Origin: an uncultured Gammaproteobacteria bacterium
GTDB lineage: Bacteria; Pseudomonadota; Gammaproteobacteria; GCA-001735895
Reading direction: 5' to 3'
Assembly (NCBI GenBank): GCA_937984095.1
Contig: CALJYH010000091.1
Coordinates: 1 to 43,334, forward strand
Length of the DNA: 43,334 bases
Part shown: positions 1 through 43,334 of the stretch, in pieces
How positions within the stretch are numbered: position 1 is the first letter of the stretch
Layout of the letters: each line of letters begins with the position of its first letter
Translations under genes and position numbers: made by a program
Notes under the pieces: generated by a model
Databases searched by the model: none
The model's input: only the letters and a program-made list of their open reading frames with translations
What the model was told of the DNA's origin: nothing

Positions 1-71
1 TGGGAAGTAAAATAGGGAGTGAGTGCCTGGGCCAGCTTTTCGATCAGCGATTCAACTGAAGGTAGGGACAC
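1..71 (-). CDS. pyrR: PyrR, N-terminal fragment (runs off the window)
   Basis: The minus strand reads an open frame from a GTG at 69–71 to the window edge. It begins V/M-S-L-P-S-V-E-S-L-I-E-K-L-A-Q, which resembles the start of proteobacterial PyrR (bifunctional pyrimidine operon regulator / uracil phosphoribosyltransferase). A purine-rich GCGGAG lies just upstream of the GTG. Only about 23 codons are visible, so the catalytic PRPP loop cannot be checked. The main support is gene order: pyrR follows ruvX/yqgF in Pseudomonas aeruginosa, upstream of pyrB and pyrC. The call rests on this synteny plus the short N-terminal match. The gap to ruvX is 77 bases. Confidence 0.7.
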   Translation of the reverse strand, partial: MSLPSVESLIEKLAQALTPYFTS

Positions 72-148
72 ACGAGCTCCGCTTGATTAATTGCGGACGC
101 TTTATAGCATAAATTCATTTCGAAAACAGTAATATCGCAGCCGCGGTC

Positions 149-562
149 TCAGTCTTCGTGATAGTTTTGCAACCAGGATTCGGTAATTAATGCGGCGGCC
201 AGGCTGTCGATTTCCTGTTTGGATTTCTTACACTGGGTTTCCTCTGCGATCTGGTAGGCTTCGCGAGTAGTCAGCCTCTCATCAATCATCGTGGTATCAA
301 TCCCGAACCGGCCTTCTAACTGACGACCGAAGCGTTTTGCGCTGGCGGTCATTTCCTGGTCTTTGCCTGCCATGCTAAGCGGTAAGCCGACGACCAGTTT
401 TTGAGGCTGCCAGGCGTCCAGTAGTCGCTTGATACCCTTCCAGTCATCGTTTTTCACCGCTCCAAGGGGGGTGGCCTGTCGGGTTAGAGTTTGTCCGACC
501 GCGACACCGATCCAATGACTGCCAAAATCGAAACCGATGACTGTTTTCAGCTTTTCAGGCAT
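149..562 (-). CDS. ruvX: RuvX/YqgF, putative pre-16S rRNA nuclease (Holliday-junction resolvase-like)
   Basis: This 137-residue protein has the RNase H-like fold signature of the YqgF family. IGFDFGSHWIGVAVG near residues 9–23 carries the first acidic residue (D12), followed by VVGLPLSMAGK and by MIDERLTT with the second acidic patch. The length is normal for the family (about 135–150). Family members process the 5' end of 16S rRNA, and the Holliday-junction resolvase role is suggested by fold only. The ATG overlaps the end of yqgE by 8 bases, implying translational coupling in the gshB–apbE–tonB–yqgE–ruvX transcript. Nothing is unusual in the sequence. Confidence 0.95.
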   Translation of the reverse strand: MPEKLKTVIGFDFGSHWIGVAVGQTLTRQATPLGAVKNDDWKGIKRLLDAWQPQKLVVGLPLSMAGKDQEMTASAKRFGRQLEGRFGIDTTMIDERLTTREAYQIAEETQCKKSKQEIDSLAAALITESWLQNYHED

Positions 563-1121
563 TCCCGCTCACGGGAGAGAGCATATTGATATCGAAGCCG
601 AGCGTGTTGAAGGCGACCTGCCATTTGTCTTCGGGTTTTTCATGGAACAGAAGGTCGGCGTTGCAGGTCGATGTAAGCCAGGAATTCTGTTGTAACTCTG
701 ATTCGAGTTGGCCTGAAGCCCAGCCCGAAAACCCGAGGATAACCAGGTAGTCCTCGGGACCCTTTCCGTCTGCGATTGCCTTAAGTATGTCCAGCGAGCT
801 GGTTAAATTGATCCCGCTAGAAACCTCGACGCTATTCTGCCAGTGGCCATCGCTCGAATGCAGTACAAAACCCTGCTCAAGTTGCACCGGGCCACCAATA
901 TAAACAGGTTGATTCCTGACTGCTTCATCTTTGCAACTGATATCCAGTTGCTGGAAGATATCGTCTAGAACTTGTGATGTTTCGTGATTGACAACCAGGC
1001 CCATGCTGCCATTTTCGTTATGCTCGCACATGTAAACGAGGCTGGAAGCAAAGATTGGGTCCTTGATCGCAGGTGTGGCGATAAGGCACTTATCAACAAG
1101 ACTGGCAGTTTGCTGTGTCAT
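555..1121 (-). CDS. yqgE: YqgE/AlgH family protein (UPF0301)
   Basis: The 188-residue product starts with LVDKCLIATPAIKDPIFASSLVYMCEH and continues with GSMGLVVNHE, YIGGPVQLEQGFVLHS, and GFSGWASGQLESEL, which are the conserved blocks of the UPF0301 (YqgE/AlgH) family. The biochemical function of the family is unsettled; AlgH was linked to alginate regulation in Pseudomonas. No signal peptide or membrane segment is seen, so it is probably cytoplasmic. It sits between tonB (9-base gap) and ruvX (8-base overlap), the usual partner pair across gammaproteobacteria. Confidence 0.95.
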   Translation of the reverse strand: MTQQTASLVDKCLIATPAIKDPIFASSLVYMCEHNENGSMGLVVNHETSQVLDDIFQQLDISCKDEAVRNQPVYIGGPVQLEQGFVLHSSDGHWQNSVEVSSGINLTSSLDILKAIADGKGPEDYLVILGFSGWASGQLESELQQNSWLTSTCNADLLFHEKPEDKWQVAFNTLGFDINMLSPVSGNA

Positions 1122-1130
1122 GGCAAGGTC

Positions 1131-2021
1131 TTAGCTTACTCCGCTTTTGGTTCTAAATCGATTGCTTTTAAAATCCCAGGTCCGGATGATGACTATCTGG
1201 TCGGCACGTTCTTTCAAGGCATCGGAAAATGGTGCGAAGGGCTGCGCCATACGCAGGATTTGCCTGGCGGCTTCATCCAGTACTGTAGTGCCTGATGAAC
1301 TCGTGATCTGCATGTCGAGAACCTCGCCGGCCGCATTGATTCGTACACTCATTCGTAAACGACCATCAAGGTTTTTGAGTCTGGCTTCCCGTGGATAGTT
1401 CAGATTGCCGGTATGCTCGATTTTTTGGACCCAGGAAGCCAGGTAACTCGCCTCGACAGCCTTGCGTGTGCTTGCTGTCAGCGTGATGGTCCTGGGGCGC
1501 TTGGCATAATCGATAGTCATTTGCCGGATTTCCGCCTGTAGGCGGGCGATCCTGGATTCGCGTTGCTCGGTTTCGCTGATTTGCCGCTTATCCGAATCCT
1601 GGGCTCGTTGTTGTTTTTGCTGATTCGCGTAGTTATCTGATTCAATTTGGGTCAGAAAATAAAGCTTACTGATTACCAGCTGTTGCTTGTGCAGTTCGGC
1701 CTTGTCCTGGTCAGACAGGCCTCTTTGGTCTGCCGGGGTCGGGGACGATACCGGGGCGCCGGGACGAGCTTTATCATCGGAATTGCCACCCCCTGCCTGA
1801 TCGTCCTGAGCCAGAAAATCGGGATTTTCGGCTACTTCGATGCTTTTGGAGTTGGCAAGAATAATATCCAGGCTCGGCAATGGTTCGACATTGTTGCTAC
1901 TCGATTGGGTGAAACCCACACCGAGCACTACAATGGCATGCAGCGTCAGTGCCAGAAAGAGAGTGAAGCCGAGGCGATCACTAGCGGAGATCCGTGGGCG
2001 GATTGCTTGAGCTTGTGCCAT
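1131..2021 (-). CDS. TonB-family energy transducer (TonB3-like)
   Basis: This 296-residue protein has one N-terminal membrane anchor (about residues 17–38, LGFTLFLALTLHAIVVLGVGF). A long charged, glutamine-rich periplasmic linker with a likely coiled coil follows (about 105–170). The C-terminal TonB domain runs from about residue 206 to the end, with LNYPREARLKNLDGRLRMSV and SSGTTVLDEAARQILRMAQPF. TonB proteins pass the energy of ExbB/ExbD to outer-membrane partners. No exbB or exbD lies nearby. The position next to gshB and the pil-chp genes matches P. aeruginosa tonB3, which is needed for twitching motility, so a pilus-related role is a reasonable inference. It is not proven here. Confidence 0.88.
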   Translation of the reverse strand: MAQAQAIRPRISASDRLGFTLFLALTLHAIVVLGVGFTQSSSNNVEPLPSLDIILANSKSIEVAENPDFLAQDDQAGGGNSDDKARPGAPVSSPTPADQRGLSDQDKAELHKQQLVISKLYFLTQIESDNYANQQKQQRAQDSDKRQISETEQRESRIARLQAEIRQMTIDYAKRPRTITLTASTRKAVEASYLASWVQKIEHTGNLNYPREARLKNLDGRLRMSVRINAAGEVLDMQITSSSGTTVLDEAARQILRMAQPFAPFSDALKERADQIVIIRTWDFKSNRFRTKSGVS

Positions 2022-2076
2022 ATTGGAAGTCTATTGTGCCAAGATTAGTTCACTACCACCAGCGAATCCATCTGCT

Positions 2077-3096
2077 TTAGTTGATAATAGTTGTTGGCCA
2101 GGAAACCGCAATTTTGATTTTGTTGGCTAATGAATGACTTACCATGATCTCTCGTGATTCTCCGATCACGATGAAGTCTTCGATATGTAGTGATTTTGCC
2201 AGATCGTAGTGCCCCTGAAACCCGTTAATCATCAGGGCGGTTGCAGCGACGTCAGCACGAACCGGGTCACTGCTAAGAACCGTCGCCGAGCTTTGCCCGG
2301 TGGCTGGCTTCCCACTGCGTGGATCAATGATATGATGCGCCTGGTTTTCTCCACGCTGATATTGGCGTTCGTAGTTTCCCGAGGTAAAAAGGTTGTGTTT
2401 GCCCTCGATTTCAAGGCTTGCAACGACGCCGGGCGCAAATGGATTTTGAATACCGATTCGCCAGGGACGACCAAACCGATTCCCCGCGATTGCCATATCA
2501 CCACCCGCATTTATGATGTAGTGATCGATACCATTGTCGTCCAGGTAACGGCTGATTAATCCCACCGCGTAGCCCTTTGCAATTCCACCGAGGTCAATCT
2601 GCAAATGGGGATTGTTGCTAACGGCAGTTTTGTCATCGATCTTTAAATCATCCATACCGGGAATATTACGCCTGATTACCGCAACGGTGCTCATGTCGGC
2701 CTCGCGGCCGTGAAATCCATATGCGGCAATGAGACTGCCGAGTGCGGGATTAAAAAGTCCGTTAGTAGTGTCATAATAATCTCGGCTAAGCTGCAATAAC
2801 GGAGCCAGGCTTGCCGGTACTTGCGCCCTCGAATTTTGCATCAGCGCTGCGTTGAAGCGCGTCAGATCACTATCCTCCCAGGCGTGCCATTGCTCGCGGT
2901 GGATGCTTAGTCGTCGCTCTACTTCAGTGAGTAAATACTCAGCATGGTTCAGGTCTTCGGTAATCATCGTAATCTCGATGATGGTGCCGAACTCGAGCAG
3001 ATGTTGTTCGACGAGATGCTGTCGAGGTTCGCAACCGCTAAGGTTTAAGACGAGTAAAAATAGGCAGGTTAAACGGGAAGGTGTTGCTCGATGCAC
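2077..3096 (-). CDS. apbE: ApbE, FAD:protein FMN transferase, lipoprotein
   Basis: This 339-residue protein begins with a lipoprotein signal peptide ending in the lipobox L19-S-G-C22. ApbE blocks follow: LQIDLGGIAKGYAVGLISRYL, YIINAGGDMAIAG, SGNYER, HHIIDPRSGKPA, and DVAATALMINGF. ApbE enzymes move FMN from FAD onto a Thr/Ser of proteins such as NqrB/NqrC, RnfG/RnfD and other respiratory or reductase subunits in the periplasm, so a target complex should exist elsewhere in the genome. The start lies 28 bases inside the 3' end of gshB, so translation is probably coupled. In P. aeruginosa no apbE stands between tonB3 and gshB, so this is a local insertion in a conserved order. Confidence 0.93.
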   Translation of the reverse strand: MHRATPSRLTCLFLLVLNLSGCEPRQHLVEQHLLEFGTIIEITMITEDLNHAEYLLTEVERRLSIHREQWHAWEDSDLTRFNAALMQNSRAQVPASLAPLLQLSRDYYDTTNGLFNPALGSLIAAYGFHGREADMSTVAVIRRNIPGMDDLKIDDKTAVSNNPHLQIDLGGIAKGYAVGLISRYLDDNGIDHYIINAGGDMAIAGNRFGRPWRIGIQNPFAPGVVASLEIEGKHNLFTSGNYERQYQRGENQAHHIIDPRSGKPATGQSSATVLSSDPVRADVAATALMINGFQGHYDLAKSLHIEDFIVIGESREIMVSHSLANKIKIAVSWPTTIIN

Positions 3097-4025
3097 TCAA
3101 ACAGGTCCGCGCTGATGTTAATGTTAAAATCGCTATCCAGCTCGCGGATGCAAGTGGGGCTGGTAACGTTGATTTCAGTGATGTAATCACCAATTACATC
3201 GATGCCCACAAACAGCAAACCACGTCTACGTAGTTCGTCGCCGAGCTGTTCGCATAGCCATTGATCACGCTCACTCAATGGCTGTCCGCGTGTGCTTGCG
3301 CCGGCAGCAATGTTACCCCGATGCTCGCCCGCCGCCGGCAGGCGCGCCAGGGCGTAGGGTATGGCAACGCCATCGATCAATAAAATGCGTTTGTCACCGT
3401 CGCGGATCTCGGGGATATAACGCTGAACCATGGTTTGTGACTGGCCATGTTTTGAAACGGCTTCGATGATCGCATTGGTATTGGGGTCACCCGCCTGCAC
3501 CCGGAAAATCGACTGGCCACCCATGCCGTCAAGCGGTTTGATAATGATATCCCGGTGTTGCTCTATGAAACCCCTCAGGATTTCAGCATCACGGCTAACC
3601 AGGGTTGCGACACAGCATTGGGGGAAGACGCGGGTAAAAAGCTTTTCATTACAGTCACGCAGGCTTGCAGGTTTATTGACCACGAGCACGCCGCTTTCCT
3701 CTGCCTGCTCGAGGATATAAGTGCAATAAATGTATTCAAGATCGAAGGGGGGATCCTTGCGCATCAGGATGGCGTCAAGTTCGCTTAGTCGACAGTGACC
3801 CGCATCGCCGTAGTCAAACCAGTGCTCGTTGTCGTCGTAGAGCGTGAGCGTCTTGAACTGTCCCATTGCGATGCCATTATCGAGGAATATGTCGCTAAGC
3901 TGAAAGTAAAATATCTGCCAACCACGCGCCTGTGCCTCAAGCATCATGGCGAGGCTTGAATCTTTCCAGGGTTTGATGGTTTCAATCGGGTCCATCACGA
4001 TTCCGAGCTTACGAACTTTGGACAT
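3069..4025 (-). CDS. gshB: Glutathione synthetase
   Basis: The 318-residue product has the GshB N-terminus (KLGIVMDPIETIKPWKDSSLAMMLEA), the segment DAILMRKDPPFDLEYIYCTYIL, and the ATP-grasp core IIKPLDGMGGQSIFRV with the nucleotide-binding lysine and glycine-rich loop. It ends with the metal-binding GLLFVGIDVIGDYITEINVTSPTCIRELD. The length is typical. It joins gamma-glutamylcysteine and glycine with ATP to make glutathione in the cytoplasm. It is the first gene of the minus-strand unit and is divergent from pilG, as in Pseudomonas. The ATG at 4025 follows a short divergent intergenic region. Confidence 0.97.
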   Translation of the reverse strand: MSKVRKLGIVMDPIETIKPWKDSSLAMMLEAQARGWQIFYFQLSDIFLDNGIAMGQFKTLTLYDDNEHWFDYGDAGHCRLSELDAILMRKDPPFDLEYIYCTYILEQAEESGVLVVNKPASLRDCNEKLFTRVFPQCCVATLVSRDAEILRGFIEQHRDIIIKPLDGMGGQSIFRVQAGDPNTNAIIEAVSKHGQSQTMVQRYIPEIRDGDKRILLIDGVAIPYALARLPAAGEHRGNIAAGASTRGQPLSERDQWLCEQLGDELRRRGLLFVGIDVIGDYITEINVTSPTCIRELDSDFNINISADLFECIEQHLPV

Positions 4026-4282
4026 AAATGCGGTAGATTAAGTGTTTTGATGACTCGGGTGCGGTTTAGATAATTTTACTGCATTAAACCGCCCCGGCAC
4101 ATTTAAAAAAATGTACCTGCGCAAAGCAGGCCGGAGCCAGGTGTAGCTTGTTAAAACCCCTTTATTGAACTACTTTTGAGGGTAATGGAATTTTTGAAAA
4201 TAGCCAGTGAATCTCAGCCTAAATTCGTAGAATTTACATCATGTAGTTTTATTAAATCACTGGTTTAACATATAAATATCCA

Positions 4283-4288
4283 TATAAT
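4283..4288 (+). promoter_or_regulatory. Candidate -10 box for the pil-chp operon
   Basis: A perfect TATAAT lies 51 bases upstream of the chosen pilG start. No good -35 hexamer is seen 16–18 bases further up; CTGGTT is the nearest candidate. If used, transcription would begin near 4294–4296, directly before the leader hairpin. This is an inference from the hexamer alone. Confidence 0.4.
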
Positions 4289-4300
4289 CATGTCCTTATA

Positions 4301-4319
4301 AAGTGGGGATACTCCACTT
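4301..4319 (+). promoter_or_regulatory. Leader hairpin upstream of pilG
   Basis: AAGTGGGG and CTCCACTT flank a 3-base ATA loop, giving an 8-pair stem with one G·T wobble. It lies at the predicted 5' end of the pilG mRNA, 19 bases before the GTG start. Such end hairpins can stabilise mRNA or affect ribosome loading; no function is shown here. Confidence 0.45.
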
Positions 4320-4338
4320 AATAATCATTGGGGGTTAC

Positions 4339-4752
4339 GTGAATACCGAGTCTCAGATAGCAGCTGGAGCGCAGCAATCGGTCAACCTTAACGTTAAGGT
4401 CATGGTTATAGACGATAGCAAGACCATCCGACGCAGCGCCGAAACCCTGTTGAAAAAAGTGGGCTGCGAGGTGGTTACCGCCATCGACGGTTTTGAGGCT
4501 TTGGCAAAAATTACCGAGCATAAGCCGGATATCATCTTCGTTGACATCATGATGCCGCGCCTGGATGGTTATCAGACTTGCGCACTGATTAAAAACAATC
4601 AAACGTTCAAGGCTACCCCGGTCATAATGCTCTCGAGCAAGGACAGCATTTTTGATCGCGCACGCGGCCGCATTGTCGGCTCGGAAAAATACTTAACTAA
4701 ACCATTTTCCAAAGAAGATCTAATCAATGCGATAACGACGCATGTCGGTTGA
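4339..4752 (+). CDS. pilG: PilG, twitching-motility response regulator
   Basis: This single-receiver protein of 137 residues has VMVIDDSKTIRRSAETLL (paired acidic residues), DIIFVDIMMPRLDGYQT with the phosphoacceptor D69, and EKYLTKPFSKEDL with the conserved lysine. PilG is phosphorylated by the ChpA kinase and promotes type IV pilus extension and cAMP signalling in Pseudomonas. The frame is open further upstream to a GTG at 4303. I chose the GTG at 4339 because a GGGGG Shine-Dalgarno stretch lies just before it, and the 4303 start would fall inside the leader hairpin. It is the first gene of the pil-chp operon, 36 bases before pilH. Confidence 0.93.
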   Translation: MNTESQIAAGAQQSVNLNVKVMVIDDSKTIRRSAETLLKKVGCEVVTAIDGFEALAKITEHKPDIIFVDIMMPRLDGYQTCALIKNNQTFKATPVIMLSSKDSIFDRARGRIVGSEKYLTKPFSKEDLINAITTHVG

Positions 4753-4788
4753 GCGGATATGGTAAACGGAGATTGAGGAAAGTTTAGA

Positions 4789-5172
4789 ATGACGCATGTA
4801 CTAATTATTGATGATTCTCCGACGGAAGTTCACGTTTTCAAGAGTATGCTTTTGAACAACGATATTGAAGTTTCGGTTGCCAGGAATGGTGAGGAAGGCA
4901 TTGAGAAAGCAATCGAGATTAAACCCGATTGCATATTAATGGACGTGGTAATGCCGGGTAAGAATGGTTTTCAGGCAACGCGTGATCTAAGCCGTAACCC
5001 GGAAACCTCAACAATTCCCGTGATTATCATAACCACCAAGGATCAGGAAACCGACAAAATTTGGGGCATGCGTCAGGGTGCGAAAGATTATATCGTTAAA
5101 CCGGCAGACGAACGAGATTTGATCGAACGCATCAATAAGGTTATGGGTTTCGATCTCGATTACGAAGATTGA
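4789..5172 (+). CDS. pilH: PilH, twitching-motility response regulator
   Basis: This 127-residue stand-alone receiver domain has VLIIDDSPTEVHVFKSML, CILMDVVMPGKNGFQATR with the phosphoacceptor D52, IIITTKDQETDKIWGMRQGAKDYIVKP with the conserved threonine and lysine, and no output domain. TDKIWGMRQGA is typical of PilH. In Pseudomonas PilH works with or against PilG, favouring pilus retraction or draining phosphate from ChpA. A purine-rich GGAGATTGAGGAAAG precedes the ATG. It lies between pilG and pilI, as in the known operons. Confidence 0.95.
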   Translation: MTHVLIIDDSPTEVHVFKSMLLNNDIEVSVARNGEEGIEKAIEIKPDCILMDVVMPGKNGFQATRDLSRNPETSTIPVIIITTKDQETDKIWGMRQGAKDYIVKPADERDLIERINKVMGFDLDYED

Positions 5173-5188
5173 ACGGGATCGTGAATCC

Positions 5189-5722
5189 ATGCCCATTGCA
5201 TCAGCATTTGAAATTCTAAAAGAAATCGACTCGCGCTGTCGTAGAAATTCCAGTGGCTTACCAGTAGCCAAGACGGTTGTCGATGACTGGATTGGGATCG
5301 GATTTTTGATAAACGGTATACCCCTGCTGGCAAAGATGGATGACGTTAGTGAAATTTTGCCACCGCCGGAAACGATCCGGGTGCCCGGAGTAACACATTG
5401 GGTCAAGGGACTCGCAAATATTCGTGGTAATTTGATACCGGTACTCGATATGAATGGATTTCTGTACGGAGAACCAACCAGGATTCGCAAACAAAGCAGG
5501 ATTCTTGTTATCAATAAGTCGGGTGTGGTTGCTGGATTACTGGTAGACGAAGTTTTTGGACTGAGACGCTTTAAACCTGAAGAACACCGGCAGGAAGTTA
5601 TGCAGGACGCGGGCACGATGGGCGCCTATCTCGCAGGCACATTTGTTGATCAGGTGCGTAGCTGGAACGTGTTTAGTGTCAAGAAATTAACCAGGGCCGA
5701 ACATTTTCTACGAGTCGTTTAA
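5189..5722 (+). CDS. pilI: PilI, CheW-like adaptor
   Basis: The 177-residue product consists of a short N-terminal helix region (1–35) and one CheW domain (about 38–175), with WIGIGFLINGIPLLAKMDDVSEIL, VTHWVKGLANIRGNLIPVLDMNGFL and GLLVDEVFGLRRF. PilI links the receptor PilJ to the CheA-like kinase at the cell pole. It starts 16 bases after pilH and ends 33 bases before pilJ. Length and order match the P. aeruginosa protein. Confidence 0.93.
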   Translation: MPIASAFEILKEIDSRCRRNSSGLPVAKTVVDDWIGIGFLINGIPLLAKMDDVSEILPPPETIRVPGVTHWVKGLANIRGNLIPVLDMNGFLYGEPTRIRKQSRILVINKSGVVAGLLVDEVFGLRRFKPEEHRQEVMQDAGTMGAYLAGTFVDQVRSWNVFSVKKLTRAEHFLRVV

Positions 5723-5755
5723 AGCGCTTGGCCAGGTATCGAGGAAACCATATAA

Positions 5756-7903
5756 GTGTTAGATAAAATCAAAAACATGCTTCCCGGAACAAAATCGGGC
5801 TTTGCCCCGTCTGTCGGGCAGCGTGGTAGTTCCATCAACAAGAAAGCAGTTGCTGTTGGTGCGTTGCTGATTCTGTCGGTGCTGGCAATGGTAGCGTTGT
5901 TCAGTGCAGAAAACGGACAGGCGCGTAACAATAAACTCTATACTACTATCGCTTCGGAACAGCAGGTTATATCGCAGCAAATTGCAGTCAATGCACTAGA
6001 AGCAGCCGCAGGCCAGGAGCGTGCATTCGATCGACTGGGCGAGAACCAGAATCGATATCTCGATACCCTGGAGAGATTCAATAATGGAGATGCAACTCAG
6101 GATTTACCCGCTTTACCAGAGAAATTCTCGGTTGAGTTCTCGAATGTGAAGTCGATTTGGAATGATTATGATAAACACATCGCTACCGTGGTGGCGGCTA
6201 AAACATCGATAACCACAGTTAATGAATATGTTACGCAAATTAACGAGTCATTACCGGAACTCATATCGTTATCTGATCTTGTGGTGGACGAACTGGTTAA
6301 ATCGGGGGCGCCACGCAGGAACATTGCTATCGCCGCGCGCCAGGTCATACTGATTCGAGGCATCGAGCATAGCCTCAATCAGATACTGACTGATGGTGAA
6401 GTGGTCATGGCGGCGGCTGAGCGCTTTTCTACCGAAGCCACCCAGATAGAAGCACAATTATTAGCAATGCTTGAAGGGGATTCTTCGCAGGGAATCACCA
6501 AATTCACCGGTCCAACCGTGGTTGGCAACCTGTTGCAATTTGCAGATCTCTACTCTGTGGTGCGTAAGAATGTGCGCGAGATTCTCGATAATTCGGCCCA
6601 GATATTTAAAGTGCATGAAGCGGCATTGAAAATTGATGAATTGAGCCCACTGCTGCTGTCTGCCTCCAGCGGTTTGATCAAGGCACTTGAACGCAGTGGC
6701 GAAACGGGAAAATCCTACATCCTGATTGGTTATGCAGTGGGAATGTTTGGGCTTTTACTTTTGGTGTTGCTGATTGTAATCATCTCGCGTGGATCCCAGG
6801 CCAGCCTGTCAGAATCTCAGGAGCAGAATGAAAAGAACCAGCGCGCAATCCTGCGACTGCTCGACGAAATGACAAATCTTGCCGATGGTGATCTCTCGAC
6901 ACATACCACCGTAACCGAAGACATAACCGGAGCGATCGCCGACTCGGTTAATTACTCGATAGACGCATTGCGCGACCTGGTCGGTACCATTAACAGTACC
7001 GCAAACCAGGTAAGGACTGCGGTTCGAAAAACCCAGAATATGACAGGGGAACTAGCCGAGGCGAGTGACGCGCAGGCACGACAGATAACCACGGCTAGTA
7101 ATGCTGTTACCGAGATCTCGAAGTCTATGTCGCAGGTTTCGGAGAGAGCGGCTGATTCGGCTGAAGTAGCACGAAAATCTGTCAGTATTGCACATAAGGG
7201 TGGCGAGACCGTGCGCCAGACTATCGAAGGTATGGAGACCATTCGTGAACAGATACAGGAAACCTCCAAGCGTATTAAGCGACTGGGTGAGTCATCACAG
7301 GAAATTGGGGACATAGTAAATCTAATTACGGAGATATCCGACCAGACCAACATTCGTGCCCTGAATGCCGCAATTCAAGCGTCGATGGCGGGCGAGGCCG
7401 GCCGTGGTTTTGCGGTGGTTGCTGATGAAGTCCAGAGACTCGCGGAAAGAACTGGTGACGCGACCAAGCAAATCGAGGCCCTGGTAAAGACCATTCAAGC
7501 GGATACCAACGAAGCGACGGTTTCGATGGAGCAAAGTACTGCTAACGTTGTAAAGGGAGCTAAACTAACTGAGAACGCGGGAGGCGCGCTGGATCGTATC
7601 GAACAGGTTTCTATGAACCTGGCACAGCGCATTCTGGAGATATCGGACTCAACGCGTGACCAGGCCCAGGAGAGTGTAAAAATTACTGAAACCATGGATG
7701 TGATACAGGAAATTACTGCCAAGACCTCGGAAGGCTCGAACCAGGCTTCGAGTTCGATTGGCGAGTTATCTGATATGGTCAAAGAGATGCAGACTTCGGT
7801 TGCGGGCTTCAAGCTCCCTGGAGTTGAGTCGCTCGAAAGCAGCATGATGCAAGACGCCGATGATCTTGCCGCGTTGGGTTTAGAGCCTGAAGCGGAAAAA
7901 TAG
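5756..7903 (+). CDS. pilJ: PilJ, type IV pilus methyl-accepting receptor
   Basis: This 715-residue protein has a first membrane helix (about 31–50), a helical periplasmic region of PilJ type, a second membrane helix (about 320–345), a HAMP-like linker and a long cytoplasmic signalling hairpin. The tip reads [36 protein letters not shown]. The usual motif at the tip is NILALNAA; here the leucine is arginine (R534, codon CGT). PilJ senses pilus-surface contact and drives ChpA. The start is a GTG with GAGGAAACC just upstream. Candidate methylation helices are present, but no methyltransferase gene (pilK) follows, unlike in Pseudomonas. Confidence 0.93.
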
Positions 7904-7911
7904 AAGATTCG

Positions 7912-10900
7912 ATGAATTCCCCTGAAAATTCGATAAAACAGAGTGCACTTGGGTGGGTTAAAAAATCCATCGATGACAACCTGTCTGATATCAAGACGGA
8001 TCTCAAACTCTATATCGAAGAGGCTGATGACGCGTTACTGGCAGCTGTTAAGGAAAGGCTGAGCGTTATTCAGGGCGTGTTGGTGATGATCGAGCAGTAT
8101 GGCGCCGCGATGTTAACCGATGAAATGGTTTCGTTGACGGATTTCATCATCGATAACAAGCAGGAAAAGGGTGAGCAAGCCCTCGAGGTCTTGCTGCGAG
8201 CTGTGTTGCAATTGCCTGATTACCTTGAACATATTCAGTCGGGCCATCGTGATATTCCGATCGCTATATTGCCGCTGTTAAATGATATCCGTGCGGTCAG
8301 AGATCAGGATTTATTTTCTGAGAAATTACTTTTTCTGCCTGATCTTTCGATGCATCAGGAAGATGCCAAGGTAGCGTCAATCGACGACGACAGTAATCAG
8401 GTATCCAGGCTTCTCGCAAAAAAGTTACGCCCGATTTACCAGCTGGCACTGGTGAACGTGATTAGGGATCAGTCGGTTGAAGAGAGCCTGAAGCGCCTCG
8501 AGAAGGTATGTGAAACCCTGGAGGAGCGTTCTTTTTCCGAACAGATAGCCCGTATCTGGTGGATAGTAGGAGCACTTATTGAATCTGTCTCACGCCAGCA
8601 ACTTGAACTTGGTGTATCGATAAAGAATTTGCTTGGCAAGGTCGATGCCTTGTTCAGGGTAATCCTGATAATTGGGGAGCGTGGCTTACTCCAGCGTCAG
8701 CCGATCGAGCTGATCAAGAATTTTTTGTTTTATATCGCCCAGCCGGAATGCGATGGACCCAAGGCGAAAGCGATAAAGACCGCTTATCGACTTGAGCAGT
8801 TCCTGCCCTCGGAATCCGCACGCAGCGAAGTGCTGGATAATATCGCGGGGCCCAACCAGGCCTTATTGAAAACAGTGTCAGAGGCGGTAAAAGCCGATAT
8901 TGAGTCCATTAAATCGACGCTCGAGGTTTACGTCAACGGAGATTTAACGAGAGTTGAAGCGCTGAAAGATTTGCCCCAGGAGATGCATATCATCTCCGAC
9001 ACACTGGCAATGATTGGACTGGGTTCGCAGCGGCAGTTAATTAAAGGCCAGATTAGTATCGTTAAGGATATCGTCTCAGGAGATCAGGTAGCCGATGAAG
9101 AGAGACTGCTATCGATGGCGGCGGAACTACTCCAGGTTGAGCGGGCACTTGATCAAATGCAAAAGCGCCAACCGATCGATACCGAGCAATCCAGGCCAGA
9201 ATCCGACGTCTCGAGAGACTACGAGCTTGATAGTGTACTGACGGCAGTAGTCACAGCAGCACTTGATGACATCCAGAAAACCAAAAACGCAATCCTTGAT
9301 TTTATCAAGGATCCCGGGCGCAGTGAAAATATTGATCTGTGCGTAGCCCTGATGGATGAATCCCGGGGAGCGTTGCAGTTGATGAATCAGCACCGCGCGG
9401 TTGCCGTGGTCGATGGATTGCTGGCTTATTTAAAGGGCTACGATATTGTCGAATTTATGGAGGCCAGCAGGCTGGACGCACTGTCACAGGTCGTAGTTAG
9501 CCTCGAGTACTATCTCGAAGCGCTCGGTGAACACCGCAGCGATGCTGGCAGTATTCTCGACTTTGCCGACGTGCAACTGCAGGAGTTGCTGTCCAATGTA
9601 CATATCGCGGGCGAGGGTGACAAAAGCGATGAACCGGTAGTCGTTGTTGTCGAAGCCCCAGCTGAAGTGGCATCTGAGGAACCCCCGTTAGCGGCCGTCG
9701 CCGACGACCTGGAACCGGAAATTGCCCAAAGTGCCGTGGGATCAGAAATGCCAGTGGAGTCGGTTGAACCAGCCGCATCCGATTCTGGTGCTACCGAGCC
9801 CGGCATCGAAACAGAGACTGCCTCGATTGACCGAGATTCGGGTGGCGCTCTTAAACAGGTTTCTACAGCGCTTGACGACAGTTCTGACCATTCGACTAGC
9901 GCTCTAGATGAAACGATTGTAGCTGAAGTCGAAACAGCTAGTGCACCAGCCGAGGCTCGTATTGAAGTCGAGCCGGTTGATATGAATCTGCAAGTCCTCG
10001 GGCCGGACAGCGACCCTGAAATTCTCGAGATTTATCTTGAGGAAGCCGAGGAAGAGGCGCAGAACATTGCGCGCTTGCAACAGGATTGGTTACTGCACCC
10101 GGAAGATGAAAACGCGGTAAAAAATATCCGCCGCGCCTTCCATACCATCAAAGGTAGCGGGCGTCTCGTCGGGGCGATGAAAATTGGCGAGTTTGCCTGG
10201 GATTATGAACAACTGTTGAATCGAATTATCGATAAGACGGTTGCTCCCAACAAGCAGGCTATAGAAGCGGTTGGCAGCGCAACCGAAGCGTTGAAGGAAC
10301 TGGTAAACGAGCTAAAGACTGCAGAGACTCCCAAAGCTGATATCGGTTACCTGAGAGGCCTGGCACGGGCGCTGGCAGAGTTTAAGGCTGACCAATTGTT
10401 GATTGGTCACATCCAGACGGATACTGCAACTGAATCGCCCCATGATCGAATTACCGATGATGATGAATCCCGATGGAAGGGAATCGATCTCGGTGCGACC
10501 ACCCAGGTTATTCCCCCGGATAGACTGAACGAGACGATACTCGATGAAATCGAGCCCGATACCGTGCAGGTAGACCCAGAGACTTTCGAGGTGAACAGCG
10601 AGCAGGTCCGAGAGCAGGGTGGCGAGACTGAGATTGCACCCGGCACCTCTGACCTGGGCGACACTCAACTGGTGCAATCCAGTTCAATCCCGCCCCGGGT
10701 CGAAGCAGAGAGATTCAGGAGCGAACCAGGAACACCGGAATCGGAGGGAGAGATCAGGGCGGCGACTGATTACTCGAAACGGGCAGTGGATCGCACACGA
10801 AACGAAGCCGACGAGATCCAGGCTATGGATATTGATGATGTCGAGCCCACCCCCAGGGAAGCCATATGGGTCGAAACAATGGGGGAAGATTTCCTTGGTG

Positions 10901-13900
10901 AACTCCTCGGTGATGATTTTGCTGAGGAAACTGCGGAAGACGTTTCCCTTATGGAGGAATCGCCCGCGGCCTCAGGGATCAAGAATGATGAGGCAGACCT
11001 GGAGTCGTCCGAGGCTGAAGCAGTAACCATGGAATCTATCGAGCCTGAAATAATAGTCGAGCAGGCTTCCGAGACAGAAATCGAGAACTCGGAGACGCTG
11101 GAGTCCGGCCAGGGTACTGAACAGGAGCCCCCCCCGGACCCTTTCGTCGAAACGACAGGGAGCCTAATGCCTGGAGAAGAGGCAGGGGAGAGCGAGCCCG
11201 GGGATCAAGAGCCGCCAGAACCAACCGACCTGTCATTCGATCCGGAGCTTCTGATCATTTACCAGCAAGAAGTAGAACAGCACCTCGGCATAGTAAGTTT
11301 CGCCCTTGATCATGCGGAACAGATCCATGAATTAATCCCTGGCGAAGAGATATATCGCGCGCTTCATACTATTCACGGTGCCTCGCGCACCGCGGATATT
11401 CGGACAATCGGTGAACTGGCCGGTTTAATGGAAAAACCCCTGAAATCGGCAATCGCACAAAAGTTGGCCCTTGACGATGAAATTGTAGCCCTTTATCGCC
11501 AGGGTCAGCTCGAGCTTCTGCGCATGACCAAAGAATTAGTCGTTAGCCGACAGATGCCGCCTATCCCCGAAGATCTAGAGATTAGTTTCAGGGCGCTGGC
11601 CGAAGATTTTGAAGAATATACTGTTGAAATTCCAGAAGATGAGGCAGAAACGAATGATGACTTCATTGATACCCTGACCATGATGAGTGAAACGGCGGAC
11701 AGGGAACAGGATACCGAGCTGCTAACCATTTTCATCGATGAGGCGAATGAATTGCTGGAAATGAGTGACAACACCTTGTACCAGTGGTCGCAGCAAAAAT
11801 CTGATGAGGCGGGCGCCCAGGATTACAACGCGGTAATGGAGCTGCAACGCTACCTGCATACGCTCAAGGGTGGCGCTCGTATGGCTGAGCTCAAGGAAAT
11901 CAGCGACCTCTCGCATGAGATGGAATCGATGTTTATCGCGGTAATCGATGGGCGCGTAGAGAAAAATGATAATCTGATCGAATTGCTGAAGGATTGTTTT
12001 GATCTACTTCATAAGCAGATCGTCGAAGCGCAGGAAGGAAAGCAGATGAGTAATTCCGAGCACCAGGTAGAATTTCTTAAGGACCTGCGCCGTGGCGAAG
12101 CTGATGAGCGCGGTGAAGAGGTAGGCGACGAAGACAATGGCTTCGATATGGACAGCGAAGACATCGACATCGTCAGTGAAAATCTGCCTGGAGAGCCGCT
12201 TTCAAAGACGGAGCGTCCGTCGGCAGATGTCATCAAGGTTCGTTCGGATCTGCTGGACAACCTGGTAAGTTCGGCGGGCGAAGTTAGTATTTACCGGGCG
12301 CGCATGGAGCAGCAAGTCGCAGGTTTGGGTTCCTACCTCGGCGAACTGGGGCAGACTATTTCGCGGCTCAAGGGACAGCTGCGCAGCCTCGAAGCGGAAA
12401 CTGATGCGCAAATCCATTTTAGTCACCGCGACGAGTCTGTGAAAAGGGGTGAATTTGATCCCCTCGAGATGGACCGTTACACGATGATACAGGAATTATC
12501 GCGTTCGCTAGGCGAGTCGGTTAATGACTTGTCCAGTCTGCAGGCCATGCTGGGCGAGCAGGTCCGGGATTCTGAAACACTTTTATTGCAACAATCACGG
12601 GTAAATGCGGATCTTCAGGATGGCTTGATTAAAAGCCGGATGGTCAAGTTTTCAGGCTTGCTATCTCGCCTGCGCCGCTTAGTCAGGCAAAGCAGCCAGG
12701 AACTGGGTAAGAAAGCTGACCTGATCATAACCGGCGAGGAAAACGAGGTCGACAACAAGGTGCTCGATCGCATGGTCGCACCACTCGAACATATCATTCG
12801 CAACGCGCTGTCACATGGTATTGAAACTCCGGTTGAACGGGTCAAAAGAGGCAAACACGAAAGCGGGAAAATTTCGATCGACATTACCCGTGACGGATCT
12901 GATATCGTTATTCAGGTGAGTGATGATGGAGCCGGCGTAGACATTGAAAAAGTACGCAGTCGAGCAGTTCAGCTGGGACTTCTCGACAAGAAGCACCAGG
13001 TAACCGATACCGACCTGGTGCAGTACATCCTGGAACCGGGCTTTAGTACCGCCGATCACGTAACCCAGCTTTCGGGTCGCGGCGTCGGTATGGATGTCGT
13101 CGATATCGAAATCAAACAGCTTGGTGGTTCCCTACAGATTGAAACTAACCCGCAGGGAACCACGTTTATTGCGCGTCTCCCGTTTACGCTTTCAATCAAC
13201 CAGGCAATTCTAGTGCGTACCGGTGAAGAAACTTATGCGATACCGTTGATGAATATCGAAGGTATCACCCGCCTGGAAGCTCGGCAGGTGCTTGAATATT
13301 ATCAACAGGATAATCCCGAGATCGAGTACGCTGGACAGCAGTTCGTGCTGCATAACCTTGCAGAGCTGGTTGATACCGGGGTTACGTTCAAGCCTTCCAG
13401 TGATAATGAAAAACTGCCAATTATTTTTGGTCGCGCTGGAGATGTCCGGGTCGCATTACATGTAGATGAAATCATCGGTAACCGTGAGATCGTGGTTAAA
13501 TCGCTGGGTAAGCAATTAAGCCAGGTTAAAGCCCTTTCCGGAGCGAGTATTCTTGCTGACGGCAGCGTTGTGCTGATTCTTGATATTAACGGCCTGGTTA
13601 GACATGGTGCCGCGAGCGCTGTCAGAATTGTCTACCAGAAGGAAGATGGTCGCCTGTCGAACAAGCGCGATATCGTCATGGTGGTCGATGACTCGATCAC
13701 GATGCGTCGGGTCGCCAGTAAGTTACTCGAACGCCATAATTACGAAGTAATCACGGCAAAGGATGGCGTTGACGCGCTTGCACAACTGCAGGATCTGCGT
13801 CCGGACGTGATGTTGCTAGATATTGAAATGCCGCGCATGGACGGCTTTGAGCTGGCAACGCATATGCAAAACGAGGAAAACTTTTCCAGAATTCCGATCA

Positions 13901-14034
13901 TTATGATCACTTCACGCACCGGGGAAAAACATCGTGACCGCGCTTTTGAAATTGGTGTGAACAATTATATGGGCAAGCCTTACCAGGAAGATGAATTGAT
14001 AGAAAACATTCAAACTGCACTGGGAGCCAGGTGA
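7912..14034 (+). CDS. chpA: ChpA/PilL, multi-Hpt hybrid histidine kinase
   Basis: This 2040-residue CheA-like kinase has a helical, FimL/ChpA-like N-terminal region (about 1–560) and an acidic linker (about 575–690). Three Hpt domains carry clear phospho-histidines: FHTIKGSG (H744), LHTIHGASR (H1152) and LHTLKGGAR (H1316). The dimerisation region and HATPase follow, with an N-box IIRNALSHGIE near 1626–1636, DDGAGVD near 1670 and LSGRGVGMDVV near 1718. A CheW domain (about 1770–1900) and a C-terminal receiver (acidic pair D1926/D1927, phosphoacceptor D1970, K2022) complete it. P. aeruginosa ChpA is longer (about 2470) with more Hpt units. It phosphorylates PilG and PilH. The start is 8 bases after the pilJ stop. 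Confidence 0.95.
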   Translation: MNSPENSIKQSALGWVKKSIDDNLSDIKTDLKLYIEEADDALLAAVKERLSVIQGVLVMIEQYGAAMLTDEMVSLTDFIIDNKQEKGEQALEVLLRAVLQLPDYLEHIQSGHRDIPIAILPLLNDIRAVRDQDLFSEKLLFLPDLSMHQEDAKVASIDDDSNQVSRLLAKKLRPIYQLALVNVIRDQSVEESLKRLEKVCETLEERSFSEQIARIWWIVGALIESVSRQQLELGVSIKNLLGKVDALFRVILIIGERGLLQRQPIELIKNFLFYIAQPECDGPKAKAIKTAYRLEQFLPSESARSEVLDNIAGPNQALLKTVSEAVKADIESIKSTLEVYVNGDLTRVEALKDLPQEMHIISDTLAMIGLGSQRQLIKGQISIVKDIVSGDQVADEERLLSMAAELLQVERALDQMQKRQPIDTEQSRPESDVSRDYELDSVLTAVVTAALDDIQKTKNAILDFIKDPGRSENIDLCVALMDESRGALQLMNQHRAVAVVDGLLAYLKGYDIVEFMEASRLDALSQVVVSLEYYLEALGEHRSDAGSILDFADVQLQELLSNVHIAGEGDKSDEPVVVVVEAPAEVASEEPPLAAVADDLEPEIAQSAVGSEMPVESVEPAASDSGATEPGIETETASIDRDSGGALKQVSTALDDSSDHSTSALDETIVAEVETASAPAEARIEVEPVDMNLQVLGPDSDPEILEIYLEEAEEEAQNIARLQQDWLLHPEDENAVKNIRRAFHTIKGSGRLVGAMKIGEFAWDYEQLLNRIIDKTVAPNKQAIEAVGSATEALKELVNELKTAETPKADIGYLRGLARALAEFKADQLLIGHIQTDTATESPHDRITDDDESRWKGIDLGATTQVIPPDRLNETILDEIEPDTVQVDPETFEVNSEQVREQGGETEIAPGTSDLGDTQLVQSSSIPPRVEAERFRSEPGTPESEGEIRAATDYSKRAVDRTRNEADEIQAMDIDDVEPTPREAIWVETMGEDFLGELLGDDFAEETAEDVSLMEESPAASGIKNDEADLESSEAEAVTMESIEPEIIVEQASETEIENSETLESGQGTEQEPPPDPFVETTGSLMPGEEAGESEPGDQEPPEPTDLSFDPELLIIYQQEVEQHLGIVSFALDHAEQIHELIPGEEIYRALHTIHGASRTADIRTIGELAGLMEKPLKSAIAQKLALDDEIVALYRQGQLELLRMTKELVVSRQMPPIPEDLEISFRALAEDFEEYTVEIPEDEAETNDDFIDTLTMMSETADREQDTELLTIFIDEANELLEMSDNTLYQWSQQKSDEAGAQDYNAVMELQRYLHTLKGGARMAELKEISDLSHEMESMFIAVIDGRVEKNDNLIELLKDCFDLLHKQIVEAQEGKQMSNSEHQVEFLKDLRRGEADERGEEVGDEDNGFDMDSEDIDIVSENLPGEPLSKTERPSADVIKVRSDLLDNLVSSAGEVSIYRARMEQQVAGLGSYLGELGQTISRLKGQLRSLEAETDAQIHFSHRDESVKRGEFDPLEMDRYTMIQELSRSLGESVNDLSSLQAMLGEQVRDSETLLLQQSRVNADLQDGLIKSRMVKFSGLLSRLRRLVRQSSQELGKKADLIITGEENEVDNKVLDRMVAPLEHIIRNALSHGIETPVERVKRGKHESGKISIDITRDGSDIVIQVSDDGAGVDIEKVRSRAVQLGLLDKKHQVTDTDLVQYILEPGFSTADHVTQLSGRGVGMDVVDIEIKQLGGSLQIETNPQGTTFIARLPFTLSINQAILVRTGEETYAIPLMNIEGITRLEARQVLEYYQQDNPEIEYAGQQFVLHNLAELVDTGVTFKPSSDNEKLPIIFGRAGDVRVALHVDEIIGNREIVVKSLGKQLSQVKALSGASILADGSVVLILDINGLVRHGAASAVRIVYQKEDGRLSNKRDIVMVVDDSITMRRVASKLLERHNYEVITAKDGVDALAQLQDLRPDVMLLDIEMPRMDGFELATHMQNEENFSRIPIIMITSRTGEKHRDRAFEIGVNNYMGKPYQEDELIENIQTALGAR

Positions 14035-14046
14035 CGGATATAGCGT

Positions 14047-14532
14047 ATGAGTAACAAGTCAACATCGGTGCGATGTATGTTGCTGCCACTGACAACGCTT
14101 AACCTGTTAGTCCCGAACTCGGCGGTAGCCGAGATAATTGGCTACTCGACACCACGCCAGTTGTCTGACAGCAGCGACTGGTTTAGCGGCGTTGTGCTAT
14201 GGCGCGGGGTATATATTCCGGTTGTTGCGGTCGAACAAATGTGTGGGCTGAATACTGCACAAACAGGACCGCGCGCAAGAATTGCTATCATTTACAATCC
14301 GGAGAAAGACCCGGATCTGCCCTATCTTGGAATTCACATGCAAGATATTCCACGAGCCTACCTGGCGGAAGCCGATAGCATGGAATCAGGCGATGACGAG
14401 GGATTGAGTGAATACTTGATGGCACGGGTAGATGATGAGCAACTAGGGAGGGTGATCCCGGATCTCGACAAAATCATTGGCGACCTCAAACGCGAATTCA
14501 ATCCAGGGCGTCTGGAAGAACTAAAGGCTTGA
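14047..14532 (+). CDS. chpC: CheW-domain protein, ChpC-like
   Basis: The 161-residue product is a single CheW-like domain: MLLPLTTLNLLVPNSAVAEIIGY, SGVVLWRGVYIPVVAVEQMCG and ARIAIIYNP. The C-terminal part is acidic. In P. aeruginosa a second CheW homologue, ChpC, closes the kinase module after chpA and chpB. Position, size and domain agree, so I call it ChpC-like. It starts 12 bases after chpA, with chpB missing from between them. It may connect an alternative receptor to ChpA. The membership of the family is sure; the exact orthology is less so. Confidence 0.8.
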   Translation: MSNKSTSVRCMLLPLTTLNLLVPNSAVAEIIGYSTPRQLSDSSDWFSGVVLWRGVYIPVVAVEQMCGLNTAQTGPRARIAIIYNPEKDPDLPYLGIHMQDIPRAYLAEADSMESGDDEGLSEYLMARVDDEQLGRVIPDLDKIIGDLKREFNPGRLEELKA

Positions 14533-14534
14533 CA

Positions 14535-14570
14535 TCATCCCGATACGTCGGACCGCCGCGAAAGCGGAGA
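14535..14570 (-). repeat. Dispersed intergenic repeat, copy 1
   Basis: A 36-base element on the minus strand containing the core GGTCCGACGTATCGG. By eye it differs from the copy at 41793–41828 at 2 of 36 positions. It lies in the convergent gap between chpC and rsmE. The remaining 85 bases of that gap show nothing recognisable. Confidence 0.8.
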
Positions 14571-14655
14571 CCTTGCAACGCACGATTACTACAACATCTC
14601 AGATAAACACTACGCACTTTTCGTGGTGGTCCCGTTAGTGCTTCATGAGGTGGCT

Positions 14656-15387
14656 TTAGGAAAGATCTCCAAGGCTAGACTGGACGATCGCGAGCGCCGC
14701 CGTGGCAGCGGTTTCAGTGCGCAAAACTCGAGGGCCAAGCTTGACTGAGGTAAAACCGGCAGTTTTCGCGAGCTGAATTTCGGGCTGGGTCAGGCCACCC
14801 TCCGGGCCGAGCAGTATTGATATCGTTTGTGGAAGTGGCCGTAAAGCCGACGCGAGTGCATCGCCATTAAAATCCAGCAACAATCCTGATTCGCTGCTCG
14901 AGGCTGCAATAGCTTGCTTCAAATTAGTATGAAAATTGAGTGCCGGTATAACCGCACGACCGCTTTGTTCGCAGGCACTGATAGCAACACCACGCCAGTG
15001 AACCAGCTTTTTTTCAAGTTGCGTGGATTTCATAGGAGATTGCGTGCGCTCTGCATTAAAGATCGCAATCCTGCTAACTCCGAGTTCGGTGGTCTTCTGA
15101 ATCACCCAGTCCATGTGATCACTGCGTCCCATTCCCTGGATTATTTCGCAATCAAGTCCGGACTCGGTTTGCAAAGGTAGTGCCGAGTTAATCGCGGCCT
15201 TGAGCTGCTTACCCTCGATCAGAAGTGTTGCCCGGTAGTCGATCGCCTCCAGGCCGTTAAACAACAGCAGTGCTGCGCCTGATTGCAGGCGCAGCACGTG
15301 CTTGAGGTAATGACTTTGAGACCTGTCTAGTAAAACTTCGCTACCAACGACAAGCTCCGTTCCGATATGTACGCGGGGAATCCGCAT
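14656..15387 (-). CDS. rsmE: RsmE, 16S rRNA m3U1498 methyltransferase
   Basis: This 243-residue SPOUT methyltransferase starts with the PUA-like N-terminal region (RIPRVHIGTEL, SQSHYLKHVLRLQSG). Its C-terminal trefoil knot contains ISILLGPEGGLTQPEI and SVKLGPRVLRTETAATAAL, the SAM-binding blocks of RsmE. The enzyme methylates N3 of U1498 in 16S rRNA. It lies 15 bases downstream of ahcY, so a SAM-using enzyme shares a transcript with the SAH-recycling enzyme and probably falls under the same riboswitch. The length is normal. Confidence 0.95.
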   Translation of the reverse strand: MRIPRVHIGTELVVGSEVLLDRSQSHYLKHVLRLQSGAALLLFNGLEAIDYRATLLIEGKQLKAAINSALPLQTESGLDCEIIQGMGRSDHMDWVIQKTTELGVSRIAIFNAERTQSPMKSTQLEKKLVHWRGVAISACEQSGRAVIPALNFHTNLKQAIAASSSESGLLLDFNGDALASALRPLPQTISILLGPEGGLTQPEIQLAKTAGFTSVKLGPRVLRTETAATAALAIVQSSLGDLS

Positions 15388-15402
15388 AGTCGGAGAACGT
15401 AT

Positions 15403-16821
15403 CTAGTAACGGTATTGCTCAGGCTTGTACGGGCCCTCGACTTTGACATCGATATAGTCGGCCTGTTCCTGGGTCAACGTGGTCAGCCTGGCGCCAATTT
15501 TATCGAGATGCAGGCGTGCCACTTCTTCATCAAGATGCTTGGGCAGGACGTAGACTTCGTTCTGATATTTCCCCGGATTGCAGAAGATTTCCATCTGTGC
15601 CAGTACCTGGTTGGTAAACGAGTTCGACATAACGAAACTTGGATGTCCGGTGGCACAGCCAAGATTTACCAGGCGTCCTTCAGCAAGCAGGATGATACGC
15701 CGGCCGTCAGGGAAAATAATGTGATCAACCTGTGGCTTGATGTTTTCCCATTGGTACTCCTTCATCTCGGCAACCTGGATTTCGTTATCGAAATGACCGA
15801 TGTTACAAACGATCGCCTGGTCCTTCATCTGGTCCATGTGATCCTTACGGATAACATTGAAGTTTCCGGTTGCGGTAACAAAAATGTCGGCCTGGCTGCA
15901 GGCGTCGTCCATGGTGACCACGCGAAAACCTTCCATTGCAGCCTGCAAGGCACAAATCGGATCGATTTCGGTAACCAGAACACTGGCACCGAGTCCCTTG
16001 AGGGACTGTGCGCAACCCTTGCCGACATCGCCGTAGCCGAGCACCAGCGCAACTTTGCCGGCGATCATGACATCGGTGGCGCGTTTGATTCCGTCGACCA
16101 GCGATTCGCGGCAGCCGTAGAGATTGTCGAACTTGGACTTGGTGACCGAATCGTTAACATTGAATGCAGGGAACGGCAGTTCACCACGAGCCTGCATCTG
16201 GTACAGGCGATGCACGCCGGTGGTGGTCTCTTCGGTAACACCCTTGATATTTTTCAGGATATTCGAGTACCAGTTAGGCGACTCGGCGAGTTTTGCCTTG
16301 ATCGCGGCAAAGGCGATGATTTCTTCTTCAGTACCCGGGTTGTCGAGAACTGAAATGTCTTTTTCCGCCTTGCTACCGAGGTTGATCAGCATGGTCGCAT
16401 CACCACCATCATCGAGAATCATATTGGGGGTGCCGCCGTCATGCCATTCCATGATCTTGTGGGTGTATTGCCAGTAATCTTCGAGCGACTCGCCCTTGAT
16501 CGCAAATACGGGTACGCCGGAATCCGCGATTGCGGCGGCAGCGTGATCCTGGGTAGAAAAGATGTTGCACGAAGCCCAGCGCACTTCGGCGCCGAGTGCA
16601 ACCAGGGTTTCAATAAGAACCGCGGTCTGAATGGTCATGTGAAGCGAACCGGCGATGCGTGCGCCCTTTAGTGGCTGTTCGCTGCCATATTTGCCGCGCA
16701 ACGATACCAGGCCCGGCATCTCGGTTTCGGCGATCGCTATTTCTTTGCGACCCCAGGAAGCAAGCGCGAGGTCGGCAACCTTGTAATCGTCTTTAATAAC
16801 GTCTTTGGCAGTAGCACTCAT
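15403..16821 (-). CDS. ahcY: Adenosylhomocysteinase (SAH hydrolase)
   Basis: The 472-residue product shows SAHase blocks: [83 protein letters not shown] (NAD-binding Rossmann loop), [12 protein letters not shown], and the C-terminal YRY. The length fits the bacterial form with the extra internal insert. It cleaves S-adenosylhomocysteine to adenosine and homocysteine using tightly bound NAD. The ATG at 16821 has GGAG 8 bases upstream. A SAH riboswitch and a sigma-70-like promoter lie in the leader, so expression should rise when SAH accumulates. Confidence 0.98.
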
Positions 16822-16844
16822 AAATAATCTCCAAAACTATTTAT

Positions 16845-16910
16845 GAGCGTCGTTGTATTGATCTTGTGGGCGAGCCTGGCAGCCGGGCTGTCGCAACGCT
16901 CCTCGCACAC
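16845..16910 (-). promoter_or_regulatory. SAH riboswitch in the ahcY leader
   Basis: On the minus strand the leader reads GCGAGGAGCGTTGCGAC, then GCCAGGCTCGC, then ACGACGCTC. This matches the SAH riboswitch core: a P1 stem made by GTGTGCGAG and CTCGCCCAC (one mismatch), the conserved GAGGAGCGNTGC segment, the GCCAGGCTCG side, and a downstream ACGCTC that can form the pseudoknot with GAGCGT. It ends about 12 bases before the GGAG ribosome-binding site of ahcY. SAH binding is expected to turn ahcY on. No separate poly-U terminator is visible, so control may be at translation. Confidence 0.92.
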
Positions 16911-16937
16911 AAGTCCCACGAATTCAGGGGACCGAAT

Positions 16938-16965
16938 AGTCTATCTATATACGCGCGGCTGTCAA
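16938..16965 (-). promoter_or_regulatory. ahcY promoter (sigma-70 type)
   Basis: A perfect -35 TTGACA (16960–16965) and a -10-like TAGACT (16938–16943) are 16 bases apart on the minus strand. Transcription would begin near 16931, about 20 bases before the riboswitch P1 stem. This makes ahcY–rsmE an independently started unit downstream of metK. Confidence 0.65.
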
Positions 16966-16991
16966 TTCAGATCAGCCCCGCAGGTTACTTT

Positions 16992-18158
<1,167 letters not shown>

Positions 18159-18191
18159 GGCAACTCCCCAACCCATAAATCGAAAAGGGGC

Positions 18192-18197
18192 ATTATA
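18192..18197 (-). promoter_or_regulatory. Candidate -10 box of metK
   Basis: A perfect TATAAT on the minus strand lies 33 bases upstream of the metK ATG; the matching -35 is poor (CTGTTA at 17 bases). The leader would be too short to hold a SAM riboswitch. I see no clear tkt promoter in the rest of this 279-base divergent gap. Confidence 0.45.
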
Positions 18198-18437
18198 TGT
18201 AACGTGATGGAAAATAACAGTCCTGATTAAAGAGTTATAGGTTTAATGGATGGGCATAAAGATTTTATAAGTTGCTGTCAATTTGCATTTACGAGAGAAT
18301 ATCGCGCCTTGTCGCCAGGGGGTGTGCAGTGGTTAACCTGAAGTCTCGGCCCGAGTCGTCAATTAATCATGTGTAGCTAGGAAATAATCATTATTAATCA
18401 AGAAGTTATGTTGAAAAATCGATTTTGAGGACGGTCA

Positions 18438-20438
18438 ATGTCATCACGTAAAACGCTTGCCAATGCAATTCGCGCGTTGAGCATGGATGCAGTGCAAAAG
18501 GCCAATTCCGGGCATCCCGGTGCACCGATGGGCATGGCTGACATCGCAGAAGTACTTTTCAACGACTTCATGCGTCATAACCCGGCAAACCCGGAATGGA
18601 GTAACCGCGACCGCTTTGTCATGTCGAATGGGCACGGCTCGATGTTGCCCTATTCGGTGCTGCATTTGAGTGGTTACGACATCACTACTGAAGACCTTAA
18701 GAATTTTCGCCAGCTGCACTCCAAGACCCCGGGACATCCCGAACACGGTTATACGCCGGGTATCGAGACTACTACCGGGCCACTCGGACAGGGAATCGCA
18801 AATGCCGTAGGCATGGCGATTGCGGAGCGTGCGCTCGCGGCTACCTTTAACCGCGACGATTACAATATCGTCGACCACTTTACCTATGTTTTCATGGGCG
18901 ACGGATGCATGATGGAAGGCATTTCGCACGAAGCCTGTTCGCTCGCTGGTACCCTCGGGCTTGGCAAGCTGATTGCATTCTGGGATGACAACGGGATTTC
19001 CATCGATGGCAAGGTGGAAGGCTGGTTTCTCGATGATACCGGGAAGCGTTTCGAGGCCTACGGCTGGCACGTGATTGAAGTAGATGGACACGACCCGGAT
19101 GAGATCAAGATCGCGATTGAGGCTGCACGAGCGATTACCGCCAAACCTTCTTTAATTTGCTGTAAGACGATTATCGGATTCGGTGCCCCTAACAAGGCCG
19201 GTGGTCACGCCTGCCATGGCGCCCCACTCGGTGAAGAAGAGGTTGCGCTGACAAGGGTCGAACTGAACTGGGAGCCTGAAGCCTTCGATGTGCCCGAAGA
19301 AGTTTACCAGGGTTGGGATCACCGTAGGGCAGGTCAGGCGAAGCAAGATGCCTGGGACAAAAAATTTGCCGCGTATAAAGAAGAACATGCGGAACTGGCA
19401 GCAGAATTCGAGCGCCGTTTAAATCGCAAGTTGCCGCAAAACTGGCAGGAAGCCACGCAGGCATTCATCGCGGAATTGGATGAAGCTGCCGAAACCAGGG
19501 CCACCCGCCAGTCTTCACTGGCCGCGCTCGAAGCCTATTCACCGTTGTTGCCTGAACTGTTTGGTGGTTCAGCTGATCTGGGGTGCTCAAATCTGACCGA
19601 GTGGTCCGGGTTCAAGCCGATGGGTGCCGAATCACCCGAGGCCAATTACGTTAGTTACGGTGTGCGAGAATTCGGTATGTCGGCGATACTAAACGGCATC
19701 GTACTGCACGGTGGCTTTATTCCGTTTGGCGCCACCTTCCTGGTTTTTTCCGACTACGCGCGCAATGCACTGCGCATGGCGGCCCTGATGAAGATCCAGA
19801 GTATCTTCGTCTATACTCACGATTCGATCGGTCTTGGTGAAGATGGCCCGACGCACCAGGCGGTAGAGCATATGCCGTCCCTGCGCCTGATACCGGGAAT
19901 GCAGCTTTGGCGTCCCTGCGACAGCGTGGAAACCGCGGTTAGCTGGAAGGCTGCGATCGAACATCGTGATGGCCCTAGTTGCCTCGTTTTTTCGCGACAG
20001 GGTTTGAAACATCAGCCGCGCGAGCCGGAACAGATCGAAGCTATTGCCCGCGGTGGATATATTCTGCGGGATTGCGAAGATACTCCCGATGTGATTATTA
20101 TCGCCACCGGCTCTGAGGTCGAGTTGGCCATGGCCGCCTGCGAATCGGAAGCACTTGAAAATGAAAATATACGTGTGGTTTCGATGCCTTGTACCGAGGT
20201 GTTTGATCGGCAGCCTCTCGATTATCGGGATTCGGTTCTGCCGCCTACCGTTAGCGCACGCATCGCAGTAGAAGCGTCGGCAACTGACGGCTGGTACAAG
20301 TATGTCGGTATGGATGGAACCGTAATCGGCATCGACACCTTTGGCGAATCAGCCCCGGCTAAAGAACTATTTGCCTACTTCGGTTTCACCGTTGATAAGG
20401 TGGTGGATGCGGTAAACGACCTATTGGGTACAGACTAA
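18438..20438 (+). CDS. tkt: Transketolase
   Basis: This 666-residue enzyme has the N-terminal block [29 protein letters not shown] and the thiamine-diphosphate motif [32 protein letters not shown]. The pyrimidine-domain block [22 protein letters not shown] and a C-terminal transketolase domain follow. It exchanges two-carbon units in the pentose phosphate pathway. GAGGACGG precedes the ATG. It is divergent from metK and heads the tkt–gap–pgk–pyk series. The length is normal (about 660–670). Confidence 0.97.
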
Positions 20439-20447
20439 ATTTTTTAA

Positions 20448-21464
<1,017 letters not shown>

Positions 21465-21466
21465 GG

Positions 21467-22666
21467 ATGTCCGTACTTGAATTGACCGGTCTTGACCTGG
21501 CCGGTAAACGTGTCCTGATCCGCCAGGACCTGAACGTTCCTATCAAGGATGGCGAGGTAACCAGCGATCAGCGTATCAAGGCTTCGCTGCCGACGATTCG
21601 GCATTGTATCGACGCGGGTGCGCAGCTGATGATTATGTCACACCTGGGAAGACCCGAAGAAGGTAATCCGGAGGAGCAGTTTTCACTGCAGCCTGTGGCG
21701 AGCTATCTCGGTAATGTGTTCGGTAAAGACGTGCCGCTGGTAGTCGACTACCTCGAGCGGGCGCCTGTTATCGCCAATGGCGAGATGGTTCTACTCGAAA
21801 ACGTGCGCTTCAATCGCGGTGAAAAGTCCGATGATGAAAGCCTGTCGCGGCAGTATGCTGCACTCTGCGATATTTTCGTCATGGACGCATTTGGTACCGC
21901 GCATCGCGCGCAGGCATCGACGCATGGCGTGGGCCAGTTTGCACCGATTGCGTGCGCGGGTCCGTTACTCGCGGCCGAGCTCGATGCATTGGGCAAGGCC
22001 TTGCACAAACCTGAGCGCCCGGTGGTTGCAATCGTAGGTGGTTCCAAGGTTTCGACCAAATTGACCGTGCTCGATACACTCTCCGAAATCGTCGATCAAC
22101 TGATTCCCGGTGGCGGAATCGCTAATACCTTTATCGCGGCCGCGGGTTACAATGTTGGCAAATCGCTGATGGAGCAGGATTTGGTTCCCGAGGCGAAGCG
22201 ACTGATGGAGCAGGCGCGATCGCAGGGCCGCGAAATCCCGATCCCTGTAGACGTGGTTTGTGGCAAGGAATTTTCGGAAACAGCTATCGCGGAAATCAAA
22301 CCGGTTGAGCAGGTCGAAGATGATGACATGATCTTCGATATCGGTCCGCAAACGGCCGCTCGCTTTGCCGAAATCATGCAACAGGCGGCAACCATCGTCT
22401 GGAATGGCCCGGTCGGAGTATTTGAGTTCGACCAGTTCGGCGAAGGTACCCGGTTGCTGTCGCAGGCGATCGCGGCTTCATCTGCGTTTTCGATTGCAGG
22501 CGGGGGTGATACCCTGGCGGCTGTTGACAAGTATGGAATATCGAATCAGATTTCATACATATCCACCGGCGGTGGTGCTTTCCTCGAGTTCCTGGAAGGT
22601 AAACAATTACCGGCCGTGACCCTGCTGGAACAAAGGTATTCTGACTATGAGAGCAGTTCAACGTAG
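21467..22666 (+). CDS. pgk: Phosphoglycerate kinase
   Basis: This 399-residue protein starts [31 protein letters not shown] and contains the substrate-binding [48 protein letters not shown], and the nucleotide site [13 protein letters not shown]. It transfers phosphate between 1,3-bisphosphoglycerate and ADP. The open frame extends upstream into gap, but the ATG at 21467, 2 bases after the gap stop, is the family start. Its last 20 bases overlap pyk in another frame. Confidence 0.97.
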
Positions 22667-24101
22667 AACCAAGATCGTCGCCACAATGGGGCCTGCGACG
22701 GAATCAGACGCGGCCATCGATAGTCTGATCAAGGCTGGGGTTGACGTTGTACGCCTCAACTTTTCACACGGTACCGCGGACGAACACCGGACGCGTGCCG
22801 AAAATATCCGCCGGATCGGTCTCGAGAATGACCGACACCTCGCAATACTCGCCGATTTGCAGGGGCCCAAGATACGACTCGAAAAATTCAAACAGGGCTC
22901 GATCGATCTTGCGGTTGGAGGCAGGTTTTGCCTGGATACCGAGTGTCCGGATGGTGAAGGCGATATTAACCAGGTAGGCGTGACCTACAAGAACCTGCCG
23001 CAGGATGTCAAAAATGACGATATCCTGGTTCTCGATGATGGTCGCATCGTGCTGCGGGTCGATGCGGTTGAGGGCACGCGAATTAGCTGCACGGTGCAGG
23101 TAGGTGGCGAACTTTCCGACAACAAGGGTATCAATCTGAAAGGCGGCGGTTTGACCGCCGAAGTGCTAACCGACAAGGATAAGGCTGATTTAAAAATTGC
23201 AGCGCTTATCGATGCTGACTACCTGGCGGTATCATTTCCGAGAAACGCGGCCGATATGAACCAGGCGCGCAGGTTGCTCGAGGAAGAGGGCAGTTCGGCA
23301 GGCCTGGTGGCCAAGATTGAGCGTGCCGAAGCGCTCGAAAATCTCGAGGAGATTATCGAAGCATCGGATGCGCTGATGATTGCCCGTGGCGATCTCGGCG
23401 TTGAAATCGGTGATGCAAACCTGCCCGCGGTGCAAAAGCAAATTATTCGCAAGGCCCGTGAATTAAATTGTGTGACTATTACCGCAACGCAGATGATGGA
23501 GTCGATGCGCGACAACCCGATCCCGACGCGCGCCGAAGTGTTCGATGTCGCCAACGCGGTGCTCGATGGTACAGACGCGGTCATGCTGTCGGCGGAAACC
23601 GCAACGGGTTCATATCCAAGTCAGACCGTGCAGGCGATGTCGGATATTTGCCTGAATGCCGAGCAGCAAAGCCGCGCAATCAAATCCAGGCACCGGCTCG
23701 ATGACATTTTCAACCAGGTTGATGAAGCGATCGCGATGGCGGCTATGTATACTGCAAACCATTTAGATGTGCGTGCAATTGCAACCCTGACCGAGTCCGG
23801 TTCGACGTCGTTATGGATGTCGCGTATCAGTTCGGCGATACCGATTTATGCGCTGTCGCGCCACGAATCGACCAACCGTAAGGTTAATCTTTACCGCGGG
23901 GTATTTCCGGTATATTTCCCAACCATCCACACTAATCATGCCGAGGCGAACCAGGAAGCCGTCGAATTGATGAGAAAACGCGGCGAAGTCGAGGATGGTG
24001 ACCTGGTGATTATCACCAAGGGTGACTTGATGGGAACCGGGGGCGGGACCAACGCCATGAAAATTGTCGAAGTCGGCAATATGCCGGATTTTATCGCCTA
24101 G
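22647..24101 (+). CDS. pyk: Pyruvate kinase
   Basis: The 484-residue enzyme begins [15 protein letters not shown] and has [62 protein letters not shown], and [10 protein letters not shown], the substrate, metal and catalytic motifs of pyruvate kinase. A C-terminal regulatory domain is present ([23 protein letters not shown]). It converts PEP and ADP to pyruvate and ATP. The ATG lies inside the 3' end of pgk (20-base overlap), suggesting coupling. The stop overlaps the convergent rarD stop by 4 bases. Confidence 0.97.
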
Positions 24102-24985
24102 ACCGCCGCGGTGTTGGGTGAATCTCTGCGCACCAGCAGGCTGTAACTGAAAATAGCAAGCCCGATCCAGATTCCGATAAATCCGATCAGCTTGTTGAAA
24201 TCGAAAGCTTCTCCAAGCAGCAGAACGCCGCATAAAAACTGCAGTGACGGTGTAACGTAGAATAGTATTCCCACCGTGGTCAAGGGCAACATGCGCGTCC
24301 CGGCAGTAAAGAAGGCGAGAGGTATTATCGTCACTGGCCCGCCGAGCATCAGCAGCAAATCGGTATTCCGGCTGTGATTCAGGAACATTGCTTCTCCCTG
24401 GAAATGCAGCCATGCGATCAGCGCCAGCGTAAATGGCAGCAATAGCAGAATCTCGACCAGCAATCCGGGTACGGCATTGGTTTCCATTTGTTTACGCATC
24501 AGCCCATAGGTGGCAAAGCTCAAGCCCACCGCCAGGCCTACCCAGGGAATGGTTGCGGTCGCGAAGACATAGTACGTGACCCCTGCCGCGGCAAACAGGA
24601 CTGCGACAATGTTCAGGCGAGTCAGTTTTTCGTTGAACACGATGACTCCGGCAATAACATTCAGCAATGGGGTCAGGAAATAGCCCATGCTGGCTTCAAC
24701 CACGCGCTGGTTGGCAACGGCCCAGATATAAATGCCCCAGTTCAGGCAAATCACCAGACTGGAAAAGGCCAGCCATCTGAGTTCTTGCCAGGATGCGAGT
24801 GCATTCTTAACCTGCGACCGGCGCCGCTCGCTCAGCAAAACCAGTAGCAACAGCACTGGAAGCGACCATAGCATGCGGTGTAGCAATACCTCGGTCGCGG
24901 GAACCTGCGCCAGCAATGCCCAGTAAAGCGGGAACAACCCCCAGCCGGTATAACCGGCAAGAATTACAGCGTAGCCCTTACTCAT
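24098..24985 (-). CDS. rarD: RarD, EamA-family permease
   Basis: This 295-residue membrane protein has about ten hydrophobic helices and opens with MSKGYAVILAGYTGWGLFPLYWALLAQVPATEVLLHRMLWSLPVL, the RarD signature. NWGIYIWAVANQRVVEASMGYFLTPLLNVIAGV and LTTVGILFYVTPSLQFLCGVLLLGEAF follow. RarD was named for chloramphenicol sensitivity in Pseudomonas; the substrate of the family is not known. It is the last gene of a minus-strand unit with bioD and an unknown membrane protein, starting 6 bases after that gene. Confidence 0.92.
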   Translation of the reverse strand: MSKGYAVILAGYTGWGLFPLYWALLAQVPATEVLLHRMLWSLPVLLLLVLLSERRRSQVKNALASWQELRWLAFSSLVICLNWGIYIWAVANQRVVEASMGYFLTPLLNVIAGVIVFNEKLTRLNIVAVLFAAAGVTYYVFATATIPWVGLAVGLSFATYGLMRKQMETNAVPGLLVEILLLLPFTLALIAWLHFQGEAMFLNHSRNTDLLLMLGGPVTIIPLAFFTAGTRMLPLTTVGILFYVTPSLQFLCGVLLLGEAFDFNKLIGFIGIWIGLAIFSYSLLVRRDSPNTAAV

Positions 24986-24991
24986 GCGAGT

Positions 24992-25543
24992 TTATTGTCG
25001 CCGTAAATCGCGCGCCAGCACCAGGATCAGACCGATGACCTGCAGAAAGATGGCGATACTGAACAGGCGCGAGTTATCGCGCACCAGCGGCATTTTGTTT
25101 TCCTGCAGTTCCAGGGTTTCAAAGTAGGTATCGTTGATTGATTCAATTATCGTTTTTTGTGCTGCCCCGCTAAGATCGAGCAGCAAGTCCAGGTCGCTGC
25201 CAGTATCTCTATCCATCCGGGTTGTAAATTCCTTGAGTCCATAGTTGCCCACGATTTCTTTCAGGTGATCTCGATAAATGGGTTTGACCATGTCGGCTTT
25301 ATCGGGCTTACTCGAAAGCAGCAGGATGAAGAACTCTTTTTTACGTTCGACCTCATTTTTCGACTGCCATAAGCTGTCGATTAGTATCTCTTTGCTCTGG
25401 ATTTCGCGATCGATGATATTGATTGCGTCATTGTTGAGTCCGATAAAGTAATGGGTAATCACCGCGGAAAGAATGTTGAAAATAATTCCCGTCAGTACAA
25501 AAACCCAGGGTGCGAGAAATCGATCAAGACGAGAGCTGGCCAT
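24992..25543 (-). CDS. Two-helix membrane protein of unknown function
   Basis: I do not recognise this 183-residue protein. It has an N-terminal membrane helix (about 8–35, PWVFVLTGIIFNILSAVITHYFIGL), a charged middle region of about 120 residues likely to be mostly helical, and a C-terminal helix (about 158–178, FSIAIFLQVIGLILVLARDL) followed by RRQ. Both ends are probably cytoplasmic with a periplasmic middle. The frame is open up to 25603, but that would run through the 3' end of bioD. The ATG at 25543, 4 bases after the bioD stop, is the natural start. It is probably cotranscribed with bioD and rarD. Confidence 0.8.
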   Translation of the reverse strand: MASSRLDRFLAPWVFVLTGIIFNILSAVITHYFIGLNNDAINIIDREIQSKEILIDSLWQSKNEVERKKEFFILLLSSKPDKADMVKPIYRDHLKEIVGNYGLKEFTTRMDRDTGSDLDLLLDLSGAAQKTIIESINDTYFETLELQENKMPLVRDNSRLFSIAIFLQVIGLILVLARDLRRQ

Positions 25544-25547
25544 GAAA

Positions 25548-26204
25548 TTAATCGAACAGCGCCGGTAGCCGGGCATCATGCCCGCAACAAAACAGGGGGA
25601 CATCGCAGTATGACTTCACGTCAGATGCATTGTCCATGACATCATCGATCGTTGGTGTAACCTGGTTTAATACGATTGCCGCGACCCGCAGTTGCCTGCT
25701 TTCCACCGCCTGCAGTGTCATCAGGCTCTGGTTGACTGCACCGATACGATCATTAACGACGATAATGACCGGCAACTGTAGTGCGCTTGCCAGGTCTGCG
25801 TTTAAACCGTTCTCGGCGAGTGGAGAATAAAATCCTCCCGCACCTTCGACGATCAGTCGATGTTCCATGTTGTCGCGACTGCAAGCGTCAACCAGCGACT
25901 CCAGGTAAATTTCCCGTTGCTCGAGGCGGGCTGCCCGATGTGGAGCCAGCGCAGCGCGGTAGCGATAGGGTGTAATCCGATCGATCTTTTCACGATTACC
26001 ATTGGCGGCCTGCAATGCCGCTGCGTCGTGGGTGAGCAGATCTCCCGTAGCAGACAATTCGCACCCCGATTCCGCGGGTTTTCGAGTTTCAATACCGATT
26101 TCGAGCTGACACAACTGTCTTACGATTTCGCAGGCAACATAGGTTTTGCCGACATCGGTATCTGAACCGGTGACGAAATAGCCGTTGTCGTCGAGTGAAA
26201 TCAT
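25548..26204 (-). CDS. bioD: Dethiobiotin synthetase
   Basis: The 218-residue protein starts MISLDDNGYFVTGSDTDVGKT, with the P-loop GSDTDVGKT used for ATP. KPAESGCE, ITPYRYRAALAPHRAA and IVEGAGGFYSPL are the substrate-binding blocks of BioD. It closes the ureido ring of dethiobiotin from diaminopelargonate, CO2 and ATP. A longer frame begins with TTG at 26243, but the ATG at 26204 fits the family start; neither has a strong ribosome-binding site. No other biotin gene is in the window, so bioD is detached from bioA/B/F/C. Confidence 0.94.
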   Translation of the reverse strand: MISLDDNGYFVTGSDTDVGKTYVACEIVRQLCQLEIGIETRKPAESGCELSATGDLLTHDAAALQAANGNREKIDRITPYRYRAALAPHRAARLEQREIYLESLVDACSRDNMEHRLIVEGAGGFYSPLAENGLNADLASALQLPVIIVVNDRIGAVNQSLMTLQAVESRQLRVAAIVLNQVTPTIDDVMDNASDVKSYCDVPLFCCGHDARLPALFD

Positions 26205-26267
26205 GGCTGCATTTTGTGCAACTTGATTAGCAACTGCAAGCAATGATGGCGGTAAATGCGGGCCAGC

Positions 26268-26276
26268 TGTTATAAT
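26268..26276 (+). promoter_or_regulatory. Extended -10 promoter of rapA
   Basis: TGTTATAAT (TGn plus a perfect -10) lies 29 bases upstream of the rapA ATG. No -35 is recognisable, which is normal for extended -10 promoters. The predicted start is near 26283, giving a short leader without a strong Shine-Dalgarno. Confidence 0.55.
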
Positions 26277-26305
26277 CGCGCGCGTTTTATCAGATCGTTA
26301 TAAGC

Positions 26306-28978
26306 ATGCAGGAATTTGTCGTAGGCCAGCGCTGGATCAGCGCCGCCGAACTCCAGCTAGGCTTGGGTATGGTGATTGAAATCGAGCACCGTACTGTCAG
26401 CATCGTGTTCCCGGCAACGGGTGAAACCCGCATCTATGCCCGTGCCGACGCGCCGCTGACCCGGGTGCGTTTTCGCGAGGGAGACTGGGTTGAAAAACAG
26501 GACGGGCTGATCCTGAGGGTACTCGAGCTGACCGAGGCCAACGGTTTGATCGTCTATAACTGCGAAGATGAGCACGGCAACCGGGTTGCGCTTCCGGAAG
26601 GCCGGCTGAGTAATTTCCTACAGCTGAATCAGCCAGGTGAAAGACTCCTGAACGCGCAGATCGATCGCAACAAATGGTTTAGCCTGCGCAGCAAGACCCG
26701 CGAAATCGCCAACCGGCTGCAGCAGTCATCGGTGTATGGGCTGGCCGGCAGCCGCACCAGCCTGATTGCACATCAGCTTTATATCGCGCATGAAGTGTCT
26801 CGCCGATATGCACCACGAGTCCTGCTCGCCGACGAAGTCGGCCTCGGCAAAACCATCGAAGCCGGGTTGATTCTGCACCAGTTGCTGTTACTCGAGCGCG
26901 CACAGCGGGTATTAATCGTCGTGCCCGAGTCGCTGGTGCACCAATGGCTGGTTGAAATGTTACGCCGCTTCAACCTGATGTTCAGCATCTTCGATGAGGC
27001 ACGGCTTGCCGATCCCGGGTACGATGATATCGAGTTTGACGATACTGAAAATCCTTTCCATGGTGAGCAGCTGGTGCTTTGCAGCCTCGAGTACCTGGTT
27101 GGGCATCCACAGCAGGCTGCGCACGCACGCGACGGAGAATGGGACTTGCTGGTCGTGGATGAAGCGCACCATCTTTTGTGGTCACCCGAAGCGCCGAGCC
27201 CGGAGTACCAATTGGTCGAGAACCTCGCTGAAAACACCGCTGGACTATTGCTGCTCACCGCAACCCCGGAACAGCTGGGTAAGGAAAGTCATTTCGCACG
27301 ACTGCGCCTGCTGGATCCGGATCGATTCAGCGATCTCGGTCGCTTTCTACAGGAAGAACAGGGGTACCAGGAGCTCGCCGATCAGGCGCAGGCTTTGCTC
27401 GAAGACCCGGAACAGGCGGCGGCGCTAGACGATTTGCTCGACCAGCATGGTACTGGCCGGGTTTTGTTTCGCAATACCCGTCACGTGGTCAAGGGATTTC
27501 CCGCGCGCGAGGTACACCCGGTGGCGTTAACCGAGGGCGGTGACGATGATCCCTACCGCCACTGGTTAGGCGAGTTTTTGCGAGAGTATCGAACCAAAAA
27601 GATCCTGGTGATTACTGCCACCGCAAGCACCGCGCAACAGCTGGTTGCCGATTTGAAACAAAATTTCGGGATACGTGCGGCGCTGTTTCACGAGGGAATG
27701 AGCCTGGTCGAACGTGACCGCTCGGCGGCCTGGTTTGCGGATCATGAAGATGGGGCCCAGGTACTGATATGCTCGGAGATCGGCAGTGAAGGGCGCAACT
27801 TTCAGTTTGCCCATCACCTGGTGCTGTTCGATCTGCCGAGCAATCCTGATTTGCTGGAGCAACGCATCGGTCGTCTCGATCGAATCGGACAGAACGCAGT
27901 CATCAACATCCATGTGCCATATGTAAAAGGGAGTGCTCAGCAGATCCTGTTCCGTTGGTATCACGAAGGCCTGGGCGCGTTTTCGCATACCTGCCCGGCC
28001 GGACACCAGGTTTACCTTAAAACCCGCGACGAGTTACAGCAGCACCTGGTTGATCCGCGCTTACCCGTTGACGGGTTTATCGAACAAACGCATGAATTGC
28101 ACCAGTCGCTTGATCAGGCGTTGCAGCAGGGACGTGATCGCCTGCTCGAGATAAATTCCTGCAGGCCCGTGATAGCGGAATCACTCATCAGTGAAGCGAT
28201 GCAGCGCGAACTCGATTTCGATTTGTTTAAATTCATGGAGCGCATTTACGATTGCTACGGTGTCAACAGCGAAATTCGCAGTCAGGATAGATGGGTAATA
28301 ACCCCCGGCGATAACATGATCACGCAGATGCCGGGCTTGCCGGAGGACGGTATGACCGTGACCTACGACCGCAGCGCCGCGCTCGCCAATGAAGACCTGC
28401 ATTACCTGACCTGGGAGCATCCCTTCGTACGCAATTCAATGGATATGATCCTGAGCAGTGAATTTGGTAATACCGCGCTAATCGCTCTGAATTACAGTGG
28501 AGTTAAAGCCGGTACGCTGCTTGTGGAATGTCATTTCCTGATGGAATTCAGCGATGATTCGCATCGCCATAACGAGCGCTACTTTCCGAATTCAAGCATC
28601 AGGGTTGTGATCGACGAATCCGGGCAGGATCATGCCGAAAGACTCGAACTCGAGGCGAGTCTGCAGCAGTCACAACGGGTCGATAAAGATACCGCGATCA
28701 AGATTGTCAAAGCCCGGCAAAGCGAGTTAACGCGAATGCTGGAAATGGCGGAACTGGTCGCCGATACCCGGGTACCGGGTTTAATTACCAATGCCCGCAC
28801 CAACGGGCGAGACCAGCTCGGGCACGAAGTCGAACGACTCAGGGCATTACAAAAGATCAACCCTGGTGTGCGCAACGACGAGATCGAATTTTTCCAGGAT
28901 CAGCTTGACCGTTTCGAAACCGCTCTAGAGCATTCCCGTTTGCGTCTCGACGCGGTCCGGGTGATTGTCGCAATTTAA
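26306..28978 (+). CDS. rapA: RapA, RNA polymerase-recycling SNF2 ATPase
   Basis: This 890-residue protein starts with the RapA N-terminal tandem Tudor-like region (FVVGQRWISAAELQLGLGMV). SNF2 motifs follow: VLLADEVGLGKTIEAGLILHQLLL (Walker lysine K182), VVDEAHH (D285–H288), LLLLTATPEQLG, ICSEIGSEGRNFQFAHHLVLFDLPSNPDLLEQRIGRLDRIGQ. The RapA C-terminal region closes it. It binds RNA polymerase and helps recycle stalled complexes. E. coli RapA is 968 residues, so this one is somewhat shorter. It is monocistronic, divergent from bioD, and followed by an accessory region. Confidence 0.97.
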   Translation: MQEFVVGQRWISAAELQLGLGMVIEIEHRTVSIVFPATGETRIYARADAPLTRVRFREGDWVEKQDGLILRVLELTEANGLIVYNCEDEHGNRVALPEGRLSNFLQLNQPGERLLNAQIDRNKWFSLRSKTREIANRLQQSSVYGLAGSRTSLIAHQLYIAHEVSRRYAPRVLLADEVGLGKTIEAGLILHQLLLLERAQRVLIVVPESLVHQWLVEMLRRFNLMFSIFDEARLADPGYDDIEFDDTENPFHGEQLVLCSLEYLVGHPQQAAHARDGEWDLLVVDEAHHLLWSPEAPSPEYQLVENLAENTAGLLLLTATPEQLGKESHFARLRLLDPDRFSDLGRFLQEEQGYQELADQAQALLEDPEQAAALDDLLDQHGTGRVLFRNTRHVVKGFPAREVHPVALTEGGDDDPYRHWLGEFLREYRTKKILVITATASTAQQLVADLKQNFGIRAALFHEGMSLVERDRSAAWFADHEDGAQVLICSEIGSEGRNFQFAHHLVLFDLPSNPDLLEQRIGRLDRIGQNAVINIHVPYVKGSAQQILFRWYHEGLGAFSHTCPAGHQVYLKTRDELQQHLVDPRLPVDGFIEQTHELHQSLDQALQQGRDRLLEINSCRPVIAESLISEAMQRELDFDLFKFMERIYDCYGVNSEIRSQDRWVITPGDNMITQMPGLPEDGMTVTYDRSAALANEDLHYLTWEHPFVRNSMDMILSSEFGNTALIALNYSGVKAGTLLVECHFLMEFSDDSHRHNERYFPNSSIRVVIDESGQDHAERLELEASLQQSQRVDKDTAIKIVKARQSELTRMLEMAELVADTRVPGLITNARTNGRDQLGHEVERLRALQKINPGVRNDEIEFFQDQLDRFETALEHSRLRLDAVRVIVAI

Positions 28979-29346
28979 CCCGGTGCCTATCCCCGCGAAT
29001 CTATCCCTGAAGCTTTAGCTGGACCGAATTCAACAATCAAGCTTGACTGGAAATCGCCGCAGAAGGTCGACACTTAACTTTTAGTTTTAAGTTTCTGCTG
29101 CGAAGAATTAGCCAGGCTGGGCGACGATGATTTTACTCTGCCTTGGGTGTGTGCCTTAATCTAGTAGTCACGGTGAAACACCCCTCTACCTTGCTCCACC
29201 AGCATCAGGATCGACATATCCGTGCCTTCGTTTAATGATCCACGTCAATTACTCTGCACCTGGTCGTCGATTTAACCCATATGGGTGATGTTCGTGCAAG
29301 TGCCAGTTGTTACTGTTCATATATAAACAAGTAGAGGGTGAATATC
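28979..29346. other. Gene-free stretch after rapA
   Basis: No gene of any length with a credible start is seen. A nested imperfect hairpin lies at 29059–29098 (outer arms GCAGAA/TTCTGC, inner arms ACTTAA/TTAAGT) and a perfect 12-base palindrome ACCCATATGGGT at 29275–29286. TATAAA at 29322–29327 is a possible -10 for the next gene. Base use becomes AT-richer than in rapA. Confidence 0.6.
29269..29290 (+). repeat. 22-base upstream motif, copy A
   Basis: Starts GATTTA and contains the perfect palindrome ACCCATATGGGT followed by GATG. It matches 18 of 22 bases with 29655–29676. It lies 56 bases before the GTG of the mini-protein gene and could be an operator. Confidence 0.5.
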
Positions 29347-29556
29347 GTGAAAATAAGGACAATTCTTGTGGCTTCGATACTGTTTCTTGTGTCGGTGCAG
29401 GTTAAAGCGACGACGCTGGATACAGTGCTAGCAGAAACCTCAGAAGTCGCGGTATGGTCTGAGTTAAGTCCCGTCTCCATCCCAGCCGTCTTATGGTTAT
29501 TTGGTACTGCACTGATAGGTTTCGTTTGTATGTCCAGAAGGACAAATGTAAATTAG
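29347..29556 (+). CDS. Mini secreted protein with PEP-CTERM-type (WLFG) sorting tail
   Basis: This 69-residue product has an N-terminal signal peptide (MKIRTILVASILFLVSVQVKA), a short mature stretch of only about 25 residues rich in Thr, Glu and Val, and a C-terminal tail SPVSIPAVLWLFGTALIGF followed by VCMSRR. The tail matches the exosortase-sorted PEP-CTERM/VPLPA pattern: a Pro-x-Pro-like start, WLFG(S/T)AL hydrophobic helix, then basic residues. I chose the GTG at 29347 over 29338 because AGAGGG then sits at normal spacing and the product starts MK. No exosortase gene is in the window. The role is unknown; the near-absence of a mature domain is unusual. Confidence 0.75.
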   Translation: MKIRTILVASILFLVSVQVKATTLDTVLAETSEVAVWSELSPVSIPAVLWLFGTALIGFVCMSRRTNVN

Positions 29557-29583
29557 AACCACATAACAACATTTATTTGACAG

Positions 29584-29608
29584 CCCCGCCACTGTGCGGG
29601 GTTTTTTT
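29584..29608 (+). terminator. Intrinsic terminator after the mini-protein gene
   Basis: CCCCGC and GCGGGG flank a six-base loop and are followed by seven T residues. It ends the mini-protein transcript 27 bases after the stop. The stem is the same as in the terminator at 30833–30854. Confidence 0.92.
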
Positions 29609-29654
29609 ATGTGCAAGGTGAAGTAATCCTCACAATTACCATGAATAACTCATG

Positions 29655-29676
29655 GATTTACCTTATATGGGCGATG
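29655..29676 (+). repeat. 22-base upstream motif, copy B
   Basis: GATTTACC and ATATGGGCGATG align with copy A at 18 of 22 positions; the central palindrome is broken here. It lies 62 bases before an ATG whose frame is stopped two codons later. Confidence 0.45.
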
Positions 29677-29981
29677 CGTTATATCGGGTCAGGCTGATAT
29701 ATTGCGATTGGTACTCTTAAATTTGGGGTACGGATAAAATGGAATAAATTCCTGGGATTTTTATCGTGTTACTCGTTATGGGTATTTTGAGATTCGCATT
29801 TGCTCATGGAAAACGAAATCTAGGCTCTTCCTCAATAACAAGTAGCGGTTTATAAACGCTCGAACACAGACCTGAGTTGATTCCGAATTGGAACTAATTT
29901 TATTTCTGTAACGGAATTATACGCTGGCCTGTTTTAATTTTTACGTCTGAAATTATAAATCTGATAAAGGGGGATGTAATC

Positions 29982-30359
29982 ATGGCTCAATATGCAGAAA
30001 ACCGAAGCTGTATCACGCAATTCGAACTAGGTGAAATGTTTGAGAAGAATGACAGGGCGCGGGACTATACGTCAGCGTATAGATGGTATTTGCGCTCGGC
30101 TAAACATGGTTACCGCAAGGCACAACACCGATTGGGCACCATGTATGCCCGTGGTGCTGGCGTACCGAGAAATTATATCGAGGCTTATGCCTGGTGCAAG
30201 GTATCAGCAGCGCAACACTCCCGAAGTGCACTATTAAAGCTAAAGAAAATTGAACCACATTTGTCAGCGGAACAAATCTCTAATGCGAAGAAGTTATCGA
30301 GACAATACTACGAAATGTATGTAGCGCCTTTTGCTAATCGGGCACTAATTAGGGAATAG
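29982..30359 (+). CDS. Sel1-repeat protein
   Basis: The 125-residue protein contains Sel1-like repeats: one around residues 28–63 (DYTSAYRWYLRSAKHGYRKAQHRLGTMYARGAG) and a second around 64–90 (YIEAYAWCKVSAAQHSRSALLKL). A basic helical tail follows. Sel1 repeats are helical protein–protein interaction units. There is no signal peptide, so it probably stays in the cytoplasm, unlike many Sel1 proteins. A strong AAAGGGGGATG ribosome-binding site precedes the ATG. The HIRAN gene starts 9 bases after its stop, so the two are likely one transcript ending at the terminator at 30833. The function is unknown. Confidence 0.88.
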   Translation: MAQYAENRSCITQFELGEMFEKNDRARDYTSAYRWYLRSAKHGYRKAQHRLGTMYARGAGVPRNYIEAYAWCKVSAAQHSRSALLKLKKIEPHLSAEQISNAKKLSRQYYEMYVAPFANRALIRE

Positions 30360-30368
30360 GGCCCTCTG

Positions 30369-30773
30369 ATGGAGGCTTTTTCTGAATTTTTTGCTGTAAC
30401 TGAAGATGTTTTTATAGAAGGTGATGGCCATTACGATTTGGAAGTGGTCGGAGAATCACACTACCAAAGGCATCTTAAAGTTCTATCTGAACTCTACTCA
30501 AATAAAGTTGGTAATAGAGGGTTAGTAGCAAAATTGCACTATGAAAACACTAATCCGCATGACAAAAAGGCGATTAGGGTTGTGATAGATGGAGGGACTG
30601 TCGGTTACCTGTCACGAAAGGAAGCAAGATTAGTCCGAAAGGCGATTGAAAAAGTGGAACTCGAGGGATTAATTATCTCCTGTAACGCCAAGATCCTTGG
30701 TAGTAGAAGAGTCAGGCTTTATAATAAAATAGATTTTGGTGTATGGCTCGACTTGCCAATTATGAAATTGTAG
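30369..30773 (+). CDS. Small HIRAN-domain protein
   Basis: This 134-residue protein is almost only a HIRAN domain (about residues 20–110): DLEVVGESHYQRHLKVL, VAKLHYENTNPHDKKAIRVVIDGGTVGYLSRKEARLVRKAIE. HIRAN domains bind DNA ends, notably 3' single-stranded ends in HLTF, or occur fused to helicases and nucleases. Here the domain stands alone. It follows the Sel1 gene with a 9-base gap and a weak AGGG ribosome-binding site. Possible roles are recognition of damaged or foreign DNA, but no partner enzyme is adjacent. Domain call is good; function is unknown. Confidence 0.85.
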   Translation: MEAFSEFFAVTEDVFIEGDGHYDLEVVGESHYQRHLKVLSELYSNKVGNRGLVAKLHYENTNPHDKKAIRVVIDGGTVGYLSRKEARLVRKAIEKVELEGLIISCNAKILGSRRVRLYNKIDFGVWLDLPIMKL

Positions 30774-30832
30774 TAGAAGAGAAAATACATCGCCTTCCTG
30801 CTACTGGTCTTTATCAGGGATTGAAAATCAAG

Positions 30833-30854
30833 CCCCGCTCCAGCGGGGTTTTTT
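30833..30854 (+). terminator. Intrinsic terminator after the HIRAN gene
   Basis: CCCCGC, loop TCCA, GCGGGG and six T residues. It closes the Sel1–HIRAN transcript 60 bases after the stop. Stem arms are identical to those at 29584–29601. Confidence 0.93.
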
Positions 30855-30919
30855 ACGCCTGCTGAATATCGCGATTTTGACTCCAGTGACTATCTATAAA
30901 ATCTTTATTTACAATGATT

Positions 30920-30937
30920 TATGAGGTAAACCTCATA
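30920..30937. promoter_or_regulatory. Perfect 18-base palindrome (possible operator)
   Basis: TATGAGGT-AA-ACCTCATA is a perfect inverted repeat with a two-base centre. It lies in the AT-rich region after the HIRAN terminator, 13 bases before the GTG of the decayed mini-gene. GATTTA overlaps its left edge, as in the 22-base motifs. This is a shape typical of a dimeric repressor site. Confidence 0.5.
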
Positions 30938-30950
30938 TAATTATTAATTT

Positions 30951-31211
30951 GTGAAATATGTCGCTGTTACTTGTCAGTGCTTTGTATAACCTAAGCGCCC
31001 CATGTTTCCTTCAATCTTACAAGCTGATTTAGTTTCCATCGTCCCCATCCAGGTAGCCATCTGGCTATTCGGTACAGCACTCGTCTATTGCTTATTCCGA
31101 TACTCTCAGGATGGAACATCAGGAACCGATCATAACCCAATCGTATTTTTCCTGGCCTCAATTTCAGGAGAGCCATACGATACCCTGTTCAGTTCAGATA
31201 GTTCTTTCTAA
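30951..31211 (+). pseudogene. Decayed WLFG-tail mini-protein gene
   Basis: Reading from the GTG at 30951 gives a short MK-start peptide of 12 residues, then an in-frame TAA at 30987–30989. The same frame continues with an ATG at 31002 and the segment VSIVPIQVAIWLFGTALVYCLFRYSQ. That segment lines up with the sorting tail of the intact mini-protein (SPVSIPAVLWLFGTALIGF). Tail glycines are replaced and the basic cluster is weakened, then the frame runs on for about 33 residues to 31211. The architecture and lengths parallel the intact gene, so I read it as a damaged paralogue. No ribosome-binding site is visible before either start. It could also be a translated 69-residue peptide from 31002. 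Confidence 0.5.
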
Positions 31212-31244
31212 CCGCGTTGGGGTGCCAGGCAGGATGGGCTCCCG

Positions 31245-32021
31245 CTATCGGGAAGTCGCAATTGCCGTAGTTAACACGGGTACGCTGACAAAGCCAAATC
31301 GACCTTCAGTATCTGCCGTTTCAAGCTGGTCCAACCACAAAGCTGCCTCTTTTTCATCGACACTCTTGCCAACGGCGAAAGCGGCAACCAGTTTCGCGGC
31401 CCATAGCGAAAACGCATTTTCGTGCATAGTGTTATTCATAAAGGCAATTGGTTTTTGCACAATTCCATCGAAACCTGCTAATTTCAACTTTGTAGGTATT
31501 TCCATCGGCAGCATTTGATGGAAGCAATGCTCACGAAAGACTTCATGCATCTTGTCGTTTAACTCTGGCTCCGCACCATGAAAACGCCAGTGGTCCCAGA
31601 GCACAGAGATCAATGCGGCCTTACTGCCAGGCTTCAAAACACGCCTGGCCTCCGATATCGCGGCATCTACATCGGGGACATACTCTAACATCTGAATTGA
31701 AGCCAGGCAGTCGAAAGAGGCGTTCTCGAAAGGCAGATTAGTAGAGTCCCCCTCAATTAGTTCTGCCACAGTAATATCAGCGCAGAGTGATCGCGCAGCG
31801 GTTATTTGCTCCTTACTGGCATCCAATCCGACTACACGTCCACTGTCACCAACGGCAAGTGCAATATCGCGCACTAGATGCCCGCCACCACAACCGAGAT
31901 CAAGTACCGCCTGCCCCGAGCTTATTGCTAATGCTTCAAATACAGCTAAACGTCGAGATGTGCCCTCAAGTCCTTCCGCAATCTTACGTTGCCAAAGTCC
32001 GATATCACCACCGAAATCCAT
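31245..32021 (-). CDS. Class I SAM-dependent methyltransferase
   Basis: The 258-residue protein has the Rossmann motif I VLDLGCGGGHLV (about residues 39–50), motif II VVGLDASKEQI, LIEGDSTNLPFENASFDCLASIQMLEYV and LKPGSKAALISVLWD. This pattern is that of small-molecule methyltransferases of the UbiE/arsenite methyltransferase-like group. The substrate cannot be told; the cysteines needed for arsenite methylation are not evident. A strong ACGGAGGAG ribosome-binding site precedes the ATG. It is monocistronic, convergent with the decayed mini-gene. Confidence 0.88.
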   Translation of the reverse strand: MDFGGDIGLWQRKIAEGLEGTSRRLAVFEALAISSGQAVLDLGCGGGHLVRDIALAVGDSGRVVGLDASKEQITAARSLCADITVAELIEGDSTNLPFENASFDCLASIQMLEYVPDVDAAISEARRVLKPGSKAALISVLWDHWRFHGAEPELNDKMHEVFREHCFHQMLPMEIPTKLKLAGFDGIVQKPIAFMNNTMHENAFSLWAAKLVAAFAVGKSVDEKEAALWLDQLETADTEGRFGFVSVPVLTTAIATSR

Positions 32022-32069
32022 AGACTCCTCCGTAGCGTTGCTGACACTTTACTCCTTTATGTTGGCCAC

Positions 32070-32092
32070 AACAATTTCGAGGGATAATTGTT
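32070..32092. promoter_or_regulatory. Inverted repeat upstream of the methyltransferase gene
   Basis: AACAATT and AATTGTT are separated by nine bases, 49 bases before the methyltransferase start. It could be an operator for that gene. No other feature is seen in the 224-base gap up to ycaQ. Confidence 0.35.
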
Positions 32093-32245
32093 ATAAATAT
32101 GATGGGAGCTAAATTCCAGGGCCCGTTGTTGGCCGAACTCAGAGGCCCGATAAACGTTTATGAGTGTTTGTTATTTAGCAAAAACCTCAATCTTTATAGT
32201 TCGGCGGCTACTAACTAAATGATTTTGCATCGGCTATTTCCGGCA

Positions 32246-33421
32246 TTATAGGTGAGCTTTTAAATGCCTTAAAAAATCAGTTGGTTCAGCGGCCTGGATC
32301 AGAATTCGATCACAACCATTAAATACCGCAAACGAAAGCAGTGCCTGGCAAAGCAGGTCAATAAAATGTTCATCGACTTTGTGTTCAATATGTAACGATT
32401 TTATCTCGAGTGAGTTATCGGCGCGATGCGCCTTGCAGTCGACGCGGCCCACCAGTCGATCGCGGTACATGATCGGCAAACAAAAATAACCAAATTGTCG
32501 CAACGGCTTCGGAACATAACATTCGATCTGGTAATCAAAGGAAAATATATTGCGGCCGCGTTGGCGTTGGATAACGGTATTATCGAACGGTGACAGGATG
32601 AGCACCCTCGCGACACTGCGGGGGGCGCGGGATTCCAGCAATTCCGGGTCGATGTAAACAATATTGTTGTTGCCAGTGTCCACAGTGGTCAATAAACCAG
32701 CCTCGATGCGCTGCTGTAACTGTTGTCTGACGGTGTCCCGCAATTTCCGCCCCTTGCGCAAATAGGTCATTGATGTCGAGCTCGCGAATCCATGTGCCCG
32801 TAGTGTGGTTTCGATCAAGTAGCTGGCATATTCATCCATGTCCGGCATACGGGTATCGACCCAATCGGGTAGTACGTGTTCAGGCAGGTCGTAAACTTTT
32901 TGAAAACCCTCGCGCGCACTGACCATGAGTTCACCCTGCATGAACAGTTGTTCAAGCGCCTGCTTGGCAGGCTTCCAGTCCCACCAACCCGTGTTACTCC
33001 GACTGGAATCCTCGAAGTCCCGGGCGCGCAACGGGCCCTCGGAAGCAATGCGCGCCAGGATCTCGCGCATCAGTTTTTGATCGCTATTCTCGAACCAGCC
33101 ACGCTCGCCATGCATTTGTGCCATGCGCGGCAAGGCAAAACGATAATCAGCCATCGGCAGCCAGGCTGCTGCGTGAAACCAGTATTCGAAGATCTTGCGC
33201 TCAGCTACCAGTTTATCGAGAAACCTGGGCGTGTAATTCGCGACCCTGGACCACAGCACGTGGTGGTGGGCGCGTTCGACCACGGAAATGGTATCGATTT
33301 GCACATAACCCAGTTGCTCGATAGCGCGCAACGTCGCCCGCTTGCCACGGCCGAACGCATCAGCTCTCAATAAGCCCTGTTGATTGAGTGCGATGCGTCT
33401 GAGTTTTGGTGCTAGCGACAT
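32246..33421 (-). CDS. YcaQ/AlkZ-family DNA glycosylase (HTH_42)
   Basis: This 391-residue winged-helix protein matches the YcaQ (AlkX) group: RIALNQQGLLRADAFGRGKRATLRAIEQLGYVQIDTISVVERAHHHVLWSRV. VQID is the Q-hydrophobic-D catalytic motif of that subfamily. FEYWFHAAAWLPMADYRF and the C-terminal SPFDNTVIQRQR, FGYFCLPIMYRDRLVGRVDCKAHR follow. Family members unhook interstrand crosslinks by cutting alkylated bases. An open frame runs upstream to 33790 but would read antisense through the MFS gene and has no family resemblance, so I start at the ATG at 33421. Confidence 0.88.
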   Translation of the reverse strand: MSLAPKLRRIALNQQGLLRADAFGRGKRATLRAIEQLGYVQIDTISVVERAHHHVLWSRVANYTPRFLDKLVAERKIFEYWFHAAAWLPMADYRFALPRMAQMHGERGWFENSDQKLMREILARIASEGPLRARDFEDSSRSNTGWWDWKPAKQALEQLFMQGELMVSAREGFQKVYDLPEHVLPDWVDTRMPDMDEYASYLIETTLRAHGFASSTSMTYLRKGRKLRDTVRQQLQQRIEAGLLTTVDTGNNNIVYIDPELLESRAPRSVARVLILSPFDNTVIQRQRGRNIFSFDYQIECYVPKPLRQFGYFCLPIMYRDRLVGRVDCKAHRADNSLEIKSLHIEHKVDEHFIDLLCQALLSFAVFNGCDRILIQAAEPTDFLRHLKAHL

Positions 33422-33499
33422 AGACCTGGCGTAATAAGCTTTGTACTGAGGCGCATTTTTTATCACAATGATGGGCCGGTCAAATACGATGGATCGCTG

Positions 33500-34702
33500 A
33501 TGCAGCGCAGTCAGGTTAAATTCCTCTATCTCAACCTGGGTCATTTCCTGGATCACCTGTTCATGCTGGTTTTTGCGTCGGTGGCTGCGCTGCGTCTTAC
33601 CGGTGAATGGGGTATGAGTTACGCGGCGCTGATTCCCTATGCAACCCCGGGTTTTATTGCCTTTGGTGTATGCGCCGTGCTGGCCGGTTGGGTCGCGGAC
33701 AAGTGGAGCCGGGAAGGGATGATCGTAATATTCTTTATTGGTATCGGCATAAGCTCGATACTTGCCGGCCTGGCCAATACCCCGTTTCAAATCGCGGTCG
33801 GTTTAACCCTGATTGGAATATTCGCAGCCATCTATCACCCGGTAGGGCTTGCAATGGTGGTACAGGGTCGCGTCAGGACCGGGATGCCATTGGCCGTTAA
33901 CGGTGTCTTTGGCAACCTGGGGGTCGCCAGTGCTGCGCTGTTGACGGGTTTCCTGATTGACAGCGCAGGGTGGCGCAGCGCTTTTTTTGTACCTGGCGTT
34001 ATTTCAATTCTGTTAGGCCTGTCTTACTGGATTTTCGTTAGTGGTGAAAAGCGAGTCACTGCCGGCACTGCTGAAACCGGCGGCACGAGTATCAAGCCGG
34101 AGACCCAGGCGATTACGCGCCAGATCCTGTTAAAAGTCTTTGCGATTATCTTTTTCACCACGGCAATCGGTGGACTAATCTTTCAGAGTACAACATTTGC
34201 ACTGCCCAAAATATTTGCCGAGCGCCTGACCGAAATTGCCGGCAGCGCTACTCTGGTAGGCTGGTATGCATTCCTGGTATTTTCGCTCGCTGCGCTCGCG
34301 CAGCTGGTGATTGGATACCTCGTTGATCACCATTCAGTGCGCACCGTATTTGCAACGGTGGCGCTGTTGCAGGCGATCTTCTTTTACTTGATGACGCATC
34401 TCGATGGAATGCTCGCGCTGCTGGTATCTATCGCTTTCATGTTCGTGGTATTTGGCCAGATCCCGATAAATGATGTCCTGGTCGGAAGAATGGCGCGCAG
34501 TGAATGGCGTAGCCGTGCCTACGCATTGCGCTACGTGGTAACCTTTTCGGTTATGGCTTCCGCGGTTCCGTTTATTGGCTGGATCCATGCCAACTGGGGA
34601 TTTTCCAGGTTGTTCAGCGTGCTTGCCTTTGCAGCATTAATGATCTTTGCTGCGGCGCTACTTTTGCCAAGGGCCAACCATTCCTTCGGTCAACAGGCCT
34701 AG
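33500..34702 (+). CDS. MFS transporter
   Basis: The 400-residue protein has about twelve hydrophobic helices. YLNLGHFLDHLFMLVFASVAALRL and the later block IFAAIYHPVGLAMVVQ resemble the fosmidomycin-resistance/CynX-like branch of the major facilitator superfamily. GWVADKWSREGMIV is the cytoplasmic loop 2–3 motif. A hydrophilic loop at about 180–205 separates the two six-helix halves. The substrate is unknown. It is divergent from the ycaQ-type gene with a 78-base gap, so the two may share control. Confidence 0.9.
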   Translation: MQRSQVKFLYLNLGHFLDHLFMLVFASVAALRLTGEWGMSYAALIPYATPGFIAFGVCAVLAGWVADKWSREGMIVIFFIGIGISSILAGLANTPFQIAVGLTLIGIFAAIYHPVGLAMVVQGRVRTGMPLAVNGVFGNLGVASAALLTGFLIDSAGWRSAFFVPGVISILLGLSYWIFVSGEKRVTAGTAETGGTSIKPETQAITRQILLKVFAIIFFTTAIGGLIFQSTTFALPKIFAERLTEIAGSATLVGWYAFLVFSLAALAQLVIGYLVDHHSVRTVFATVALLQAIFFYLMTHLDGMLALLVSIAFMFVVFGQIPINDVLVGRMARSEWRSRAYALRYVVTFSVMASAVPFIGWIHANWGFSRLFSVLAFAALMIFAAALLLPRANHSFGQQA

Positions 34703-34798
34703 CCCAGGATCGAGTATTGGGGACAGAGACATGCAAGAGTGGAATTTGTATTCTCCTGGTCCCAGGGGAATGACGATTTTTAATCTATAGTCGGAGTT

Positions 34799-35047
34799 AT
34801 GCAAACCTTACAACCCATCTTCATAGTCCTGGTTATTCTGGTGCTTTGCTACCTGGTTGCGAATGGATTATTAACGCGTTCAGTCTGGGTCAAGGGCAAT
34901 CGCCGGGGACTGGTCAGCTTTCGCGAATGGGCACACAAACGCAGTTGCGAGGACGAGCCGCGTTCCTACTGGTTCGCAATGGCTTTTTACACTGTGGCAC
35001 TGCTTTGCCTGGTCTGGCTTCTCGGCAAAAGCTATATAGGTATTTAG
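34799..35047 (+). CDS. Small two-helix membrane protein
   Basis: An 82-residue protein with two hydrophobic segments (about 7–24, IFIVLVILVLCYLVANGLL, and about 61–78, AFYTVALLCLVWLLGKSYI) and a basic loop between them. CGGAG sits 2–6 bases before the ATG, which is close but usable. I do not recognise the family. It is convergent with the NYN gene and 96 bases after the MFS gene. Confidence 0.65.
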   Translation: MQTLQPIFIVLVILVLCYLVANGLLTRSVWVKGNRRGLVSFREWAHKRSCEDEPRSYWFAMAFYTVALLCLVWLLGKSYIGI

Positions 35048-35062
35048 CCTTCGCTGCTGGAG

Positions 35063-35899
35063 TTAGTCCTGGTCCAGTTTCTGAATGAGATAACCGCCTG
35101 AGCGTTCATCCAGCGACAAACCGATCAGTCCGCGTCTTTCGGCTTCTTCCAGCAGGTCACTGAACGATCGCACACCATAGTAGCGTTCGTTAAAGCCTGG
35201 CCGCCGCCGCTTGAGTGCCTGTTTAACCATCGAGCCCCATAATTTGTCACGGTCATCGCGCTCTGCATAAAGCGCCTCCGCGGTTTCCATAACGAGACTG
35301 ATAGCCTCATCGATTTTCTCTTCCTCCGGCTTTGCAGCTTCAGACTGGGTGCCGCTACTTTTCTTGGCAGCCGATTTTTTCTTGACCGGTGCCGTGCGCT
35401 TACGCTGTCGGCTAGACTCTTCGTCCCGAGCCAGGTCGTCATAAAAAATAAATTCATCACAATTGCTCATCAGCAAATCCGAGGTCGAGCTTTTCACACC
35501 GACGCCGATTACCGTCTTGTTGTTTTCCCTGAGTTTGCTCACCAAAGGTGAGAAATCAGAGTCACCGCTGACGATAACAAAGGTATCGAGGTGCTCCTTG
35601 GTGTAGCAAAGGTCGAGCGCATCGACCACCATGCGAATATCCGCGGAATTTTTTCCCGACTGGCGGGTATGCGGAATCTCGATCAGTTCGAAAGCGGCGT
35701 CGTGCATGACTGCTTTAAACTGTTTGTATCGCTCCCAGTCGCAGTACGCTTTCTTGACGACGACACTGCCTTTCACCAACAGGCGCTCAAGCACGAGGTT
35801 GATATTAAACTTTTCTATCCTGGCATCCCTGACGCCCAGGGCGACATTTTCGAAATCGCAAAAAATGGCGAGATTCTGATCTTCACTGGCCGATGACAT
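35063..35899 (-). CDS. NYN-domain (DUF88/LabA-like) protein with OST-HTH/LOTUS tail
   Basis: The 278-residue protein has an N-terminal NYN domain (about 8–150) with the acidic signatures IFCDFENVALG (D15), QSGKNSADIRMVVDALDL and VIVSGDSDFSPLVSKL, placing it in the PIN-like metal-dependent nuclease fold. A Lys/Arg/Ser-rich linker (about 162–195) leads to a C-terminal OST-HTH/LOTUS-like domain (about 200–275, WGSMVKQALKRRRPGFNERYYGVRSFSDLLEEAERRGLIGL). LOTUS domains bind RNA. An RNA-cleaving or RNA-binding role is likely from the family but not proven. It is monocistronic and divergent from the desaturase. Confidence 0.9.
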   Translation of the reverse strand: MSSASEDQNLAIFCDFENVALGVRDARIEKFNINLVLERLLVKGSVVVKKAYCDWERYKQFKAVMHDAAFELIEIPHTRQSGKNSADIRMVVDALDLCYTKEHLDTFVIVSGDSDFSPLVSKLRENNKTVIGVGVKSSTSDLLMSNCDEFIFYDDLARDEESSRQRKRTAPVKKKSAAKKSSGTQSEAAKPEEEKIDEAISLVMETAEALYAERDDRDKLWGSMVKQALKRRRPGFNERYYGVRSFSDLLEEAERRGLIGLSLDERSGGYLIQKLDQD

Positions 35900-36023
35900 G
35901 TTGCCTGCTCCCGGAACATTGCTGGTTTATGGATCAAATTGTCACCCGACTACAGGTGACGTTGGCGGTCAGGATAAACGCAAGTGTACAGAAATAGAAT
36001 CTGTTTCCCAAAAACCTGAAACA

Positions 36024-36056
36024 AAGTACGGTTTTTCATGTAAACTAATAGTACTT
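36024..36056. promoter_or_regulatory. Nested inverted repeats upstream of the desaturase
   Basis: Outer arms AAGTAC and GTACTT are 21 bases apart; inside lie GTTT and AAAC around TTCATGT. The site is 123 bases upstream of the desaturase start, in a 279-base divergent gap. Desaturase genes are often under membrane-lipid repressors such as FabR or DesT, but this does not match a site I can name. Confidence 0.3.
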
Positions 36057-36178
36057 ATATCCGCCGAAGAGCGGCTTTATTATTCAGTTTTTCTGTCATT
36101 TTTGAGTTCCATCCGGTTTTCTCCTTTGTCCGACCTCGCTGAATATGCAATTTGATCCGCATTGCGGAGAGGCAGCAC

Positions 36179-37357
36179 ATGTTATTTGAAGTTTTACCAA
36201 TCTTACCAACCTGGGTTTACGTGGTGATCGCGTTAGTATTAACCCACATAACCATCGTCAGCGTCACAATTTTCCTGCACCGACATCAAGCACACCATGC
36301 TCTGGATCTGAATCCGGTCGTGAGTCATTTTTTCCGTTTCTGGTTGTGGCTCACAACAGGAATAGTGACGCGTGAATGGGTCGCGATACACCGTAAGCAT
36401 CACGCTTGCTGCGAGACAGTAGACGACCCGCACAGCCCCCGTTTCAAGGGGATTATGACTGTGCTGTTTGGCGGATATGGATTGTATCGGCGTGAAGCCG
36501 GTAACCAGGGAACGATTTCAAAATTCGGTCAGGGCACGCCGGACGACTGGCTGGAAAGCCATCTCTATGCCAGGCATCCCAGCCTGGGCATTGCCCTGAT
36601 GGTACTCATCGACGTTGCCCTGTTTGGGTTACCCGGATTGGCAATCTTTGCCGTGCAGATGCTCTGGATTCCGTTCTGGGCCGCCGGCGTCATCAACGGC
36701 CTGGGTCATTACCTGGGTTATCGCAACTTTGAAACCCCGGACGCATCCCAAAATATCGTACCCTGGGGGATCCTGGTCGGTGGCGAGGAGCTGCATAACA
36801 ATCACCACGCCTATATGGCATCGGCGAGGATGTCGAATAAATGGTGGGAAGTCGACATCGGCTGGGCATACATACGCTTACTCGCCATGTGTAGGTTGGC
36901 AAAGGTGAAACGCTTGGCGCCACGCAGGATCAGAGATATCAAAAAACGCCTGGTTGATCGCGAAACGGCGCGCGCAGTTGTCAGCCACCGCTTTCTTGTT
37001 CTCAAGCGTTACAGTCAAATGGTGATACGTCCAGCCTTGCGCGAGGCGAAACGAAATACTGACCGGATGGGGCGCCGACTCATCAGGCGGGCGCGCAGGC
37101 TCATGACGCGTGAGGGAATTCCAGTCGACCAGCGCGCTTCGCAAACCATCGACCTCGCGTTGCTGCAGGACGAGACCCTGGCGACGATATATCGTTTCAA
37201 ACAGCAGTTGAAGGAAGTCTGGGCCGGGAACTCAAAGGACGGATCGGGTCGCGTTGAACGTCTTCGTGCCTGGTGTACGGCCTCGGAACAAAGCGGAATA
37301 CAGGTACTCGAGGATTTCGCGGTTTACCTGCGTGGGTATCAACTGGAGAAGTTGTGA
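36179..37357 (+). CDS. Acyl-CoA/acyl-lipid desaturase
   Basis: This 392-residue membrane enzyme has the three histidine boxes of delta-9-type desaturases: HRHQAHH (H34–H40), HRKHH (H71–H75) and HNNHH (H206–H210). Hydrophobic helices flank them. It introduces a double bond into fatty acyl chains using a di-iron centre and O2, tuning membrane fluidity. The C-terminal 120 residues or so are very basic (many Arg/Lys) and form an extension beyond the catalytic core. The frame is open upstream to a TTG at 36152, but GCGGAGAGG before the ATG at 36179 marks the start. Confidence 0.93.
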   Translation: MLFEVLPILPTWVYVVIALVLTHITIVSVTIFLHRHQAHHALDLNPVVSHFFRFWLWLTTGIVTREWVAIHRKHHACCETVDDPHSPRFKGIMTVLFGGYGLYRREAGNQGTISKFGQGTPDDWLESHLYARHPSLGIALMVLIDVALFGLPGLAIFAVQMLWIPFWAAGVINGLGHYLGYRNFETPDASQNIVPWGILVGGEELHNNHHAYMASARMSNKWWEVDIGWAYIRLLAMCRLAKVKRLAPRRIRDIKKRLVDRETARAVVSHRFLVLKRYSQMVIRPALREAKRNTDRMGRRLIRRARRLMTREGIPVDQRASQTIDLALLQDETLATIYRFKQQLKEVWAGNSKDGSGRVERLRAWCTASEQSGIQVLEDFAVYLRGYQLEKL

Positions 37358-37395
37358 TCAGGATTTACAGATCAGACCGGTCACGGCCTCCGGTC

Positions 37396-38382
37396 TTAAG
37401 GTCGGAGCACAGCAGCGCCGGTTAGACTGCCGCTGCGCAGCGCATGCAGGGCTTCGTTGGCCTGTTCAAGCGGATACTCTTCAATATGCGTCTGCACCGG
37501 TATCTTCGGTGCCAGTGCGAGAAAATCGATCGCGTCCTGCCGCGTCAGGTTGGCGACTGAGCGCAAAACACGTTCACCCCACAGGATATCGTAAGGGAAG
37601 CTGGGAATATCCGACATGTGAATGCCACCGCAGACAACGATGCCTCCCTTGCGCACCGCGCGCAGTGCGGCCGGCACCAGCGAACCGACCGGGGCGAAGA
37701 TAATCGCCGCATCGAGCTCGCAGGGTGGTGAGGTATTTGAATCACCCGCCCAGACAGCGCCCATTTCACGGGCAAAGGTTTGTGCCGCGTCGTCTCCAGG
37801 ACTGGTAAAGGCGTAAATTTCTCGATTCTGGTAGCGGGCGACCTGCGCGACTATATGTGCAGCTGCGCCAAAACCGTAGATACCCAGCCGCCTCGAATCG
37901 TTACCCGCCATGACCAGGGAGCGATAACCGATCAGGCCTGCACAGAGTAGCGGTGCAGCCTCGGCATCACTAAATTCACCCTGTAATGGGAAGCAATAGC
38001 GCGTGTCGGCGACGGTCATGTCGGCATAGCCACCATCGATCTGGTAACCGGTGAAACCGGGCTCGTCGCACAGGTTTTCGGCCCCGGACTTGCAGTAACT
38101 GCAGCAACCGCAGGTGTGGCCCAACCACGGAATTCCGATGCGTTCGCCAATCTTGAAGTCATCGACACCTGCGCCGAGCGCAGTTACCGTGCCGACAATT
38201 TCGTGTCCAGGTATAATCGGCAGCTTGGGTTCAGTTAAATCACCATCGACCACGTGCAGATCGGTACGGCATACGCCGCAGGCTGATATAGCCACCTGCA
38301 CCTGACCCTGCCCAGGCTGGGGATCGGGCAGCTGTGCAGGTTTTAATGGTGTACCCGGCTGTTCGAGAATCATCGCCTTCAT
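37396..38382 (-). CDS. Zinc-dependent alcohol dehydrogenase
   Basis: The 328-residue MDR-family protein has the catalytic zinc block ACGVCRTDLHVVDGD with PGHEIVG, the structural zinc cysteines CGCCSYCKSGAENLC, and the nucleotide-binding LGIYGFGAAAHIVAQVA. These are hallmarks of AdhA/AdhP-type enzymes that oxidise or reduce short alcohols and aldehydes with NAD(P). It overlaps the DUF502 gene upstream by 4 bases, so the pair is translationally coupled. It is convergent with the desaturase. Confidence 0.93.
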   Translation of the reverse strand: MKAMILEQPGTPLKPAQLPDPQPGQGQVQVAISACGVCRTDLHVVDGDLTEPKLPIIPGHEIVGTVTALGAGVDDFKIGERIGIPWLGHTCGCCSYCKSGAENLCDEPGFTGYQIDGGYADMTVADTRYCFPLQGEFSDAEAAPLLCAGLIGYRSLVMAGNDSRRLGIYGFGAAAHIVAQVARYQNREIYAFTSPGDDAAQTFAREMGAVWAGDSNTSPPCELDAAIIFAPVGSLVPAALRAVRKGGIVVCGGIHMSDIPSFPYDILWGERVLRSVANLTRQDAIDFLALAPKIPVQTHIEEYPLEQANEALHALRSGSLTGAAVLRP

Positions 38383-38990
38383 GCGTTCTTTATCCTGGAT
38401 TTAGTGTCGTCACTCTTGCCGGTGATCCCCGCAGTCAACGCAAACCGCATGGCCTCTTCCATGTTCATCTGGCAGGGTCTGACGTTTGCCCTGGGTATCA
38501 GCAACGTGAACCCGCCGATCATGTAACTCATCGGAATGTAAACCAGCACACTGTCTTGATTACGAAATGATTCGGGCAGTCGTTGCGGATCTTCCTGGGT
38601 AATAAATCCGATTATTTCCATGTTGTTGAAATTGACAATAACGACCCGGCCAAAGTTTTCCTGTTTCGGGGAAAAGAAATCGAACAGGTCACGGATCGCG
38701 CGATAAACGGTTTTGATAATCGGCACGTGGTAAAGAATCTCTTCGCTAAAGGCAAACAATTGTCGGATCAGCACGGCTTTCATCAGCAGGCCGACCAGAA
38801 ACACGAGTACCAGGCCAGCGATGGTGCCGAGACCCGGGAAATAAAAAACCTCGGGTAATGCCCAGCGCAACGCGGCTCCCATGACTTGTTCCGATGAAAC
38901 TACCAACCAGTAGAGCAGGTAGATCGTAAGCACGATCGGAAGCACGGTAATAATGCCGGTAATTAAGGTTTTGCCGATTGATTTGAACAT
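38379..38990 (-). CDS. DUF502 family membrane protein
   Basis: The 203-residue protein has two N-terminal membrane helices (about 9–32, TLITGIITVLPIVLTIYLLYWLV, and about 50–72, GLGTIAGLVLVFLVGLLMKAVLI). The DUF502 core follows: IPIIKTVYRAIRDLFDFF-like VPIIKTVYRAIRDLFDFF, VVIVNFNNMEIIGFIT, SVLVYIPMSYMIGGFTLLIPRANVRPCQMNMEEAMRFALTAG. The function of the family is unknown; LIKE-COV and CTP-binding suggestions exist only for distant members. It is the first gene of a two-gene unit with the alcohol dehydrogenase. Confidence 0.9.
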   Translation of the reverse strand: MFKSIGKTLITGIITVLPIVLTIYLLYWLVVSSEQVMGAALRWALPEVFYFPGLGTIAGLVLVFLVGLLMKAVLIRQLFAFSEEILYHVPIIKTVYRAIRDLFDFFSPKQENFGRVVIVNFNNMEIIGFITQEDPQRLPESFRNQDSVLVYIPMSYMIGGFTLLIPRANVRPCQMNMEEAMRFALTAGITGKSDDTKSRIKNA

Positions 38991-39041
38991 GAGCCGATTT
39001 CCACACTACTGATAGTCGTGATTCTACCAGTTTTTTAAAGA

Positions 39042-39077
39042 TCCCCGCTTACACGGTGGTCCGACGTATCGGCATGG
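39042..39077 (+). repeat. Dispersed intergenic repeat, copy 2
   Basis: Begins TCCCCGCTTACACGG and contains the invariant core GGTCCGACGTATCGG. It matches 30 of 36 positions of the copy at 41793–41828 and lies between purC and the DUF502 gene in the same orientation as that copy. Confidence 0.75.
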
Positions 39078-39089
39078 CGCCAGGGTCAT

Positions 39090-39974
39090 CTAGCCCAGCA
39101 GAATATCGCGCACCTGCTGATATTTCTGCTGGGTTTTCGCGATCAACTCGGCTGGAATTGTCGGCGCGGGTGGCATCTTGTCCCAGTCCAGGGTTTCGAG
39201 ATAATCACGCAGAAATTGCTTGTCGAAACTCGGTGGGCTGATGCCGACGCGATACTCATCGGCAGGCCAGTAGCGTGATGAATCCGGGGTCAGTATTTCA
39301 TCGATTAACACCAGCTCATCGTCGGCATCGACTCCAAATTCAAACTTGGTGTCGGCGATTATAATGCCGCGTTCTAGCGCATAGTCCGCGGCCAGCTGGT
39401 AGAGCTGGATACTTTTTTCTCTGATCTGGTTGGCCTTGTCGGCACCAATCCTGGCGATCACATCGTCGAAACTCACGTTGATGTCATGATCTCCAACCTC
39501 GGCCTTGGTCGAGGGCGTGAAAATGGGTTCGGGCAGTTTTGCTGCCTGTTGCAGGTCCGGGGGCAGCTTGATACCGCAGATTTCTCCGCTTGCCTGGTAA
39601 TCTCTCCAGCCGGATCCGATGACATAGCCACGCACGATTGCTTCGACCGGCATGGTTTCGAGGCGTTTCACCAGTATCGAGCGGTCCTTTAATCGCAGGT
39701 AGTCCTCCTCGCTGACATAATCGCGTAAATCGAGATCACTTAAATGATTCCTGACCAGGCCCGCAGTTTTCGCAAACCAGAAATTCGATACCTCGGTCAG
39801 CAATTCACCCTTGTGGGGTATCGGTTCAGCAAACACGACATCGAACGCGGAAAGGCGATCGGTCGTCACGATTAGCATATGGGCATCATCGATGGCGTAT
39901 ATATCACGCACCTTGCCGCGCGCGAGCAGCTCCAGATTGTCGATGTTGGTCTCAAAAATTGCGTTGTTGGTCAT
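39090..39974 (-). CDS. purC: SAICAR synthase (PurC)
   Basis: The 294-residue enzyme has LLARGKVRDIYAIDDAHMLIVTTDRLSAFDVVFAEPIPHKGELL, EAIVRGYVIGSGWRDYQASGEICGIKLP and IIADTKFEFGVDADDELVLIDEILTPDSSRYWP. These are the SAICAR synthase blocks, and the length places it with the longer (about 295–300) yeast-like form. It joins CAIR and aspartate with ATP in purine synthesis. It is divergent from purE–purK, so three consecutive pathway steps are grouped here. Confidence 0.97.
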   Translation of the reverse strand: MTNNAIFETNIDNLELLARGKVRDIYAIDDAHMLIVTTDRLSAFDVVFAEPIPHKGELLTEVSNFWFAKTAGLVRNHLSDLDLRDYVSEEDYLRLKDRSILVKRLETMPVEAIVRGYVIGSGWRDYQASGEICGIKLPPDLQQAAKLPEPIFTPSTKAEVGDHDINVSFDDVIARIGADKANQIREKSIQLYQLAADYALERGIIIADTKFEFGVDADDELVLIDEILTPDSSRYWPADEYRVGISPPSFDKQFLRDYLETLDWDKMPPAPTIPAELIAKTQQKYQQVRDILLG

Positions 39975-40065
39975 TTCTGCTCCCAGGATTTACCCGCCGC
40001 GCATCATATCACGGGCTCCCGCAGGAATAGTCAAATCAGGGTTAAGTTTTTGAGCGGTTTCGCGT

Positions 40066-40071
40066 TATAAT
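40066..40071 (+). promoter_or_regulatory. Candidate -10 box of purE–purK
   Basis: A perfect TATAAT lies 34 bases upstream of the purE ATG, with a weak TTAAGT -35 at an 18-base spacing. I see no PurR-like palindrome in this 130-base divergent gap. Confidence 0.5.
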
Positions 40072-40104
40072 CGCTCGCTTTTTTGGGATAACCCGGAGCA
40101 AGCC

Positions 40105-40599
40105 ATGTCGAATCCTATTGTGGCCATCGTTATGGGCAGCACCAGCGATTGGCCAGTCATGCAGCACGCAACCGAATACCTCGAAAAATTCGGCATCGAG
40201 TACCAGGCGCAGGTCGTATCGGCACACCGAACCCCGGATCTGCTCGCCGAATTTGCGAAGGCCGCCAGTGCCAACGGTATTAGCTGCATTATTGCCGGTG
40301 CCGGTGGTGCCGCACACTTACCGGGCATGCTTGCCGCAAACACCACGGTTCCGGTGCTCGGTGTACCGGTGCCGAGCGAACATTTAAAGGGCCAGGATTC
40401 GCTTTACTCAATTGTGCAAATGCCCAAGGGTGTACCGGTGGCCACCTTCGCGATTGGCAAGGCGGGCGCGATTAACGCTGCTTTGTTTGCGGTTTCCATG
40501 CTGGCGGTTAACGATTCGACCCTCGCGCAGAAGCTGGAAGATTTTCGCACCCAGCAGCGCGATTCGGTGCTCGCTATGTCGTTGCCGCCAGCTGAATAA
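40105..40599 (+). CDS. purE: N5-CAIR mutase (PurE)
   Basis: The 164-residue protein has [16 protein letters not shown], the catalytic [12 protein letters not shown] (histidine of SAHR), [25 protein letters not shown] and [17 protein letters not shown]. This is class I PurE, which rearranges N5-CAIR to CAIR. CCCGGAGC before the ATG is a good ribosome-binding site. purK starts one base after its stop. Confidence 0.97.
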
Positions 40600-40600
40600 A

Positions 40601-41728
40601 ATGGCAATCGTTCCGCGCAGTACGCTCGGCATGCTCGGTGGTGGGCAACTGGGGCGTATGTTTGTCATCGCGGCTCGAACCATGGGTTATGACGTGATCG
40701 TGCTCGATCCCGATCCGAATAGTCCTGCCGGAGGAGTCGCCAGCGAACACCTGGCCAGGGTCTATGACGACACCAATGCGCTCGATTACCTGGCGCAGCA
40801 CTGTGCGGTCGTGACCACCGAGTTCGAAAACATCCCTGCATTGACGCTGGCTTACCTGGCAAAAAAAGTAGCGGTGCATCCTTCCGCCAACGTCTTGCAT
40901 ATTGCACAACATCGCAAACTGGAGAAGCAGTTCTTTCGTGACCAGGGTCTGGATACGGCCGATTTTATCGCGCTCGAGAGCGAGGCCGACCTGGAGGCCG
41001 CGCGCGATTTTACCTTCCCGGCAATCCTCAAAACCTCGATGCTCGGTTACGACGGTAAGGGGCAGGTCGTTTGTGAACGCTTTAGTGAATTGACTGCCGC
41101 CTTTGAACAGGTTGGTAAAAAACACTGTCTACTCGAGCAGCGTATAGATCTCGCTTGCGAGGTCTCGGTCGTGCTGGGACGTTCAACGTCGGGTGACGTG
41201 ACCTGCTTTCCGATCGCTGAAAACAGTCACGCCAACGGGATTCTAGATGTGACATTGGTGCCGGCATCGATTTCAACCGCTCTCGCGGAGCAGGCCATTG
41301 ATGCGGCGACCCGAATCGCTAACGGGCTGGATTATTGCGGGGTGTTGGCAGTCGAGTTTTTTATCTCGACCGATAATCGTGTCCTGGTCAATGAAATGGC
41401 GCCACGTCCGCACAATTCGGGGCACTACACACTCGATGCCTGCGTCACCTCGCAGTTCGAACAGCAGGTACGCATGGTTTGTGGGCTGCCTGCAGGATCC
41501 AGTGATCTGCATACACCGGTAGCGATGTGGAACCTGCTAGGCGATATTTGGCCCGAGGACGCCGAGCCAGAATGGGCGGCGGTTTTAGAATTCGAACTGG
41601 CGAAGCTTCATCTTTACGGCAAAACCGAGGCCCGGCCGGGACGCAAGATGGGGCATATCAATTGCCTCGGTGAAACCCTGGATGACGCCAAGGCACTGCT
41701 CGATAAGGTCCGGAATTTACTCACCTGA
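40601..41728 (+). CDS. purK: N5-CAIR synthetase (PurK)
   Basis: The 375-residue ATP-grasp enzyme starts with LGMLGGGQLGRMFVIAARTMGYDVIVLDPDPNSPA and contains TTEFENIPALTL, ILKTSMLGYDGKGQ, VEFFISTDNRVLVNEMAPRPHNSGHYTLDAC and EQQVRMVCGLP. It carboxylates AIR with bicarbonate and ATP to N5-CAIR. The frame runs upstream through purE, but the ATG at 40601 is the family start and follows purE directly. Confidence 0.97.
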   Translation: MAIVPRSTLGMLGGGQLGRMFVIAARTMGYDVIVLDPDPNSPAGGVASEHLARVYDDTNALDYLAQHCAVVTTEFENIPALTLAYLAKKVAVHPSANVLHIAQHRKLEKQFFRDQGLDTADFIALESEADLEAARDFTFPAILKTSMLGYDGKGQVVCERFSELTAAFEQVGKKHCLLEQRIDLACEVSVVLGRSTSGDVTCFPIAENSHANGILDVTLVPASISTALAEQAIDAATRIANGLDYCGVLAVEFFISTDNRVLVNEMAPRPHNSGHYTLDACVTSQFEQQVRMVCGLPAGSSDLHTPVAMWNLLGDIWPEDAEPEWAAVLEFELAKLHLYGKTEARPGRKMGHINCLGETLDDAKALLDKVRNLLT

Positions 41729-41730
41729 CA

Positions 41731-41769
41731 GTCATTCCCGACCGCATGCGGCCCACTTAGCGGGAATCC
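41731..41769. repeat. Imperfect palindromic element after purK
   Basis: GTCATTCCCG at the left pairs with CGGGAATCC-type bases at the right (arms ATTCCCG / CGGGAAT), resembling the GTCATTCCCGC repeats common in proteobacterial intergenic DNA. It stands directly before the copy-3 element. Confidence 0.5.
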
Positions 41770-41792
41770 TATAACAATGCAGCCTTAGGAGA

Positions 41793-41828
41793 TCCCCGCT
41801 TTCGCGACGGTCCGACGTATCGGGATGA
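41793..41828 (+). repeat. Dispersed intergenic repeat, copy 3
   Basis: A 36-base element starting TCCCCGCTTTCGCGACGG with the core GGTCCGACGTATCGG. ATCCCCGC at 41792–41799 and GCGGGGAT at 41840–41847 form an outer inverted repeat around it, so the whole unit is a possible stem-loop. It fills the convergent gap between purK and the methyltransferase gene. Confidence 0.8.
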
Positions 41829-41852
41829 GAAACGTCTTTGCGGGGATGACGG

Positions 41853-42434
41853 TTACTGTTTGATACCGCGTGCCACGGTGTAGGTTTTACCCTGCTTGAT
41901 TTTCTCGTAATGGCCGAACACCTCACTGAATCCGCGTTTGAAAAACTGGCGCAGACCGGTGATCGTGACGATGTAAAACGACCCACCGGTCTTCAGGTGC
42001 TTGAGTGCATCAAACAGGTAGATGTAGAGCATCTCCTTGCCGACCTTGGCCGGGATGTTTGACACGATAACGTCGAATTGTTGTGATGGCACCTGGTTGA
42101 AACCGTTGCTCAAGATGCAACTCGCGTTGTCGATGCGGTTGTGCAGACGATTTTTTTCTGCGTATTCAACCGCGACGAAATCCTTATCGACTAACAGCGT
42201 ATGCCCCCCAGGCGCCATTTTTGCCATGCACAATCCCAGCACCCCGTAGCCGCATCCCAGGTCGAGGCAATCGTCGCCGGAGGACAGCTCGAGAAAGTCA
42301 AGCAACATGCGCGAACCGTCGTCAACCTGGCGCGGTGAAAAGAGCCCCCAGGTCGTGTAAAACTCAAGCCCCCGGTGCTCGATTAAAAGGTCCTGACGAA
42401 TTTTTCGATTGTATTGGTTCAAGTCATTAAGCAC
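41853..42434 (-). CDS. RsmC-like class I methyltransferase
   Basis: The 193-residue protein is a single MTS (methyltransferase small) domain: LEFYTTWGLFSPRQVDDGSRMLLDFL, CLDLGCGYGVLGLCMAK (SAM loop), LLVDKDFVAVEYAEKN and FDVIVSNIPAKVGKEM. The usual catalytic NPP(F/Y) motif reads NIPA here. It resembles the C-terminal half of RsmC/RlmG guanine-N2 methyltransferases without their N-terminal domain. An RNA substrate is likely; which base cannot be told. It is convergent with purK and divergent from the cytochrome gene. Confidence 0.85.
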   Translation of the reverse strand: MLNDLNQYNRKIRQDLLIEHRGLEFYTTWGLFSPRQVDDGSRMLLDFLELSSGDDCLDLGCGYGVLGLCMAKMAPGGHTLLVDKDFVAVEYAEKNRLHNRIDNASCILSNGFNQVPSQQFDVIVSNIPAKVGKEMLYIYLFDALKHLKTGGSFYIVTITGLRQFFKRGFSEVFGHYEKIKQGKTYTVARGIKQ

Positions 42435-42552
42435 TGATTCAGCCCTGGTTGCTATGCTTTACATCGACATTTGGCTTTGTAACAATGACGCCGTTTTGGT
42501 GGCGCCATTATCCATTGGCGATTTAAAGATTACTACCTGGGAGCCCGGTTTA

Positions 42553-42858
42553 ATGAAATTTGTTTTAGCTTTCTGCTTTTCGCTGGCAATGATTTGTGCG
42601 CCTGCGGTGCAGGCAGATGCGGCCGCTGGCCAGTCGGCTTATGCCGCCAAGGGCTGTATTGGCTGCCATGGTGCCGGCGGAGTTAGTGCGGTTGCCACTA
42701 ATCCTACGCTTAAAGGCAGAAGCGCTGATTTTGTTAGCAAGAACCTGACCGATTTTCGTAGCGGTGCGCGTCAGAATCCGATCATGAACGCGATGGCGGC
42801 GGGCCTGAGCGACGCGGACATCAGAAATATTGCGGATTATATAGACAGCCTGAAGTAA
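42553..42858 (+). CDS. Small periplasmic cytochrome c
   Basis: The 101-residue protein has a signal peptide (MKFVLAFCFSLAMICAPAVQA) and one class I cytochrome c domain with the heme motif C35-I-G-C38-H39. A methionine in NPIMNAMAAGLSD is the likely distal ligand. The ending DADIRNIADYIDSLK is the typical C-terminal helix. It is a cytochrome c4/c553-like electron carrier in the periplasm. The frame is open upstream to 42409, but GGGAG before the ATG at 42553 and the signal peptide mark the start. An intrinsic terminator follows. Confidence 0.93.
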   Translation: MKFVLAFCFSLAMICAPAVQADAAAGQSAYAAKGCIGCHGAGGVSAVATNPTLKGRSADFVSKNLTDFRSGARQNPIMNAMAAGLSDADIRNIADYIDSLK

Positions 42859-42883
42859 ACGGGTTTCTAGGCACTCTAGTCAG

Positions 42884-42907
42884 AGCCGGCGTATGCCGGC
42901 TTTTTTT
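42884..42907 (+). terminator. Intrinsic terminator after the cytochrome gene
   Basis: AGCCGGC, loop GTAT, GCCGGCT and seven T residues. It lies 25 bases after the cytochrome stop and next to the end of the convergent EamA gene. The T tract supports plus-strand termination only. Confidence 0.92.
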
Positions 42908-43334
42908 ATACTGGTTTACGCTGCGGCACCATTTCAGTCGTAAGATTGCGGGTCGCACGCGCCGGTGTCATCAATATCGCCAGCGTGATCAACAGGCAGG
43001 CCACCCATTGCGCGACACCGATCACCTCTCCCAGGGTATACCAACCAATAAAGAACATCGTGGGTAATTCCACACTACCGGCCACGGCAGAACGCACGGC
43101 GCCGATCATTGGCGCGAAGGTCGTATAAAGCAGCTGCGGTAGCAGTGCGGTGCATAGCGCGAGCCCCGCGATCAATTGCCAGTCACTGGCATTCTGCGGC
43201 AGCACCGTGTTGGGCGCCGACAGGATCAACAGGGGCAACAGGCTGATCGAAGCGCCAACGGAAAAGGTTGCCACGCGGACAATCGGTCTAAGCGGTGTGA
43301 GTTTATGTATCAGTACGTTAATCGCGAAACCAAA
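42906..43334 (-). CDS. EamA/DMT-family permease, C-terminal part (runs off the window)
   Basis: The frame is open from the window edge to the TAA at 42906–42908, giving 142 residues of the C-terminal half. It contains hydrophobic helices such as ISLLPLLILSAPN, LIAGLALCTALLPQLLYTTFAPMIGAVRSAVAGSVELPTMFFIGWYTLGEVIG and WVACLLITLAILMTP. The last block, with the Glu-Leu-Pro and the GE near the final helices, is typical of the second EamA domain. The substrate is unknown. The N-terminal half lies outside the window. Confidence 0.85.
   Translation of the reverse strand, partial: FGFAINVLIHKLTPLRPIVRVATFSVGASISLLPLLILSAPNTVLPQNASDWQLIAGLALCTALLPQLLYTTFAPMIGAVRSAVAGSVELPTMFFIGWYTLGEVIGVAQWVACLLITLAILMTPARATRNLTTEMVPQRKPV

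Follow-up and report, generated by a model that had tools for sequence, protein, structure and literature searches.

A 69-codon gene joining a signal peptide to a PEP-CTERM-like tail is probably an emptied surface-protein gene

The 69-residue open reading frame at positions 29347–29556 (plus strand) of the window, which is the whole stretch of 43,334 nucleotides analysed here, is probably a PEP-CTERM surface-protein gene that was emptied by an internal deletion of its mature domain. A full-size gene would have lost the mature domain, and what remains would be an "empty cassette": the promoter box and start site, the signal peptide with a short join, and a PEP-CTERM-like tail with its terminator. 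If the cassette is transcribed, the mini-peptide would be exported and its signal peptide removed; the C-terminal helix would then anchor the product in the inner membrane, leaving about 25 residues in the periplasm, or the product would be degraded. Most likely, this mini-gene is a recent and dispensable by-product of the building and breaking of genes in the genus. It lies on a 43-kb contig of a MAG of 1.97 Mb that is 62.7% complete.

The start codon of the mini-gene is the GTG at 29347, not an ATG, and the stop codon is the TAG at 29556; an alternative GTG at 29338 would yield 72 residues. The Shine-Dalgarno-like sequence AGAGGG (29332–29337) lies ahead of the GTG at 29347. The signal peptide MKIRTILVASILFLVSVQVKA (29347–29409) contains a hydrophobic stretch with a mean Kyte-Doolittle value of 3.26 over 10 residues and an A-x-A-like cleavage site between VKA and TT. 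It is followed by a middle of about 25 residues (short coding part 29410–29472) and by the SIPAVLWLFGTALIGFVCMSRRTNVN tail, which is a degenerate PEP-CTERM tail with the sequence VSIPAVLWLFGTALIGFVCMSRRTNV (29473–29550). Downstream, the terminator CCCCGCCACTGTGCGGGG with its T run (29582–29609) forms a stem of 8 bp at 29582–29603, of which 6 are G-C, and ends in T7. The description given in the first-pass annotation, namely a signal peptide, some 25 further residues, a WLFG tail with a basic end, a strong terminator of its own and hence the layout of a real transcription unit, agrees with these elements and with the promoter box described below.

The closest DNA relative of the mini-gene is a full-size PEP-CTERM gene of the same genus (L011 in genome G009, minus strand) with a frame of 214 residues; the counterpart protein comprises 207–214 residues. 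Three blocks of the window match this gene in conserved order and strand: the upstream and promoter region (29135–29290, 67% identity), the signal-peptide part (29336–29409, 77%), and the tail with the terminator (29482–29612, 71%). About 490 bp of L011, located between the signal-peptide and the tail block, have no counterpart in the mini-gene. In the base alignment, the start context ATCGTGAAAATAAG around the GTG is common to both genes. Further DNA matches to L004, L114/L159 and others likewise indicate common descent with PEP-CTERM genes. The terminator is also common to full-size PEP-CTERM tails, and 13 of its 15 distinct copies in the genus, counted with up to 3 mismatches, are located behind an intact or decayed tail. 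Judged from these alignments, loss of the mature domain would be the simplest history, and an assembly from two genes is possible. The deletion is inferred from L011, which is only a cousin (71–77%) rather than the parent gene of the strain itself; a similar picture would result if an older mini-gene had gained a domain, or if parts of two genes had been joined.

By sequence, the tail qualifies as a true homologue of the PEP-CTERM tails of the genus, and the mini-protein as a relative of PEP-CTERM proteins that no longer satisfies their models. It reaches 62.6 bits with the genus tail profile A1, which has the mini-gene itself among its members. Its scores lie below the cut-offs of Pfam PEP-CTERM PF07589 (15.5 versus 20.7 bits) and of TIGR03370 VPLPA-CTERM (14.5 versus 25.35), and TIGR02595 reported no match to the mini-protein up to an E-value of 10. 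Because the Pfam and VPLPA matches begin at profile positions 5 and 4, most of the V-P-x-P signature is unmatched. Instead of this P-x-P type signature, V-S-I-P precedes the helix. The consensus VPVPAA has become VSIPAV and one conserved G has become C; in terms of the 27-column tail, P2, A6 and G19, which are nearly fixed elsewhere, are replaced by S, V and C. In profile A1, P2 is conserved to at least 90%. The core WLFGTALIG is unchanged, and the helix and the basic cluster near the C-terminus are present, as indicated by VLWLFGTALIGFVCMSRRTNVN directly ahead of the stop codon and by the profile match. A comparison of 21 codons with those of 24 other tails yielded pS values of 0.60–1.01 and pN values of 0.14–0.30. 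Silent differences are thus near saturation and replacements are few, which argues for selection on the tail frame in the family; these values do not separate selection before the formation of the mini-gene from selection after it. Conservation of the frame, whose absence in relatives would by the first-pass annotation have refuted its idea, is thus seen in the tail (pS >> pN); close relatives lack the ORF.

The promoter box TTTAACCCATATGGGTGAT (29271–29289), on the plus strand like the other elements of the mini-gene, belongs to a set of PEP-CTERM genes of the genus. It scores 30.1 bits with a matrix built from the boxes of other genomes, compared to 15.8 bits for the best of 20 shuffles. With up to 2 mismatches, the palindromic box TTTAMCCCRTTTGGGTGAT occurs at 133 sites in the 31 genus genomes, as opposed to 2 sites for the reversed pattern. 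Of these 133 boxes, 38 have a same-strand tail no more than 1.4 kb away; conversely, such a box accompanies 23 of the 40 full-size tail frames, and none of them if the box strands are swapped. Among 84,980 species scanned for exact matches, 26 stretches were found, 22 of them in Gammaproteobacteria MAG records. The sequence TACTGT (29311–29316), 21 nt after the box, is the likely -10 element. This spacing would correspond to an activator site adjoining the -35 position. The arrangement differs from the one given for Proteobacteria by Haft et al. 2006 (PMC1569441), which is a sigma-54 type promoter with a motif 1 ending in TTTACA about 63 nt before the GG/GC site; matches to the GG/GC pattern are at chance level in the window, and none precedes the mini-gene.

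The same box also precedes genes of other kinds. One is a conserved stretch of about 200 nt without a plausible ORF (G000:C55:31341; L204, L241), which occurs as well at L195, L196, L198, L203, L205, L207, L208, L210, L251 and L255. It has a -10 element GATACT 21 nt after the box, the spacing seen in the mini-gene, and a near-invariant 3' end ATTTAATCGCGCAATRTTTGCGGGCCTCTTCGGGGGCCTTTTTT. This stretch is likely to encode a regulatory RNA, judging by its sequence features. Rfam contained no match to it; two-sided changes affect 11 of 33 predicted pairs, and the overall covariation term is weak. Another box-led gene codes for a conserved cytosolic protein of 86 residues (L240, L242, L243, L244, L246, L185, L186) with the pattern M[DE]ISPQI.PTST..LLTCLGLAIDETKL..., of which the genome of the window has a copy too; a family match to this protein was not found.

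Fewer than 300 bp separate box and tail in 12 distinct constructs of the genus. In four of them a signal-peptide ORF runs in frame into the tail, namely in the window and in G002 (92 residues), G004 (74 residues) and G020 (75 residues). The middles of these four proteins are unrelated and have nothing in common. The remaining eight constructs have no signal-peptide ORF and comprise no more than a box, a leader and a tail or its remnant; such box-tail elements without a protein in between are scattered across the genus. Emptying of the interval between box and tail is therefore common in the genus. The chance that all four signal-peptide constructs are in frame is (1/3)^4, or about 0.012, in a post hoc count of four cases; retained coding is thus mildly favoured. 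The two-part layout is rare, as the first-pass annotation had supposed: beyond the four cases in the genus, no signal-plus-tail mini was shown in a sample of 143 genomes of the class with about 150 PEP-CTERM tails. The six shortest PEP-CTERM frames of this sample (44–115 residues) lack a signal peptide and were read as fragments.

Exosortases were searched for with PF09721 and TIGR04178. None was found in the 62.7% complete genome of the window, and the near relatives G018 and G029 (91 and 96% complete) also gave none. In the search proposed by the first-pass annotation, another intact PEP-CTERM gene was likewise not found in this 63% complete genome. Weak TIGR04178 matches in G018 and G016 were rejected as divergent exosortases: the former falls on an ABC-transporter permease, the latter on a homologue of this permease at a contig end. 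Five of the 31 genus genomes (G005, G017, G019, G028 and G012) possess exosortases, all of which pass TIGR04178; those of G005 and G017 exceed 220 bits with PF09721. The enzymes of G019 and G028 are of the fused type with a protease-like C-terminus, and the G028 copy lies beside a VPEID-type ORF. The neighbourhood of the fused gene is conserved in the two genomes (L087, G019:C551; L128, G028:C289) and includes a sterol-desaturase-like gene and a protein of about 280 residues with a VPLP-WLFG tail. At least three tail matches were found in 13 of the 31 genomes, and all five exosortase genomes are among these 13 (hypergeometric P of about 0.008, not corrected for relatedness), which fits a link between exosortase and tails. 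Several near-complete MAGs have tails and no detected exosortase, for example G011 (10 tails) and G020 (6 tails); the enzyme may have been lost in binning or have escaped detection, or the system may be a relict.

These data bear on the idea that the mini-protein is a working miniature exosortase substrate, whose tail would be recognised and cut, either freeing a peptide of about 22–25 residues or transferring it to a surface polymer. The full layout with promoter box and terminator speaks for it, as do the tail-rich exosortase genomes in the genus and another mini-protein, L014 (74 residues), which passes TIGR02595 with 20.7 bits at a cut-off of 16. However, none of the curated models accepts the tail of the window protein, in which the first Pro of V-P-x-P is missing; searches of its own genome and of G018 and G029 gave no exosortase, and the middle of the peptide differs from mini to mini. 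We consider this idea quite improbable. With part of the signature gone and no exosortase found, sorting of the mini-protein in this strain is unlikely. The suggestion of the first-pass annotation that a sorted peptide of about 25 residues serves as a signal, a decoy or a polymer cap is thus not upheld, all the more as the ORF is absent from close relatives.

At the same place behind rapA, an orthologue is absent in G029 (RapA about 95%), where a different gene occupies the site; the DNA matches of G018 and G016 likewise stop at window position 29059. With regard to the surroundings of the Sel1 gene, identity to G017 (83%) begins only at 29617, past the terminator, and G029 has kept the terminator (29575–29681, 79%) with no ORF ahead of it. 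Because G029 and G017 lack the ORF, the mini-gene is young or dispensable. Downstream of it, a second, weaker box TTTACCTTATATGGGCGAT (29657–29675, plus strand, 22.0 bits) is kept upstream of Sel1 in G017 and G029. It is followed by the decayed start of a signal-peptide gene (ATGGAATAA..., 29740–29855, plus strand) with a stop at codon 3; positions 29743–29818 share 74% identity with a second box-led gene of G009, which is an upstream gene there. The Sel1-repeat protein itself (29982–30359, plus strand; Pfam Sel1, 44 bits) has homologues in 23 of the 31 genus genomes, several of which are located about 55–115 bp from a box copy, often in reverse orientation (L297, L298, L304, L305, L307). In G018 (L275, contig C166), the 3' end of a tRNA-Met recurs several times behind the tRNA gene, next to remnants of PEP-CTERM genes, copies of the box and a Sel1 gene; the site looks like an integration hot spot.

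It is very improbable that the mini-gene is a pseudogene without a product, with 69 codons left open by luck. The tail is off-consensus, the adjoining second box gene is already broken (ATGGAATAA at 29740), and orphan tails are numerous in the genus, including one of 25 residues in the same genome (C56:2585-2647). However, the start site, the signal peptide with its good cleavage site and the full tail share one frame, and the box match is almost perfect.

Many membrane proteins of less than 70 residues work without sorting, and the mini-protein, put to a new use after the deletion, might likewise function as a small protein that spans the inner membrane once. The intact frame, the in-frame fusion in all four signal-peptide minis and the regulated promoter are in line with this possibility. 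The same island also encodes a small membrane protein of 69 residues with WLFGTALVYCLFRY (31002–31211), which is truly conserved in five relatives (G011, G017, G018, G027 and G029). For the mini-gene, however, no conserved orthologue was found, and the ORF is missing from the closest relatives that have the neighbouring Sel1 region; a function of this kind is therefore unlikely. The ORF at 31002–31211 was rejected as a second PEP-CTERM mini, as it represents a conserved 69-residue family without a basic tail end; its WLFGTAL likeness to PEP-CTERM tails seems to be a coincidence or due to ancient descent.

Compared to known systems, the mini-gene shares with the PEP-CTERM/exosortase (EpsH) system (PF07589/TIGR02595/TIGR03370) the signal peptide, the C-terminal helix with basic residues at the extreme end, the single-gene unit after a long non-coding region, and DNA homology to the PEP-CTERM genes of the genus. 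Unlike PEP-CTERM proteins, its product has no mature domain, has partly lost V-P-x-P and misses all cut-offs, and an exosortase was not found in its 62.7% complete genome. In size and layout it resembles EppA, the "EPS-associated small membrane protein" (NF046088, 58 residues; residues 5–67 match profile positions 4–57 of 58). Identity with EppA was rejected: the score is 18.9 bits at a cut-off of 90, full-size PEP-CTERM tails score about the same (16.9), and none of 369 genomes of the class contains an EppA above the cut-off. The flocculation-associated PEP-CTERM protein PepA (NF033554) is matched in its tail only (residues 41–66 versus 235–260 of 261), and no other part of PepA is present. 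A tblastn search of a phage collection gave no match to the mini-protein, and in the open literature that was searched, neither small exosortase substrates nor a box-controlled PEP-CTERM regulon of this kind turned up.

Emptied cassettes may be kept in the genus as a functional class of tiny regulated membrane peptides, for example as competitors for the sorting enzyme or as acceptors for recombined surface domains; we regard this as a rather improbable extension. The mini-gene is primarily evidence for the turnover of PEP-CTERM gene sets, the mini-protein itself being probably a by-product. Promoter plus signal peptide and tail plus terminator act as reusable end modules, the middle being lost or exchanged, and this turnover leaves empty and orphan copies. 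Signal-plus-tail mini-ORFs should thus not always be taken for sorted peptides. Furthermore, the genus-wide box lies ahead of PEP-CTERM genes, of genes for small proteins and of what appears to be a non-coding RNA, and defines a concrete candidate regulon.
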